DNA from: Opitutia bacterium
Lineage (GTDB): Bacteria > Verrucomicrobiota > Verrucomicrobiia > Opitutales > T3Sed10-336
Direction of reading: 5' to 3'
Assembly: GCA_003558065.1 (NCBI GenBank)
Contig: PWMU01000185.1
Location: 1 to 58,146 of the forward strand
DNA: 58,146 nt
Shown here: positions 1 to 58,146 of the stretch, piece by piece
How positions within the stretch are numbered: the first letter of the stretch is position 1
How the letters are laid out: each line of letters begins with the position of its first letter
Made by a program: the position numbers and the translations under genes
The notes under the pieces: model-generated
Database searches by the model: none
Told to the model about the DNA's origin: nothing
What the model saw: the letters and a program-made list of their open reading frames with translations, nothing else

Positions 1-347
1 CCTACGGGTACCAAACTTTTGTCGGCGACCGGGGAGTCCGCTTGTCGGGGGGACAGCGACAGCGCCTGTTCATTGCCCGGGAGCTTTACAAGAACCCGCG
101 GCTCCTCATTTTGGATGAAGCCACCAGCGCGCTCGACAGCGAGTCGGAGCAATCTATTCAGAAGAGTGTCCAATGCCTGAAGGGAAAAAGTACAATCGTA
201 CTGATTGCCCATCGCTTATCGACGATCAAAAGTGCCGATTATATTTACGTTCTCGATAAAGGTAGGGTAATTGAGCACGGAGACTATGAAACTCTTACGA
301 AAAACGGCATTAGTTTTCAACGTATGGTTGCATTGCAACAATTGTAG
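1..347 (+). CDS. ABC exporter, C-terminal end (partial)
   Basis: The open frame enters from before base 1, so only the last 115 or so residues of the ATP-binding domain are present. Visible are the ABC signature LSGGQRQR, a Walker B with switch (LLILDEATSALDSE), the D-loop, and the H-loop in IAHRLST. This is the end of a fused membrane-plus-ATPase half-transporter of the lipid/polysaccharide/peptide exporter type (MsbA-like family). The membrane domain and Walker A lie outside the window, so the substrate cannot be read. The neighbouring deacetylase, GNAT, kinase-like and GT2 genes suggest an envelope or exopolysaccharide locus. That link is inference. Confidence 0.9.
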   Translation, partial: YGYQTFVGDRGVRLSGGQRQRLFIARELYKNPRLLILDEATSALDSESEQSIQKSVQCLKGKSTIVLIAHRLSTIKSADYIYVLDKGRVIEHGDYETLTKNGISFQRMVALQQL

Positions 348-611
348 AGCAACAAAAACCGTGTTCTGGTTTTTGCGGTCCCAACAGGAACTATGGAAGG
401 GGTTTTGGGGCGGCTGTCGGTTTATAGTAGAGGAAGAGGGTGAGTGGAAAAGAAGAGATATGCTGAATAGGCTGATCGATCGTGTCGGTCATCCAGAATT
501 CGGCTATTTCTCGTAGTAGCTCATTGGAATTATCCTAAGCATAAGAAATGAAGATGCGTTGTGGTGAAAGGATGGGATGGGGAATTATTAGAACGGTGCA
601 TTTGATGTTAT
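348..611. other. Intergenic, no gene seen
   Basis: About 260 bases between the exporter and the deacetylase. A short open frame overlaps the exporter end in another frame but has no recognisable content or ribosome site. Nothing else supportable is seen. Confidence 0.5.
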
Positions 612-1703
612 ATGAAGAAGATAATTGCGATTAAATCGTTAAGGCAAAATTGCAAAGCGGCATCGTTTAAGGTGCGATCCTGTCTGTCGATGATTGTCCG
701 TTCCGTGGAGCCACATGCCTCGAACACTTTGGAGCGGTCTCTTCTGGTGATGCACGCCCATTATTACCCGAATCCGAAGATTGAGGGGAATGACGTTGAG
801 GTTATCAGGCAGAACTTGCAATGGCTTAAGGAAAACTGCAATGTGGTGCCATTGTCTGAGGGGTTGAGGTGTCTGGAGCGGGGAATGACGCTTCCAAAAC
901 GTGCGGTTTCCATGGTGGTCGATGACGCCACCGCCGGATTCGCCGATCAAGGGCTGCCGCTTTTGGCCGAGGCGGGAATTCCGTATTCGCTGGCCGTAAT
1001 TCCGGGATTTGTTGAGTCCGGAACCCGGGATTACAAGATGGCGCGGCTTATGCACATGGGCGGGCATCACTTTCGCGCGAAGGGAAGAACAGTTTTGAAA
1101 AAGGCAAAGGAATGGTTTCGCCTGAAGGATGAAAAAGAAGAAGGCGTTGACCTCAACACCCTTTTTGTACGTGCCAGGGAGCTGAGTGACGCATCGCTTT
1201 CGGAACTGTTGAACCTCCTCCAGGTGCCGCATCATAATATGATGAACTGGAAGCAACTCAGGCGGTTGACCGGGACGGGGCAGGTGGAGCTGGTGTCGCA
1301 CACAATGTCGCATCCTCATTTGCGGCATGCGAATGAAGACTGGCTTGAGTGGGAGACTCTCGGTGCGAAGCGCGCCCTCGAAGGCGCAACCGGTGAACCG
1401 GTCGATGTTTTTGTCTACCCCTACGGGCACCGGAAAGATGCGAACAGGAAGGTGGTAAATGCGTTGCAGAGGGCGGGGTACGAATACGGTCTGTTGACGC
1501 GAAAAGGGATTACCACCGGAAAGACCTGTCGGTTTCGGATTCCCAGGGTGAACGCGGAGGTGCCGGAGACCGTGTTTCGAAAGCATGCCAGTACAGCCGG
1601 TTGGGCGATCCTTTACGGAAGTCGACCGGCTGACGAAAATCCGATTGAATGCCGATCGCGTGGCAGGGGCGCCGAGCATTCAAACGGGGTGAATCAACCC
1701 TGA
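612..1703 (+). CDS. Polysaccharide deacetylase (NodB-homology) family protein
   Basis: A 363-residue protein with the NodB fold (PF01522 type), which removes N- or O-acyl groups from polysaccharides using a metal. Seen directly: VVDDATAGF near residue 100, where the paired Asp of the usual FDDG motif sits; SHTMSHPHL near residue 230, giving the two metal-binding His (H-x3-H); and VYPYG near residue 265, another family motif. No convincing signal peptide is seen, so it may act in the cytoplasm or be anchored by partners. It precedes an SGNH hydrolase on the same strand, a typical pairing in exopolysaccharide loci. A long antisense frame over the same bases is treated as a shadow. Confidence 0.85.
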   Translation: MKKIIAIKSLRQNCKAASFKVRSCLSMIVRSVEPHASNTLERSLLVMHAHYYPNPKIEGNDVEVIRQNLQWLKENCNVVPLSEGLRCLERGMTLPKRAVSMVVDDATAGFADQGLPLLAEAGIPYSLAVIPGFVESGTRDYKMARLMHMGGHHFRAKGRTVLKKAKEWFRLKDEKEEGVDLNTLFVRARELSDASLSELLNLLQVPHHNMMNWKQLRRLTGTGQVELVSHTMSHPHLRHANEDWLEWETLGAKRALEGATGEPVDVFVYPYGHRKDANRKVVNALQRAGYEYGLLTRKGITTGKTCRFRIPRVNAEVPETVFRKHASTAGWAILYGSRPADENPIECRSRGRGAEHSNGVNQP

Positions 1704-1752
1704 TGCTGCAAACCCGTTTTGCCAAAGGGTGTGTAAGAAAAGAGATGGGTTG

Positions 1753-3120
1753 ATGTTTCAAAGGACTAATTATGATTTTATTATGAGAGATTTATTTCGT
1801 TTGACATTCGGTATGTGCAGGATTTTGGGACTGGGAGTGTCTATATTTTTATCTGCCGGGAATAGCGTGGCCACAAAAGCCGAAAACGTACTCGTTTTCG
1901 GCGACAGTTTGTCCGATGAATATGCATTTATGCCGTTCAGCGAATCGGACAACCCGGATTGGCGGGCGCGGAACTGGGTGGAGATTCTTGCCGAGGTACG
2001 GGAGGAAGATTTGGGTTTTGGAGAGTACCGCGAGGATCCGTGGGATGCTGTCCGCAGGGAGGGGTTCGAGTACAATTGGGCGGTTCCCGGAATGACGGCG
2101 GCACAGTTGCGAATGTTGTTGTCGGATCCGGAGTTTGCGGGTGAACGAGAGATGTTGGACGAGCAGATTGACGGTCATGTGGACCGGGCGGTGGTCATGA
2201 TCGGCGTGAATGACTTTTACAACACGTACAGCTCGATTTACGGAGGAAGTGACGGTGGGGCGCTGGGTGAACGGGTAAACGAAGATATTGAGTTTATTGT
2301 GAGCTACCTTAAGTCGGTGAATGGTCGGCTTGCGATTGCCGTCGCGAACATTCCGGATCCGGGGGCCACACCTCGGGTTGTTGAGCGCTACCCCGACCCG
2401 GCTGGACGGAAGCGGGTGGAGGGGGCGATTCGCGAGGCCAATGAGGGGATTCAGACGATGGTCGGGGAGAAGGGATTGGCGCTGATCGATCTTTTCTCGG
2501 TTTCCATCCGCTTAATTGAAGGAACGCCTTTTCTGGTTGACGGACTGGACATTCTTGAACGCGGGCATCCGGATAACCATCCGAATTTCCTATTTACCCG
2601 GGATGACTTTCATCCCGGAACGGTGGCTCATGGGGTTTATGCGAACCAGGTGATCGAAGCCATTAATCTTGAGTGGGAGGGGGGAGTCGAGTCAATCGAG
2701 GAAGCGTCAATACTTGCGCTCGCCGGACTGCCTGTGGAGGAGTCTTTCGAGGAATGGATTAGGCATTTTAGAGTAGGCGATAGCGGGCTTGACGCGACGC
2801 CGGGAGGTGACGGTATTCCCAATGCGGTAAAGTATGTTCTCGGGCTGAATCCGGAGCGAAACGAGAATGGACGATTTCCGGAGGCGGAGACGGTGTTCAA
2901 CGAGAACGGGGAGATGACGCTGGAAGTGACCTACCGGCCCCGGCGTGACGAGAACGGACGGTTTTCTCTGAGCCCCAGGTATTCGGAGGATTTTTTCAAC
3001 TGGGAAGACGTGCCTCCCCAACAAAAGGAGGTTGGCGGGGACGGATCGATTCGGGCGTTCATGCCGCTGGCAAACGGACGCGGGTTCATGAGATTCAGGG
3101 TAATTATTGAAGAACCCTGA
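1753..3120 (+). CDS. Secreted SGNH/GDSL hydrolase with C-terminal DGIPN module
   Basis: An esterase/lipase-type SGNH hydrolase. Block I (FGDSLSD, catalytic Ser) is near residue 50, block III (GVNDF, Asn) near 150, and block V (DDFHPG, catalytic Asp and His) near 284. The N terminus has a hydrophobic stretch (ILGLGVSIFLSAG) before the mature part, so export is likely. After the catalytic domain, from about residue 320, comes a module with GGDGIPNAVKYVLGLNP and the ending GFMRFRV. The same module closes two other secreted proteins in this window. Starts are possible at GTG 1729, ATG 1753 and ATG 1783; none has a strong Shine-Dalgarno, and 1783 would leave the tightest signal peptide. The substrate is unknown. 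Confidence 0.82.
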   Translation: MFQRTNYDFIMRDLFRLTFGMCRILGLGVSIFLSAGNSVATKAENVLVFGDSLSDEYAFMPFSESDNPDWRARNWVEILAEVREEDLGFGEYREDPWDAVRREGFEYNWAVPGMTAAQLRMLLSDPEFAGEREMLDEQIDGHVDRAVVMIGVNDFYNTYSSIYGGSDGGALGERVNEDIEFIVSYLKSVNGRLAIAVANIPDPGATPRVVERYPDPAGRKRVEGAIREANEGIQTMVGEKGLALIDLFSVSIRLIEGTPFLVDGLDILERGHPDNHPNFLFTRDDFHPGTVAHGVYANQVIEAINLEWEGGVESIEEASILALAGLPVEESFEEWIRHFRVGDSGLDATPGGDGIPNAVKYVLGLNPERNENGRFPEAETVFNENGEMTLEVTYRPRRDENGRFSLSPRYSEDFFNWEDVPPQQKEVGGDGSIRAFMPLANGRGFMRFRVIIEEP

Positions 3121-3169
3121 CGCCAACCGTTGAGAAAGGAAGAGTGCGGCGAGCGCCTTCTCCGTGTTC

Positions 3170-4318
3170 CTAAAGGTATCGCAGCGGAAGGTCGCCCTCG
3201 ATCAGGGAGGGGTCCCAGGTGCCGGGGTCCGCAAAATGCTCCTGGAGTTCGGGCAGGCGGGAGCCGTAGTAGAAATGGGAAAAGCCCCTTGTGACCCGGT
3301 AAAGGCCGAGATCGGCGAGCAGTTTTTGTTTCTCCAGGCTCAGACCGGTTATCTCGATACTGTTGATCCCGTGCTCCATCGCGTCCTTGGCGATCGAAGC
3401 AAGGAGCGAGGTCACGGCGGACGCGGTTTCATCCAGAAGCTGGAGATCGGTGAGCGAGATCAGACGGGATTTGGGATCGAAATGGGTGATCGCGAAACCG
3501 CGGATATCCTCGTCCCGGTGAAGCAGGTAGAGGTGGGCGTCACCGGAGGAAAGTTTCGACCCCAGGCGCCACCGCAAGGTTTCCGTGTCCCGGAATGCCA
3601 GCAACCGATTCGGATACTGCTCGATAAGGTCGCGCCAGAAGGTGTCAAAGCGATCGTCGACCACGGTTTCTGACGTTACTTTCCATTCCGGAGCGATCTT
3701 CAGGCCGAAGCGTCCCCTGGAAAGGACGGAATCCCGGATGCGGTAGAGTGAAGCGAGGCCGAGGTGGCAGGGACCCTTGACGTGAGGGATCTTCAGCTTC
3801 CGAAGTGGCCGGGCCGGGTGGTGGCGGTAATTGAGAACGAGGTAGTGGCGGTATTGAGCGCCCGGCGGAGCAACGAACGTCGGCTTCCCGTAGGCCTCGA
3901 GAATCCGCTTGGTTTTGCTTGAGGCGGTCGTGGTCGGGAGGAGGTCGACGTTCGGTTGGCCCAGGTACCTCCGCATAAGCGAAAGGGAATGCGAGCGGAA
4001 TCCTTCGTCGACGTACCAGCCGCTGGCGACGGCGGCGGTGAGCGTCCGTTTTCCGAGCTTGTAGCGGTCGGGGATATTGAGCACGGCCCCCACGATCGTT
4101 CCGTGGTCCTCCAGCACCCAGCCGATCGGCCAAGGCTGATCGACACCTTTCATGGCGGGATTTTCGTCCCACAGACGGCGCCATTTTTCGTAAAAAGAGG
4201 GCTGGTTTGGGGATTCGGGCGAGTGGACGGCCGTAAAAATACCGGCCTGTCGCCATAAGGCGTCCAAGCCGGAATAATCCATAAAAGTCGCTTCACGTAT
4301 GGCAGTGGATTTTTCCAT
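3170..4318 (-). CDS. GNAT-like acyltransferase
   Basis: A protein of about 382 residues. The N-terminal half starts like a GNAT acetyltransferase (AIREATFMDYSGLDALW, then WVLEDHGTIVGAVLNIP, the usual strand pair), and the C-terminal half has a second similar stretch (HRDEDIRGFAITHF, then LLASIAKDAMEHGINSIEIT), so it may be a tandem GNAT fold. It probably transfers an acyl group to an amine, possibly a nucleotide sugar given the neighbours; the substrate cannot be read. I place the start at the internal Met (4318), because the upstream extension to 4456 is AT-rich and does not look like this family. It is transcribed against the flanking genes. Confidence 0.68.
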   Translation of the reverse strand: MEKSTAIREATFMDYSGLDALWRQAGIFTAVHSPESPNQPSFYEKWRRLWDENPAMKGVDQPWPIGWVLEDHGTIVGAVLNIPDRYKLGKRTLTAAVASGWYVDEGFRSHSLSLMRRYLGQPNVDLLPTTTASSKTKRILEAYGKPTFVAPPGAQYRHYLVLNYRHHPARPLRKLKIPHVKGPCHLGLASLYRIRDSVLSRGRFGLKIAPEWKVTSETVVDDRFDTFWRDLIEQYPNRLLAFRDTETLRWRLGSKLSSGDAHLYLLHRDEDIRGFAITHFDPKSRLISLTDLQLLDETASAVTSLLASIAKDAMEHGINSIEITGLSLEKQKLLADLGLYRVTRGFSHFYYGSRLPELQEHFADPGTWDPSLIEGDLPLRYL

Positions 4319-4536
4319 GAAAATATATTCCCTGATTGTCGCCCTAGATCCTAAAAAAAACGAAATCAATTTCGAATTGCAAAATGCGGATAAAAAGTGG
4401 TTTGGTTTGCTAAAAAATGGAAATTTTGAAAGTAGTTTGGTGTCAGGCGATTCCAATGCAGAGAGTGATAAAATCTATTGCCCCTTAAATATTCTGGCAT
4501 ACAAGCCTATAAGCTCAAACACGATTCAGTAAAATA

Positions 4537-5598
4537 ATGAACTATCGCGGTATCGACCCAATTAAAACGCTGCGTCAATTGAATGAAATTGAGCATAAGT
4601 GCGGAATCCTGGACGGAAAGTCGGGAAAAAAGCGAATCGCCTATTTCAATGGACAGGGATGGATATACCTGCAGACAAACCTTCAGAGATTTACGAGTAT
4701 AAAATATTGGGTGATGCTTTTCAAATTAGCTCTCAAGAGCATTGTTAAAAAGGGTAGCAGGAATAACATGAATAATCTCCGATCAGCATTGTACATATGT
4801 AGCTCAAGAGTCCAGGCATCAAGGGTTCGACTGCGCAATAATATTATTGCGTTCTATCCTGAACGAGGGGTTGTTTGCAAATTTGTTCGAGATAATCCGA
4901 AACGCAATTCGCAATGCCTGCGTAACGAATGCAACACCCTCAAGAAGCTGCAGGATTTTGGCGGCTTGCCAGTCCCCAGGGTACACTCCTATGTTGAAAC
5001 TCCCGTGCAGGCCCTGTTTATGGACCACGTTGGGAATCGTCAAGTAAGTATGGAGGAAGTGCAATCTGTTTCGGAACATATAATTGAAAGAATTGTTAAA
5101 TGGTATGAATTTTATGGTATACGGTTTCTTTCTGCTAACGAGCATCCAATAATTAAACGGTTTTTAATGGATAAAAATGAATACTTTAGATGTGGATGGA
5201 ATGAGAGCGAAGTAACTGTAATTAAGGAAGTACTTGACTTCGTAGGTAGCCTGAGTATCGGGATCTCGCGGATTCATGGAGATTTATATCCAAGTAATAT
5301 CATGATAAATCCCGAGGGGGGGGTTGTTGTAATCGACTGGGAGCTTAGTCGAGATGATATGGTTGCGATTGATTTTAACGCATTATGTACAGTGTCACCG
5401 CATGTTGAGGAAATGTGGCGGAAATGGCGTGTATCTATCGGTAATAGCAAGATGCAAGTATGTCCTGACGCCGAGTTGCACCTAGCGTATATTGTAAGAA
5501 ATCATGACCTCAGCAGACTGACTGACAGTGCCCAGATACGGAAAAATGTGCTAGCAGCATGTTATTCGATCAATCACTTGATTCGTCCCGATAACTGA
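4537..5598 (+). CDS. Aminoglycoside phosphotransferase/kinase-like protein
   Basis: A 353-residue protein with the catalytic core of small-molecule and lipopolysaccharide kinases: IHGDLYPSNIM near residue 245 (Brenner motif, catalytic Asp and Asn) and VVVIDWELS near 265 (the DFG-equivalent Asp that holds magnesium). It therefore probably phosphorylates a small molecule or a sugar in a glycan, using ATP in the cytoplasm. The coding region is much AT-richer than most of the window, as are the next two genes, which suggests the three came together by transfer. The upstream stretch 4319-4536 holds no supportable gene. Confidence 0.75.
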   Translation: MNYRGIDPIKTLRQLNEIEHKCGILDGKSGKKRIAYFNGQGWIYLQTNLQRFTSIKYWVMLFKLALKSIVKKGSRNNMNNLRSALYICSSRVQASRVRLRNNIIAFYPERGVVCKFVRDNPKRNSQCLRNECNTLKKLQDFGGLPVPRVHSYVETPVQALFMDHVGNRQVSMEEVQSVSEHIIERIVKWYEFYGIRFLSANEHPIIKRFLMDKNEYFRCGWNESEVTVIKEVLDFVGSLSIGISRIHGDLYPSNIMINPEGGVVVIDWELSRDDMVAIDFNALCTVSPHVEEMWRKWRVSIGNSKMQVCPDAELHLAYIVRNHDLSRLTDSAQIRKNVLAACYSINHLIRPDN

Positions 5599-5716
5599 GG
5601 TTCTTGTATTCCTTATTAAAATGACCTTTCCATCGGGAAATTGTTCGAGGAACATTTTCCTTACCTTTTCGAAGAGGCTCTAGATAAACTTGGATATTCA
5701 GCTAAGAAAAAAAGAA

Positions 5717-6706
5717 ATGATGGATTTACGATCTCCCAGTGATATATTGCAAATCTATGTGTTTTCGTTCAATCGTGGCCCGTTTTTGAAAAACTGTATT
5801 CAGTCTTTAGAACGGTGTGTTTCGGAGTATTTTGTTACGATAATTGACGACAATAGTAATGACCCTGAGACGGTTCAGGTTTTAAAGGGACTTTCGAAAA
5901 AGTATACTGTGTACCAACCGGACATTGGAAGCGCAAAGTCAGATTTTAAGACGGGTGGGCTATCTGGGAATATGAATTATGCAATTGACGATGCAATTGC
6001 ACGGAATCGAAAATACGCGCTATTCATTCAAGATGATATGCAGATTGTTCGAACTATTACAGATTTGGATCTCGAAAATTTTGACCGGTATTTTTCAGGA
6101 AACAAAAAAAGCGTTGAGCTCCACACTTGTTTTCTAAAATCCAAGTATCGAGAATCAGATGACCATCATAGCGAGATTGATTCGAGCAGGACGGCATACG
6201 TTAGAGACGAAGACGCAATTGGGAATATTTATTTTTCAGACGTCGGTGTATTTTATCCGAAACGAGTCAAGGAGCTTTTTGGCGAATTTATTGTTAGCGA
6301 TGGCGATCTTGTTAGCGAAGAGGAGAACGAAGAACGAGCGAAGGGTTTGGGGTTGTACATGGGGGTCTATGCTTGGCCATTCATGCACTGGCTTCCTTTT
6401 CCGAGTTCGCATAGGGGGAAGGTCCGCAACCTTTCGCATCGACTAATGGAGCGACTGGGCGGCTCCGGAATGCACCCTTTCGAATATATGAGTGCTGGTA
6501 TGGTGGAAACGCTGATGGCGCGAGATCTTGAGGTGCGGCCATATGGAGAGGACTTCTTAAAAAGTCCTACTGCACCAATTGTTCCATTTTGGTCAACCCA
6601 GGGTGGTAAATCGAACACAAATAGACGTGGAGGATGGAGACGGATTGCCGGTCGTATGATCTCACGATTTGATCATCTTTTGCGAGGTGTGCGATCAGGT
6701 TTGTGA
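5717..6706 (+). CDS. Glycosyltransferase family 2-like protein
   Basis: The N terminus reads IYVFSFNRGPFLKNCIQSL, then FVTIIDDNSNDPET, the GT-A nucleotide-sugar-binding fold of family 2. Near residue 115 comes FIQDDMQIV, equivalent to the metal-binding DxD. It likely adds a sugar during exopolysaccharide or O-antigen synthesis, at the cytoplasmic face. I see no transmembrane helix. The frame can open at a TTG (5690); the ATG pair at 5717/5720 is the more natural start. The C-terminal third (residues about 215-330) matches nothing I recognise. The gene lies in the AT-rich segment with its neighbours on the same strand. Confidence 0.8.
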   Translation: MMDLRSPSDILQIYVFSFNRGPFLKNCIQSLERCVSEYFVTIIDDNSNDPETVQVLKGLSKKYTVYQPDIGSAKSDFKTGGLSGNMNYAIDDAIARNRKYALFIQDDMQIVRTITDLDLENFDRYFSGNKKSVELHTCFLKSKYRESDDHHSEIDSSRTAYVRDEDAIGNIYFSDVGVFYPKRVKELFGEFIVSDGDLVSEEENEERAKGLGLYMGVYAWPFMHWLPFPSSHRGKVRNLSHRLMERLGGSGMHPFEYMSAGMVETLMARDLEVRPYGEDFLKSPTAPIVPFWSTQGGKSNTNRRGGWRRIAGRMISRFDHLLRGVRSGL

Positions 6707-6810
6707 AATCCAGTGAAGAGGTGCATGTGCGGTTAGGTTTTTGAGGTGATTGCGTCGCAGTTATAGGCATTGGGGTGAGTTGAAAGTAAAACTGGAATTG
6801 GCGTTGGAAA

Positions 6811-7746
6811 ATGAGAAATACCTGGAGATCGATGACGGATGTTGTTTCGAGGAAAATGCGAAGGGTTATCGGTTGGGAAACGAAACCGTTATATTCATGT
6901 CACGATTTGCGTGAAAATGGATATGGACCAATAGAAGCCTATTATAGGCATGGTGGCGATCCATGTATTGTGCGGTTTGAGTTGGCGAACTGTAGATGGT
7001 TTGGGGCAAGCGGCTTGGCTTATAGTTCAAGTTCGCTGCATCCTTATGTTCAGACATTGATCGATTATTCGAAGGGAAGATGCGGGGAATACAAGGGGTC
7101 GTTTTTGGAATTTTATTGGAAAGTTTGGAAACCTGAGAATCTGGCGGAATATTTTGGGTTATCAACGGAGAATGCGCACCCACTGTTAGCCAATTCACCG
7201 GCAATTCATAATTTCTTCCCTTGGTCGCCTGTCAGGCGTTTGCTCTATTTAGAGAATCAGGAATGGAAGAAAGATTTGGAGCGTTTTGGGTTGTGCGATG
7301 AGAAGTCCTCGCCAGCGCGTTCGTGTGGTCCGAAATCTACATCTTTTGGGGAAGCTCGGTTTGGGCATTTGATAAATGTATATGAAAGCATTAAAGTGAA
7401 TGGCTATTGTGATCGGACCTCACCTCGAGTGCGTTATAGCAAGCAGCATATTGTCGGAAACTGTTTGGTTCGAGGTCGCGATGTCCGGATAGTTGTTGCT
7501 AATGGACAACATCGGGCTGCGGCGTTGGTTGCTCATGGGCAGATCGTTGCCCCAATAATTGTTCACTGCAAAAACGGGCGAGGACCAAATATTGTTCGCA
7601 GGGAAGATGTTAATGTTTGGCCGATGGTGCAGATGGGGCTATTTCGGGAGGACGATGCCGTTTCAATATTCGATCGGATATTTGATGCGATTCCTCCAGA
7701 ATCTCTTCGCGCCGGTACTCGCGGATTTCGGGAATTTGAGTGCTAG
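6811..7746 (+). CDS. Unknown protein with ParB-like VxNGQHRAAA motif
   Basis: A 311-residue protein I do not recognise as a whole. The C-terminal half contains VVANGQHRAAALVAHG near residue 230, which resembles the (D/N)G-x-HR-x-AA signature of the ParB/sulfiredoxin-like fold, a nucleotide-binding module. The N-terminal half is rich in Trp, Tyr and Cys and has no recognised domain. It sits last in the AT-rich group after the GT2 gene, so a role in glycan assembly or its control is possible but only inferred. Its stop codon overlaps, by the palindrome CTAG, the stop of the converging large secreted-protein gene. Confidence 0.55.
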   Translation: MRNTWRSMTDVVSRKMRRVIGWETKPLYSCHDLRENGYGPIEAYYRHGGDPCIVRFELANCRWFGASGLAYSSSSLHPYVQTLIDYSKGRCGEYKGSFLEFYWKVWKPENLAEYFGLSTENAHPLLANSPAIHNFFPWSPVRRLLYLENQEWKKDLERFGLCDEKSSPARSCGPKSTSFGEARFGHLINVYESIKVNGYCDRTSPRVRYSKQHIVGNCLVRGRDVRIVVANGQHRAAALVAHGQIVAPIIVHCKNGRGPNIVRREDVNVWPMVQMGLFREDDAVSIFDRIFDAIPPESLRAGTRGFREFEC

Positions 7747-10700
7747 AAATTCATCTTCTTGCGCCCGTCGGGAATTGTAAATGAGGGTTCGTTGGTAAGG
7801 AGTAGAATATCGTAGCGTATTTCTCCCCTTAGGTTGTCCAGTGTGAGGGTGTGTCGTCCTTCCGGGAGGTGTATCGCTTCGATATTTTCGCTTCTTCCCT
7901 GGTTCATCCATGTCCAGGCCCGGTCCGCGAGCGGTTGACCTTCTTCGATCATTTCGTCGGGAAGATGAAAGTCTGTATCTCCTGCCCGTCCGGTTCCGCG
8001 CGCGCCAAGGACCGTTACCAGATCGCCGTTTAGATAAGCGCGAACTTCCTGGCGAACTCCGTCATTTCTCGGGAGGTAGCGTAACCAGTAGTAGTAGTTG
8101 CCGGCTTCGGGAACGTCGATCTCCCAGGCCACTCGATTATTGTCGGGTTCTCCGGGGACGACAAATGCGGAGCCTCTTAAGCCACCGGCATTGGCTTGTT
8201 CAAAGGAGCCTTCGAGTTCTCCGTCCGCAAAGGCCAGCTCGATCATGTGTTCCGGTGTTTCCCGGGCCGGTGTGGTTGCCTGAGTAAAGGCCGGTGAACT
8301 CTCGTTACCCCGGCGGTCCACTACGGTGACCGCGTAGTAGTACCGCGTATCCGCGCGAAGGCCCCAGTCAATCAGTTCTCCGTAGGTCGGAGAACCGCGA
8401 AGCAGTGACTGGCTGACTTCGTCGATTGCCTCGCGTGAGGCATACACATTGTAGTGCGAGAACGTCGGATCCTCGGCGGCGGTCCAGGTAAGACGGTTCG
8501 TCCGATCCCGGACGTTTTCAGCGACGAGCGACGAGGGTGGTTCGGGCGGGGTGGTCTTTTCCGGCCGCGGCCCCTCGGGTTGAAATCCGGAATCGGTTGC
8601 CAGGACGATCAGGTCGATCTGCGCGTCGGCATCAGAGGTCGTGAAACGCACGTCGGCGCTGCCTGCGTCGAGGCGGACGGGATCGCCGCCGGCCCGGACC
8701 CAGGTCCAGCTGTCACGGTCCGTGACCGCCTCCAGGGCGGTCTTCGTTGTCTCGGTTGGATCGTTCTCCTCCGGAGAAACCGCCGTCCAGCGATTGGTGC
8801 GTGGATCCCATAACCAGTCTTCCTGCGGCGCGCCAGTGGTGGTCAGTTCGATGCCCCAGTGAATAGCGTTGTCACCCGAGCTGCGGACCCGGGCCCAGAC
8901 GTGGTAGTCTCCCTCGGCGGGAATCTGCAAAGGCATAGCCGCTTCTCCTTCCTCGATATCGGGGTGGCGGTAAAGGTAGTACCAATCGGAGGCTTCCCAG
9001 CGGTCGGCTCCCATCGCGAGGCCCGGCATTTCATCCGTATAGAGGTCCTTGACCGCGTTTTCGGGTTCCGCGTAGACAACCAGCGGGTCATTCAGGTCGA
9101 TCGGAACTTCGATTCCCACTCGAGCGGCCTCGTTCGAGTATCCGCTTTCCAGCCCTGAGTGCTCAAGAGAAGTGACGACGTAATAATAGGCCTGACCCGG
9201 TTCCACGGATTCGTCCCGCCAGGAAGTGTCCCCGACGGGTTCGTGGGTTACGAGCTCATACCCGTCACCACTTCGGGTGCTGCGGTAGACGAGGTAGCCG
9301 CGAATTTCGTCGTGGAGAAGCGGGGCATCCCAGGTGAGATTGATTTCGGTCTCGGAGGCGGCCCAGGACACGTTTTCCGGGGGACGGGGCCGGGCCATTA
9401 CGGCGATGTAATTTCGAATTCGTCCGGTCATACTCGACGCGGTATGGATCTTGGTCGCATCGGGACTCTGCATGGAGAAGTCGTCGCCTGCCCGGGAAGT
9501 ATTTAGCCGGTGCTTGCCGTCGAAAATCGGTTGCTTGGTTCCGTCGGTGAAGAACTGGTAGATCAGGTTTGCATTGTGCGGGCGGCGAAATGATCCGTCA
9601 ATCAGCCAACCGCGCAGCCATCCCACCAGAAAGCGCGGATGCCGCTCCCAGTGGAGATGATAATTTCGCCCGTCAGATCCAAGGGAAATATTGAGCAATG
9701 TGCCTACATTGCGGACATCAAAGACCTCGATGGTCTCTCCATCGGCTGCTTTAAAATGAAAATCAGGCGACGGACTTTCGTGTCCGTGGGTCGATACCGG
9801 ATAATACCGATAAAGTTCGAATAGCTCATCAAGGTCGTCGGTTCCGGGCATTTCAAAATTACTTTCGTCGTAATCGGGGATTGCAGTGAAATCGACGTCG
9901 CCGTTGGCAAAGGTGTCCAAATAGAATCTGGATCCCGATAACGGGACGACGACACGCGTCATTTCCCCTGTTTCGACGTCGATCCTCGTGCTGACGCGGA
10001 TCCGGAAAAGGTGTCCGTAATCCGGATGTTCGCCGATGTATCGTTTCCCGTTACGCCAATAGGTGTAATCTTCATCAGGCAACGCCGGCCGTCCGGCGTG
10101 AAGGCTGTAGGTTGGGATCTCTTCGTCGGGGTTGTACGGAACCCACTGGCCTCCATTAGGGGTATCGACAATGATATACCGGTTGTCCGCTGTGAGGCCA
10201 TAGACCCGTTCTCTCGGATAGGAATCCCATCTGGCGATGACTTCTTCCTCTCCGGTTAAGGCGTTGCCTCGTCGCAGGTCGCCTCCTCCATGCCTGTAAT
10301 AGGTGTCGGGTCGTGATGGATCCCAAATCATTCGGCCGGTGGTCGCCGGCTCCAGGAGAGAAAAGTCGGAGTTGGCGAGCCAGCCGTTATGGATGCTTCC
10401 GTCCCACGGCCGGAATCCTCTCAGATGCAGGCGGGAGCCTTTGGTGTCCCATTGGCTCCAGACGGAAGCCGAGGGGTTTGAATCGACGACAGGGGAGTCG
10501 TCGATCATCCAGACCGGAGTGCCGTATACGCGATCCCTGAATATTAGTCGTTGGGTGCGAAAACCGTCCTCTGTCTCGAAAAGCTCGTAGGGTTTACTCC
10601 CTGCCCGCTCCATAAATGCAGTCAATCCCTGGACAGGGTCGGGATCCGGATCGTAGTTGGCGGCTTGTAGACCGTCCTCCTCCAGGCTATCGATTTCTTG

Positions 10701-11312
10701 TAAAACCGCGTCGTCGACAAGGATCTCTAATTCGTCAAAGTCATTCACTCCGCCGAAAGTGACCGGGAAAAAGTGTCTCCACTCGTCGGCCGGAAGCTCT
10801 CCATTGTCGAGTGGAGTCGCAAAAGGCAAACGATACCGACGATACTCATCGGAGAGGTTAAATGATTGTGTGTATCGGAAACGCGAACCGTCAACGGTTA
10901 CCTGATACCTGAGTCTGATCGTGGCTCCGGGGTCTGGACTTCGGGCCATGATTGAGAATTCATAGGCTTGGTCGGGGTTCAGACCGCCGGTAAAATGTTG
11001 TCGGATCGAGGCGTCGTCGCCCAGGCCGGTCCGCCGGCCGGACACCGCTTTTCCACCGGAGGTTATTCCGCCGTCGACAACCATAACATCCCAGACGTCG
11101 TCGTTCAAAACCAGCCAGCTGCGGGGTGTGTCGCCGATCTCGGTGTCGTCGAAATCGCCCCGGGTGAGCAGATTTTCGTCCGCCGATGCCACGGTTGCCA
11201 GTGCGGTTCCGGCCAGCAGAGCCGCGACGGCGAGGAGACGCGGGATGGTCGCGATGCCGGAGCCGAAGGAGAGGTGACGGCGAAAAAAAGAGGAATCGGA
11301 TTGGGTGTTCAT
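7743..11312 (-). CDS. Very large secreted protein with two FN3 domains and carbohydrate-binding-like modules
   Basis: A 1189-residue exported protein. The first 45 or so residues form a signal peptide (basic start, then a hydrophobic stretch ending ATVASA before DENLL). The mature N terminus (ENLLTRGDFDDTEIG) resembles the first strand of CBM4/9-type binding modules. Two fibronectin type III domains can be read: about residues 639-727 (PPENVSWAASETEINLTWDAP) and about 927-1012 (PSSLVAENVRDRTNRLTWTA). Jelly-roll-like modules with WxxxxVPEAGNYYYWLRY patterns lie between them and at the C terminus, as in CBM6/35-like proteins that bind glycans. No catalytic site is seen. It is probably a surface or extracellular glycan-binding protein; size and composition fit Verrucomicrobiota secreted proteins. 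Confidence 0.8.
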   Translation of the reverse strand: MNTQSDSSFFRRHLSFGSGIATIPRLLAVAALLAGTALATVASADENLLTRGDFDDTEIGDTPRSWLVLNDDVWDVMVVDGGITSGGKAVSGRRTGLGDDASIRQHFTGGLNPDQAYEFSIMARSPDPGATIRLRYQVTVDGSRFRYTQSFNLSDEYRRYRLPFATPLDNGELPADEWRHFFPVTFGGVNDFDELEILVDDAVLQEIDSLEEDGLQAANYDPDPDPVQGLTAFMERAGSKPYELFETEDGFRTQRLIFRDRVYGTPVWMIDDSPVVDSNPSASVWSQWDTKGSRLHLRGFRPWDGSIHNGWLANSDFSLLEPATTGRMIWDPSRPDTYYRHGGGDLRRGNALTGEEEVIARWDSYPRERVYGLTADNRYIIVDTPNGGQWVPYNPDEEIPTYSLHAGRPALPDEDYTYWRNGKRYIGEHPDYGHLFRIRVSTRIDVETGEMTRVVVPLSGSRFYLDTFANGDVDFTAIPDYDESNFEMPGTDDLDELFELYRYYPVSTHGHESPSPDFHFKAADGETIEVFDVRNVGTLLNISLGSDGRNYHLHWERHPRFLVGWLRGWLIDGSFRRPHNANLIYQFFTDGTKQPIFDGKHRLNTSRAGDDFSMQSPDATKIHTASSMTGRIRNYIAVMARPRPPENVSWAASETEINLTWDAPLLHDEIRGYLVYRSTRSGDGYELVTHEPVGDTSWRDESVEPGQAYYYVVTSLEHSGLESGYSNEAARVGIEVPIDLNDPLVVYAEPENAVKDLYTDEMPGLAMGADRWEASDWYYLYRHPDIEEGEAAMPLQIPAEGDYHVWARVRSSGDNAIHWGIELTTTGAPQEDWLWDPRTNRWTAVSPEENDPTETTKTALEAVTDRDSWTWVRAGGDPVRLDAGSADVRFTTSDADAQIDLIVLATDSGFQPEGPRPEKTTPPEPPSSLVAENVRDRTNRLTWTAAEDPTFSHYNVYASREAIDEVSQSLLRGSPTYGELIDWGLRADTRYYYAVTVVDRRGNESSPAFTQATTPARETPEHMIELAFADGELEGSFEQANAGGLRGSAFVVPGEPDNNRVAWEIDVPEAGNYYYWLRYLPRNDGVRQEVRAYLNGDLVTVLGARGTGRAGDTDFHLPDEMIEEGQPLADRAWTWMNQGRSENIEAIHLPEGRHTLTLDNLRGEIRYDILLLTNEPSFTIPDGRKKMNF

Positions 11313-11529
11313 GGCTATTGGTTGGACAGCGGAAAATCGGGTTCAATTGTGTGAATTATAGGAATTTGTGGCGGGACCGCAACGATGGGCGGTCTCGCCG
11401 TGCGGGAGGCACGATCCTGCCCCGGGGTGCTCCGGGCGTTGCCCGTGAGGCCGGCGCGGCGGATTCGGAGAGTCGGTGCCTGATTGCTGTTGTTCTTCAT
11501 CGCCGTTTTTCTGATCGGGAGGCCGCGAA

Positions 11530-14500
11530 TTATCTCCGTTCGACCCGGAGTCGCATGAATCGTTGTGCCTCGGTGCCCGCGGGGAGTCTGTCCCGTGCGG
11601 TGACGTGCTCGGTGTCGCCGATCTGTGAGATTTCGAGTTCGACGTGCCGGGTTCCCGAGACCCAGTTCTTCATGTCGTTGGAAACCTCGACGATGTACCG
11701 GACGTCAGTGATTCCCTTGGGGCGTTTGAATGCGAGTGCCGGCTGTCCCTCGCTCATCACGAGCGTTGGTCGCCGGTCGGCCGGCATAGGTTCCCCGGGC
11801 GTCTGGCCAAGGGCGTATTTGAGAAGATTCGGGACCCCGTCACCCGCCGGGCTCGCGTGATCGCCGCTGATGGATGGATCGTCCAACTCCGATTCCGTAA
11901 AATGTTCCGCCTGCCAGGTGTGACCCGTATGGGCGGCTATTGTGAAGGTGACTTTGTCCCGACTTCCGGTGTCGTAGTTGTCTCCGCCCGCGATAGTGAC
12001 AGTGAAGTCCGTGTCCTCCGGAATGAAAGCTTCTTCACTCAGTTGAAAAGGCAGAATGGCCCGGTCGGCGCCGGCGGGAATCCAGATTCCGAAAGGAGAT
12101 TTTGTCGGGTCGAGCAGGTCCATTCCCGGTCCCGAAACCTCGTATTTCACCGAAAGGGAGTTTTCGGTGTCGCCGTCGCGATGCAAGAGGAGGAAGAACG
12201 AGTTGGCTTCGACAGGAAACAGTGAGCCGCCCGTGGAGGAAAAGTTGACGCGGGGCTCTCCGGTTCCAACAGGTTCTTCGGCTGGATGAGGCGAAGGTGG
12301 TAAGGCGCCTTCGATTATTTCGTACCCGTTTTCGTTCTCATGCGGGAACTGAACCGAGTCGAACCTGGCTGAACCGAGTCGGTTGTTGTTTTCCGAAGAG
12401 TGGGCCAGCCCGATATAGACGGTTTCGGGGAGGTCGATCACGTAGGTCTCGAACGTTTGCCAGCTCGATCCGTTCCGGGAGGAGGAAGCTTTAATCTCGT
12501 TGCCGTTCCGTTCCAGCTTGAGCCATATTGGACCGGGTGTGCCCCAATTGCTGGTGTCGAGAGTGAAGTCGCCGGTTTCCATTCTTCGCTTGTAGGTTAC
12601 CAAGTTTTGAGGTGTGTGGGCCACCAGGGCATGACGCGAATCGGGAACGAGACTTTCCCTGATCATGATTCCAGCCTGGGCCGACCGCTCTCCCCCGTCG
12701 ATGTCAACCACCCGTGCGATCATGACGCCGTCGCCTTCCAGACGCTGATAAAGGAAATGAAAGCCGTCCTTGCGACCTCCGATGCCCTCGCCGGAGGCGT
12801 CCAATCTGAATACACCGCTACCTTCGTCAAAATAACTTGAGCCGCTTTCAACGGTATCGCCGATGTCCTGCGCGACCAGGTGGGACTCGACGGGTTGATT
12901 GATCCTCTCATAGCCGGAGGAAAAATGGCCGTGCACCTCGGCGGCTGTCAGGGGGCGATCGTAGATGGCCACCTGGTAAAGCTCGCCCGCCCAGCCCCGG
13001 TTTCCGCTTGTTTCGTTGCCCAGCAGCAACGGGTAGGAGGAGTCCCAGTTTTCAAGTCCCCCGGTCCTTTCCTCGCTGTGAATTAAATTTCCGTCGCGGT
13101 ACATCTCGATCACGCGGCCATCGTAGGTGACCACGTAATGAGCCAGGCCGTCTGAAACCGTTTCGTGCGCGTCGGCTTGAGGGAACCCGCTGTCGCTCTC
13201 AGTCGTACGCAATCGGAGGTTGAGGTCACTTCCCGAATCCTCGGCCTGACCCTGGCCCAGCGTAAAGTTACGACTCGAGTGTCCATCTGAAGAAGTCACT
13301 ATGCGGGCAGGACCGTATTGCTCGGAAACAGTGGGTTTGGCCCAGACTTCGAGCGTGAACTGTCCGGTTTTCCTGATTTGATCAACAAGCTTTGTTGCGG
13401 CTCCGTCAGACCGCAGTGCGCCTGAGCCGCCGTCGAACCGGACACCGCCGCCGCTTAGCCATTCTGCCCCGCCGTTGAAGGTCAGGTCCAGGGCGTCGCC
13501 GAAGCCGCTCGCATCCGACGCCGTGGTCCCGCTTCCTTCGGTCAGGGGATAATAGGCAATCAGTCCGTCGGGTAGCCAATCGTCGGGAGTATCGTTTTCG
13601 GAGTCGTCCTTGTCGCCGCCGCCTTCACCGGATGGTTCGCTGACCGCTATCGCGACAGGTTCGGATTCGGTCACCCTTGAGTCCGGATCGGTGACCCGAA
13701 GCCGGAGGACGTAGTCGCCCGCGGGAGGATTCAGCCAGAAATACGATTGGTCGACCGAGCTGACCTGGCCCAGGTACTCGTCGTTGGCGAAAAACTCAAT
13801 GTTTTCTATGCGGTCGCTGTCGCCGGATTCGAGCGCGACTTGGACGGAAATGGTGTCGGTGGTTTGAAACTTCTCCCCGTCGCGCGGAGAGGTAATCCGA
13901 ACTTCGGGAGGTTCGATTTCTTCCGGTATCGAATACGCCGTCAATTCCTGTTTTGCCGGAGAGTCCGGGGATTGGGATTGAAATCCCCGCTTTACGATCC
14001 CGAGGTTTTTCACGCGCCAGGTTCGTTCGGTTGACGTGACCGGGTTATCGGGATCGTCGTCGTAGGTTAACGTGGTGGCGACTCGCAGCCGTGCTGCGAA
14101 AAAGGTTCCCGCGGGCACCGTAACCTCTTCGTATCCTTCCAGTTTCCAGCTTAACTGTTTGTTTCCCGTGCGGATGATGGATTCGCCGTCGAAACCTGCT
14201 TCGCGTTCGGTGAAGTTCACTGACAGGGTTCGTTCCTCGCCCGGTTCGAGTACGGCGAACGATTCATCGACCTCGTCGAACTCAACGCTCACCGAGGCGA
14301 TGACTGCGTCCTCGAACGTGGTAGCCGCTTCGAAACCCGCCAGGTGGAGTTCGCCTTCCGAATTGAAACCTTTCGTGTACGAGTAGCTTGCGGCGTATTC
14401 AGGTGTGCCGGACGGACGTAACAGGGAATCGCCTGCGGTGAGGGGGATGTCCTGTGTGGCTCCTTCCGTGACCGTTTCGCTGATATTGCCTATAGCTTTT

Positions 14501-14685
14501 CCGCCGCCGTTGAGAATTTCGTATTCGAGCGCCGTGCCGATGTCTCCCGATGTGGAGTAATGCTCGAGACGAAATTCCTCGGCCTTCGTAATGGGAATCG
14601 AGCAGACGGCGAGCGCGGCGAAAACAACGACTGCAGCCCGTTTGGGTAACCTTGTGCGGAGGCGAATCGGATTTTTGAGTTTCAT
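11530..14685 (-). CDS. Large secreted LamG-domain protein with C-terminal DGVPN module
   Basis: About 1051 residues from the Met at 14685, which is followed by a classic signal peptide (basic RLRTRLPKRA, then VVVFAALAVCSIPITKA). Next come an N-terminal beta-rich region and a bacterial Ig-like domain (VRITSPRDGEKFQTTDTISV, about residue 265). A LamG/concanavalin-like domain follows (about 368-590: GLIAYYPLTEGSGTTASDASG to DRPLTAAEVHGH). A DUF1349-like beta-sandwich (about 600-780: RLEGDGVMIARV, AGIMIRESL, YIGLAHSS) comes next. The end carries AGDGVPNLLKYALGQTP and RFMRLRV, shared with two other proteins here. The longer frame to 14838 is rejected because it would bury the signal peptide. It is probably a cell-surface or secreted glycan-binding protein; no enzyme motif is seen. 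Confidence 0.82.
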   Translation of the reverse strand: MKLKNPIRLRTRLPKRAAVVVFAALAVCSIPITKAEEFRLEHYSTSGDIGTALEYEILNGGGKAIGNISETVTEGATQDIPLTAGDSLLRPSGTPEYAASYSYTKGFNSEGELHLAGFEAATTFEDAVIASVSVEFDEVDESFAVLEPGEERTLSVNFTEREAGFDGESIIRTGNKQLSWKLEGYEEVTVPAGTFFAARLRVATTLTYDDDPDNPVTSTERTWRVKNLGIVKRGFQSQSPDSPAKQELTAYSIPEEIEPPEVRITSPRDGEKFQTTDTISVQVALESGDSDRIENIEFFANDEYLGQVSSVDQSYFWLNPPAGDYVLRLRVTDPDSRVTESEPVAIAVSEPSGEGGGDKDDSENDTPDDWLPDGLIAYYPLTEGSGTTASDASGFGDALDLTFNGGAEWLSGGGVRFDGGSGALRSDGAATKLVDQIRKTGQFTLEVWAKPTVSEQYGPARIVTSSDGHSSRNFTLGQGQAEDSGSDLNLRLRTTESDSGFPQADAHETVSDGLAHYVVTYDGRVIEMYRDGNLIHSEERTGGLENWDSSYPLLLGNETSGNRGWAGELYQVAIYDRPLTAAEVHGHFSSGYERINQPVESHLVAQDIGDTVESGSSYFDEGSGVFRLDASGEGIGGRKDGFHFLYQRLEGDGVMIARVVDIDGGERSAQAGIMIRESLVPDSRHALVAHTPQNLVTYKRRMETGDFTLDTSNWGTPGPIWLKLERNGNEIKASSSRNGSSWQTFETYVIDLPETVYIGLAHSSENNNRLGSARFDSVQFPHENENGYEIIEGALPPSPHPAEEPVGTGEPRVNFSSTGGSLFPVEANSFFLLLHRDGDTENSLSVKYEVSGPGMDLLDPTKSPFGIWIPAGADRAILPFQLSEEAFIPEDTDFTVTIAGGDNYDTGSRDKVTFTIAAHTGHTWQAEHFTESELDDPSISGDHASPAGDGVPNLLKYALGQTPGEPMPADRRPTLVMSEGQPALAFKRPKGITDVRYIVEVSNDMKNWVSGTRHVELEISQIGDTEHVTARDRLPAGTEAQRFMRLRVERR

Positions 14686-14917
14686 TTGAGTGCGGCGGCT
14701 TGTGTCTTCAGTGAAGTTGCTGTGATAGGTGCTGGAGAAGGGATCGATTAGGGAGAGTGACGGCTTGCGTTGAGTGTTTCGCTTCTTGAAAGAATAAGGG
14801 AAACTCCTATCTATAGGATAAAACGTAAGGGAAAACACTAAAATCTAGGAGTTGTTGTATCACTTCTATTTTAATCATCACCCTTAGTTCCAAATAAATT
14901 CACCACTACCAAAAACT

Positions 14918-14952
14918 AAGTAATTCACCTAAGTTAATTAAGTGAATTACTT
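14918..14952. promoter_or_regulatory. AT-rich palindrome upstream of the LamG gene
   Basis: The arms AAGTAATTCAC and GTGAATTACTT are perfect inverse complements (11 bp) around a 13-base centre that itself can partly pair. It lies about 235 bases upstream of the LamG-protein start, in the most AT-rich part of the gap. It could be an operator for a dimeric regulator or a hairpin. No U-run follows, so a terminator is less likely. Confidence 0.4.
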
Positions 14953-15132
14953 ACTTCTGCAACTCGGATCGGCGTCAATAAAGGGTAAAAATCCGATATG
15001 TAACAAAATTGTTAATACGCAAAAGGGGCTCGATCGGGAGTGGAATGGGATGGGGCTGTTTGGTCCTTGAGCGTTTTTTTACAAGAGCTCCCGGGAAGGG
15101 TGTCCCAAGTGAGCAAGGCGGGGACTGGGACT

Positions 15133-15390
15133 AATGCCACTCGGATAAGCGGGTAGATCGATGGAAGGATGGGAACCGCCGGCGCAACGGACACACCCCA
15201 CCGCTCTAGTGAGCGGTCCCCCCTCACCAGAGGGGAATCCCTGAAAAGTCCTTCTCTCCAGAGGGGAGTGGTTATGGAGTCGGTTCTGGCGAGCAGGCGC
15301 CCCTTTCAAGACAGGAATGGTGTTAGGTCCCCTCTGGAGAGGGTGACCAGGCGCCAGCATGGTGGGGTGTGTTTTCCGGAAACTTGATGA
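15133..15390 (+). repeat. Dispersed intergenic repeat, family A (longest copy)
   Basis: This stretch has a second, imperfect copy at 31489-31640. Both read CACTCGG-x-TAAGCGGGTA, then GATCGATGGAAGGATGGGAA, then a box ending CCCCACCGCTC. Its right end (ATGGTGGGGTGTGTTTTCC, then AAACTTGATGA) recurs at 56143-56169, and CACACCCCACCATGC recurs inverted at 57460. It is non-coding and found only between genes. It is probably a small non-autonomous mobile or recombination-derived repeat. Confidence 0.65.
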
Positions 15391-15485
15391 AGGAAAGAAT
15401 ATGACTCCTATCGAGTCACGAACACGCGGCCGGCTTTGAGGGAGGCGGACAGGGGCATGTCCGGTCGTGGAACGGTATTTATTTT

Positions 15486-16763
15486 GTGGACAATAAGATG
15501 GAAGTTGATGACAACGAATCCATCATGAACGCCCGCCTCGATACCGAGCTCCGGATCCTCTTGCTCTGCAGCCGCACGGAGCTGGGAAGCGACCAGGTGG
15601 TCGAGCTGGAGAGGCTGGTGGCCGAGGGGCCGAACTGGGAACGCTTGCTGGACCTTGCCGGGTTTCACCGGCTGATTCCCTTTCTGTATTGGAATTTCAA
15701 GCGTTGCATTCCCGACGGAGTTCCCGCCAATGTCCGCGATCGCCTGGCGGCGGGGTTCCTGCGGAACCAGCAACGGGTGATGGGGCTGACCGCGGAGTTA
15801 TTGCGGCTGGCGGACCGGATGAAAGAGGAGGGAGTCCCGTACCTTCCCTTCAAGGGACCCGTCCTGGCGAGCACCGCCTATGGCAATGTGGCCCTTCGGC
15901 CGACGGGCGACCTCGATATCCTGGTGAAACCGGCGGATGCCCCGGCGGCGTTGGCCATCCTGAAGGAATGCGGGTATTACGTGGTCATCGAGGGGGCGAC
16001 GGGGGCCGTCGCGGATGCTCGCCAGGAGCGCGCGGTGGGGCGTTTTCATTACAACTACAACCTCTTCAATCACGAGAACGGCATTACGGTGGAACTCCAC
16101 ACCCGCCTTCTGCCGGTGAAGCTGCCGCTGGGACCCGGTCCGGAGGAAGCGATCGCAGGGGCGTCGGTTTGCCGGCTTGCGGGACGTGAGGTGTTGACTC
16201 TGAATTTCTACGAGAACCTCGTCTTTCTCTGCGTGCACGGGGCCAAGCACGCCTGGGATCGGTTGGAATGGATTGTTGCTTTGGCGGAATCCATTCGGCG
16301 GACGGATGAGGTTGATGAGGAGAAACTCCTGCGTGTGGCGCGGAAGAGGGAAGCGGAAGTCGCCCTCCTCCTCGGGGTGCTCCTGGCCGTCCGGCTTCTC
16401 GGCCTTCCCGGGATGCCGCGCGTTCAGCGTGAAACCGAGGAGTACCCGGTTGTCGAGGATTTGTTCGAGGAAGTGGTCAACCGGTTGGATTATCACCGCC
16501 GCGTCGAATCGGAACGACAGGCGGAGCGCCGTTTCCAGGAGGGTTTGTGTCACAGCTTCCGAAGCAGACTCAGGTGGTCGTTTTATTCCCAGTTTCAACC
16601 GGGCCGCAACGATTTCAGGTGGATGCCGTGGACGTTTTCCTGGACGGTCTCGTATTACGTGATCAGGCAGGTGCGCCTCTTGTACAGGCGGCTGAGGCGC
16701 TGGCTGAAATATGTTTACCAGTTTGTCACCGGGGCGAGGGGCGTGCCGAAAACCGGCCGGTAA
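15486..16763 (+). CDS. Lasso-cluster nucleotidyltransferase (PF14907-like)
   Basis: A 425-residue protein. Residues about 115-145 read LPFKGPVLASTAYGN, then ALRPTGDLDILV, the hallmark of the PF14907 nucleotidyltransferase group: the nucleotide-binding loop plus the DxD that binds metal. Members are often found with RiPP clusters; with lasso kinases they are thought to modify the phosphorylated peptide further. The C terminus is basic and coiled (YRRLRRWLKYVYQ). The frame opens at GTG 15486; an ATG follows at 15498. It converges on the HPr-kinase-like gene across 29 bases, so it is on the opposite strand to the rest of the cluster but clearly belongs with it. What it transfers, and to what, cannot be read. 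Confidence 0.78.
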   Translation: MDNKMEVDDNESIMNARLDTELRILLLCSRTELGSDQVVELERLVAEGPNWERLLDLAGFHRLIPFLYWNFKRCIPDGVPANVRDRLAAGFLRNQQRVMGLTAELLRLADRMKEEGVPYLPFKGPVLASTAYGNVALRPTGDLDILVKPADAPAALAILKECGYYVVIEGATGAVADARQERAVGRFHYNYNLFNHENGITVELHTRLLPVKLPLGPGPEEAIAGASVCRLAGREVLTLNFYENLVFLCVHGAKHAWDRLEWIVALAESIRRTDEVDEEKLLRVARKREAEVALLLGVLLAVRLLGLPGMPRVQRETEEYPVVEDLFEEVVNRLDYHRRVESERQAERRFQEGLCHSFRSRLRWSFYSQFQPGRNDFRWMPWTFSWTVSYYVIRQVRLLYRRLRRWLKYVYQFVTGARGVPKTGR

Positions 16764-16766
16764 GTC

Positions 16767-16785
16767 GCGGCCGCGGGCCGGCCGC
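16767..16785. terminator. GC hairpin between converging genes
   Basis: GCGGCC and GGCCGC form a 6-bp stem around a 7-base loop in the 29-base gap between the converging nucleotidyltransferase and kinase genes. There is no T-run on either side, so a terminator role is only possible. Confidence 0.3.
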
Positions 16786-16792
16786 CCGGCAC

Positions 16793-17734
16793 TCAACCGA
16801 GGTCGGCCCTGACGGCCCGCAGGACTTCGGGCAGCCTGTCGTAGCCGCCGGGGTAGCGAAGGCGTGTGACCCGCAGGATGCGTACCGTTCGGGCGAGCCG
16901 TTGCAGACGGGGAACCCGCATGTCGGTCGTGTCCACGATCTCCGTAATGAACGAGTTTTTCAGCAGTTCCTTAAGGCTTTCAGCCTGTGAGAGAGGAACA
17001 AGTTGAACGGGGGTATCGGTTTCGGCATCGGTCCGTTCGAGGATGTAGATGCCGCCGACAGGAAGGGGGTTGCCGGTGAACGTTCCGAGGTCGGCGACCG
17101 GAACCCCGAGTTTCTGAAAGTCCTGGTGAACCTTTTCATACCCGTCCGTCGATCCGGCAAAGTAGTGGGCCTGTTCGGGGGTCAGTTTGATTTGGGGGTA
17201 GCCGGGGCGGCAGAAAGCGGCCGTGTCCCGGATTTCAAGCGCCGCTATGTCATCAGCCACCAGCGGCACGCCCGCGCACAGCATCGATGCGGCCAAGGTG
17301 CTTTTCCCGGCCCCCGAATCGCCGATGAGAATCGCCGCCCGGCCGTCGAAGTCCAGGGAGGCTCCGTGAATTGGAGAGACGCCCGCGCGTTCAAGCGTAT
17401 AGGCAAGAACGTGACCGAGCAAACAGATCTCCACCATATAGGCGATTCTCGGTGCGAGCAAATCACACTCGATCGAGCCCGGACTGATAAAAAAATCCGC
17501 GATCCGGGGAAACCGCATGATTTCGGTGTCACTATGGCGAAAGAGCTGGACGGCGCTTTCGCCATACTTGTTTTTGGAGTCGCTGCAGTAAATCCGATCG
17601 GCCCCGTTCAGGTTCCGGGCGGTCTCCACCGGCTTGCAGCTAAACGCAAGGTCCGGGGTCTCATCGGATTGCACCATCGGAGTCCTGAAAGCATAATCCG
17701 TTTCGACGGTAAATCCGAATAGGTTGTACGGCAT
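16793..17734 (-). CDS. HPr-kinase-like lasso peptide kinase
   Basis: A 313-residue protein. The core has a Walker A loop (IGDSGAGKSTLA, residues about 135-147), the region VPLVADDIAAL where HPr kinase keeps its catalytic/metal Asp pair, and an N terminus (LFGFTVETDYAF) typical of the stand-alone HPr-kinase-like proteins in RiPP clusters. Known relatives phosphorylate Ser near the C terminus of lasso precursors. Here the precursor ends in S-S-G-Q, so the target would be an internal Ser rather than a C-terminal one. The start codon follows a 207-base gap after the PRTase-PqqD gene on the same strand. That gap carries a perfect TATAAT box (minus strand, 17869-17874) with no good -35, and short heptamer arrays at both ends. 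Confidence 0.8.
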   Translation of the reverse strand: MPYNLFGFTVETDYAFRTPMVQSDETPDLAFSCKPVETARNLNGADRIYCSDSKNKYGESAVQLFRHSDTEIMRFPRIADFFISPGSIECDLLAPRIAYMVEICLLGHVLAYTLERAGVSPIHGASLDFDGRAAILIGDSGAGKSTLAASMLCAGVPLVADDIAALEIRDTAAFCRPGYPQIKLTPEQAHYFAGSTDGYEKVHQDFQKLGVPVADLGTFTGNPLPVGGIYILERTDAETDTPVQLVPLSQAESLKELLKNSFITEIVDTTDMRVPRLQRLARTVRILRVTRLRYPGGYDRLPEVLRAVRADLG

Positions 17735-17899
17735 GTGTGTGATTCGTGATATGTGATCCGTTGGGGACGACGCTGGCAGGCATTACTCTGCAGAGAGACC
17801 GATTTGAAACAATCATTTCCTCAAAGCGGATGTGCAATTAGTGGCAAAAAGCCATGGGAGAACCGCAAATTATATAAAATGCACAAAATAAAGCCGTTC

Positions 17900-17967
17900 C
17901 AACGAATAACAAGTAACGAGTAACCAATCACGAGTCACGAGTCACCGGTCACCGGTCACGAACAACC
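17900..17967. repeat. Heptamer array (ACGARTA-type), short and degenerate
   Basis: About nine degenerate units of the 7-base repeat ACGA(A/G)T(A/C) run from the gap into the last codons of the PRTase-PqqD gene, so they encode its final residues. A short run in the opposite orientation (TGATTCGTGATATGTGATCC) lies at 17739-17758, just upstream of the kinase start. The arrangement is a small version of the one at 23539-24074. Confidence 0.7.
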
Positions 17968-19141
17968 CCCTCTTCTCCAGATCTTCGACGAATCCTGTCA
18001 AGTCGGCTTCAAGGCGTCCGGGTTCCACTTCGTACTGTTGAGCCAGTGAAGTGGCGGCAGGGGGGATCTCGCCGAAGCGGACCAGCGCTTCCCACATAGC
18101 GGCCGCAACGTCGTCGAACAGGAAGCAGTCGGGGTCGGGGGGAAGGGCCACCGCGAGTTTTCCGTTTCCCTGGCGGGCGTAGATGGCGTTGTCGGCCGGC
18201 TTCAGGGGGCCTTTGGGGCGCGGAAGAATCCGGAGAGACGGTGCGTCGGTGGGACGGTTCGACGGTGCCTCGGTAACGCGGTGTTTGAGGCAGCGTTCCG
18301 GCGGAAGGAATTTCCAGCCCGGTTCGATGGCTTCGGTCGCGCCATTCCAGAAGGAACTTTCCGGCTCGCTCCAGGCGAAGCAAAGGTATTCCGGGTCGCC
18401 GATCCAGTAGGCCTGGCGGCCGAGCCGGCGGGTCCAGTTTTCCTTCCAGACCGGATACCCGTCGCCGTGGATTTTCGGGGCGAGATCGGTCAGATCCCGC
18501 GCACTGACACAATCCAGCACACGCGGCTCCCGCTCGTTGATGGTCTGCCTGAGCCCCTCATGCGAGTAAAGAGGCGTGTAGATGATTTCGTTTCCGTGCA
18601 GGCCCGGAAGCACCTGCCCGAACCTCACCCCGGACAGGGCACAATCGTCCACCACCACCACCGGACGTTCAGGGGAGGCGTCATACCCAAGCGAGGCCGA
18701 CGGGAGGTCCAGGGCATAGCCGAGCATTCCCAGGACCAGGGTTCCGCCGCGAGGGATCGGAACGTAGGAAAACCTCCGAAGCTCGTCGTGCCCGTACCGG
18801 GTTTTGAGTTGGGCGGCAAGGACTTCGCAATCCTGCTCCGCCTGCCGGTAATCAACGTAAATCGCCCCGGCGGCCGCCCGCTTCAATTGGGAGGCCAGGC
18901 TGGCGATCCGTTGCAGGTCGCTTTCATCGAACGTTCCGAATGCGGCCAGGATGGTTTCAGCGGGCGCGTGTTTGAGAACGAACGTGAGGTCCTGGCGCGA
19001 CGCCCAGCGGGGATCGCGGAGCACCACCGACGTGAGCGCTTCCAGGGCCCGCGCCGTCGAATCGTACCCCATAAGCGAACGGAGACTTTCATTGCCGGCG
19101 TCCGTGCGGGCAATGACGCAGTTCGTAACCGCTGTATCCAT
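17942..19141 (-). CDS. Phosphoribosyltransferase-fold protein fused to a PqqD/RRE-like domain
   Basis: A 399-residue protein. Residues about 125-145 (FSYVPIPRGGTLVLGMLGYAL) and 160-172 (PVVVVDDCALSGVRF) match the type I PRTase fold. The second is the PRPP-binding loop, with paired Asp after a hydrophobic strand. Residues about 335-395 (DCFLFDDVAAAMWEALVRFGEIPPAA, here cut in two: DCFLFDDVAAAMWEAL, VRFGEIPPAA; then LEADLTGFVEDLEKRGLFV) look like a PqqD fold, the leader-binding RRE of RiPP systems. A stand-alone PqqD exists elsewhere in the cluster, so this would be a second recognition domain, riding on an enzyme. The natural reading is a leader-guided tailoring enzyme using PRPP or a similar donor; this is inference. 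The gene lies just after the precursor terminator. No good Shine-Dalgarno is seen at the start. Confidence 0.72.
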   Translation of the reverse strand: MDTAVTNCVIARTDAGNESLRSLMGYDSTARALEALTSVVLRDPRWASRQDLTFVLKHAPAETILAAFGTFDESDLQRIASLASQLKRAAAGAIYVDYRQAEQDCEVLAAQLKTRYGHDELRRFSYVPIPRGGTLVLGMLGYALDLPSASLGYDASPERPVVVVDDCALSGVRFGQVLPGLHGNEIIYTPLYSHEGLRQTINEREPRVLDCVSARDLTDLAPKIHGDGYPVWKENWTRRLGRQAYWIGDPEYLCFAWSEPESSFWNGATEAIEPGWKFLPPERCLKHRVTEAPSNRPTDAPSLRILPRPKGPLKPADNAIYARQGNGKLAVALPPDPDCFLFDDVAAAMWEALVRFGEIPPAATSLAQQYEVEPGRLEADLTGFVEDLEKRGLFVTGDR

Positions 19142-19173
19142 TCAGGGGCGCCGCAGCGAGCGTTTGGAAAATC

Positions 19174-19235
19174 AAAAAAAAACTCCCGCCGGAGTTTGAC
19201 GAATGAAGTCACTCGTCAAACCGCCGGCGGGAGTT
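19174..19235 (-). terminator. Strong intrinsic terminator after the lasso precursor
   Basis: Read on the minus strand, a long stem pairs AACTCCCGCCGG with CCGGCGGGAGTT and continues with TTTGACGA/TCGTCAAA, with only a small mismatch between the two blocks. It is followed at once by nine T. It starts 13 bases after the precursor stop codon and lies before the PRTase-PqqD gene. Such a terminator would keep precursor message short and abundant, with some read-through to the tailoring genes. Confidence 0.88.
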
Positions 19236-19248
19236 ACTGAACCGCGGG

Positions 19249-19404
19249 TTATTGACCGCTCGAGTGCGTGACGCTGCCGCCTTTGGCATCGGCACCACTT
19301 TGAGTTGTTCCCGTATGGGTCAGATCCGCGACGGTTCCCCATTTGTGGAGAACCGGTGCGCTGTAAGACTTCCTTACGGAAGCTGTTGCTTTTTCTTTTG
19401 TCAT
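19249..19404 (-). CDS. Lasso peptide precursor (51 aa)
   Basis: A 51-residue peptide with a strong ribosome site (AAGGAGAG, 4 bases before the ATG). The leader carries Y14, P17, L19, G23, L28 and T29 with the exact spacing Y-x2-P-x-L-x3-G-x4-L-T that the PqqD partner reads in lasso systems. Taking T29 as position -2 gives a core from T31 to Q51 with the ring acceptor D39 at position 9. Taking G32 as first residue puts D39 at position 8. D39 is the only acidic residue after the leader, so the ring closure is forced either way. The tail (A-K-G-G-S-V-T-H-S-S-G-Q) is rich in Gly/Ser and has no aromatic or Arg plug residue. It has its own promoter and terminator, and lies between the cyclase genes and the tailoring genes. 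Confidence 0.9.
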   Translation of the reverse strand: MTKEKATASVRKSYSAPVLHKWGTVADLTHTGTTQSGADAKGGSVTHSSGQ

Positions 19405-19434
19405 ACTTCTCTCCTTGGTTGTATCAGCCAGACA

Positions 19435-19457
19435 TCACCGCTAGAGGCAGGCGGTGA
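19435..19457 (-). promoter_or_regulatory. Hairpin in the precursor 5' leader
   Basis: TCACCGC and GCGGTGA form a perfect 7-bp stem with a 9-base loop. It sits about 20 bases upstream of the precursor's ribosome site, inside the predicted untranslated leader. It may stabilise the message or influence translation. It is not followed by a T-run. Confidence 0.5.
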
Positions 19458-19510
19458 CTGCCTTGGTTGAAAAGTTTGATTATTATTAACGCAGTAATGA
19501 TTACATGAGA

Positions 19511-19539
19511 AATAAACCACAGAATCCGAGGTATGTCAA
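19511..19539 (-). promoter_or_regulatory. Sigma-70-type promoter of the lasso precursor
   Basis: On the minus strand a perfect -35 (TTGACA, 19534-19539) is followed after 17 bases by TTTATT (19511-19516, 4 of 6 matches to TATAAT). Transcription would start near 19504, giving a leader of about 100 bases. The spacing is ideal and the position suits independent expression of the precursor gene. Confidence 0.65.
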
Positions 19540-19591
19540 TTCAGGATTATTGATTTTGTTGTACTGTTTTCCCTGATCTCATCGACTGGGG

Positions 19592-19611
19592 CGATCCCGA
19601 TCAGGGGATCG
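19592..19611. terminator. Hairpin after the first cyclase gene
   Basis: CGATCCC and GGGATCG form a 7-bp stem with a 6-base loop, about 40 bases beyond the stop of the cyclase gene. No T-run follows on the minus strand, so termination here would be weak or factor-dependent. Confidence 0.35.
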
Positions 19612-19649
19612 GGGCAAGCCGGATTGGCGACGCACCTCACCGCGCTTTC

Positions 19650-21545
19650 CTACCAATACCGCCGAAGCCACAGTTCGAGTGTCAGGAACCACCAGAGGTC
19701 GTAGGACAACGGGCGGTCCCCGAGGGCGGCTTCATAGTCGTCGCGCAATCGCCTTTCGTCAACGAAACCGAACTCGGCCGCGCGGGTGTCCGTCAGGAGA
19801 TCCCGCACCTGTTGGCGCGCCCGGTCGTAGACACCCCGTCTGAATAGCGGAGTGGGGTCGGCCTTCCCGGCACCGCTGTCGAGGTTGGTGAGGCTGTCCG
19901 GAAGCATCTCCTCGAAGCTCTTCCGGGTCAGCCGCTTGAAATCAGTGATCCCATGAACCGAGTATTGTGGCATCGAGACGACGTATTCGGCCACCCGGCG
20001 ATCGCTCCAGGGATCGGCGTAAGCGATGCCGTGGGCCGCCTGATGCCTTTCAAGGAGAGTCAGTCTCCGGGTGCAAATGGATGAAAAGATCATGCGGCCT
20101 CGCGCGCGGCGGGCCGGGTTTCGAATGGAGGCCGCCGGATTGAAGTCATCGAGATCCGGCTTCAGAGACGTCCGTTTGACAAACTCCGGGCGGAGGTAGG
20201 GCGGGAGTTTCAATCCGGCGGCGGTACGCCGGCGCGCGGTTCCCCGATAGCCCGCCGCCTCGAGCAGTGGCAGCATCAGGCGGCGTTTTGCCGTCGCGTA
20301 CAGGGACCGGTTGCTTTCTCTCGCGTGAGCCGACAATTCCCGCAGCAACGTGGGGAAGCGACCGGCACTCAACAGGCCGGGGCAATCGTAGACCCATTGA
20401 TTCGTAACGGCGTCGCCGCGCTCCCCGGTCATCATCAGGCGGACGCCATCCTTTCGAGCGCGGCTCAGTACTTGATCGATCAGGGTGTGGTAATAAAAGA
20501 GGTAAGGGTCGTCCATGTCGGGGATGTGGGCCTCGGGACGGGCCAGGGGCCAGGCCTGGTCCCCGGGAACTTCGACCAGGGGCATGGCGGAACGGGCGGC
20601 GATTTCGCGGCTGACGGTGCGTTCGTCGCAGCTGGAGAGCTCGTCGAAAGCCCAGGTGTAGGCGCGCAGGTCCGGATCGGGGCCGGATTCTCCCCGCTGC
20701 TTCAGTCGGCCGGCGGCGGCTGCGATGCTGCCGGAATCCAGCCCGCCGCTCAGCGAGAGCGCCGCTGGTCCGGAGCTTCGCAGCCGGCACCGAACCGCTT
20801 CCAGGAAAACGTCACGAAAGCCCGCGTAGACGTCGCGCTCGCGGCCCCGGATGGGCTCGGAAGGGATCTCACGGATGCGGCTGCGAACAGGGGATCCGTT
20901 TCTGAAGACGATCGACTCCCCGGGAATCACCTGATGAATGCCCTCGAAGAACGAGGAATCATGGGACGTGGGCACGCCGGCCATGTGGGCGGCGACCGTG
21001 GTTTCATTGAGACGTTTGGGCACTCCCGGAACCGCAAGGATCTGTTTGGCCTCGGTGGCGAACAGGACACGGCGGGGCTCCAGGCGATAGTAAAGCGTGC
21101 GGACTCCCATGATGTCGCGGGCCAGCTCCAGGCTTTCCCTTCGGGGATCGTGGAGGGCGTAAACGAAGTCTCCGAGAATGTGCGCGGCGTAGCGATCGCG
21201 GTCGGCCAGGTACGCCGAGAGAAGCAGTTCCGGATCGGCGGGGGTTCGATCGGAACCGAGGAGGTCGCTGACCTGCCGGGCGAATTTTCCGAGCAGCTCG
21301 TCCCGGTTGTCGAGCCGCAGGTCGGCCACGAGCCGGACGCCCGAGGGGGGGTGTGCGACGGGTTGCCCCTCCCCGATCGACTCGGGTGTCAGTTCGAGCC
21401 CGAGGTAGCCCAGCCCAAGATTTTCGGATACGAAGTGCCGGGACGAATCCGGGCCGCGGTGGGGCGCGGCGTTCATCATGGCCACAAGGCTCGATTCGGC
21501 GACGGGCTTTCCGTCGAAGTGAAAAATACCGCAGATTCCGCTCAT
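19650..21545 (-). CDS. Lasso cyclase 1, asparagine-synthetase-like
   Basis: A 631-residue homologue of asparagine synthetase B. The first 190 or so residues are the glutamine-amidotransferase class II fold (MSGICGIFHFDG, PHRGPDSS). The synthetase half carries the ATP-pyrophosphatase loop SLSGGLDSGS near residue 265. Lasso cyclases use this site to activate the ring Asp/Glu as an AMP ester and close the macrolactam with the core N terminus. The Cys that in true AsnB is residue 2 is here residue 5 after MSGI, so glutamine hydrolysis is doubtful, as in other lasso cyclases. It follows the second cyclase gene by 53 bases on the same strand. Alternative: one of the two could serve another substrate. 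Confidence 0.85.
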   Translation of the reverse strand: MSGICGIFHFDGKPVAESSLVAMMNAAPHRGPDSSRHFVSENLGLGYLGLELTPESIGEGQPVAHPPSGVRLVADLRLDNRDELLGKFARQVSDLLGSDRTPADPELLLSAYLADRDRYAAHILGDFVYALHDPRRESLELARDIMGVRTLYYRLEPRRVLFATEAKQILAVPGVPKRLNETTVAAHMAGVPTSHDSSFFEGIHQVIPGESIVFRNGSPVRSRIREIPSEPIRGRERDVYAGFRDVFLEAVRCRLRSSGPAALSLSGGLDSGSIAAAAGRLKQRGESGPDPDLRAYTWAFDELSSCDERTVSREIAARSAMPLVEVPGDQAWPLARPEAHIPDMDDPYLFYYHTLIDQVLSRARKDGVRLMMTGERGDAVTNQWVYDCPGLLSAGRFPTLLRELSAHARESNRSLYATAKRRLMLPLLEAAGYRGTARRRTAAGLKLPPYLRPEFVKRTSLKPDLDDFNPAASIRNPARRARGRMIFSSICTRRLTLLERHQAAHGIAYADPWSDRRVAEYVVSMPQYSVHGITDFKRLTRKSFEEMLPDSLTNLDSGAGKADPTPLFRRGVYDRARQQVRDLLTDTRAAEFGFVDERRLRDDYEAALGDRPLSYDLWWFLTLELWLRRYW

Positions 21546-21598
21546 AAATGGACCCGTGATTTTGGGACTGGATACACGCTGCGATCGTCAGGCCCCCA

Positions 21599-23536
21599 TT
21601 ACGATCCCTTCCAGTACCGGCGCAGCCACATCTCCAGCGACAGCACGGGCCAAATCGGGAACCGGAGGTCGCTTCCGTCGAGAAACTCGTGCGTCCGCTC
21701 CAGGAGTACCGCTTCGTTCACGTAATCCCGGCGTGCCAGTTCGCTCCCGGTGAAAAGGTCGAGGACCAGGCCGCGGGCTTCCTTCCGGAGGCCTTTGTGG
21801 TAAAAGGGTTCCAGTGAAACCTTGTGCGCTTTGAGCAGGGCTTCCTGCGGAATCACCCCATTCATGGCCGTCCGCAGGAGGCATTTGGGAGCGCTCAGAC
21901 GACTCACGACGGTTTGGGGGATGGACAGGATGTACTCAACGAGCCGCCGGTCGCTGAAGGGATCGGCGAATCCGATCCCATGGCGTGCGTTGGTGCGTTC
22001 GGACCAGACCATTCCCTTCATGTGCATGGGAACAAAAATCGCCCCGCATCGGGCGCGTGCCGAGCGATGCCGCAGCCCGCCACAGGGGTCGACCGGAGGC
22101 GGCGCTTCATGGGCGCGGATGAAACGCTCGTTCAAGTGCGGCGGGCAGCTCGGTTTTCGCCCCCCGGGAGCGGGGTGGGCCGGTTGGGCCCGCGCCAGAA
22201 CGTGCCGAAGCAGGTCTTTTACGACCGGCTTCAAGAGGCGCCGTTTCAGGGTGGGGAGCAAGCCGTAGCGGCGCTGGAGAAGACGGAGCTCCCGGTAAAA
22301 GGCCGCCGGCTTTCCCCGCGCCAGCAATTGCGGCAGGTCGGTGATCGATTCTCCCAGAAGCAGGTCTCCCCGGTCCCCGGAAAGCAACAACCCGACCCCG
22401 TCACCGCCGGCCGCCGCGAGCACCCGGTCCAGCACACATTGAAACTCTCCGAAATACGGTTCGTCTTCGTCGGGTCCATGATCCGGGTAACCCGCCAGCG
22501 GCCAGGCATCGTCCGCGGGAACACCGGTTGCCGGAATGCCATACCGTCCGGTAATCCGGCCGCTGTTCTCCCGCTCGTCACACCCGACGAGATCCGGATC
22601 GGAAAACGCGAAGCTGTAGGACCGGAATTCGCCCCCCGGGGCAAGGGTGCCGCGTTCCCCGAGCAGACCGGCCATGGCGGCCACGCTGCCCGAATCCATT
22701 CCTCCGCTCAAGGAGATGCCGACAGGTTTCTTCGAGCGCATGCGGCAGGCGACGGCCTCGCTGAAGAGTTCGCGGAGATGCTCCGCGTAGTCCCGCTCTT
22801 TTCTAAAGCGAGTGCGCGCGGTCGGATCGATCCGCCAGAACGCGGAGGTCTCGATCCCGCTTTCCGAAATCACCAGGGTGCGACCCGCTTCCAGCTGGTC
22901 GATTCCTTCGTAGAAGGTCGTTCCCAGGGAATGGTTCGTGCTTGTCAAATGCTCGGCGACCGCCGTCTCGTTGATGCGGCGTTCCACACCCGGAAGAGCG
23001 AGGATCTGTTTCACTTCGGAAGCGAAAACGATCCTCCCGTCACGCACCCTGTAATAAAGCGGTCGCATCGCCATCGGGTCGCGGGCGAGTTGCAGCCGCT
23101 GGGAACGGGGATCCCAGATGGCCAGGGCGAAATCGCCCAGGAGATGTTCGCAGCAGGCGACTCCCCATTTCAGGTAGGCCAGCAGCAGCATTTCGGCATC
23201 CGTGGGGGACCGTTCCGGCGACGAAGCACCCCCGGAAAACTCGCGCCGGTCCCGCTCGATAGCTTCCTCTCCGAGCTTCGCGACCAACTCGGACCGGTTG
23301 TCCAGGCGCAGGCTCGCCACCGCCAGGACGCCTGTGGGGCGGTGCACAACCGGCTGCACCTCGCCGATGCTTTCCGGCGTGATTTCGAGCGAGAGGTAGC
23401 CGAAGGCCGCGTTGCGGCTTTCGGCCGTGAAAACCCCGTCGGCTCCCCGGTGCGGCGCCGCCTTCAGCATGGGTTGAAGGTCCTCCTCCCGAACCGCCTC
23501 TCCCCCCCGGTCTACAATGCCGCAAATTCCGCTCAT
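21599..23536 (-). CDS. Lasso cyclase 2, asparagine-synthetase-like
   Basis: A 645-residue paralogue of the adjacent cyclase, with the same architecture: amidotransferase-like N terminus (MSGICGIVDRGG, PHRGADGV) and an intact ATP-pyrophosphatase loop SLSGGMDSGS near residue 275. The Pro of the RGPD motif is Ala here. The two proteins are clearly divergent, so this is not a recent duplication. Two cyclases for a single visible precursor is unusual; they may form a heteromer, act on different peptides, or one may amidate or add a second bond. The start codon is followed upstream, after two bases, by a long heptamer array, so any promoter would have to lie inside or beyond repeats. Confidence 0.85.
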   Translation of the reverse strand: MSGICGIVDRGGEAVREEDLQPMLKAAPHRGADGVFTAESRNAAFGYLSLEITPESIGEVQPVVHRPTGVLAVASLRLDNRSELVAKLGEEAIERDRREFSGGASSPERSPTDAEMLLLAYLKWGVACCEHLLGDFALAIWDPRSQRLQLARDPMAMRPLYYRVRDGRIVFASEVKQILALPGVERRINETAVAEHLTSTNHSLGTTFYEGIDQLEAGRTLVISESGIETSAFWRIDPTARTRFRKERDYAEHLRELFSEAVACRMRSKKPVGISLSGGMDSGSVAAMAGLLGERGTLAPGGEFRSYSFAFSDPDLVGCDERENSGRITGRYGIPATGVPADDAWPLAGYPDHGPDEDEPYFGEFQCVLDRVLAAAGGDGVGLLLSGDRGDLLLGESITDLPQLLARGKPAAFYRELRLLQRRYGLLPTLKRRLLKPVVKDLLRHVLARAQPAHPAPGGRKPSCPPHLNERFIRAHEAPPPVDPCGGLRHRSARARCGAIFVPMHMKGMVWSERTNARHGIGFADPFSDRRLVEYILSIPQTVVSRLSAPKCLLRTAMNGVIPQEALLKAHKVSLEPFYHKGLRKEARGLVLDLFTGSELARRDYVNEAVLLERTHEFLDGSDLRFPIWPVLSLEMWLRRYWKGS

Positions 23537-23538
23537 GG

Positions 23539-23697
23539 GATTCGTTACTCGTTATTCGTTACTCGTTATTCGTTACTCGTTATTCGTTATTCGTTACTCG
23601 TTATTCGTTATTCGTTATTCGTGATTCGTGATTCGTTATTCGTTATTCGTTATTCGTTGATCGTTATTCGTTGATCGTTGATCGGTGATTCGTGATC
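23539..23697. repeat. Heptamer array 1 (ATTCGTT orientation)
   Basis: About 21 head-to-tail copies of a 7-base unit, mostly ATTCGTT or ACTCGTT on the plus strand, degenerating to GATCGTT and GATTCGTG at the right end. It begins 2 bases from the start codon of cyclase 2. Together with array 2 in the opposite orientation it forms a large imperfect inverted repeat around a spacer of about 200 bp. Confidence 0.92.
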
Positions 23698-23748
23698 GGG
23701 TTGAAGCGGCAAAGCCGTTGTTCCGGGTTGTCCACAGATTGATGCATA

Positions 23749-23814
23749 ACTTCCCCCTGTAGGAACGGGTTTACCCCGCGATTTCCAAGGGTCCGCCGGA
23801 GCCCGGGGTAAACC
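23749..23814. repeat. REP-like palindrome, family B, between heptamer arrays
   Basis: Contains GGTTTACCCCG and CGGGGTAAACC as a perfect 11-bp inverted repeat. The stretch ACTTCCCCCTGTAGGAACGG, continuing GTTTACCCCGCGAT, is nearly repeated at 37191-37222, and a shorter piece (GTAGGAGCGGGT) occurs near 57368. It is a dispersed palindromic element of the REP kind. Confidence 0.7.
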
Positions 23815-23900
23815 TGCACCTGCGCGAATCCCTTCAATAGCCGCCTTCTCTAACAAAACACAAAGAACCAGGGACCAAAAACAAGCAACAGACAACAACC

Positions 23901-24074
23901 AATCACGAATAACGAATAACGAGTAACGAATAACGAGTAACGAATAACGAATAACGAATAACGAGTAACGAATAACGAATAACGAATCACGAATAACGAG
24001 TAACGAATAACGAATAACGAATAACGAATAACGAGTAACGAGTAACGAATAACGAATAACGAGTAACGAACAAC
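23901..24074. repeat. Heptamer array 2 (AACGAAT orientation)
   Basis: About 24 units of the 7-base repeat ACGAATA/ACGAGTA (some ACGAATC) on the plus strand, the inverse complement of array 1. It ends 2 bases from the stop codon of the ABC exporter gene. There are no spacers, so it is a microsatellite and not a CRISPR array. Confidence 0.92.
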
Positions 24075-24075
24075 C

Positions 24076-25896
24076 TCACGCCTCCGCCATCCGGCGGAAA
24101 TGGGAGTTGTCGGTCGCCAGCTCGTCGAAGGTGCCGGTTGCGGCGATCCGGCTGTCTTCGACCAGGACGATCCTGTCGCAGCGGCGAATCGTGGAGAGGC
24201 GATGGGCGATCATGATGATCGTCTTGCGTCCCGCGAGGGATTCCACCGCTTCGACGATGACCCTTTCGGTTTCCGTGTCGACCGAGCTGGTGGCTTCGTC
24301 GAGGACAATAACGTCCGGGTCGTGGTAGAGGGCGCGGGCGATACCGATGCGTTGCCGCTGGCCGCCGCTCAGGCGGATGCCGCGTTCGCCGACTTCGGTA
24401 TCGTAGCCGGCGGGAAGCTCCGTTTCGATGAACGTGTCGATATTCGCAAGGCGGGCGGCGTCGCGGATGCGTGCTTCGTCGATGGTCTCGGGGGCGATCC
24501 CGTAGGCGATATTCCGACGGACCGAATCGTCGGCGAGGTAGATTTCCTGGGGAACGTAGCCGCAGTTGCGTTGCCAGTCGCTGCGGTTGGTTTCGTCGAC
24601 GGGGATCCCGTCGACGCGCATCTCACCGGCCTGGGGTTCGAGAAGTCCGAGCAGGATGTCCGCCAGGGTCGTCTTGCCCGCCCCGGACTTCCCGCACAGG
24701 CCGATCCTCGAGCGTGCGGGCAGGGTGAGGTTCACCTCGTGAACCGCCGGGCGTTCGCTCTTGGGGTAGGAATAGGTGACCGCCCGAAGTTCGAGTTCCC
24801 GTTTGAGGGGCAGACGGACGGAACGTCCTGATTCCGAACCGCCCTGCGCCCACTGGAGCGCCGGGGTGGATCCGCCGGTCAGGAGGGGCGCGCATTCCGA
24901 ATACACTTTGTCGACGCTTTCCCTGTAATAGCGCAGGCGGCTGAAACAGCTGTAAAAGCCCTGAATGGCCGGAAGGAGCCGGTAGCCTGCCACGCCGAAC
25001 ACCCCGAGTACCGGAAGCGCGCCGGCTACGCCGTCGTGTTGGTGCAGAAGAATCAGCGCGACCCCGATCATGCCGGCGAACGCGAGGGTTTCGACTACGT
25101 GTTTGGGGAGACTGGAGTACAGAGCCGCCCGTTCCTGGTGGCGGAAGTACCGTTGGGAGGGCTCCTCGAAGGCACGAACGAAGTAGTCTTCCCGGCGGAG
25201 AACCTTCAATTCCTTGAGTGTGCCGAAGGCTTCGCTGACCGCTTTATAGCGGAGATTGTCGCATTCCGCCCGTTTCTTTCCGGCTTCACTCAGCTTTCTC
25301 CGCAGAAGGAAATAAATACCCGTGTAGCTCGCCGCGAAGAAGAATCCGGCGCCGAGCGCAATCCAGGGGCTCACGACGATCAACAGCAGGCTCAATCCGG
25401 TTATGGTGAGCAGGCGGGTTATTCCGTTCATGACCGTCCCGATGAAGCCGCCGGTGACCAGGTAGACTTCCGAGAAAATGTTGCGCAGGAATTCCGAAGT
25501 ATTGCGGTTGAGGTAATACGTGTAGGGGCGCAGCAGGTAGCTGCGCAGGAGCAGCGTGGACAGGCAGGTGTTCAGCTTGGCGGAGAATCGTGCGGCAAGG
25601 ATGCTGTGAAGAGCCCCGATGAGATTGGCAAGCACCACCGCGCCGATCACCAGGGCGCCAAGAGCGATGAGCAACGAGGTGTGGTCGGGCGGTTCCCAGA
25701 TGCGGTGGAGTAGCTGCATCGCGCGGCCTCCTTCCAGTCTCCCGGCGTCGGAGATCGCCTGAAGAAAGGGAAGGATCGAGCCCACCATCACCAATTGGGA
25801 CAGCGCGTTCAGGTTCATGAGCGTGAACAGGCCGAACAATCCCCAGCGGTAGTTTCGGGGCAGCAGCTCCCAGCACTTTTGAATGGCAGTAAACAT
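24076..25896 (-). CDS. Lasso-cluster ABC exporter
   Basis: A 606-residue half-transporter: an N-terminal membrane domain with several hydrophobic helices (VVLANLIGALHSILAARF; ITGLSLLLIVVSPWIALGAG) and a C-terminal ATPase with Walker A GKSGAGKTTLA (about residue 400), signature LSGGQRQRIGIARAL (about 508), Walker B VIVLDEATSSVD (about 530) and the H-loop AHRLST. It would work as a homodimer and export the mature peptide, giving self-immunity as the D protein of lasso systems. No N-terminal C39 peptidase is present, which fits leader removal by the B2 protein. It starts 17 bases after the B2 gene, so the two are surely co-transcribed. Confidence 0.88.
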   Translation of the reverse strand: MFTAIQKCWELLPRNYRWGLFGLFTLMNLNALSQLVMVGSILPFLQAISDAGRLEGGRAMQLLHRIWEPPDHTSLLIALGALVIGAVVLANLIGALHSILAARFSAKLNTCLSTLLLRSYLLRPYTYYLNRNTSEFLRNIFSEVYLVTGGFIGTVMNGITRLLTITGLSLLLIVVSPWIALGAGFFFAASYTGIYFLLRRKLSEAGKKRAECDNLRYKAVSEAFGTLKELKVLRREDYFVRAFEEPSQRYFRHQERAALYSSLPKHVVETLAFAGMIGVALILLHQHDGVAGALPVLGVFGVAGYRLLPAIQGFYSCFSRLRYYRESVDKVYSECAPLLTGGSTPALQWAQGGSESGRSVRLPLKRELELRAVTYSYPKSERPAVHEVNLTLPARSRIGLCGKSGAGKTTLADILLGLLEPQAGEMRVDGIPVDETNRSDWQRNCGYVPQEIYLADDSVRRNIAYGIAPETIDEARIRDAARLANIDTFIETELPAGYDTEVGERGIRLSGGQRQRIGIARALYHDPDVIVLDEATSSVDTETERVIVEAVESLAGRKTIIMIAHRLSTIRRCDRIVLVEDSRIAATGTFDELATDNSHFRRMAEA

Positions 25897-25913
25897 CGTA
25901 GGAATTTCTCAGG

Positions 25914-26336
25914 CTAGGGATTCCGGAAATCACTGTATTCGTCCCGTGGATTTCCTCCGACCACGATTTGACCGTTCACCTCGACCCAGGCGTGAGCCTG
26001 GAACTGCCCGTCCACCTTCCTGGCTCCGAAGCGCAGGGTTGACGGATGTCCCCGCCGCGCCAGAACTACCTGGGCGGCGAGGCCCTGGGTCAGGCAGGAA
26101 CCCAACGGCACCCACCGGGCGGCACGCGAAACGTACCGGCCGATGAGTTCCGGTTCCATGCGGGAAGCGTGCACTCGCGTTCGTTTCCTTGCTTCGTATC
26201 CGGAAACGGAATGGTGAACTCTCCGGAACGGCACCAGCCACAGGGCCAGTCGAGCGATCCACAGAACCAGCAGCGATTCCAGGAATAATCGCTTCTCGGC
26301 AGGCGGGACAGCCCGCCAATTAGCCATCCGACCCAT
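25914..26336 (-). CDS. Lasso leader peptidase B2 (transglutaminase-like)
   Basis: A 140-residue protein of the B2 family, which cuts the leader from the precursor. The catalytic Cys is in LGSCLTQGLAAQ (C81) and the His in AHAWVEVNG (H115). The third residue of the triad, an Asp some 12-14 residues after the His, is not evident; G127-G128-N129 stand there, and the nearest acid is D132. A hydrophobic segment near residues 17-37 (FLESLLVLWIARLALWLV) may contact the membrane. The gene overlaps the end of the PqqD gene by 17 bases, which implies coupled translation. The start with a GAGGTG site was chosen; a second ATG follows 9 bases on. Confidence 0.86.
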   Translation of the reverse strand: MGRMANWRAVPPAEKRLFLESLLVLWIARLALWLVPFRRVHHSVSGYEARKRTRVHASRMEPELIGRYVSRAARWVPLGSCLTQGLAAQVVLARRGHPSTLRFGARKVDGQFQAHAWVEVNGQIVVGGNPRDEYSDFRNP

Positions 26337-26625
26337 CGCGCACCTCGATCAACTGGGCCTGTGCCAGCTCCTCCAGCAGGGCGACCAGGTCGCGTCCCGC
26401 AGCTTCCTCGCTTATGTCGAACTCGCTCAACAGAGCCTTTCGAAGGTCCGCCACGCGGATCGGCTTCTGTAAATAGTCCCAGAGAAAAGCCCCGGTCTCA
26501 TTCAGCCCGTAATACAATCCGTCGGGCAGGTGCAGGACCGCCGCCTCACCGGAGAGGTCGCAGGTAAGCTGATCCGAAACCGCGGCTACCACGGTATCGT
26601 CTGTGAGGTCTTCAGGGAATTTCAT
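26320..26625 (-). CDS. PqqD-family RiPP recognition protein (B1)
   Basis: A 101-residue stand-alone PqqD fold. The pattern VLHLPDGLYYGLNETGAFLW, then ADLRKALLSEFDI, then VALLEELAQAQLIEV is typical of the lasso B1/RRE protein, which binds the precursor leader (Tyr, Pro, Leu, Gly positions) and delivers it to B2 and the cyclase. It is the first gene of the processing operon and overlaps B2. The promoter just upstream is listed separately. Confidence 0.88.
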   Translation of the reverse strand: MKFPEDLTDDTVVAAVSDQLTCDLSGEAAVLHLPDGLYYGLNETGAFLWDYLQKPIRVADLRKALLSEFDISEEAAGRDLVALLEELAQAQLIEVRDGSDG

Positions 26626-26662
26626 GATTCAGTAGCTGTTGGTGCGGGAGAAAGCTCAATTA

Positions 26663-26689
26663 ATGATAGCCGCTTTCCCCGCGTGTCAA
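26663..26689 (-). promoter_or_regulatory. Candidate promoter of the lasso processing operon
   Basis: On the minus strand a perfect TTGACA (26684-26689) is followed by TATCAT (26663-26668, 5 of 6) with a 15-base spacer, somewhat short. The start codon of the PqqD gene is about 38 bases downstream. No other promoter-like pair is seen in the gap. Confidence 0.45.
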
Positions 26690-26802
26690 GCGGAATGGAA
26701 TCCCTCCGGAGTCACTGCGCGACGTCTCCATGGAAGTTTCCGGTCTGCACGGGAGGGGGCCGGGGCGAGTGGCACGGTAATGGCGCTTGCTCGAAGTAGC
26801 TT

Positions 26803-26839
26803 AGGCTTCCAGCCTGAGCCAACACGCTGAAAGCGTGTT
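26803..26839. repeat. Two adjacent mini-palindromes
   Basis: AGGCTTCCAGCCT (5-bp stem, 3-base loop) is followed within 5 bases by AACACGCT-GAA-AGCGTGTT (8-bp stem). They lie in the 297-base gap between the lasso operon and the pseudopilin gene. They look like small dispersed palindromic units. No gene is seen in the gap. Confidence 0.55.
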
Positions 26840-26922
26840 CTTCTACTTTGGGCACAACCGGGCGACATTCGGGCGGGGCGGTTCCTGAACCCGGTCGATC
26901 AGGCCCCTGGCCATGCGTGCGT

Positions 26923-27669
26923 CTACTGTCGCCACTCCCGGTAACCGTAGGGGAGGGCGGCCGTGTCGATCTGGCGAAGGGGATTGAACCAGCTTCCGCC
27001 CTGATTGAACGGGTACTCCTCGCGGCTCAGCCGGGCGATGTGGCCGTCGACAAACACGGCGTTGGAGTGACCGTTGTGGATAAATACTTCCCCCTGACGC
27101 TGGTTGTTGCCGCGAATTTCCGGGGGCATGGAGATCCGGCCCCAGCCAAACCAGTCGTGAGCGAGAAGGATCCGCGTGGGTTCCCGGATCTGTTCGTAAC
27201 GCAGCCGGCGGTCGTCCTGGCCGTCATAGGCGACCAGCAGGTAATTCATGGCGTAATTGGAGTGCAAGAACTGCCAGTTGTCGATCAGGCCGACCTTGGA
27301 CGAACACTTGAAGATTTCCTTTTTGTTCAGGTGACGGTCGTAATCGAGGTAGGAAGCGAGCTCCATCGTCCAGGTCTTGCCGCCGCCGTTGTTGTCGTCG
27401 GGAAAGAAACCGCTGTGGTCCTCTGAATAGAGCACGGTCGCCAGGTGTATCTGCCTGAGATTGTTCTGGCAGGAAGCGCTCCGGGCGGATTCCCGGACCG
27501 CGCCGAGGGTCGGGATCAGGATCGCGGCGAGGATGCCTATGATCGCGATGACAGTCAACAGTTCGATGAGCGTGAACGCGCCCGAACGGCGGGCGCTCCG
27601 GGTTGGTTGTGAACGCGGGATCGGGCTTGATGGCTGCATCGGCGTGGGTGTTTGCGGTTGAACAATCAA
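26923..27669 (-). CDS. Type II secretion-like pseudopilin (N-methylation motif, H-X9-DG type)
   Basis: A 248-residue protein with a prepilin signal: a basic lead (RSARRSG) then [20 protein letters not shown], cleaved after Gly with methylated Ala next, and a hydrophobic helix for the pseudopilus or membrane. The C-terminal half has [13 protein letters not shown], the H-X9-DG motif common in the large pseudopilin families of Planctomycetes and Verrucomicrobiota. The start codon overlaps the stop of the upstream propeller gene (ATGA), so the two are translationally coupled. The function of such proteins is not known; they are probably surface-exposed. Confidence 0.85.
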
Positions 27670-29849
27670 TCCTCGTGGACGACCCGAAGCCGGATGAAGC
27701 GGCGCAGGACGCTGTCCGAAGGGACATTGTCCCGGACCTTGAGGGTCGCGGCGGTGGTTTCGATGACCGTGACAGCCTCGTCGCCCGATTGCCAGTCCAA
27801 TAAATCGTCCGAAACCTCGACGATCCAGGTGAGGCCGGTTGCGAGGGGATTCCGGTTAACGGTGAGTGTGAGATACGACGTGGCGTCAACCGTTTCGATC
27901 GCGCCCGCGGGCAATCCTCCGAGGTCCGGCGCGAGGGGGTTAAGGCCGAGGGCGTATTCCAGAAGATTCGGAATCCCGTCCCCGTCCGGATCATCGGACG
28001 GGCCCCGCATGCCTTCCGGGATCCCTTGGTTTATTACCCACTCGGCAAAGGTTTCTCCCTCCGCTGGAGCGAGCAGAGAAATGCCGAACGGACTGGTTTC
28101 GCCTTCAACCAGGATTTCGGGAGCCTGCGACCCGTCGGAGGGACCCGACTTGACGCGCCCCCCGATTCGTTCGACCCAGTACAGGGTGCCGCCGTCGCTG
28201 CTGAGCGTGATGCCGAGCGGTTCCTGCAGGCCGTCGAAGATCGTTTCGATCGTGCCGGTGTCGATGGCGTAACGGAGAATGGTGCCGGTGTTGAAGTTGG
28301 ACGCGTAGAGAATCTTGTCCGCCGAGTCGAAGGCGAGCCCGTAAACGCCCGCGGTGAACGTGGTGACCGTCGTCAGGCCTCCTCCGTCCGAGTCGATGCG
28401 GAATAGCTCTCCATTGCCCGCCGATGCCATGTAGAGTTCCCCGGTTTCGGTGTCGAGAGTCAGTCCGCTGGTCTGGTTGGTGTCCTGGTCGATGAGGTGG
28501 ACGATGTCGTTGCCGTCCAGGTCCGCGGCGAAGAGACCCTGGGTCCATTGGGTCCAGTACATGCGGTTTTCCTCCGGATGGATCACCAGAAACTGGGGAA
28601 GAGTACGATCCGTTACGAGAGGGGTGATTTCCATGCCGTCAAGGCCGGACCGCATGATACGGTTTCCCTGATCCTCGGCCCAGTAAACGTGTCCGGCGGC
28701 GGCATCCAGCGCCACGCCGATCGGACGGCTGAGGCCTGCGACAACGTTGCGGGCGCCGCCGTTTGCGAGATCGGCGGTTCTCAGGTCGGAACCGTTGGTC
28801 CAATAGAGATCGCCGGGCTCGACCGGCTCGGGGTCGGCCGGCTCCACCAGCTCAAAGGCGGCGATGCCGTTGTTGGTGCCCAGAACGAAGAGCCGGGTTT
28901 CGGAGAAGGCGAGTTCTCCGGTGCCTTCGATGCTCGCGTTTCCCGAATGAAAGTTCCTCACGGCCAGGGGAGCGTTAAAGGTGTCTTCGCTCAACGTGGA
29001 AAGCCGGTACAGGTAGACGTCGGATGATCCGGCAACGAGGCCCGCCAAAAGGTCGCGGTCGACATCGATGCGGATGGGCGAAATACCCCCTGCGAACACG
29101 CTTCCGCCGAAAACGCGCAGTACGTTTCCGTCGAAATCGAATTCCCGCAGGGGCTGGCCGGCACGGTTTCCCCAAAAAGTTTCGCCCGGGCCGAAATCGA
29201 CCCCGAGTCCGAACGTGGTCGGGGTGTCGTACTCGATGGGTTCGACTTCCAGGGTCTCACCGGACTCGTCAAAGGTCAGCCGGGAAACGACCCGGACCGC
29301 GTCGAGCGTCTGGTCCCAAAAGTCGGGCACCACCACGATCTCGGTGGCCTGACCGGTGCCGCGGATTGACAGATTGTCGCCGTAACGCGTGAGCGCGCCG
29401 GATACCCCGTCGCTGGGATCGCCTTCGTAGACGACCACCGGGTCGGCGTCCTCGTCCTCCCAACGATAAATCTTGTACGGGTCCTGCCGGCTGTTGCCGG
29501 TGAGGTTGCCCGCGTAGATGACGCCGTCGGCGTCCACCCTGATTTTCCGCAACAGGCGCACCCCTCCGCTGATACCCTCGATCGACAACTCCCCGACTTC
29601 GGCGCCGTCGGAGGCGTCGAGGACATGAATGCTCTCGTTCCCGTCGCGTCCGTGTACCAGGAGCAGGTGGCCGGTGACCGGGTTGTAGGCCATCCCCTGT
29701 TCGTCGTAGCCGCTGGTTAAATAGGGGCGGTCACCCGGCTCCAGGTGCCAGACCGGTTCGTCGCTCAGGCTCGTGTCCTGGGCGAATGCGGCGGTTGACG
29801 CAAAACAGACCGCCAACGCGGTCGAGAGGCGGATCAGTGTACGTTTCAT
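27666..29849 (-). CDS. Secreted beta-propeller protein with YWTD-like repeats and DGIPN module
   Basis: A 727-residue protein with a clear signal peptide ([20 protein letters not shown], then AFA before QD). Residues about 345-585 hold LDL-receptor class B-type repeats ([61 protein letters not shown]), a six-bladed propeller that usually binds proteins or glycans. The N-terminal 340 residues are also propeller-like (ENLT-type strands, [17 protein letters not shown]). The C terminus has [16 protein letters not shown] and RRFIRLRV, the module shared with two other secreted proteins. Coupling to the pseudopilin gene suggests they act together at the surface. No enzymatic residues are seen. Confidence 0.8.
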
Positions 29850-30140
29850 CGGGCTTTCTGGATTAGGGAATTCGATTTAAGGTGCATGGAGTTGCAATCG
29901 GGAAATAGATTGACAAAGACCTATTATAATAGATATCAGAAAAATAATAAAGTATTAAATGAAAAACACACGCGAGTGATTGCGACAGTGAGCGTCCGGG
30001 CCCAAGGGGCTCGGATCGGGTTCTCCCGGGAGGCTGTCGGGCTTCGCCGACAGACTCCTGGCCGCTCCACCTCACGCCCCGGCATTTTCTGTTTCCACTT
30101 TCCTGTTGCCGCGGGAAACGTGGGTTTCTATATCCTTTCC
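29850..30140. other. Intergenic region between divergent genes
   Basis: This gap carries the promoters for the propeller gene (leftward) and serS (rightward). It holds a perfect 12-bp AT palindrome CTATTATAATAG (29921-29932), whose TATAAT reads as a -10 on both strands, and a TTGACA at 29910 too close to it to pair. CTGTCGG and CCGACAG (30034-30053) form a hairpin upstream of serS. No gene is seen; the long frame that opens here upstream of serS is an extension. Confidence 0.5.
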
Positions 30141-31415
30141 ATGATCGATCTCAAAGTGCTTCGCGAGGACCCGGAACGGGTGCGTACCGCCATCGCCAAC
30201 AAGGGCTCGGATTGCGACCTGGACGCCGTGCTCGAGGCGGACCGGGTCCGTCGGGCCGGGCTGCGCGAAGTGGAGGACCTGCGTTCCCGGCAGAAGGCGG
30301 CCAATACGGAAATGGCCGCGCTGCCCAAGGGGTCTCCCGAATTCAAGGAAAAGGTCGGCGAAATGAAGCGGCTGGCTGCCGAGGTCAAAGAGAAGGAGGC
30401 CGAACTGCGGAAAGTCGAGGCGAGCTGGCAGGAGCTTGTCCTGACCGTTCCGAACGTCGCCCACGACAGTGTTCCCGTGGCCCCGGATCCCTCCGGCAAC
30501 CAGGTCCATTCAATTTGGGGAGAAGACCGCAAGGAGTGCCCGTATGCGCGTCCCCACTACGAGATTCCCTGGCTCGAAGAGAACGTCGACTTCCGGCGCG
30601 GCGGAAAAGTGACCGGGGCGGGCTTTCCTTTTTACCGTGGTGACGGGGCGCGCATGGTGCGGGCGCTCGTCCGGTTCTTTTTGAGCGAAGCGGAAAAGAA
30701 CGGCTACGAGGAGATGTACCCGCCGCTCGTGGTCAATGCCGCCAGTGCCACGGCCACCGGCCAGCTTCCCGACAAGGAAGGGCAGATGTACCAGACTGTG
30801 GAGGATTCCCTCTACACCATTCCCACGGCCGAGGTGCCGGTCACCAATTTTTTCCGCGACGAGATCCTTGCCGAGGCGAGTCTTCCGGTCAAGGTATGCG
30901 CCTACACGCCTTGCTTCCGTCGCGAGGCGGGAAGTTACGGCAGGGATGTCCGCGGGCTCAACCGGCTGCACCAGTTCGACAAGGTGGAGTTGGTCAAATG
31001 GGTGCATCCGTCGGCCAGTTACGGTGAACTGGAACGTCTTCGCGAGGAAGCCGAAGCCCTCGTCCGGAAACTGGAGCTGCCCTACCGGGTACTGCTGATG
31101 TGTACCGGCGACCTCGGGTTCACTCAGGCCAAGAAGTACGATATCGAAGTTTGGGCGGCCGGGCAGCAGCGGTGGCTGGAGGTTTCCAGTTGCAGCAACT
31201 TCGAAGCCTTCCAGGCCCGGCGTGCCGGGACCCGTTTTCGCGACGCCGACGGCAATGTGCAGCCGGTTCACACGCTCAACGGATCCGCCCTGGCCGTTCC
31301 CCGGATTATGGCGGCGCTCCTGGAGAACAACCTTCAGGCAGACGGAACCGTGCGCATCCCCGAAGTCCTGCTTCCGTGGTTTGGCAAGGAGACCATGGGC
31401 CGGGCAGCGCGGTAG
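30141..31415 (+). CDS. serS: Seryl-tRNA synthetase
   Basis: A 424-residue class II synthetase that charges tRNA-Ser, and tRNA-Sec where present, with serine. The N-terminal coiled-coil arm (about residues 30-105: ADRVRRAGLREVEDLRSRQK) clamps the long variable arm of tRNA-Ser. The catalytic core shows motif 2 in CFRREAGSYGRDVRGLNRLH and motif 3 near NGSALAVPRIMAALLENN. The TAEVPVTN segment marks the serine pocket. The start ATG at 30141 gives the family's MIDLKVLREDPERVR opening; the frame runs open upstream but that extension is not coding. A tRNA-Ser gene lies 14 kb downstream. Confidence 0.97.
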   Translation: MIDLKVLREDPERVRTAIANKGSDCDLDAVLEADRVRRAGLREVEDLRSRQKAANTEMAALPKGSPEFKEKVGEMKRLAAEVKEKEAELRKVEASWQELVLTVPNVAHDSVPVAPDPSGNQVHSIWGEDRKECPYARPHYEIPWLEENVDFRRGGKVTGAGFPFYRGDGARMVRALVRFFLSEAEKNGYEEMYPPLVVNAASATATGQLPDKEGQMYQTVEDSLYTIPTAEVPVTNFFRDEILAEASLPVKVCAYTPCFRREAGSYGRDVRGLNRLHQFDKVELVKWVHPSASYGELERLREEAEALVRKLELPYRVLLMCTGDLGFTQAKKYDIEVWAAGQQRWLEVSSCSNFEAFQARRAGTRFRDADGNVQPVHTLNGSALAVPRIMAALLENNLQADGTVRIPEVLLPWFGKETMGRAAR

Positions 31416-31488
31416 TGCGAACACGAAAGCCGCCGTTCGGATCCGGGTCGCTTTCCCCCCCGGCCCCTGCAGGAGCGGCTTTGGGCTG

Positions 31489-31640
31489 AATGGCACTCGG
31501 TTAAGCGGGTAAATCGATGGAAGGATGGGAACCGCAAGCACAACCGACATACCCCACCGCTCCAGCGAGCGGGCCCCTCCTCTTTTTAAAGGGGACTCTT
31601 TACAAATTCCCCTCTTGAGGGGGCCATTCGCCGGCATGGT
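31489..31640 (+). repeat. Dispersed intergenic repeat, family A (second copy)
   Basis: An imperfect copy of 15133-15290, sharing GATCGATGGAAGGATGGGAA and the CCCCACCGCTC box in the same order. It is preceded by CCTGCAGGAGCGG, a trace of repeat family B. The gap from 31416 to 31784 holds no supportable gene. Confidence 0.65.
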
Positions 31641-31784
31641 GGGTTGTGTCCGGCGGGGCGTGTCGGCACCGCTGAAGATCGAGGTACTGGGCTCGCCACC
31701 TCCCTTAACCGGGCGCCGTTCGGTTTAACCTGCGGTCCGACGGGAACGGAGAAGGAAAGCACCGCGCCTGTGGCGCTTCGAACC

Positions 31785-32333
31785 TCAAAGCCCGTAATTC
31801 CCGGGCGAGAATCCCCTTTGTTCGAGGGCGTCGGCCACTTCGTCGAGGTCGAGCCGCGCGCCGCGGCGGATGCCGTTTTCTGAAAACCATCTCTGGTTCA
31901 TTTCGAGCGCGAACTGGACGCGCGTGTTCCGGGAGGAGACCGTGTTTTCGTCGAACGGGTGGAGGGGGTAAACTTCCTGGAGAATGCCGTCGGGGGTGAA
32001 GTAGCCGATGTCGAGGGGCAGGGGTGTGTTCTTCATGTAAAAGTGCCGCTGCGCGGGCGAGCTAAAGACAAACAGCATGCCGGCGTCCTCCGGGAGTTCT
32101 TCGCGGTACATCAAGCCGCGCGCCCGCTCTTCCTCCGTGACGGCCAGCTCGACGCGGATGGTTTCCTCGCCGATCGTGAGGGAAAAGCGATGGTCGGCGG
32201 GCAGGGGGCCCGAGGATTCCGGGGCTTCGCAGCCGGGCGAAACGAGCATGGCCAATGCCCCGAATAATAAAAGCGCCGGCGGGCCGAGGCGCGGTTTTGT
32301 GGTTGCCGGTGAGTGAGATCTGTTTTTCATCAT
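31785..32333 (-). CDS. DUF192 family protein, probable lipoprotein
   Basis: About 182 residues. The N terminus has a basic start and hydrophobic stretch ending LVSPGC, an imperfect lipobox, so anchoring to a membrane by lipid is likely. The mature part matches the DUF192 family: ELAVTEEERARGLMYREELP, GMLFVFSSPAQRHFYMKNTPLPLDIGYF (here in pieces: GMLFVFSSPAQ, FYMKNTPLPLDI) and EMNQRWFSENGIRRG. The biochemical role of the family is not known. The start at 32333 begins with two Met codons. It diverges from the M24 peptidase with a 42-base gap. The very long frame extending to 33401 upstream is antisense to that peptidase and rejected. Confidence 0.85.
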   Translation of the reverse strand: MMKNRSHSPATTKPRLGPPALLLFGALAMLVSPGCEAPESSGPLPADHRFSLTIGEETIRVELAVTEEERARGLMYREELPEDAGMLFVFSSPAQRHFYMKNTPLPLDIGYFTPDGILQEVYPLHPFDENTVSSRNTRVQFALEMNQRWFSENGIRRGARLDLDEVADALEQRGFSPGNYGL

Positions 32334-32375
32334 GAAACCTGCCCGATTTGAATACGTTACCGAGGAAGCATTCCC

Positions 32376-33527
32376 GTGGCCAAGAAGAAAAGAAATGAAA
32401 AAACAGCGGCGCTGCTGTTCGCGGATTCCGACTCCAGTGCCGATCAGCTTTACCTGGCGCGTTTCTTTGTTCCCGATCCGTTCGTCTCGTTCGTCATCGA
32501 GGGACGAAAGGTCGCGCTGTTCAATGCGCTCGAAATCGCGCGTGCTCAAAAGGAGTCCGCCTTTGACGAGGTTCACTCCTGGGAGGCCTGGCGGGCGAAG
32601 GCTGCCAGGCGGACGGGCGACGGGCACGGCGGTGTCGGTGTCGCGGCGGTCATTGCGGAGTTTGCGCGAAGTCTCAAACGGAAGCGCTTCCGGGTGCCGC
32701 CCGCTTTTCCCTACGGGCTCGCGCGCGAACTGGAAGCGCGGGGGCTGATCCTCGAAGCGGCCGCCGACGGCCTGTTTCCCGAACGGGAGCAAAAGAGCGA
32801 TGCCGAAGCCCGGCTGATCCGCCGGGCCAACGCGTGCAGCGCGGCCGGTATCCGGGCGGCGGAGACACTGTTGCGAGCGGCGACGATCCGCAAAGGGAAG
32901 CTGCATCACCGGGGCCGCTTCCTCACCTCGGAAGTTCTCAAGGAAGCCATCGAAGTCGCGTGCCTGAAGGCCGGAGGAGTGGCCGCCCACACGATCGCCG
33001 CCGGCGGCGACCAGGCCTGCGATCCGCACTGCTCGGGCAGCGGGGTTTTGCGGGCGAACGAGCTGATCATTGTCGATGTATTTCCGCGGATGAAGGAAAG
33101 CGGCTATTTCGGGGACATGACCCGCACCTTCCTGAAAGGCACCCCTTCCGACCGGCAGCGCGAGCTGGTCGCGGCGGTGAAAACCGCCCGGCAGGAAGCG
33201 TTGCAAGCCATCCGGCCCGGCGCCGCGGCCGCAAAGATCCACCGGGACGTCGCCGCGCTTTTCGAGGCGCGCGGCTTCCGCACTTCGGTGGAAAACGGCG
33301 TGCCCCGGGGGTTCTTTCACGGGACCGGCCACGGTCTGGGACTCGCACTGCACGAGGCTCCGCGCCTGTCCACGGGCGGGCCCCGATTGAAGAAAGGGCA
33401 CGTGATTACCGTCGAACCGGGCCTTTACTATCCCGGGCTCGGGGGCGTGCGCATCGAGGATGTGGTGCGGGTCACCTCAACCGGCTCCGAGAGACTTTCC
33501 GCCTGTCATTACCGCTGGGTCTGCTGA
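32376..33527 (+). CDS. M24 family metallopeptidase (Xaa-Pro peptidase-like)
   Basis: A 383-residue creatinase/aminopeptidase-fold enzyme. The five metal ligands can be read in order: IIVDVFPR (Asp), YFGDMTRTF (Asp), GTGHGLGL (His), VEPGLYY (Glu) and RIEDVVRV (Glu). The N-terminal 150 residues are the usual non-catalytic domain. It probably cleaves the first peptide bond of peptides with Pro at position 2, in the cytoplasm. The start is GTG at 32376, 8 bases after a GAGGAA site. Confidence 0.9.
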   Translation: MAKKKRNEKTAALLFADSDSSADQLYLARFFVPDPFVSFVIEGRKVALFNALEIARAQKESAFDEVHSWEAWRAKAARRTGDGHGGVGVAAVIAEFARSLKRKRFRVPPAFPYGLARELEARGLILEAAADGLFPEREQKSDAEARLIRRANACSAAGIRAAETLLRAATIRKGKLHHRGRFLTSEVLKEAIEVACLKAGGVAAHTIAAGGDQACDPHCSGSGVLRANELIIVDVFPRMKESGYFGDMTRTFLKGTPSDRQRELVAAVKTARQEALQAIRPGAAAAKIHRDVAALFEARGFRTSVENGVPRGFFHGTGHGLGLALHEAPRLSTGGPRLKKGHVITVEPGLYYPGLGGVRIEDVVRVTSTGSERLSACHYRWVC

Positions 33528-33651
33528 GAAACTCCAATGCCGCCGGAGAGCCGGGTATATGGAACCTCCGGCAAGGGAACACGGACAATTGAATTTTATC
33601 CCCATTGTTTCGCATGCATCAAGAAAACCATGAACGACAAGGAGCAGCAAA

Positions 33652-35010
33652 ATGAAGATACAGGGAAACAAACTACGTAGCGGTCGAGCCGTCGTCGGCG
33701 GAAGGAGCCTTTGTTTGCTGGGCGCAACGATGCTCTTCGCCGGCTTGCCTGGTGCCGGGGGCAATCCGGAAGTTGAATTGGAGCTCGTTGCCGACGGGAT
33801 GACCGCGCCTCTGGCCCTCCGGTCGTACGGGGAGACCGATCATTTGCTGGTCGTCGACCAGGTCGGGGCGATTCATTTTCTCGAGGAAGACGGCACGGTC
33901 CGCGAGGAACCGTTTCTGGATATCCGGGACCGCATGCTCGATATCCGGGAGAGCTTCGATGAAAGGGGGCTCCTTGGTCTCGCATTGCATCCGGATTTCA
34001 ATGACAACGGGCGTTTCTTTGTTTATTACTCCGCTCCTCTGAGAGACGAGGCCGATCCCGATTTTGATCATACCAGCCGGGTTTCCGAGTTCACGGTCGG
34101 CGATCCGGAAATCGGAAGGGCGGATTTGGATTCGGAAACGGTGGTGATGCGGATCGATCAGCCGCAGTTCAATCATAACGGGGGCACGCTGGCATTCGGT
34201 CCGGACGGCGCCCTCTACATTTCCGTGGGCGACGGCGGCGGGGCCAACGACACCGGCCATGGCCATCCGCCGGAAGGCAACGGTCAGGCCATCGATACCC
34301 TTTTGGGCTCGGTGCTGCGCATCGATGTCGACAACGGCGATCCCTACGGGATTCCGTCGGACAACCCTTTCGTCGACCAGGAAGGGCGCGATGAGATTTT
34401 CGCCTACGGGCTGAGAAACGTCTGGGGGATGTCCTTCGACCGGGGAGGCGACCGGCGGTTCTTTGCCGCGGATGTCGGGCAGGATATGTTTGAAGAGGTC
34501 AATATTCTCGAAGCCGGCGGCAACTACGGGTGGAATATTCGCGAGGGATTTCATTGTTTCGATCCCGATGCCCCGCGCAACCCCCCCCAGGACTGTCCCG
34601 ACGAGGGACCGAGGGGCGAGCCTTTGCTCGATCCAATTATTGAGTACAAGAATCGACGGGGATTCGCTGAGGATTCCGATGCGTTGGGAGTCAGCGTCAT
34701 CGGGGGCTTCGTTTACCGGGGCGCGGATTTGCCGCACCTGGAGGGACGCTACATTTTCGGGGACTGGAGCCGGAGTTGGGGGCGGCCGGACGGGCTGATT
34801 CTGATTGCTACGCCGCCGGAAGGCGACGTGATGGACCGCTGGGAACTCGAACCGCTCGACACGACTTCGCATCCGGAAGGGCGGCTCGGCGCTTACGTGC
34901 TCGGTTTTGGCGAAGACCGGCACGGCGAGCTCTACGTCATGACCAACGATCGAAGCATGCCGACCGGGGAAACCGGAAAGGTCTATCGTCTGGTTCCCGC
35001 GGAGCCGTGA
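33652..35010 (+). CDS. Secreted PQQ-type sugar dehydrogenase (glucose/sorbosone dehydrogenase fold)
   Basis: A 452-residue protein with a signal peptide (LCLLGATMLFAGLPGAGG) and the six-bladed propeller of soluble glucose/aldose dehydrogenases: RGLLGLALHPDFNDNG near residue 105, NHNGGTLAFGPDGALYISVGDGG near 165 (quoted in part: NHNGGTLAFGPDG, LYISVGDGG), GLRNVWGMSFD near 250, EEVNILEAGGNYGWN near 285, and VIGGFVYRG near 345. It probably oxidises a sugar or aldehyde in the periplasm with PQQ; no PQQ synthesis genes are in view, so cofactor and substrate are inferred. AAGGAGCAGCAAA precedes the ATG. Confidence 0.87.
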   Translation: MKIQGNKLRSGRAVVGGRSLCLLGATMLFAGLPGAGGNPEVELELVADGMTAPLALRSYGETDHLLVVDQVGAIHFLEEDGTVREEPFLDIRDRMLDIRESFDERGLLGLALHPDFNDNGRFFVYYSAPLRDEADPDFDHTSRVSEFTVGDPEIGRADLDSETVVMRIDQPQFNHNGGTLAFGPDGALYISVGDGGGANDTGHGHPPEGNGQAIDTLLGSVLRIDVDNGDPYGIPSDNPFVDQEGRDEIFAYGLRNVWGMSFDRGGDRRFFAADVGQDMFEEVNILEAGGNYGWNIREGFHCFDPDAPRNPPQDCPDEGPRGEPLLDPIIEYKNRRGFAEDSDALGVSVIGGFVYRGADLPHLEGRYIFGDWSRSWGRPDGLILIATPPEGDVMDRWELEPLDTTSHPEGRLGAYVLGFGEDRHGELYVMTNDRSMPTGETGKVYRLVPAEP

Positions 35011-35120
35011 AGGGCCTTTTGAGGCCGACGCCCATTTCCCGGGGGTCGAAGGGGAGCGGCGGGGAGGGAACGTCCGTCCTGTCCCGACGGTTCGGCCTGC
35101 CTGGGTTTGATCGCGGCGGC

Positions 35121-35783
35121 TCAGGCTTCGGCGGCACCGGAGACCGGGATCGTTTCGTGCAGTTGCCGCGGCCGGTCGACCAGGAAATCCGGATGGTGGC
35201 GGGCGAGCAGTTCGCGCGAATTGAATCCCCAGGAGACGGCGACCGCCCGGAGCTCCGCCTTGCGGGCCGCTTCAATGTCGCGTACTTCGTCTCCCGCGTA
35301 GGCCGTTTCCTTGGGATGCATCCCGGTCTTGCGAAGGAGTTGACGCAGCGACCTGCTCTTGCCGAAAAGGTGCGACGAGGTGTGCAGGCCGGCGAACACT
35401 CCGTCGAGATCATGGTTTTTCAAAAAGGCGGTGATGTTTTCGCGCGAGTTGGAGCTCATAATGGCCAGGACCACCCCGCGTTCCCGAAGCGTGTGCAGTG
35501 CTTCCGGGACGCCTGGAAAGGGACGGAGATTCGGGACTTCCGCTTTGAGTTCCGTTCGGACCCGGTTGACCCACCCGGGAAGGGATCGCAACGGAATACC
35601 CAGTTCCCGGATCACTTCGCGGGTGCTTTTGCCGCGAAGGGCTTCCGGGACGGGCGGGGATTCCGCCGAAACCCCGACCTCCCGCGCCAGACGCATGCCA
35701 ATGCGGCAAACCGCGTCAAAACTGTCCGCCAGAGTGCCGTCGAAATCGAAAACCAGGTTTTTGATCGGCGGTGACAACGGCAT
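35121..35783 (-). CDS. HAD-superfamily hydrolase (phosphoglycolate-phosphatase-like)
   Basis: 220 residues from the Met at 35783. Motif I is VFDFDGTLADS (nucleophile Asp and general acid Asp), motif II is AIMSSNS, and motif IV is YAGDEVRDIEAA with the metal Asp pair. A helical cap lies between motifs I and II (about residues 20-85), as in subfamily IA phosphatases such as phosphoglycolate phosphatase. The substrate cannot be read. The longer frame to 35915 lacks homology to the family and is not used. Confidence 0.87.
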   Translation of the reverse strand: MPLSPPIKNLVFDFDGTLADSFDAVCRIGMRLAREVGVSAESPPVPEALRGKSTREVIRELGIPLRSLPGWVNRVRTELKAEVPNLRPFPGVPEALHTLRERGVVLAIMSSNSRENITAFLKNHDLDGVFAGLHTSSHLFGKSRSLRQLLRKTGMHPKETAYAGDEVRDIEAARKAELRAVAVSWGFNSRELLARHHPDFLVDRPRQLHETIPVSGAAEA

Positions 35784-36028
35784 AGGGGCAGGTTTGCATC
35801 GGCTCCCGACGGGTACGATTCCAAAGTTCGGAGGCGGCGACGTTTTCTGAAAGCACACGATTCCCGGCCCGTCCTGCAGAACAGCCGGAAAGCGGGCGTT
35901 CGTACACCGGGCCATCCGTGGCGCCCGTGCATTCGCTTGCTTGCATCGGTCCGCTTCCGCGCTATAAGAGGAGCTGCGGTGAACCTGTGCCCACTATTCC
36001 GGTTTGCCGGCCGCTCCGGCTTTATTCT

Positions 36029-37177
36029 ATGGAATCCAACTCAAAAACTTTCACCCGGTGTCGTGCGGACGTGGATCTGGGCGCGCTGGAAGACAATGTC
36101 CGTGCGCTCCGTGGCCTGCTCCCTCGAAACGTCTCCTACCTTTCGGTGGTCAAGGCCGACGCCTACGGGCACGGCTTGCCCGAGGTGGTGGAACGGCTGG
36201 CCGGGTGTGGCGTGGACCTCTACGGGGTGGCGAATGTCACCGAGGCGGCGGCTGTGCGCCGGATCGATCCTCGGCGGCCGATTCTCCTGCTGAGTGCGCT
36301 CCTTCCGGAGGAGGATCCCTGTCTGGCGAGGTACAACCTCACGGCGACCGTGTCCGCGGAAGACGAGGTTGCTCGGTTTGACGAAGCCGGCCGGCGGGCC
36401 GGACGTCGTATTCCGGTCCATATGAAAATCGACACGGGCATGGGACGTCTCGGTGTTTGGCACGAAATCGCCGGCGCCCTGTACCGGAAACTGGCGGAGG
36501 CCCGCCACCTCGAACTGCGCGGGATTTACACCCACCTGTCGAGCGCCGATAGCGATCCGAATTTTACGGAACGCCAGCGCCTCCTCTTTCTCGAAACTCT
36601 GGAGGGCTTCAAGGGATTGGCGCGGGAGGAACTCCTGATCCACGCCGACAACAGCGCCGGTCTGGACACGTTTCAACCCGAACGCGGGTTTAACGCCGTC
36701 AGGATCGGGTTGGCACAGTACGGGGTTATTCCGGGGCGGCACGCCCGTCACCTGCTCACGCGCGTCGAGTTGCGGCCCGTCTGCAGCCTCCACACCCGGG
36801 TCACCCTGGTGAAAACGCTTCCGGCCGGCACTCCGGTGAGCTACGGTCAGACTTACAGACTCCAAAGCGACGCCCGCGTCGCGGTATTGAGTGCCGGCTA
36901 TGGCGACGGAATCCACCGGGCCTGCGGCAACCGGGGCTCCGTGCTGATCGGTGGACAACGCTGTCCGATCCTGGGGCAGGTCACGATGGATGAGGTCGTC
37001 GCGGATATCTCCGGGGCCGGGGCCGTCGCCTGCGGCGACCAGGCAACGTTCTTCGGACGCCAGGGCGGTACGGAGATGTCGATCCGCGAATTCAGCGACT
37101 CGTGCGGGACCATTCCCTGGGAAGTGTTATGCGCGATCACCAGCCGCGTGCCGAGGGTGTATTCATCGTCTCGCTAG
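36029..37177 (+). CDS. alr: Alanine racemase
   Basis: 382 residues of the fold type III PLP family that makes D-alanine for peptidoglycan. The PLP Lys is in VVKADAYGHG (about residue 40) and the catalytic Tyr in SAGYGDGIHR (about 290). MKIDTGMGRLG and VTMDEVVADI are also diagnostic. The start at 36029 gives the usual spacing to the PLP Lys; upstream in-frame sequence is not conserved in style. Confidence 0.94.
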   Translation: MESNSKTFTRCRADVDLGALEDNVRALRGLLPRNVSYLSVVKADAYGHGLPEVVERLAGCGVDLYGVANVTEAAAVRRIDPRRPILLLSALLPEEDPCLARYNLTATVSAEDEVARFDEAGRRAGRRIPVHMKIDTGMGRLGVWHEIAGALYRKLAEARHLELRGIYTHLSSADSDPNFTERQRLLFLETLEGFKGLAREELLIHADNSAGLDTFQPERGFNAVRIGLAQYGVIPGRHARHLLTRVELRPVCSLHTRVTLVKTLPAGTPVSYGQTYRLQSDARVAVLSAGYGDGIHRACGNRGSVLIGGQRCPILGQVTMDEVVADISGAGAVACGDQATFFGRQGGTEMSIREFSDSCGTIPWEVLCAITSRVPRVYSSSR

Positions 37178-37190
37178 TTCCTTGTACGGC

Positions 37191-37222
37191 ACTTCCCTGC
37201 GGGAACGGGTTTATCCCGCGAT
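37191..37222. repeat. REP-like palindrome, family B
   Basis: ACTTCCCTGCGGGAACGGG followed by TTTATCCCGCGAT, nearly the same as the element at 23749-23782. CGGG-TTTAT-CCCG is its core hairpin. It sits 14 bases after the alr stop. The rest of the 149-base gap shows nothing further. Confidence 0.65.
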
Positions 37223-37326
37223 GCGCTGTGTTACGCGGCCGATCGCCTGCAGGATCGTTAGTCCCGGCCGGCCCGCGACAGATCCGGCTTCCCCGTCGTG
37301 CCGGAATTCCCGCGAGGCGTGTTCCC

Positions 37327-37773
37327 TCACGACTTCTTCCGGTACACCGCCTTCGGGTCAAACACCCGTTCCTGAGTGAATTCGAGTTCATGGGTTTCCG
37401 GATCCTTGACGCGCCGGTAAAAGCACGAGCGGAAACCCTGGTGGCAGCAGCCTTCGCCGGTCACTTCCACTTTGAGCAGGACCACGTCCTGGTCGCAATC
37501 GACGTAGAGGTCCCGCACCTTTTGGACCAGCCCGGATTCCTCGCCCTTGACCCAGAGCTTTTTCCGGCTCCGGCTGTAGTAGGTAGCCTTCCGGGTTTTC
37601 AGGGTGTGGGCGAGCGCTTCCTCGTTCATGAAGGCCACCATCAGGATGTCGCCCCGGGTCGCGTCCACCGTGATGCAGGGGATCAGACCGTCCGCGTCGA
37701 ATTTCGGTCGAAGGACCGAGCCTTCTTCGATTTCCGCCTTGTCGGTTCTTTCGGGAAACAGGGATTCGCTCAT
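37327..37773 (-). CDS. hisI: Phosphoribosyl-AMP cyclohydrolase
   Basis: A 148-residue single-domain HisI, step three of histidine synthesis, opening the adenine ring of PR-AMP. Visible: MVAFMNEEALAHTL, then ATYYSRSRKKLWVKGEESG, the metal-binding YVDCDQD, and GEGCCHQGFRSCFYR with the zinc Cys residues. No HisE domain is fused and no other his gene is nearby, so the pathway genes are scattered. Confidence 0.96.
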   Translation of the reverse strand: MSESLFPERTDKAEIEEGSVLRPKFDADGLIPCITVDATRGDILMVAFMNEEALAHTLKTRKATYYSRSRKKLWVKGEESGLVQKVRDLYVDCDQDVVLLKVEVTGEGCCHQGFRSCFYRRVKDPETHELEFTQERVFDPKAVYRKKS

Positions 37774-37906
37774 AGCAGGTCGTTGTCCGCGGAATCCGGC
37801 CTCGGGTCAAGAAGAAGCCGCAGGGGTGAAAGGAGGGGCTGGATCACCGCGCCCGTTGGTCGTTGAGCTACCTTCCGACCGGGGAAGCAGGGAACCGGAA
37901 GGATTC

Positions 37907-38572
37907 CTACCGTTTGCGGTCCCGGCCCCGTATCACGATGGTCAGGCAAAATCCGACGATAAAACCGCCGATGTGGGCCCACCAGGCGATGCCGCCGGTG
38001 ATCTCGGTCTGCATCAGCTGGGACATTCCCATTGTGAACTGGAGGCCGAACCACAGCAGGAGGAAGACGAAAGCCGGCACCGGGATCAGCGGAATAATCC
38101 AGGGGACCAGTGTCACGACCATGGCGAAAGGGAAAAGCAGCAGGTACCCGCCCAGAACGCCCGCGACCGCCCCGCTCGCGCCGATCATCGGGATTTCCGA
38201 CATCGGTGCGACTGCGAATTGGGCGGCGGCGGCTCCGAAGCCGCTGATCGTGTAGAGCAAAAGGGTGCGCAGGGAACCGAGACGGTTCTCCACCGGCGGG
38301 CCGAAGATGAAAAGAAACCAGAGATTGACACCGAGATGGAGCAGGTTCGCGTGCAGGAACATGGAAGTGAACACGCTGGTCGTCGTCTCGGACAGCGGCT
38401 GCTCATGTACGGACGCCGGGATGAACGCGTATTCGTAAAAGAACGCTTCGAGCCTTCCCTCCCGGGCCAGCAGCATCTGGAACGCGAACAGGATCATGTT
38501 GCCCACGATCACCGTGAGGGTGACCGGCGCGATCACGTTGCGCGGTTTGCTGTCGAATAAGGGAAGGATCAC
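37907..38572 (-). CDS. Rhomboid-family membrane protein
   Basis: A 221-residue protein with six hydrophobic segments. The catalytic Ser is in MIGASGAVAGVLGG (about residue 135), the His in WWAHIGGFIVGF (about 200), and the helix 2 motif in HLGVNLWFLFIFG (about 80), so the serine protease dyad is complete. It would cut membrane proteins within the bilayer; its targets are unknown. A gap of 133 bases separates it from hisI on the same strand. Confidence 0.9.
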   Translation of the reverse strand: MILPLFDSKPRNVIAPVTLTVIVGNMILFAFQMLLAREGRLEAFFYEYAFIPASVHEQPLSETTTSVFTSMFLHANLLHLGVNLWFLFIFGPPVENRLGSLRTLLLYTISGFGAAAAQFAVAPMSEIPMIGASGAVAGVLGGYLLLFPFAMVVTLVPWIIPLIPVPAFVFLLLWFGLQFTMGMSQLMQTEITGGIAWWAHIGGFIVGFCLTIVIRGRDRKR

Positions 38573-38669
38573 GACGGAAAAAAGGTGCGCGGGCGGAAGT
38601 TTTCGAATCGAAGTCTACGCTGCGCGAGCCGCCCCGTGCATTCCTTCCGGAGGTACGTTTCGAATCGGA

Positions 38670-39878
38670 TCAACGGCTTCCGTGTTCCGCGTAAGTCGAA
38701 TAGATCGCCTCCAGCCGGCCGCGTGCGACATCGTGGGTGTCGGCGAACCAGAAACGATAGCTGAGCGTCAGGGAGCGGTCGTCGTCGATTTCGTAGGGAA
38801 TGAATTCGCCGAAGCGTCCATAAAGGCGTTCCGACATCTGCGCGCCGTCCGGATTGTCCGGATGGCTGAAGTAGCCCGCCGTGTAGTCGTTTCCTTCCAC
38901 CCTGAATTGAAACGCGTTCCACGGCAGATCGACATAGTTCTCGGTATCCTCCAGTTCTTCGTCCGCCGGGTGCTCGTCCCAGGGTTCCGGGCGCAGAAAC
39001 CGCGAATGCTCGGCGTTGTCGGCAACATACTGGGCGGCGCGGAACTGCAGTCCCCCGTGGTGGAGGTCGCCCCCCAGCTCCACGGCGCCCGCCACCGATC
39101 GCAGGGTGGAATGGACATCGATCACGGTGTCTCCGTCGGGCTGTCTGAAAGCGCGGACATGACGGGTTTCCTCGGCGAAGGGCTCGCCGTCGGGCTTGTT
39201 CCAGGAGATGATCACGACATGATCCCCGAAAACCGGGCCGGTGCGGGCCTTTTTGACTTCGAGGTGCTCCGTGTGTTCGCCGTTGCGGGAATGCCAGACA
39301 TCCAGGGATTCCCCGTTTACCCGAATCCTGTTGTACCCGAAATAAATGCCCCGGTGATGCGAATAGAGGCCCCCCGGTCCTTTCGTGATCAGGCGGCTTC
39401 CGTCCGGCGCGTAGACGTGATGAAAGGGTTTCATGGTGTTTTCCACGTCTTCGGGATCGAAGTCCGGGTGGACATACCTGAGGACCGCGGTGTCATTCGC
39501 CAGCAGCTCGGCGGTGTTGTTTTCCTGCTGCTCCCAACGAAACGAGTGATCGGCTTGCGGGGCATCGAAAACGACCTCGTAATCCCGTGATTCGCCTGCC
39601 GGGACATCCGCAAAGAACCACAGGTAGGTTTCTCCGGCGTCGGTGTGTTCCACCTGGGCCGGCCGTCGCCCGTCATCGCCTCGGAGGAAAACGCGAGCGT
39701 CTTCGGCGAGGTCCCGTCCGTCCCATTTCACCGCAACCGGCGCCGAAGCCAGGTCATGCCGATCGGCGGTAACCCGGACGTTTGAATCGGCGTCGGTCGT
39801 CGTCGCACAACCGATCACGAGAGCCAGGCAGAGGAGAAGAGTTGCGAACAGGGCGCTTCTGTTGGTTCCGTTTTTCAT
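38670..39878 (-). CDS. PmoA/DUF6807 family lipoprotein
   Basis: A 402-residue protein. The N terminus is a lipoprotein signal (ALFATLLLCLALVIGC, lipobox V-I-G-C). The body contains MKPFHHVYAPDGSRLIT and GGLYSHHRGIYFGYN, the hallmark of the DUF6807 (PmoA-like) family, which is plentiful in Verrucomicrobiota and Planctomycetes. The family's biochemical role is not established; despite its name it is not a proven methane oxygenase subunit. It diverges from the enolase-superfamily gene with about 200 bases between. Confidence 0.85.
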   Translation of the reverse strand: MKNGTNRSALFATLLLCLALVIGCATTTDADSNVRVTADRHDLASAPVAVKWDGRDLAEDARVFLRGDDGRRPAQVEHTDAGETYLWFFADVPAGESRDYEVVFDAPQADHSFRWEQQENNTAELLANDTAVLRYVHPDFDPEDVENTMKPFHHVYAPDGSRLITKGPGGLYSHHRGIYFGYNRIRVNGESLDVWHSRNGEHTEHLEVKKARTGPVFGDHVVIISWNKPDGEPFAEETRHVRAFRQPDGDTVIDVHSTLRSVAGAVELGGDLHHGGLQFRAAQYVADNAEHSRFLRPEPWDEHPADEELEDTENYVDLPWNAFQFRVEGNDYTAGYFSHPDNPDGAQMSERLYGRFGEFIPYEIDDDRSLTLSYRFWFADTHDVARGRLEAIYSTYAEHGSR

Positions 39879-40083
39879 AAAATACTGGTTTGATGGGTGG
39901 TTTGTCCTTCCGGAGGGCGAAACGACCGGGACTCAGCCGGTTTTCCGCGTCCGGTCTGTAATTGTGGCCATAAGCTACCGAAACAGGCTCCGGCAATGCA
40001 AGCGCCGAACCGGCGCCGAAGTGATGAGCCGTTGACAATCGGGTGGCGGGACTGTGCCATACACGTTTTCTCAACCGATTGAA

Positions 40084-41538
40084 ATGAGCATGAAGATTTC
40101 CGTCAAAGAAACCGATTTATTCCTCCGTAATGTCCGTACGCGGATGCCTTTCAAATACGGGATCGCGGTACTCACCGGGGTGCCGCACCTGGTAATGCGG
40201 ATGACGGTCGAAGTCGACGGGCGTCCGTTCATCGGTCTGGCGGCGGACAATCTTCCGCCGAAATGGTTCACGAAGAATCCGGATCAGTCCTTTCAGGATG
40301 AGGTGGGGGAGATGTTCGAGGTCATCGAATCGGCTTCCCGCCTGGCCGTGGAATCCGGGTCGGTCGGCAGTGTTTACGAACTCTGGGCGGCCGTTTACGC
40401 CAAACAGAAAAGTTGGGCGTCGTCGAAACAATTGCCCCCGTTGCTGTGGGCCTTTGGCGTTTCGCTTGTTGAGCGCGCGTTGATCGACGCATTCTGCAAG
40501 GCGACGGGGGATTCCTTCGCCCGGGCTGTGCGGCGCAACACGCTCGGGTTGGAACTCGGCGACGTCTATGAGGAGCTCAAGGGAGTGCGTCCCGCGGAGG
40601 CGCTGCCCTCCGAGCCCTTGCGCGGCCTTTTTGTCCGCCATACTGTGGGCCTGGCCGATCCTCTGACCGACGATGAGATTCCCGACGACGAACGCGCGGA
40701 CGACGGGCTTCCTCAGTCGCTGGACGCGTGTATCCAGACTTACGGGCTTCGTTACTTCAAGATCAAGCTTTGCGGCGAGGCCGGACTCGATCTGGAACGC
40801 CTGCGGAGGATTGCCGGTTTGGTCGAGGGCGCGGGGATTTCGGACTACCGCTTCACACTCGACGGCAACGAACAGTACACGGAGGTGCCTCCGTTCCGTT
40901 CGCTATGGGAGGAACTCCTGCGGGAGGATTCGATCCGGACGTTCCTGTCGAGGCTGATCGTCGTGGAACAGCCGTTGCGCCGGGATGTGGCCCTGAATCA
41001 GAACACCGCCCGGGACCTGCTCGACTGGAAGGAGCATCCGCCGATGATCATCGACGAGTCCGACGCGACGCTGAACGCGCTCCCCGATGCCCTTGAGGCC
41101 GGGTATGTCGGCACCTCGCACAAGAACTGCAAGGGTATCGTCAAGGGTATCGCGGCGGCGGGATTGCTCGCCAACCGGAGAAAGGCGGACCCGGATCGCC
41201 TTTACGTTCAGACCGCCGAAGACCTGACGAACATCGGACCGGTTGCCCTGCAGCAGGACCTGGCTGTGATCGCCACACTCGGTATCGGACACGCCGAGCG
41301 CAACGGGCATCACTACTTTCGCGGGCTGAGCGGTTTCGAGGAATCGGTTCAGCAGGCCGTGCTTCACTGTCACGGCGACCTCTATCACCGGTACGCGGCC
41401 ACCACCGCCGTGCGGATCGAAGGAGGCTCGATCGCGATCGGCAGCACGGTCGACGCGCCGTTCGGTACGGGGGTGCCGCTTGATTTATCCGGTTTTGTCC
41501 CGCGATCGCAATGGCGTTTCGAGTCGCTGGAGTCCTGA
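40084..41538 (+). CDS. Enolase-superfamily (mandelate racemase/muconate lactonizing-like) protein
   Basis: 484 residues from the Met at 40084. The barrel half carries YFKIKLCG (catalytic Lys pair, about residue 230), FTLDGNEQY (first metal Asp, about 258), IVVEQPLRRD (second, Glu, about 300) and PMIIDESDATL (third region, about 332). The N-terminal capping domain is longer than usual. It probably abstracts a proton next to a carboxylate; the substrate is not readable, and the neighbours give no clear hint. An in-frame ATG 30 bases upstream and another 6 bases downstream are possible starts. Confidence 0.82.
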   Translation: MSMKISVKETDLFLRNVRTRMPFKYGIAVLTGVPHLVMRMTVEVDGRPFIGLAADNLPPKWFTKNPDQSFQDEVGEMFEVIESASRLAVESGSVGSVYELWAAVYAKQKSWASSKQLPPLLWAFGVSLVERALIDAFCKATGDSFARAVRRNTLGLELGDVYEELKGVRPAEALPSEPLRGLFVRHTVGLADPLTDDEIPDDERADDGLPQSLDACIQTYGLRYFKIKLCGEAGLDLERLRRIAGLVEGAGISDYRFTLDGNEQYTEVPPFRSLWEELLREDSIRTFLSRLIVVEQPLRRDVALNQNTARDLLDWKEHPPMIIDESDATLNALPDALEAGYVGTSHKNCKGIVKGIAAAGLLANRRKADPDRLYVQTAEDLTNIGPVALQQDLAVIATLGIGHAERNGHHYFRGLSGFEESVQQAVLHCHGDLYHRYAATTAVRIEGGSIAIGSTVDAPFGTGVPLDLSGFVPRSQWRFESLES

Positions 41539-41705
41539 CCGCTCCGTTCCTCTCCCGGATTTGATCCCTTTGCCTCGTAGCCCACAGGCGACAACATCGG
41601 GGTCTTCGGATCCATGTTGACGAACTTCCTGGATTTACCCCCATCATCGCTTGCCGTCCGGACCACAGCCAGGACTTTTCCTCAAAAAATCAACTTATCC
41701 CCAGC

Positions 41706-41753
41706 TAGCAGCCTGCCGGAATCAGCCTACCGGCTGATTCCGGCAGGCTGCTA
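41706..41753. repeat. Perfect 22-bp palindrome at a gene end
   Basis: TAGCAGCCTGCCGGAATCAG continues two more bases and is mirrored exactly on the other side of a 4-base loop (TACC): a 22-bp perfect stem. Its last three bases are the stop codon of the minus-strand gene that follows. It would make an extremely stable hairpin in either transcript, acting as a bidirectional terminator or mRNA end. There is no T-run, so it may also be a mobile palindromic unit. Confidence 0.85.
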
Positions 41754-42881
41754 ACCGAAACTGAACTCGGTCTGTCCGGGGGCTTCGGCGCGCCGTTTCC
41801 TCCCGGATTTCTTCCTGGGAGCCGTGCGGTTCCCTTCTGAAGCCGCCTTTCGAGCGAGCCCCATCGGCTGGCGCCATTCGCCGATCAAGGCTTCCATCTC
41901 CTCGCGTTCGTCGCGGGTGTGTTCCAAACGGTATTCGATATCGCGGCGTATACGCGCTTCGAATCGGCCGTTGGTCTCCGACCGGGAAAATTTCCAGGCC
42001 GGGTCCTTCTTCGCCTCGCGAAGCTTCGTATTGAGCGCTCTCAAGGAAGCCCGGAATTTGCCGCGCACCTTTTCGAGCAGGGACAGTCCCGTCGCTTCGG
42101 TCACCCGGTCCTCTTCCACCTCGCAAACAGCCAGGAGTGTGTCGAGCCGTTCGAGATTCCCTTCCCGGTAGGCTTCCTGGGCCTCGTGCCAGAGCTCTTT
42201 CTTCCGGTCGCAGGTCTCCCCTTGAACATCCGGGTGCAGCTTGCGCGCGAGAAGCCGAAAACGGTCCTTGATCCGCGTCAGCAGGCTTTCCTCTTCTTCC
42301 GATTCGGCGTCGACCCCGGGCTTGCGGGCGCTCGCCTGTTCCCGCTCCTGTCCCTTTTGCCCGGTGAATTCACGAAACAGGTCCTCCGCCTCTTCATTGT
42401 CACAACCGAAGACGTCCCGGAAAAAGGATTTGAAAGCTTCGGCCTCATCCGCCTGCCCGTCTTCCGCGGCGTCTCCTTCGGAACGGGTTTCCTCCTCCGG
42501 TTCACCGCTTTCCCGACGGTCCATCACCCGCCGGTAAGCCGCCCGGTAGCTGCCGCCCCGATAGTGATATTCGAACTGCACGGCTTCGATCAGTTCCCCG
42601 TATTCGTGAACGAGGGCTTCCTCCCGGCGCAGCGTGGAAACGAGCTGGCCGAACCGATCCTGGTACCAGCGCTCGAATGCCGGCCGGTCTTCCTGTTCGT
42701 GCCGGTTCAATTCGGCGCGGGCCTTTTCGAGGCGGCGAAGCGTCCGGCGACAGCCTTTGAGCGCCTCGCGCTTGAGGGGTTCCTGGTCGAGGGCGATGAG
42801 AGTTCTGCAGGGGTTGTCGGCGGTTCGGGAGGTTCGGCGGGTGCGGCGGCCCGCGGTCTTTCTCGTTCGTTGTTTTGCCAT
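41751..42881 (-). CDS. J-domain-like protein of unknown function
   Basis: A 376-residue, highly charged protein. Near residue 212 it reads RFRLLARKLHPDVQGET, with the HPD motif of DnaJ, then KKELWHEAQEAYREGNLERL, so a J domain in the middle of the protein is likely, flanked by long helical, probably coiled-coil, arms. Both ends are basic (RTRKTAGRRTRRTSR; PRKKSGRKRR), which might bind nucleic acid. It probably recruits Hsp70 to some substrate; which one is unknown. It is alone on its strand between larger gaps. Confidence 0.65.
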   Translation of the reverse strand: MAKQRTRKTAGRRTRRTSRTADNPCRTLIALDQEPLKREALKGCRRTLRRLEKARAELNRHEQEDRPAFERWYQDRFGQLVSTLRREEALVHEYGELIEAVQFEYHYRGGSYRAAYRRVMDRRESGEPEEETRSEGDAAEDGQADEAEAFKSFFRDVFGCDNEEAEDLFREFTGQKGQEREQASARKPGVDAESEEEESLLTRIKDRFRLLARKLHPDVQGETCDRKKELWHEAQEAYREGNLERLDTLLAVCEVEEDRVTEATGLSLLEKVRGKFRASLRALNTKLREAKKDPAWKFSRSETNGRFEARIRRDIEYRLEHTRDEREEMEALIGEWRQPMGLARKAASEGNRTAPRKKSGRKRRAEAPGQTEFSFG

Positions 42882-43363
42882 CGGCCTAGTTACTGAAAGA
42901 CGATGCGGGTTTGTGACAACACCAAACTTGCGGCGGACGAATTTTCCCGGTGGCGCGTCCGGCCGGTTGAGTGAAAGGAAAGGTTTGAAAAAGAGTGGAC
43001 AGGCCGCCTACCCCTAAGCGGCCTGCCCTTTTAGTTACCCCAAAACCTCCGCTGTGCGGAGGAAAGGGGCAATTAAGCACGGTTCCGGTGAATCGACAAC
43101 AAAAATAAAAGAACCGCGGCATCCGCAACACGGCTTTTTCATTTGGCCTCTGAAGGCCGCATGAAAAAGCATTTGAGATCGTGAATTTGAAATTTGAGAT
43201 TTTTGGTTAAAAAAAGCGGATTAAAGCTTGCAAATGAAAAAACCGTGGCATCCGCAATCGCCCGCAGTCCGGGGTGGAGCCAGGCCCTGATCGGAAAAAA
43301 TCCAGCCGGCTGCCGCATGAAGGGTTGGCATTCCCGTTTCCGTACGATAACCTCCGGCCAGGC
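42882..43363. other. 480-bp structured intergenic region
   Basis: No gene is seen. It holds CAGGCCGC/GCGGCCTG followed by CCCTTTT (about 42998-43034), CCTCCGC-TGT-GCGGAGG (about 43045), and a nested hairpin with GCTTTTTCAT/ATGAAAAAGC outer arms and a GGCCT/AGGCC inner stem (43133-43170). The phrase CATCCGCAA, preceded by ACCGCGG or ACCGTGG, occurs twice (about 43113 and 43238). This may be the 5' region of the SulP message or an untranslated RNA. Confidence 0.45.
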
Positions 43364-45202
43364 ATGAAATGGGTCCGGTTGTTCAAACGTTCACTAAGAA
43401 AATTCCCCAACACACTTGCGTCCTATAACCAGCTCGATTTCGCGCCTCTTACCCGGACGGCTGACAACTACAACAGGCGCAAATTCGGCTTCGATTTTCG
43501 CGCCGGGATCAATATAGCCCTGCTGGCGTTTCCGCAGGGCATGGCCTACGCCATGATCGCGGGGTTGCCCGTTTCCTACGGAATCTACGCCTCCGCGATC
43601 GCAACCATGGTCGGATCGGTGTTTGCGGGATCGCGTTTCATTATCCAGGGGCCGACCAATGCGACTGCGATCATGTTACTCAGTGCCTTTGCCGCGCTGG
43701 GGATCGCCGAGGATGACAAAGTGATCATGCTGCCTTTGCTGTTGTTGATGGTCGGCGTCTTTCTGACCGTGGGGGCTTACCTGAGAATCGGAAACCTGGT
43801 CCAGTATATCTCCCGCAGCGTCGTCATCGGCTACATTGCAGCCGCGGCTGTTCTGATCATTGCCAACCAGGTGAACACCGTGCTCGGATTCGAGTTCGAG
43901 GAAACGGCGACGACGTTTATCGACATTGCCAGGCTGACTGGTCTGAATATCGGGTTGACCCATTGGCCGTCGGTGTTGGTGAGCGCCCTCTCCCTGGGGC
44001 TGTACCTGTTCCTTAAGGCGAAGTTCCGGTTTCTACCGAATGTCGCGCTCACCCTGGTTCTGATGTCGGTGGTCGCCTACTTCCTGTCCCTGGCGGGCTG
44101 GCCGGTACGCCTTCTCGAGGCAGTCGACCCGGGCGAATGGCGCCTGACGGTTCCAAGTATTAATTTCGGGGATGTTCAGCTGTTGATGAGTGCGGCGCTC
44201 GCTGTGGCGCTCCTGTGTGCGCTGGAGGGGATTTCGATCGGTAAATCGATGGCGGCCCGCTCGGGTGAGCGATTGGATGTGAACCAGGAAATGTTCAGTA
44301 TCGGAACGGCGAACCTCGGGTGCAGCCTGTTTTCGGGGATGCCTTCGTCGGGTTCGCTGACCCGGTCCATGCTCGGGTGGGTCAGCCAGGCCCGGACTCC
44401 CCTGGCCGGGTTTTACAGTGGCGTGCTGTGCGCACTGGGCGTTGTTCTCCTGGGACCCTATATCGGATATATCCCACAGGCGACCCTGGGGATGCTCGTT
44501 ATTGTAATCAGCGCCTCCCTGATCAACCCCTCCCAGATTCGGATTGTCACCCGGGCGACCCGGTCGGATGCAACGGTTTTCTTCGTGACGTTTGCCGCGG
44601 CGCTCCTCTTTCCGCTCGACCTGGCGATCTATGTCGGAGTGGCGACCTCGATCGCTTTCTTCATGCACAAGGTTTCCGCTCCGGAAATGGTGGAGTACAA
44701 GTTCGACGAGGAAGGGCAGCTTACGGAACTGGGGGCGAATCAGAAACGTCCCGATCCGGAGATTTCAATCGTCCATGTCGAAGGAGACCTGTTCTTCGGG
44801 GCCTCCGACCTCTTCCTCGATCAAATGCGGCGGATATGCGAGGAGGAAAGCCTCAAGGTCGTCGTCCTGAAAATGCGCAACGCCCGTCACCTGGACGCAA
44901 CCAGCGTGATGACCCTGGAAGAGTTGATTCGCTATATGCGGGACATGAACCGGCTGCTTTTGATTAGCGAGGCGCGGAAGGAAGTCATCCGTATTTTCAA
45001 GAAGTCCGGCTTGCTGGAGAGTATCGGGCGCGGAAATATTTTTCCTGACGTCGCCCAGAACCCGACCCTGTCCACCGCCCGGGCCCTGAGACGGGCCACC
45101 CAGGTGGTCGGCGACCGGAAGGCGAAAGTCAGTGTCTACTACGACAAGAAGAAAGAAGCCCAGAGAGAAGAAGACAAGACAGCCGGAAAAGGTCCCGATT
45201 GA
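43364..45202 (+). CDS. SulP-family anion transporter with STAS domain
   Basis: 612 residues from the Met at 43364. The membrane half begins ALLAFPQGMAYAMIAGLPVSYGIYAS, the SulP signature (quoted in part: FPQGMAYAMIAGLPV), with GTNATAI-like sequence QGPTNATAIMLL and roughly 12 hydrophobic segments. The C-terminal STAS domain (about residues 460-575: ISIVHVEGDLFFGASD, RNARHLDATSVMTLEELIRYM) regulates transport. It would move sulfate, bicarbonate or another small anion; the substrate cannot be told. The last codons form the start of a 102-bp direct repeat that continues into the tRNA region. Confidence 0.9.
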   Translation: MKWVRLFKRSLRKFPNTLASYNQLDFAPLTRTADNYNRRKFGFDFRAGINIALLAFPQGMAYAMIAGLPVSYGIYASAIATMVGSVFAGSRFIIQGPTNATAIMLLSAFAALGIAEDDKVIMLPLLLLMVGVFLTVGAYLRIGNLVQYISRSVVIGYIAAAAVLIIANQVNTVLGFEFEETATTFIDIARLTGLNIGLTHWPSVLVSALSLGLYLFLKAKFRFLPNVALTLVLMSVVAYFLSLAGWPVRLLEAVDPGEWRLTVPSINFGDVQLLMSAALAVALLCALEGISIGKSMAARSGERLDVNQEMFSIGTANLGCSLFSGMPSSGSLTRSMLGWVSQARTPLAGFYSGVLCALGVVLLGPYIGYIPQATLGMLVIVISASLINPSQIRIVTRATRSDATVFFVTFAAALLFPLDLAIYVGVATSIAFFMHKVSAPEMVEYKFDEEGQLTELGANQKRPDPEISIVHVEGDLFFGASDLFLDQMRRICEEESLKVVVLKMRNARHLDATSVMTLEELIRYMRDMNRLLLISEARKEVIRIFKKSGLLESIGRGNIFPDVAQNPTLSTARALRRATQVVGDRKAKVSVYYDKKKEAQREEDKTAGKGPD

Positions 45203-45298
45203 GAGACAGGCACGATTCACGCTTGTCAGCCGATGAATTTTGTCCAAAGGTCGTGATTTCCAGGAGAGGTGACAGAGAGGCCGAATGTGCCTGACTCG
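45197..45298. repeat. Direct repeat copy 1 with 5' half of tRNA-Ser
   Basis: 102 bp, matching 45353-45454 at all but one base. It starts in the last codons of the SulP gene and ends with a copy of the first 36 bases of tRNA-Ser, broken within the anticodon (after CTCG). The 54 bases to the second copy hold a CCGCCGACCGGCGG hairpin. Confidence 0.93.
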
Positions 45299-45352
45299 TA
45301 CCGAGCCGCGCAGCGGCGACACTCCCGCCGACCGGCGGGACAATCAGGAGCT

Positions 45353-45454
45353 GATTGAGAGACAGGCACGATTCACGCTTGTCAGCCGATGAATTTTGTC
45401 CAAAGGTCGTGATTTTCAGGAGAGGTGACAGAGAGGCCGAATGTGCCTGACTCG
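45353..45454. repeat. Direct repeat copy 2, containing the functional tRNA-Ser 5' half
   Basis: Second copy of the 102-bp repeat; its last 36 bases are the start of the intact tRNA-Ser gene, so the tRNA's upstream region is duplicated as well. Confidence 0.93.
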
Positions 45455-45503
45455 AAATCAGGTGTACCGCAAGGTACCGGGGGTTCGAATCCCTCCCTCT
45501 CCG
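45419..45503 (+). tRNA. tRNA-Ser(CGA)
   Basis: An 85-base tRNA: acceptor GGAGAGG pairs with CCTCTCC; the anticodon stem CCTGA/TCAGG encloses CTCGAAA, giving anticodon CGA for codon UCG; a long variable arm (GTACC-GCAA-GGTAC) is typical of serine; the T arm has TTCGAAT. CCA is not encoded (GCCG follows). The 5' half is duplicated upstream and the 3' end downstream, a sign of recombination at this tRNA. Confidence 0.95.
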
Positions 45504-45599
45504 CCGTTGACAAGACGCCAGTCGCGGGCAATGCGGCAAGAGGGAGGAGATGAGAACCCCCGGAGGGGGTTTGACGCAGCGCAGCGGAGATGGCGAAGC

Positions 45600-45623
45600 A
45601 ATCCCTCCCTCTCCGCCGTTGAC
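45600..45623 (+). repeat. Copy of the tRNA-Ser 3' end (att-like direct repeat)
   Basis: 24 bases identical to 45488-45511, i.e. the last 16 bases of tRNA-Ser plus 8 following. The 112-base unit between the two ends has an AACCCCC-GGA-GGGGGTT hairpin and no gene. This repeated tRNA 3' end is what a site-specific integrase leaves; here only a small remnant would remain. Confidence 0.85.
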
Positions 45624-45624
45624 T

Positions 45625-47949
45625 TCAAGGTTCCGTTTCCGCGCCACTTTCAGGTTCCCGGCCGTTTACAGGCATGAGCCAGCGACGAAAATCGGCGATG
45701 GCTTCCGGCAATCCCAGGACCAGCAGTTCGTCGGCGGGCTGAATGCGCTCGTTGCCGCCGGGGTTGATCCTCAGCCGGTTCTGCCTGTGGATGCCGGCGA
45801 CCTGCACCCCGGTTATGCGGTTGACGTCCAGCTCGGCGAGGGATTTCCCCGCGCGGGGCGAGTCGAGTGGCACGATCACGTTCTCCATTTGGACATCGTC
45901 GAGTTCGGTCTTCTCTCGCTCGGTATCGGCTTTTTCGTCCGTCAGTACGCGACGGGCCGCTTCATTCTGTTCCTCGCCGCCGAGCAGCAGCAAGCGGTCA
46001 CGCGGATATAGGACCGTTTGCGGCCCGGGATTCCCGATAATGAATCCCTGGCGGTCGACCGCGACAATCGAGGATCCAAAACGTTTCCGCAAAGCCAGGT
46101 TGCCGATCGTTGTTCCACCGCACGCGGCGTTGTCGGGCACGACACACTCGCTGATATTCAGGTGAAAATCCTTTTGCTCGCGGAGCCAGGGGGGAAGGAC
46201 CCGCGAGGATTTGTGGTAGCCCTCGCTCATCAGTTCCTGCAGTTCCAGCTCGAACTGGCTGTGGATCAAGATCAGTCGGCGGCGGAAAAGCACGGTCATC
46301 ACGACCGCCGCTACGATCAATGCTCCGAACACCCATCCGGCCGCCGCCCCGAGGGGCAACAGGGCCCACAGCCAGAGAAGCAGGGCGAGAGCGGCGGTCG
46401 CCTTGATTCCCCGTTCGATGATGTACGGCAGGACCCTTTCCTTCAATTTCCCGCTGGTCGCCTCGGCCAGGAGCAGGGCCATCGCTGAAATATTCCGCCA
46501 GATCGCGAACAGGGGAAACAGAGCGATCCCTCCCAGGATCCCCCAGAACAGGACGCCCGTCCCGTAGGGAAAGAGGAAATCCGTGCCGATCAAACCGGCC
46601 ACCGTTCGATAAACCGGTTCCGCGACAAGGAGAAGCCCGCTGACAAACAAGACGCCCAGGCCGATCTGGATGAGGCGCTTCCGACTGAACTGCCAGAGGC
46701 GGTTTTCGTCCGGGAGTCTGGCAATTCGCTCGAGCCAGTTGTGGTAGTAGGCGATTCCGTTGCGCAAAAAACGCGGCTCGAGTTTCTCCGCCAGCGCGGC
46801 GATGCCCTCGGACCGGCTCACCAGGAGCGGGCAGGCCAGGGCCGTTAGTAATGAGACTCCCACGGCCAGCGGATAAAACGTCTCGGGCACGACGGCGGCG
46901 GTGATGCCCGCCTGGGCAATGATAAAGCCGAACTCACCCATCGGAGTCAGCGCCAATCCCGCACGGACCGCGGTGCGGGTCGGCGCGCCGATGAGCACCA
47001 GAACCAGCCAGGCGGCGAAGACGCGTCCGAGGATCACCAATACAGTGACACCGATGATGTAATGCCAGATCTCGACCACGACGGTCACGTCGATCAGCAT
47101 GCCGATCGCCACGAAAAACACCGCGCTGAAGACATGGCGCAGCCCCGCAAACGACTTCTCCACCTGCCCCCTCTGCGCCGTCTCCGCCACGATCGCCCCG
47201 ACCAGGAACGCGCCGAACGCGAGCGAGTATCCGGCCCGCTGAGTCATAACCGCCAATAGGAGCAGCACGGAACAGACGATTACGGTCTGGAGCTCCGTTC
47301 CCGCGCGACGGCTCAGTAAACCCAGGAGGCGCGGCATCAGGAGCAGGCCGGTTATCGCCATGAATATGACAAAAGCGCCGAAGAAGCCGAGCGTCTCCCA
47401 GATGGCCGTCGGTTCCTCGTCTCCCATGCCCACATACGAAAGAAGGACGGTGAGCAGCACGATTGCCACGATGTCCTCCAACACCGTAACTCCCAGCGCC
47501 AACTGCCCGTGCCGCTGGTGCGTCAGGCCGCGCTCCTGCAAAACCTTGCCGATAATGGCCGAACTCGAACTCACCCAGAGACCCGCGAAAAAGAGACTTT
47601 CGACCGAGCTCAGGCCGAACGAGGCCCCCACCACGCGCCAGCCGTTAAACAGGAGGAATGCGATAAGAACGGTCGCCAGGACGATCGGAAGCCCCAGGCG
47701 CCGGAGACGCGTGATGCTCAGCCCCATCCCGATCGCAAACAAAAGAAAAACCAGGCCGATATCGGCCAGTATCTGGATTCGTTCGATGTCCTCAACCAGC
47801 GGGAACGGCGGCGTGTAGGGGCCGATGATCATTCCCGCCAGGAGATAGCCGACCACCACCGACAAGCCGAATCGTTGAAACAGCAAGCCGACGGCCCCGG
47901 CAACGAGCAGGACAATACCCAGGTCTTGAAGGAAATCGATACCGCCCAT
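45625..47949 (-). CDS. CPA2-family cation:proton antiporter with two RCK-C domains
   Basis: A 774-residue protein with about 12 transmembrane helices at the start (VVGYLLAGMIIGPYTPP, VFLLFAIGMGLSITRL, LWVSSSSAIIGKVL: typical KefB/GerN-type helices with conserved Gly and Asp), then a further hydrophobic block near residues 420-560. The C terminus has two TrkA-C/RCK-C-like domains (TTIGNLALRKRFGSSIVAVDR; KSLAELDVNRITGVQVAGIHR), which sense ligands and gate transport. It probably exchanges K+ or Na+ for H+. The stop codon lies directly after the copied tRNA end. It is long for the family because of the extra hydrophobic block. Confidence 0.87.
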   Translation of the reverse strand: MGGIDFLQDLGIVLLVAGAVGLLFQRFGLSVVVGYLLAGMIIGPYTPPFPLVEDIERIQILADIGLVFLLFAIGMGLSITRLRRLGLPIVLATVLIAFLLFNGWRVVGASFGLSSVESLFFAGLWVSSSSAIIGKVLQERGLTHQRHGQLALGVTVLEDIVAIVLLTVLLSYVGMGDEEPTAIWETLGFFGAFVIFMAITGLLLMPRLLGLLSRRAGTELQTVIVCSVLLLLAVMTQRAGYSLAFGAFLVGAIVAETAQRGQVEKSFAGLRHVFSAVFFVAIGMLIDVTVVVEIWHYIIGVTVLVILGRVFAAWLVLVLIGAPTRTAVRAGLALTPMGEFGFIIAQAGITAAVVPETFYPLAVGVSLLTALACPLLVSRSEGIAALAEKLEPRFLRNGIAYYHNWLERIARLPDENRLWQFSRKRLIQIGLGVLFVSGLLLVAEPVYRTVAGLIGTDFLFPYGTGVLFWGILGGIALFPLFAIWRNISAMALLLAEATSGKLKERVLPYIIERGIKATAALALLLWLWALLPLGAAAGWVFGALIVAAVVMTVLFRRRLILIHSQFELELQELMSEGYHKSSRVLPPWLREQKDFHLNISECVVPDNAACGGTTIGNLALRKRFGSSIVAVDRQGFIIGNPGPQTVLYPRDRLLLLGGEEQNEAARRVLTDEKADTEREKTELDDVQMENVIVPLDSPRAGKSLAELDVNRITGVQVAGIHRQNRLRINPGGNERIQPADELLVLGLPEAIADFRRWLMPVNGREPESGAETEP

Positions 47950-48106
47950 TTTTCACGCGAGCGGCACGGCGCAAGCATCCCGGAGGTGCTCAAAAATGGA
48001 TACGCTGAAGGAAAATCGCATCATTCAGGAAATCGGCGGGAATGGAGTTGGGTCAAGGTGAAAAGGGCGTTGCTTTTTCAGGTCCATTTTCCGAAAATGC
48101 CCGAAA

Positions 48107-49483
48107 ATGCCCGCTTCGATACTGATTGTAGATGACGAGAAACACACCCGTGAGGGGCTGCAGCAGGCGCTTGAAGAGGAGTACGACGTTTATGTCGCCC
48201 GAAACGCCGATGAGGCCTTCAATCTGATGGAGGAGGAAGCGTTCGACGTGGTGCTGACGGACCTGAATATGGCCGGGAAGTCGGGAATGAAAGTGATTGA
48301 CCGGGCTCTGTCGCTGCGCAACCGGCCGGTGTGCGTTATGATGACGGCCTACGGGAGTGTTGAGTCGGCGGTTGAAGCCATGAAACGGGGGGCGTTCGAT
48401 TTCCTGACCAAGCCTCTCAACCTCGAGCGGTTGGAGATCCTGATCCGCCGCGCGTTGAAGTCGCGGAATATGGAGGAGGAGAACAAGCAGCTTCACCAGC
48501 GCCTCGATGAGAAATTCAGCTTTGAATCCTTCGTGGGCGACTCGAAAGCGCTGCGGGAGGTTATTGAAAAGGTGAAACTGGTGGCGGCCTCGAAGGCGAC
48601 GATTTTGATCGGCGGCGAAACGGGAACCGGTAAGGAACTCGTGGCTCAGGCGATCCATCAGAACAGCGACCGGGCCAAAGGGCCGTTTGTCGTGGTGCAT
48701 TGCGCGGCGCTGCCGCCGACCCTCCTGGAGACCGAACTCTTCGGTCACGAGAAAGGCGCTTTTACCGGGGCGACCGAGCGCCGCATCGGGAGGTTCGAGG
48801 CCGCCGACGAAGGGACCCTGTTTCTCGATGAAATCGCGGAGATCGACCACACCACCCAGGTGAAACTCCTGCGGTTTCTTGAACAGCGCACCTTCGAACG
48901 GGTCGGCGGGATGAAGCCGATTCACGTCGATGTCCGGCTGGTGGCGGCGTCGAACCGCCAACTGGAGGATCTCGTGGCCGAGGGTGAGTTCCGGGAGGAC
49001 CTTTTTTATCGATTGAACGTGGTGCGGATCGACATTCCCTCCCTTCGCGAGCGGAAGGAGGATATCCCGGCGCTACTCAATCATTACATCGACCTTTACA
49101 GCAGGGAGAACGGCCTGCCCCCGGTTGTTCTGGACCCGGGCGCCCTGCGGGTTCTGGTCGATTACGAATGGCCGGGCAATATCAGGGAACTGCGCAATTT
49201 TGCCGAGAACGCCGTGATTTTGCATCGCGGCGGACGGGTGGGCGAGCAGGATCTGGAGCCGAAATTCCGAGGGGAAGGCCGCGCGCTCAGGTCGGGAAGG
49301 GCCGAGACTCCCCCCTCGAATCCGCATTCGGTCGAGGAAAACGAAAAGAAGCTCCTGCGGAACGCCTTGCTTGAGGCGCGGGGAAACCGGAGCAAGGCGG
49401 CCAAACTGATGGGGATCAGCCGCCGGACTCTGCACCGGAAGCTGGCGCAATGGCCTGAACTTGACGTCGTTGACCGGAAATGA
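48107..49483 (+). CDS. Sigma-54-dependent response regulator (NtrC/ZraR-type)
   Basis: A 458-residue regulator. The receiver domain (ILIVDDEKHTREGL, phospho-Asp in VVLTDLNM, Lys in FLTKPL) occupies residues 1-120. The AAA+ domain has Walker A GETGTGKE (about 170), the GAFTGA loop that contacts sigma-54 (about 220), Walker B TLFLDEIAEID and the sensor FREDLFYRLNVV. The C-terminal Fis-type helix-turn-helix ends RSKAAKLMGISRRTLHRKL. It activates sigma-54 promoters when phosphorylated; no histidine kinase is next to it, so its partner is elsewhere. The following gene overlaps no coding but starts 80 bases on. Confidence 0.95.
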   Translation: MPASILIVDDEKHTREGLQQALEEEYDVYVARNADEAFNLMEEEAFDVVLTDLNMAGKSGMKVIDRALSLRNRPVCVMMTAYGSVESAVEAMKRGAFDFLTKPLNLERLEILIRRALKSRNMEEENKQLHQRLDEKFSFESFVGDSKALREVIEKVKLVAASKATILIGGETGTGKELVAQAIHQNSDRAKGPFVVVHCAALPPTLLETELFGHEKGAFTGATERRIGRFEAADEGTLFLDEIAEIDHTTQVKLLRFLEQRTFERVGGMKPIHVDVRLVAASNRQLEDLVAEGEFREDLFYRLNVVRIDIPSLRERKEDIPALLNHYIDLYSRENGLPPVVLDPGALRVLVDYEWPGNIRELRNFAENAVILHRGGRVGEQDLEPKFRGEGRALRSGRAETPPSNPHSVEENEKKLLRNALLEARGNRSKAAKLMGISRRTLHRKLAQWPELDVVDRK

Positions 49484-49562
49484 ATTCCTTTATTTCGGTT
49501 TGCAGGGGATTGTTTCCTTGCTTCCGGAAAGCGGCAGCCCTATTGAGAACCTCTTTACCCGT

Positions 49563-50441
49563 ATGAAGAAACACTTATTTATCATCCTTTTTCTGGTCCT
49601 TCCGGGGTCGCTCACGGCGGACGAACAATCCGTTCTGCGTATCGGCGGGTCGGACCTTTTCGCCGAGTCTTTCCAGGACGCGGTCGAGCGTTTCGCCCAA
49701 ACGGAAGAGCTCGAAATTCAGGTTGCCCTCAGGGGGAGTTACGCAGGCCGTACGGCTCTGGACCGGGAGGAACTCGACTTCGCCATCCTGGCGGTTCCCG
49801 CGAAGCTGGAGGAGCATCTCGAGGGCTACGAGTCGTTCGTGTTCGCTTATCAATCGGTCGTTTTTGCAACCCACCCGGACAATCCGCTGAACGAACTGAC
49901 ACTGTCCCAGGTTGCCGGTATCTTCGGCGCCGAAGAGCAGACGTCCTACCGACGCTGGGAAGACCTCGGGGTGGGCGGCGAGTTGCGTCCCCGGTCGATT
50001 CAGACCTTTTCGATCGCTCCGGGCCAGAGTATCGCCGTGGATCTCTTTACGCATGAAGTGCTCCGCAATCCAAGCATGCGCGGGGGGATCAGTTACCTGG
50101 ATTCCATGGAGGCGTTGCTGGAGGCGGTGCGGGACAGCAGTCCCGCTCTGGCGCTGCTGCCGCGGAACCCCCCTCCGGACAGCCCGGTGAGAACCGTTTC
50201 CATCTCTTCGGAGGAAGGGGATATCGCATTCGGGCCAAGCCCCGAAAATATCCACAACGGGGACTACCCGATTCGGCTGCCGGTCTACCTCGTCTTCCGC
50301 GAGGAGGTGAGAGGGCAGGTTCGGGACCTCCTTGTCTTCCTGACCCGGGATGAAGTGGCGGAGACGGTCGAGGAAAGCGGTCTTTATCCCTTGCCCGGCA
50401 GTGCGCGGAATCGGCTGCGGCTCGATTTCGAACAGTTCTAG
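49563..50441 (+). CDS. PstS-like periplasmic substrate-binding protein
   Basis: 292 residues from the Met at 49563, with a signal peptide (KKHLFIILFLVLPGSLTA, then DEQ). The pattern VLRIGGSDLFAESFQDAVERF, then VALRGSYAGRTAL and the short helix LTLSQVAGIFGAEEQTSYRRW (quoted in part: LTLSQVAGIFG) is the PBP-like fold of phosphate-binding PstS proteins. No transporter genes adjoin it, so it could be a stand-alone phosphate or oxyanion sensor. It follows the sigma-54 regulator on the same strand, and that neighbour may control it. Confidence 0.72.
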   Translation: MKKHLFIILFLVLPGSLTADEQSVLRIGGSDLFAESFQDAVERFAQTEELEIQVALRGSYAGRTALDREELDFAILAVPAKLEEHLEGYESFVFAYQSVVFATHPDNPLNELTLSQVAGIFGAEEQTSYRRWEDLGVGGELRPRSIQTFSIAPGQSIAVDLFTHEVLRNPSMRGGISYLDSMEALLEAVRDSSPALALLPRNPPPDSPVRTVSISSEEGDIAFGPSPENIHNGDYPIRLPVYLVFREEVRGQVRDLLVFLTRDEVAETVEESGLYPLPGSARNRLRLDFEQF

Positions 50442-50477
50442 GAGTCTGTCGGGCTGAATGAAGCCCTCGGGCGCTCC

Positions 50478-51389
50478 TTATTCCGGATAGTCCAGGCCGC
50501 GTCGAATGGCGTCCGCCATGTCCACGTAGGGGCGCATCTCGGCCACGTCGTGGACCCGGACCATGTCGCATCCTCTGGCGATTCCCCAGACTATCGTCGC
50601 CCCGGTGCCTTCCAGGCGCCGGTCGACGGGGAGGTTGAGTACCCGGCCGATGGTGGATTTCCGGGAGGTCCCCAACAGAACCGGAAACCCGAGGGCGCGC
50701 AATCGATGGAGGTTTTTGAGCACTTCCAGATTGTGCCGCGGCGTCTTGCCGAAACCGAATCCCGGATCGAGCCAGATCCTTTCCGGGGCAACTCCGGCGG
50801 CTTTGGCCAGACTGATTCCGGTGTTCAAATCCATGAGGAGGTCCGTCCAGAAATCCTCGTACAGCGGTTTCCGCCGGTTGTGCATGATGATGACGGAACA
50901 CTTCCATTCAGCGGCGACGCGGGCCATCGGTGACGGTTCCAGGTTGGCGCAGTCCCGTTTGTTCGCCACGTGCTCGCGCCAGTCGGCCAGCAGAGCGGGA
51001 TTCATGCCCGAGGTGAGCCCCCGGACGTCGTTGATCAGGTCGGCTCCGGCTTCGAGGGCGGCGCGGGCGACCTCACTCTTGTACGTGTCCACCGAAACCG
51101 GGATATCGGGGTGGCGTTCACGGATGGCGGCGAGCACGGGGAGCAGGCGGTCCCGCTCCTCTTCGGCGGACACCGGCCGGGATCCCGGCCGGGTGGATTC
51201 CGCACCGATGTCCAGAATGTCGGCTCCACCCCGGATCATCTCTCCGGCGCGGTCGGCGGCTCTTTCCGGGCTCAGGTGGAGTCCGCCGTCGGAAAAGGAA
51301 TCGGGCGTCACATTGACGATGCCCATTAGGAGCGTTCGTTCTCCGATCGCCGGAAGCGCCCGGCCGTGAGGACCTTGCCAGCTTGTCAT
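50478..51389 (-). CDS. folP: Dihydropteroate synthase
   Basis: A 303-residue TIM-barrel enzyme that joins p-aminobenzoate to the pterin in folate synthesis. Motifs: MGIVNVTPDSFSDGG at the start, DIGAESTRPGS, ISVDTYKSEVARAALE, WLDPGFGFGKT, and LGTSRKSTIGR. Length and order are normal for FolP. It is convergent with the preceding gene. Confidence 0.96.
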   Translation of the reverse strand: MTSWQGPHGRALPAIGERTLLMGIVNVTPDSFSDGGLHLSPERAADRAGEMIRGGADILDIGAESTRPGSRPVSAEEERDRLLPVLAAIRERHPDIPVSVDTYKSEVARAALEAGADLINDVRGLTSGMNPALLADWREHVANKRDCANLEPSPMARVAAEWKCSVIIMHNRRKPLYEDFWTDLLMDLNTGISLAKAAGVAPERIWLDPGFGFGKTPRHNLEVLKNLHRLRALGFPVLLGTSRKSTIGRVLNLPVDRRLEGTGATIVWGIARGCDMVRVHDVAEMRPYVDMADAIRRGLDYPE

Positions 51390-51672
51390 ACAGGCAGGTT
51401 AGGTCCAGTTTACCGGAAATCCATTCAAATTTTCAGGGTTAACGGGATCCGTGTGAGTGGCCGTGCGGAACCAGACCGGAGATGGCGGATGCTGACAGAG
51501 GGAAAAAGCGCCGGGAGGGCGGGCGAAACGGTTCGAGATTCCGCCGATATTACCTGAATTAGAATGTTTTCCGCTTGCTTGAGCTCGATTAGTAGGCACC
51601 CTTTGGGTGTTTGTTTGTCTAATTACTTACCGCAACCGCTCAATTGGTTGATTTGGGAGGACTCTTTATCTT

Positions 51673-52773
51673 ATGCGTATTCGGAACCGGGACACTTTTC
51701 TTTTTATTTTCATTTACCACCTGCTGGTGGTTGCCTTACTCCCCTTTTTCGTCGGGGTGTTTTCGTGGTGGGCGGCATTGTTCTTCCTGGTTACGTTTAT
51801 AGTAGGCGGCCTTTCCATTACGGCCGGTTATCACCGGCTGTTTTCACATCGCGCCTACTCGGCGCACCCGCTCTATGAATGGACCGTCCTGCTGACTTCG
51901 ACACTGGGGCTGCAATGGTCCGCTCTGATGTGGTCGCACGACCACCGGCTGCATCATAATCATGTGGACGGAGACAAGGACCCGTATTCCATCAACAAGG
52001 GTTTCTGGTACGCGCACATTCTTTGGTTGTTTTCCTACCAGCGCGATTTTCAGGCGGGGCTCGTCGGAGATCTTATGAAGAATCCCCGGGTCATGTTTCA
52101 GGATCGCTATTACATACCGCTTGCGATCGCGGTTAATGGCGCCGTGTTTGGAATCGGCTGCCTTTTCCTTCACCCCCTCGCATCATTGTACGCCGGAGTC
52201 CTGCTGCGCGTCTTTGCGATCCACCACTGCACCTGGTTCATTAATTCACTCGCTCATACCTGGGGCGCCAAGACCTATGCCCGCGAGTTGAGTGCGGTTG
52301 ACAATGCCGTCATGGCATTTCTGACATTTGGGGAGGGGTATCATAATTATCACCACGTTTTCGCCGGCGATTACCGAAACGGGGTTCGCTGGTATCATTT
52401 TGATCCGACCAAGTGGGTCATCTGGACAGCGTCCAAGTTGGGAGTAGCCAACGCCCTGCGCACCGTGGACCGGGTGAGGATCCAGAAGAAACTGGTGCTG
52501 AAGGACAAGGAATTGCTTCTTGATCGTCTGAACAGGGAGTTCGACGAGTTTGCCGCGGAATTGTCAGAGAAAGTGGAGACGTTGGCGGCCCGTTTCGAAG
52601 ACAACGCGTCGGCCTTGATGGCCAAGCTCAAGGAATTCAATCAGGCGTCCAGAGAAAGCCGGTCGGCGCTGCGTGCCGATATCCGGCGCTTGCGCCGCGA
52701 GCTCCAGGCATCCTGGAAGGAATGGGTCTCCCTGACACGCGCAGCCACCAGCCAGTACGCTATCGCCCATTAG
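51673..52773 (+). CDS. Acyl-CoA/lipid desaturase with C-terminal coiled-coil tail
   Basis: A 366-residue membrane di-iron desaturase that puts a double bond (delta-9 type) into fatty acyl chains. The three His boxes are HRLFSH, HDHRLHH and HNYHH, each in the expected place, with four hydrophobic helices. From about residue 265 to the end comes an extra tail of some 100 residues, mostly helical and charged (LLDRLNREFDEFAAELSEKV, LRADIRRLRRELQAS), which ordinary desaturases lack. It may mediate binding to a partner such as an electron donor. GGGAGG precedes the ATG. Confidence 0.88.
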   Translation: MRIRNRDTFLFIFIYHLLVVALLPFFVGVFSWWAALFFLVTFIVGGLSITAGYHRLFSHRAYSAHPLYEWTVLLTSTLGLQWSALMWSHDHRLHHNHVDGDKDPYSINKGFWYAHILWLFSYQRDFQAGLVGDLMKNPRVMFQDRYYIPLAIAVNGAVFGIGCLFLHPLASLYAGVLLRVFAIHHCTWFINSLAHTWGAKTYARELSAVDNAVMAFLTFGEGYHNYHHVFAGDYRNGVRWYHFDPTKWVIWTASKLGVANALRTVDRVRIQKKLVLKDKELLLDRLNREFDEFAAELSEKVETLAARFEDNASALMAKLKEFNQASRESRSALRADIRRLRRELQASWKEWVSLTRAATSQYAIAH

Positions 52774-52916
52774 ATCGCGCGGATCGAGAGAGACGAGTGT
52801 TGGAGCGTCGCGGGCTGCAAGAGCAGGTTGAGTTGCGCCGCGGGCGCATCGACCGTGGGCCACGGTCTCCCGCGCTTTGATTTGACTCTGTGGCAGCGGG
52901 GTTCTACGCTGGCACA

Positions 52917-54305
52917 ATGACCGCCTCGACTTTCACCCATTCCTCCGGTGATTGGTCGTTATTCCCCGATTCGGTCCCCCCAGGGCGGGTTCTGTCAGAG
53001 CTGAGGAAGCACATCGTGGTCGATGGTTTTCAGGTCGTTATCGACCTTGAAAAGAGCCGGGGCCGGCGCATCGTCGATGCCGTTACCGGAAACAGCTATC
53101 TGGATATGTACAGCTTCTTCGCGTCGATGCCGATCGGGTTCAACCATCCTTATTTCGACGGTGTGAGCGTACGCGAGGATCTTATTGCGGCGGCCACCTG
53201 CAAGGTCGCCAATTCCGATGTCTATTCCGTGCCGTACGCGGAGTTTGTTTCCACCCTGAGCCGGGTGATGGGCCTGCCGCCTCTGGAACGCTACTTCTTT
53301 ATAGAGGGCGGCGCGGCGGCGGTCGAAAACACGCTGAAGGCGGCCATGGATTGGAAAGTTCGGAAAAATCTCGCCGCGGGAAAAGGGGAGCGGGGAACCG
53401 GGATCCTTCACTTCGAGCGCGCGTTCCACGGGCGCAGCGGGTACACCCTTGGTTTGACCAATACGGATCCGTCGAAAACCAACTATTTCGCGAAGTTTGA
53501 CTGGCCCCGGGTTCCCGCTCCCTGCCTGGATTTCACGCTTCCGGAGGGCGAGCGGGAAGACGATGCGCGAGACAGGGAGGCGGCTTCGGCGGAAAGGATC
53601 GAAGAGATTTTCAGGGAACGGTCCGCTGATATTGCGGCGATCATCACCGAGCCGATTCAGGCCGAAGGTGGAGACCGTCACTTTCGCAGGGAATGGTTTT
53701 GGAAACTTCGCGATCTCTGCGATCGCTACGATGTCCTGCTGATTTTTGACGAGGTGCAGACCGGGTTGGGAATGACCGGGCGCAACTGGTGCTGCGAGCA
53801 CTTCGATGTGCTGCCGGACATGATCGCCTTCGGGAAGAAGGCCCAGGTCTGCGGCGTGATGGCCGGTCCCCGGCTGGACGAAGTGGAGGAGAATTGTTTT
53901 CGTATCGGAGGCCGTATCAATTCCACATGGGGCGGGAACCTGGTCGACATGGTGCGAGCCACCCATTTCCTTCGGATCATCGAGCGCGAAAACCTGGTCG
54001 AAAACGCCCGGGAAATGGGCGCCTGCTTCCTGGCGCGGCTTCGGGAGGTGCAGGAAGAGGAGCCGCTGATTTCCCGTGCACGCGGTTGCGGCTTGATGCT
54101 CGCCTTCGACCTGCCCACCCCGGACCTGCGCGACGCCTTCTGGAAGGAGCTGTTCGCGAACGGTCTTCTGGCTCTGTGCTGCGGCGAGCGGTCGATTCGA
54201 TTCCGTCCGGTTCTCGATATTCGTTCGGAGGATATCGACGAGGCGATTGCTGCAATCCGCGCCCAGTGCCGCCGCACCGTCAGAAGCTCCGGAACCTCCC
54301 GCTGA
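52917..54305 (+). CDS. lat: L-lysine 6-aminotransferase
   Basis: 462 residues of the class III PLP aminotransferase family. The PLP Lys is in FGKKAQVCG, the Asp in LLIFDEVQTGLGMTG. The lysine 6-aminotransferase group is marked by YLDMYSFFASMPIGFNHP near residue 65. It moves the epsilon amino group of lysine to 2-oxoglutarate, giving aminoadipate semialdehyde. The aldehyde dehydrogenase gene 14 bases downstream on the same strand takes the product on. The Met at 52917 is chosen over an earlier in-frame GTG. Confidence 0.9.
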   Translation: MTASTFTHSSGDWSLFPDSVPPGRVLSELRKHIVVDGFQVVIDLEKSRGRRIVDAVTGNSYLDMYSFFASMPIGFNHPYFDGVSVREDLIAAATCKVANSDVYSVPYAEFVSTLSRVMGLPPLERYFFIEGGAAAVENTLKAAMDWKVRKNLAAGKGERGTGILHFERAFHGRSGYTLGLTNTDPSKTNYFAKFDWPRVPAPCLDFTLPEGEREDDARDREAASAERIEEIFRERSADIAAIITEPIQAEGGDRHFRREWFWKLRDLCDRYDVLLIFDEVQTGLGMTGRNWCCEHFDVLPDMIAFGKKAQVCGVMAGPRLDEVEENCFRIGGRINSTWGGNLVDMVRATHFLRIIERENLVENAREMGACFLARLREVQEEEPLISRARGCGLMLAFDLPTPDLRDAFWKELFANGLLALCCGERSIRFRPVLDIRSEDIDEAIAAIRAQCRRTVRSSGTSR

Positions 54306-54319
54306 AAGGGGCCTTTGCT

Positions 54320-55843
54320 ATGAAAGAGATCCTTGACGCCGCAGGTCTGAAAACGAAAAACCCCGGGGTCTTTTCCGGGGAATGGGGTGGGAAGGGAGAA
54401 ACTTTTGAATGCAGGTCTCCCGGTAATGGCAGGGTGATTGCCTCCGTGCGATTTGGAGACGCGGGTGATTGTGAAACCGCTATCGACCGCGCGTCCGAGG
54501 CCTTCCGGAAATGGCGTCTCGTTCCCGCGCCGAAACGGGGAGAGACCGTCCGGCTCTTCTGCAATGCCGTCCGTGAGCGCAAGGGCGACCTGGCCCGTCT
54601 GCTGGCGTTGGAGTGCGGGAAGATCCTTGCGGAGGCCGAGGGGGAGATTCAGGAGGTGATCGATATTTGCGATTTTGCCCTGGGACTGTCCCGGCAGCTT
54701 TACGGGCTCACCCTCGCTTCCGAACGCCCGTCGCACCGCCTGATGGAGCAGTGGCACCCGCTGGGGCCGGTCGGGGTGATTACGGCTTTTAACTTTCCGG
54801 CCGCGGTCTGGTCCTGGAACAGTGTCTTGGCATCGGTTTGCGGCGATTCGTTGATTTGGAAGCCTTCGGAGAAAGCGCCGCTCATGGCCGCGGCGCTGAC
54901 GAAAATCGCCGAGTACGCCTGCCGTGAAAGCGGGGCCGATCCTGCGGTATTCTCCCTCTGCTGCGGCCTTCCCGGTGATGTCGGGACGAAAATGATCGAG
55001 GACCGACGTCTGCCGTTGATTTCAGCCACCGGCTCATGCCGCATGGGCGCCGCGGTGGCAAAAGTCGTCCACGGACGGCTCGGGCGGACACTCCTTGAGT
55101 TGGGCGGGAACAACGCGGTCGTGGTCACGCCGTCGGCGCCGATGGACCTGGCCGTACGGGCGATTTTTTTCGGCGCCGTCGGCACGGCCGGTCAGCGTTG
55201 CACCACGACGCGCCGGGTTATCGTTCACGAATCCAGGTTGGAGGAGCTGAAAGAGGTGTTGCTCAAGGCATATGGATCGGTCAGGATCGGCGACCCGCTC
55301 GATCCGAAGACCGTGATGGGGCCGCTGATCGACCGTGAGGCCGTGGACGCGATGGCCCAGGCCCTTGTCAGGCTGAAAACCGAGGGAGGAGAGGTCCTCT
55401 ACGGGGGCGAGCCGCTCGAGGGGAGTGCGTATCCGGGAGGCTGTTACGTGACCCCGTGTCTCGCCCGGGCGGAGAACCATTTTCCATTGGTGCAGGAGGA
55501 GACTTTCGCCCCCATACTCTACCTTATCACTTATCGCGAATTTGACGAAGCGATCGCATTAAACAACGACGTGCCCCAGGGATTCAGCTCGGCCATCTTC
55601 ACCGCCGATATGCGTGAAGCCGAACATTTCGTGGGGCCGGGCGGAAGCGACTGTGGGCTGGCCAACGTCAACGCCGGTACCAGCGGCGCCGAGATTGGCG
55701 GAGCCTTCGGCGGTGAGAAAGCCACCGGCGGCGGCCGCGAGAGCGGCACCGACGCCTGGAAGAACTATATGCGGCGCCAGACCAATACCATCAACTACTC
55801 CGACGAACTGCCCCTCGCCCAGGGAATCAACTTCGAAGCGTAG
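54320..55843 (+). CDS. amaB: Aminoadipate-semialdehyde dehydrogenase (ALDH7-like)
   Basis: 507 residues of the aldehyde dehydrogenase superfamily. The catalytic Cys is in GTAGQRCTTTRR (about residue 295), the Glu in LLELGGNNAVVV (about 262), and cofactor-binding residues in FNFPAAVWSWN (about 157). Length and motifs fit the ALDH7A1/AmaB group that oxidises aminoadipate semialdehyde. With the upstream aminotransferase this forms a two-step lysine-to-aminoadipate operon. The frame runs open far upstream over the aminotransferase, but the conserved part starts here. Confidence 0.9.
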   Translation: MKEILDAAGLKTKNPGVFSGEWGGKGETFECRSPGNGRVIASVRFGDAGDCETAIDRASEAFRKWRLVPAPKRGETVRLFCNAVRERKGDLARLLALECGKILAEAEGEIQEVIDICDFALGLSRQLYGLTLASERPSHRLMEQWHPLGPVGVITAFNFPAAVWSWNSVLASVCGDSLIWKPSEKAPLMAAALTKIAEYACRESGADPAVFSLCCGLPGDVGTKMIEDRRLPLISATGSCRMGAAVAKVVHGRLGRTLLELGGNNAVVVTPSAPMDLAVRAIFFGAVGTAGQRCTTTRRVIVHESRLEELKEVLLKAYGSVRIGDPLDPKTVMGPLIDREAVDAMAQALVRLKTEGGEVLYGGEPLEGSAYPGGCYVTPCLARAENHFPLVQEETFAPILYLITYREFDEAIALNNDVPQGFSSAIFTADMREAEHFVGPGGSDCGLANVNAGTSGAEIGGAFGGEKATGGGRESGTDAWKNYMRRQTNTINYSDELPLAQGINFEA

Positions 55844-56510
55844 ACGCCGGGCAGGAGGCAGGAAGAAAACGCTGAAACGCTGAAAAGCTGACAGGGGGCA
55901 GGGGAATTATGAAGTTGCGTTTGTTGCTTCGTCATCTCCGTTTCACCACAAGAGCTTAAACCACTTCGTGCATTATGTGTAATTTGCGGTTGGAAGTTCC
56001 TCTCCGAAATAATGATTTTGCCAATTCCCCAGTAGGAGGACAACAGGGGAAGTATACCTCCCTGCATCAAGTTTTCGGATTCTCCTGCCGCCCGTCTTCT
56101 ATTTCATTCCTCTCTTGAGAGGGGGCCAGCCGCAAGGCTGGCGGGGTGTGTTTTCCGAAAACTTGATGACGTGCAGTATAGTTTGTATTCTTTCCGAACG
56201 AATAACGAATCACGAGTAACGAATCATGGCTACCGCTTCGCTCACCGAAGATAAGCGAACAAGCAACTACTTCCGCTCTTGTTAGTAGCCCGCGGAATTT
56301 CAGGCGCCGGCGATTAGGGTTTCCGGAGGTTATTTGTCGGGATTTCCTTCCGGATGTAGGGGGCTTTGTAAAATGAATATGAAAAAGCGGCGATAAATTT
56401 GTAAAACTGTTGTTGACCAGAGGATTACGCTTGTTGAGCTGCCGTGTTCGGTGAAGGTTGGGGCTGCGTTGAATCCTTTCCTTTTCCGGAAACGATCGGC
56501 GGAAGAACCA
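55844..56510. other. Intergenic region with repeats
   Basis: 667 bases without a clear gene. It contains a family A piece (GGGGTGTGTTTTCCGAAAAC then TTGATGA, 56143-56169) and four units of the heptamer (ACGAATAACGAATCACGAGT then AACGAATC, 56200-56226), the only heptamers seen outside the lasso cluster. A direct GCTGAAACGCTGAAAAGCTG run occurs near 55871. Family A pieces and heptamers so close together suggest a repeat-insertion hotspot. Confidence 0.55.
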
Positions 56511-57332
56511 ATGAGCTCCCTGGAAACATTTCCCGTGCCTTATGTCAGGTCGCAGACTGTCGATTCGCAAGCGAGCGACGGCGATCTCTTTCTCAGATTT
56601 CCTCGCGGGCTCTGTTCGGTGATGCACGCCCGAACCGGAGAACATGAGCGGGCTTTCTACGCTCGTTACCTCAATGACATTCAGTTTCTGATCGATCATG
56701 ACAGGGGTTTGTGGTTTGATCGCCGGCTGTGCTGGGCCAGCGAAGACCATCCGGTTATTGAGTTTGATCCGGAATGGCTCACGTTTATTTTTCCGCCGAA
56801 AGAGCATACGCAACTGGGATTGTTTGCCTGGTATTGGCTTTGGGTTGAGGCCGACCGAAGGCTGTCGGTCTCGCGGTTTGCGTTTGAAGAGCTTGAAGCC
56901 GCTTACTCCGCGGCAACGGGTCCTCATACGGATTCGTTCGCGGAACTCTACCCTTTTGTGGACGGAATCAATCGCGCCCTGGACGGAAAAGGGGGGAGCG
57001 ATCCGTCCCTGGACGGCTATTTGCTCGATGCGAGTGATGCTCGTGATTTTCGCAGCCGGCTTCAGGGTGAGCGGCTTTGGTTCATGAATCTTTTGATCGA
57101 TTACGAGCCGTTGGTCTTCGACCCGGCGCAAGCGCCCGACGAGGTTCCCGCCTTTTCGGTCCGGCTCTACCGGGTTGCCGGGGAAGAGTCCCTGGGCAAT
57201 GTGTCCGGTCAGCTGCGGGCGGTTTTTCGCGACGGCTCGTGGAAAATTGATTTCGCGCGCGCGGCCAACCCACGGGCTTCCGTGGACCGGCCCCATCCCG
57301 AGCCCATGCCGATTCGTGCGGAGTGGTCCTGA
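56511..57332 (+). CDS. Hypothetical protein
   Basis: About 273 residues; I do not recognise the family. It is rich in Trp, Tyr, Phe and Asp (RLCWASEDHPVIEFDPEWLT, LFAWYWLWVEADRRLSVSRF), has no signal peptide or membrane helix, and looks soluble. The frame can also open at GTG 56451; the ATG at 56511 is the simpler start. No neighbour gives a hint of function, and it is surrounded by repeats and an IS remnant, so it may be a recent arrival. Confidence 0.6.
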   Translation: MSSLETFPVPYVRSQTVDSQASDGDLFLRFPRGLCSVMHARTGEHERAFYARYLNDIQFLIDHDRGLWFDRRLCWASEDHPVIEFDPEWLTFIFPPKEHTQLGLFAWYWLWVEADRRLSVSRFAFEELEAAYSAATGPHTDSFAELYPFVDGINRALDGKGGSDPSLDGYLLDASDARDFRSRLQGERLWFMNLLIDYEPLVFDPAQAPDEVPAFSVRLYRVAGEESLGNVSGQLRAVFRDGSWKIDFARAANPRASVDRPHPEPMPIRAEWS

Positions 57333-57454
57333 AGGAGGCGAAAAACCGGATCGTTGCTGTTTGCTCCTGTAGGAGCGGGTCTAATCCAAATGGCGCGGTT
57401 AGGGGCTCGACCGGAGGGATTGGGCTTATGGAGAGTGTGAGATTCAGGCCGCTT

Positions 57455-57493
57455 GGTCGACACACCCCACCATGCTGGCGCATGGTCCCCCCC
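57455..57493 (-). repeat. Dispersed repeat family A, inverted fragment
   Basis: The minus strand reads ACCATGCGCCAGCATGGTGG then GGTGTGT, close to 15346-15371. It ends just before the transposase remnant. Confidence 0.55.
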
Positions 57494-57497
57494 TCTC

Positions 57498-57782
57498 TCA
57501 AGAGCTGGTCATTACCCATATTCCGGGTCGCGGGACACTGCCCTGCTCTTCAGCCAAATGCCGGTCGTGCTGGGAGCGCACCAGCAAATGGGCCGGGTTG
57601 TCTTCGTTGGAAAATCTTTCAAAAAGCTCGTAAATGCCGGCCTCGCGGTCCCCGACACTCACGAGCATCGTTTCGGGGAGGCGAGCCTGAATCGCGCAGG
57701 CGTCCTCATAGCTCTTGAGCCACTTGTTGCTTTCTTTTTGCTCGATCGGGAGCTTTTTGCGCCGGTGTTTTGATGCGATCAA
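57498..57782 (-). pseudogene. IS4-family transposase remnant
   Basis: A 94-residue fragment with PIEQKESNKWLKSYEDACAI, then MLVSVGDREAGIYELFERF and AHLLVRSQHDRHLAEEQ. This is the middle of an IS4-type DDE transposase, with the second catalytic Asp in DREAGIY. The beginning and end, including the YREK catalytic Glu region, are missing, and the frame is lost on both sides, so it is an inactive relic. Confidence 0.8.
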
Positions 57783-57912
57783 GGATCTCTTCGGTAAACT
57801 TCGGTCGGCTGTGTTTCATCATTGGCCAACCAGCTTGTACGAAAGACTCGATAGGGTTCCGCAACAAATTTATGAACAATGCCCAGCTCTAAAAAGAGGG
57901 GGGGACCGTTCG

Positions 57913-58146
57913 CTAGTGTAGCCCGCCACAAATAATGTAAATGATCCAACCCGGTGGAGTCGGCGGCAAGAGCCCGTAGGGATGCCGCTTGCCGGCATCC
58001 GCCACGGAGGTCGCAAGCGACCTCCCTACGAAAAGGACCGGCGTGAGATCCGAGACCGATTTGCGCGGCGCTTGCGGCCCAATGGAACCGTTCGATCAGC
58101 CGGAAACCTCCAAATAAGTTACAGACCGCTTGGCGGGCTACACTAG
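57913..58146. mobile_element. MITE-like element with 16-bp terminal inverted repeats
   Basis: CTAGTGTAGCCCGCCA at the left end is mirrored exactly by TGGCGGGCTACACTAG at the right end, which is also the last base of the window. The outer CTAG is itself a palindrome and could be a 4-bp target duplication, leaving 12-bp inverted ends. The 234-bp unit codes for nothing, and inside has palindromic pieces (GGATGCCG-CTTGC-CGGCATCC; GGAGGTCGC-AA-GCGACCTCC). These traits fit a non-autonomous miniature transposable element. Confidence 0.75.

Follow-up and report, generated by a model that had tools for sequence, protein, structure and literature searches.

An apparently new type of lasso peptide cluster, marked by the fusion of a phosphoribosyltransferase (PRTase) fold to a lasso-B1-type PqqD/RRE domain, is present in the Opitutia bacterium DNA analysed here (the window, the whole stretch of 58,146 nucleotides). 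The PRTase-PqqD gene (17942..19141, minus strand) runs from an ATG at 19141 to a stop at 17942 and encodes 399 aa with no internal stops, at the coordinates given by the first-pass annotation, which named no strand. Judging from its sequence, a structural model and its constant place beside lasso precursor genes, the protein very probably represents a type of peptide-modifying enzyme not described before, the chemistry of which is predicted here, and a role in lasso maturation is highly likely. The architecture itself is practically certain. It comprises an optional N-terminal domain (residues ~1-90), a type I PRTase fold (residues ~91-285) with the PPi loop PRGG at 130-133 and the PRPP loop DDCALSG at 165-171, and a linker followed by the PqqD/RRE domain at the C terminus (residues ~311-399). 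These features are not due to chance, since 12 homologues with 29-53% identity to the window protein retain the motifs.

The gene is surrounded by a complete lasso cluster, all on the minus strand, with a precursor carrying a YxxPxLxxxGxxxxxT leader, cyclase, B1 and B2. The stand-alone B1 (PqqD) gene at 26320..26625, which is the separate PqqD reported earlier, is followed by the B2 leader peptidase (25914..26336; Transglut_core3, NF033537), an ABC exporter (24076..25896) and two cyclases of the Asn-synthase type (21599..23536 and 19650..21545). The 51-aa precursor (19249..19404) has below-cut-off matches to lasso leader models; its leader ends in ...YSAPVLHKWGTVADLTH, and its core is predicted to form the ring TGTTQSGAD, closed on Asp9, with the tail AKGGSVTHSSGQ. 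Between the precursor and the PRTase-PqqD gene lies a strong terminator-like hairpin with a T run (19181..19235, minus strand; -44.3 kcal/mol, z -8.3), a possible attenuator that would yield more precursor mRNA than enzyme mRNA. On the other side of the fusion gene are its partner, an HprK-like kinase gene (16793..17734, minus strand) on which the first-pass annotation was silent, and, convergent with it, an optional NTP_transf_5 nucleotidyltransferase gene (15486..16763, plus strand). A 7-base unit (ATTCGTT / AACGAAT type) is repeated in tandem at 23540-23698 and 23897-24074, on either side of the gap that separates the first cyclase gene from the ABC exporter gene, and a related degenerate array (17901-17961) overlaps the PRTase-PqqD gene at its 3′-end. 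Two tandem cyclases with a single precursor in view were observed both in the window (19650-23536) and in its relative G002 (L004 4833-8683).

Homologues were found in 12 genomes in total, three in one Opitutales family and nine in one class of Acidobacteriota (Thermoanaerobaculia). The two relatives in the window genome's own family share 53% and 45% identity with the window protein. The genomes searched, in overlapping samples, comprised 8 from the own family, 373 from the order, 384 from the class and 319 from the phylum of the window, as well as 396 from the phylum Acidobacteriota and 149 from Thermoanaerobaculia. A scan of the genome-contig collection with the single sequence detected no relatives, while a search of it with a 3-sequence alignment recovered three loci, the first acidobacterial one among them; no relative was detected in the plasmid and viral-contig collections. 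Weak matches in the class samples (L012 and L013, residues 3-87) were rejected as they are located in unrelated genes, and L105 was rejected as a homologue because it encodes a PqqD protein only. The first-pass annotation had linked the protein to lasso precursors, and the search for the same fusion bears this out: each of the 12 copies of the PRTase-PqqD gene, across two phyla, has a lasso precursor gene as its neighbour, and no homologue was seen outside a lasso locus among the genomes searched. A cyclase was found in 11 of these loci, the exception being L034, where B2 is present. Stand-alone B1 genes were seen in the window, L022, L033, L035, L036 and L037, contig ends or divergence limiting the view elsewhere.

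Each PRTase locus also carries an HprK-like kinase gene, which follows the PRTase gene in the same orientation in 11 of the 12; in L034 it lies ~4.5 kb away on the opposite strand, and in L005 a ~3 kb ORF separates it from the PRTase gene. The P-loop GK[ST] and the following DD acidic pair are kept in every one of these kinases, which group only loosely in HprK trees. NTP_transf_5 genes are present in several PRTase loci but were not found in G002, and are therefore not obligatory. As controls we used 40 loci with a B2 match but without the PRTase, from the same acidobacterial class. Several of these carry an HprK-like gene (e.g., L099, L104, L112, L120, L124, and L127), so that the PRTase gene was always seen with a kinase gene but not vice versa. 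The existence of same-class lasso loci without the PRTase also makes the PRTase gene an accessory one, as tailoring genes are. Thermoanaerobaculia appears to be a lasso-rich class, with a B2 match in 59 of 147 genomes.

Several loci showed further peculiarities. By eye, we assigned a sulfotransferase-like ORF adjoining the B2 gene in the PRTase-positive L034 (7198-8142), a transposase-like ORF inserted between precursor and cyclase in L004 (2943-4673), and a spermidine-synthase-like ORF that separates the PRTase gene of L005 from its kinase gene (1404-4442). In L011 (1487-3520), the cyclase ORF continues at its C-terminal end into the precursor in the same frame and without a stop; either the two are fused or the precursor is translated from an internal start. 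Near-identical lasso precursors with Cys-rich tails occur in tandem in L106 (5461 and 5695), a locus without the PRTase.

The C-terminal domain, previously described as PqqD-like, is recognised directly. PF05402 (PqqD) matches residues 333-393 of the window protein (E 6.7e-9, 36.4 bits vs. a cut-off of 23.4), and a profile of the 12 homologues, in all of which the PqqD domain is fused to the PRTase fold, retrieves two lasso RREs of known structure, TbiB1 (2.7e-12) and TfuB1 (8.7e-8). An AlphaFold2 (AF2) model of the window protein built from the alignment of 12 sequences (pLDDT 89.4, pTM 0.83) aligns with the leader-bound B1 structures 6jx3 (Z 12.8) and 5v1v (Z 12.7) in VIA-align; an earlier model from a 3-sequence alignment was discarded as poor (pLDDT 46). 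The N-terminal ~90 residues form a further domain that is missing in five of the 12 homologues.

For the PRTase-fold domain, sequence comparison alone is no proof of the assignment, and the fold is assigned from the AF2 model together with structure comparison. Residues 1-310 of the window sequence, taken singly, gave no Pfam, NCBIfam, or PDB sequence match. Residues 91-284 of the model, in contrast, match PRTases or PRTase-like proteins in VIA-align, in agreement with the fold proposed earlier for the first part of the protein. The best match is the Sulfolobus solfataricus HGXPRT (Z 14.2, rmsd 2.2 Å over 125 residues), and the E. coli XGPRT scores Z 13.4. Foldseek with the same model ranked PRTases and TbiB1 at the top, with no single match under E 0.001. 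When a profile of the PRTase core was compared with PDB sequences, seven of the best eight matches were PRTases or PRTase-like proteins, each weak on its own (best E 0.061); wherever alignments were printed, PRGG and DD stood in register. Five of the 12 homologues matched PF00156 (Pribosyltran) at E<=1, the best score of those listed (15.4 bits) falling short of the gathering score of 26.3 bits; we therefore call the window protein PRTase-fold and do not file it in PF00156. The PRTase-CE family (PF24390), to whose name we could trace no source paper, matched one homologue at E 0.00029, yet below its cut-off. Alignment with hhalign to PRTases from the same genomes yielded no score of significance; thin template alignments may be the reason.

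The PRPP loop reported earlier as VVVVDDCALSG is present at residues 161-171. Across the 12 homologues, P130-R-G-G, D165-D166-C167, G171, and F255-x-W257-x-E259-P260 are invariant, and residue 170 is Ser or Thr, so that [ST]G is kept throughout; we take these motifs to correspond to the PPi loop, PRPP loop and hood of PRTases. In the PRPP loop, the position that we assign, from knowledge of the 6-oxopurine PRTase family, to the general base is Leu or Ile in all 12 homologues in place of the Asp of a DDxxDTG-type loop, and the last loop residue is Arg, with Gln in L037 only. With these replacements, donor binding and catalysis may be altered. A PRPP side that is kept alongside a different acceptor side is the pattern expected for a non-purine acceptor, as read from the sequences, and says nothing on catalysis itself. 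From the same motifs we consider catalytic use of PRPP somewhat favoured. It is unlikely, yet worth more weight than any other alternative, that the PRTase fold has no transferase activity and serves as a scaffold or as a module binding a ligand (PRPP, a nucleotide, or ppGpp), the protein then acting as an adaptor that binds the leader and offers the precursor to the HprK-like kinase, perhaps according to nucleotide state. The constant company of the kinase gene would fit such an adaptor, as would the unkept acceptor-side positions of purine PRTases and the presence of the PRTase-fold regulators PyrR and a ppGpp-bound Neisseria gonorrhoeae protein (5vog) among the structural matches. However, an invariant PPi loop and acidic PRPP-loop pair at 29-53% identity go beyond what a scaffold needs, and the kinase genes in PRTase-less lasso loci imply that such kinases generally manage without a PRTase.

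The precursors offer a clue to the acceptor. With cleavage and ring sites predicted from the leader pattern in all 12 cases, the cores (ring/tail) are TGTTQSGAD/AKGGSVTHSSGQ in the window and, elsewhere, TGTTTSGAD/AKGGSVASQGE, TGGTSPGND/GKDGSVGHSKGG, SLSTVTPGD/TFGASFEN, GGGNEGPID/AIFAGSSVGT, GTFNGTQD/GFLSGTIGS, FSGNDGLD/AVFSGTSVTT, GGSGIEYD/IDNGATKAV, GPFGALTD/APFNGSRNAE, SATGTMLD/GAPFMATGVNP, SGLGTMAD/GVPFMATGVNP, and NILNGTQD/GFFSGTEPT. A Ser or Thr is found 5-7 residues past the ring Asp in 12/12 PRTase-positive precursors vs. 2/7 controls (Fisher 0.0018), and the motif [GA][ST] at the same distance in 12/12 vs. 0/7 (2e-5), p-values that overstate the case: the pattern emerged on inspection of the sequences, several of which are closely related, and the controls number only seven. 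An acceptor at this tail Ser/Thr is accordingly a tentative reading of the sequences, which we hold with less confidence than the use of PRPP.

Nitrogen acceptors are the norm for PRTases, and Asn occurs in 10 of the 12 cores, both of which would suit phosphoribosylation at a nitrogen (on Asn, Gln, Lys or His, at the N terminus, or in the leader) instead of at a hydroxyl. Such N-phosphoribosylation is nevertheless improbable: nitrogen nucleophiles are scattered over the cores (N in 10, K in 4, Q in 4, H in 2, and R in 1), no N- or S-nucleophile type is common to all 12 cores as Ser and Thr are, and the core N terminus is consumed by the macrolactam.

Our preferred reading, to which we give an even chance, is that of a leader-guided enzyme that uses PRPP to place phosphoribose on the precursor, probably close to the tail Ser/Thr, and acts together with the kinase. 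The PqqD domain, being of the lasso-B1 type, would bind the leader of the uncleaved precursor; the PRTase-fold domain would then bind PRPP, transfer 5-phosphoribose to the core, and release pyrophosphate, presumably before the precursor is cleaved and folded. The HprK-like kinase would act on the same precursor tail, and the acceptor, the weakest step of the proposal, would be either the hydroxyl of the tail Ser/Thr, 5-7 residues past the ring Asp, or a phosphate placed there by the kinase. The complete scheme, PRPP-dependent RiPP tailoring with the kinase that leaves phosphoribose on the tail Ser/Thr as a glycoside or via a phosphodiester, is correspondingly more doubtful than its parts, and we know of no described ribosomal peptide with phosphoribose attached at such a site. 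That the PRTase instead converts PRPP into a free nucleotide or phosphoribosyl compound, to be joined to the peptide later by the kinase or the NTP_transf_5 enzyme, is highly improbable: NTP_transf_5 genes do occur in several of the 12 loci, the fold is closest to purine PRTases, and the pseudomycoidin nucleotidyltransferase puts hexoses on a phosphorylated tail (PMC8498205), but NTP_transf_5 is missing from G002, the purine general-base position is not kept, and a small substrate requires no leader-binding domain.

Should PRPP be used on the peptide, this would be a new class of chemistry for lasso peptides and RiPPs, with activated ribose phosphate as the donor; it would also show a PRTase fold turned to a peptide as acceptor, and provide a leader-guided tool for phosphoribose addition. 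The small gene set (precursor, PRTase-PqqD, HprK-like kinase, cyclase, and B1/B2) and the spread of the family across two phyla make the proposal directly amenable to tests in a laboratory host. The open-access literature searched, where absence is no proof, yielded no PRTase from a lasso or RiPP pathway, nor any enzyme of this build, as the first-pass annotation had also supposed.

Among known systems, the 6-oxopurine PRTases (S. solfataricus HGXPRT, 5bqp/4z1o; E. coli XGPRT, 1nul/1a95) share with PRTase-PqqD the fold, the RGG PPi loop, the acidic pair of the PRPP loop and the hood strand region, at a sequence identity of about 14-17% in structural alignments. PRTase-PqqD differs from them in the Leu/Ile for the general-base Asp, the Arg at the end of the PRPP loop, the extra N-terminal domain and the fused PqqD. 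TbiB1 (5v1u, 5v1v) and TfuB1 (6jx3) resemble its C terminus over the whole domain (structural Z about 12.8), but are stand-alone proteins, whereas the RRE of the window forms the C-terminal part of a PRTase-fold protein in a cluster that also has a separate B1 gene. In butirosin-type O-phosphoribosylation, a PRTase of a natural-product pathway attaches ribose phosphate to a hydroxyl; the acceptor there is an aminoglycoside, while that proposed for PRTase-PqqD is a ribosomal peptide. Pseudomycoidin-type lasso clusters have HprK-like and nucleotidyltransferase genes, as the window does, and several of the lasso tailoring enzymes tested act on the linear precursor (PMC8498205). The kinases described there modify a C-terminal Ser (PMC8498205), whereas the window precursor ends in Gln and, across the 12 precursors, one ends in Ser and three in Thr. 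Lasso clusters, lasso RREs, and tail tailoring by HprK-like kinases and nucleotidyltransferases are already known (PMC8498205); pseudomycoidin-type systems have no PRTase described, and the window locus, with its PRTase-fold RRE fusion, has one.
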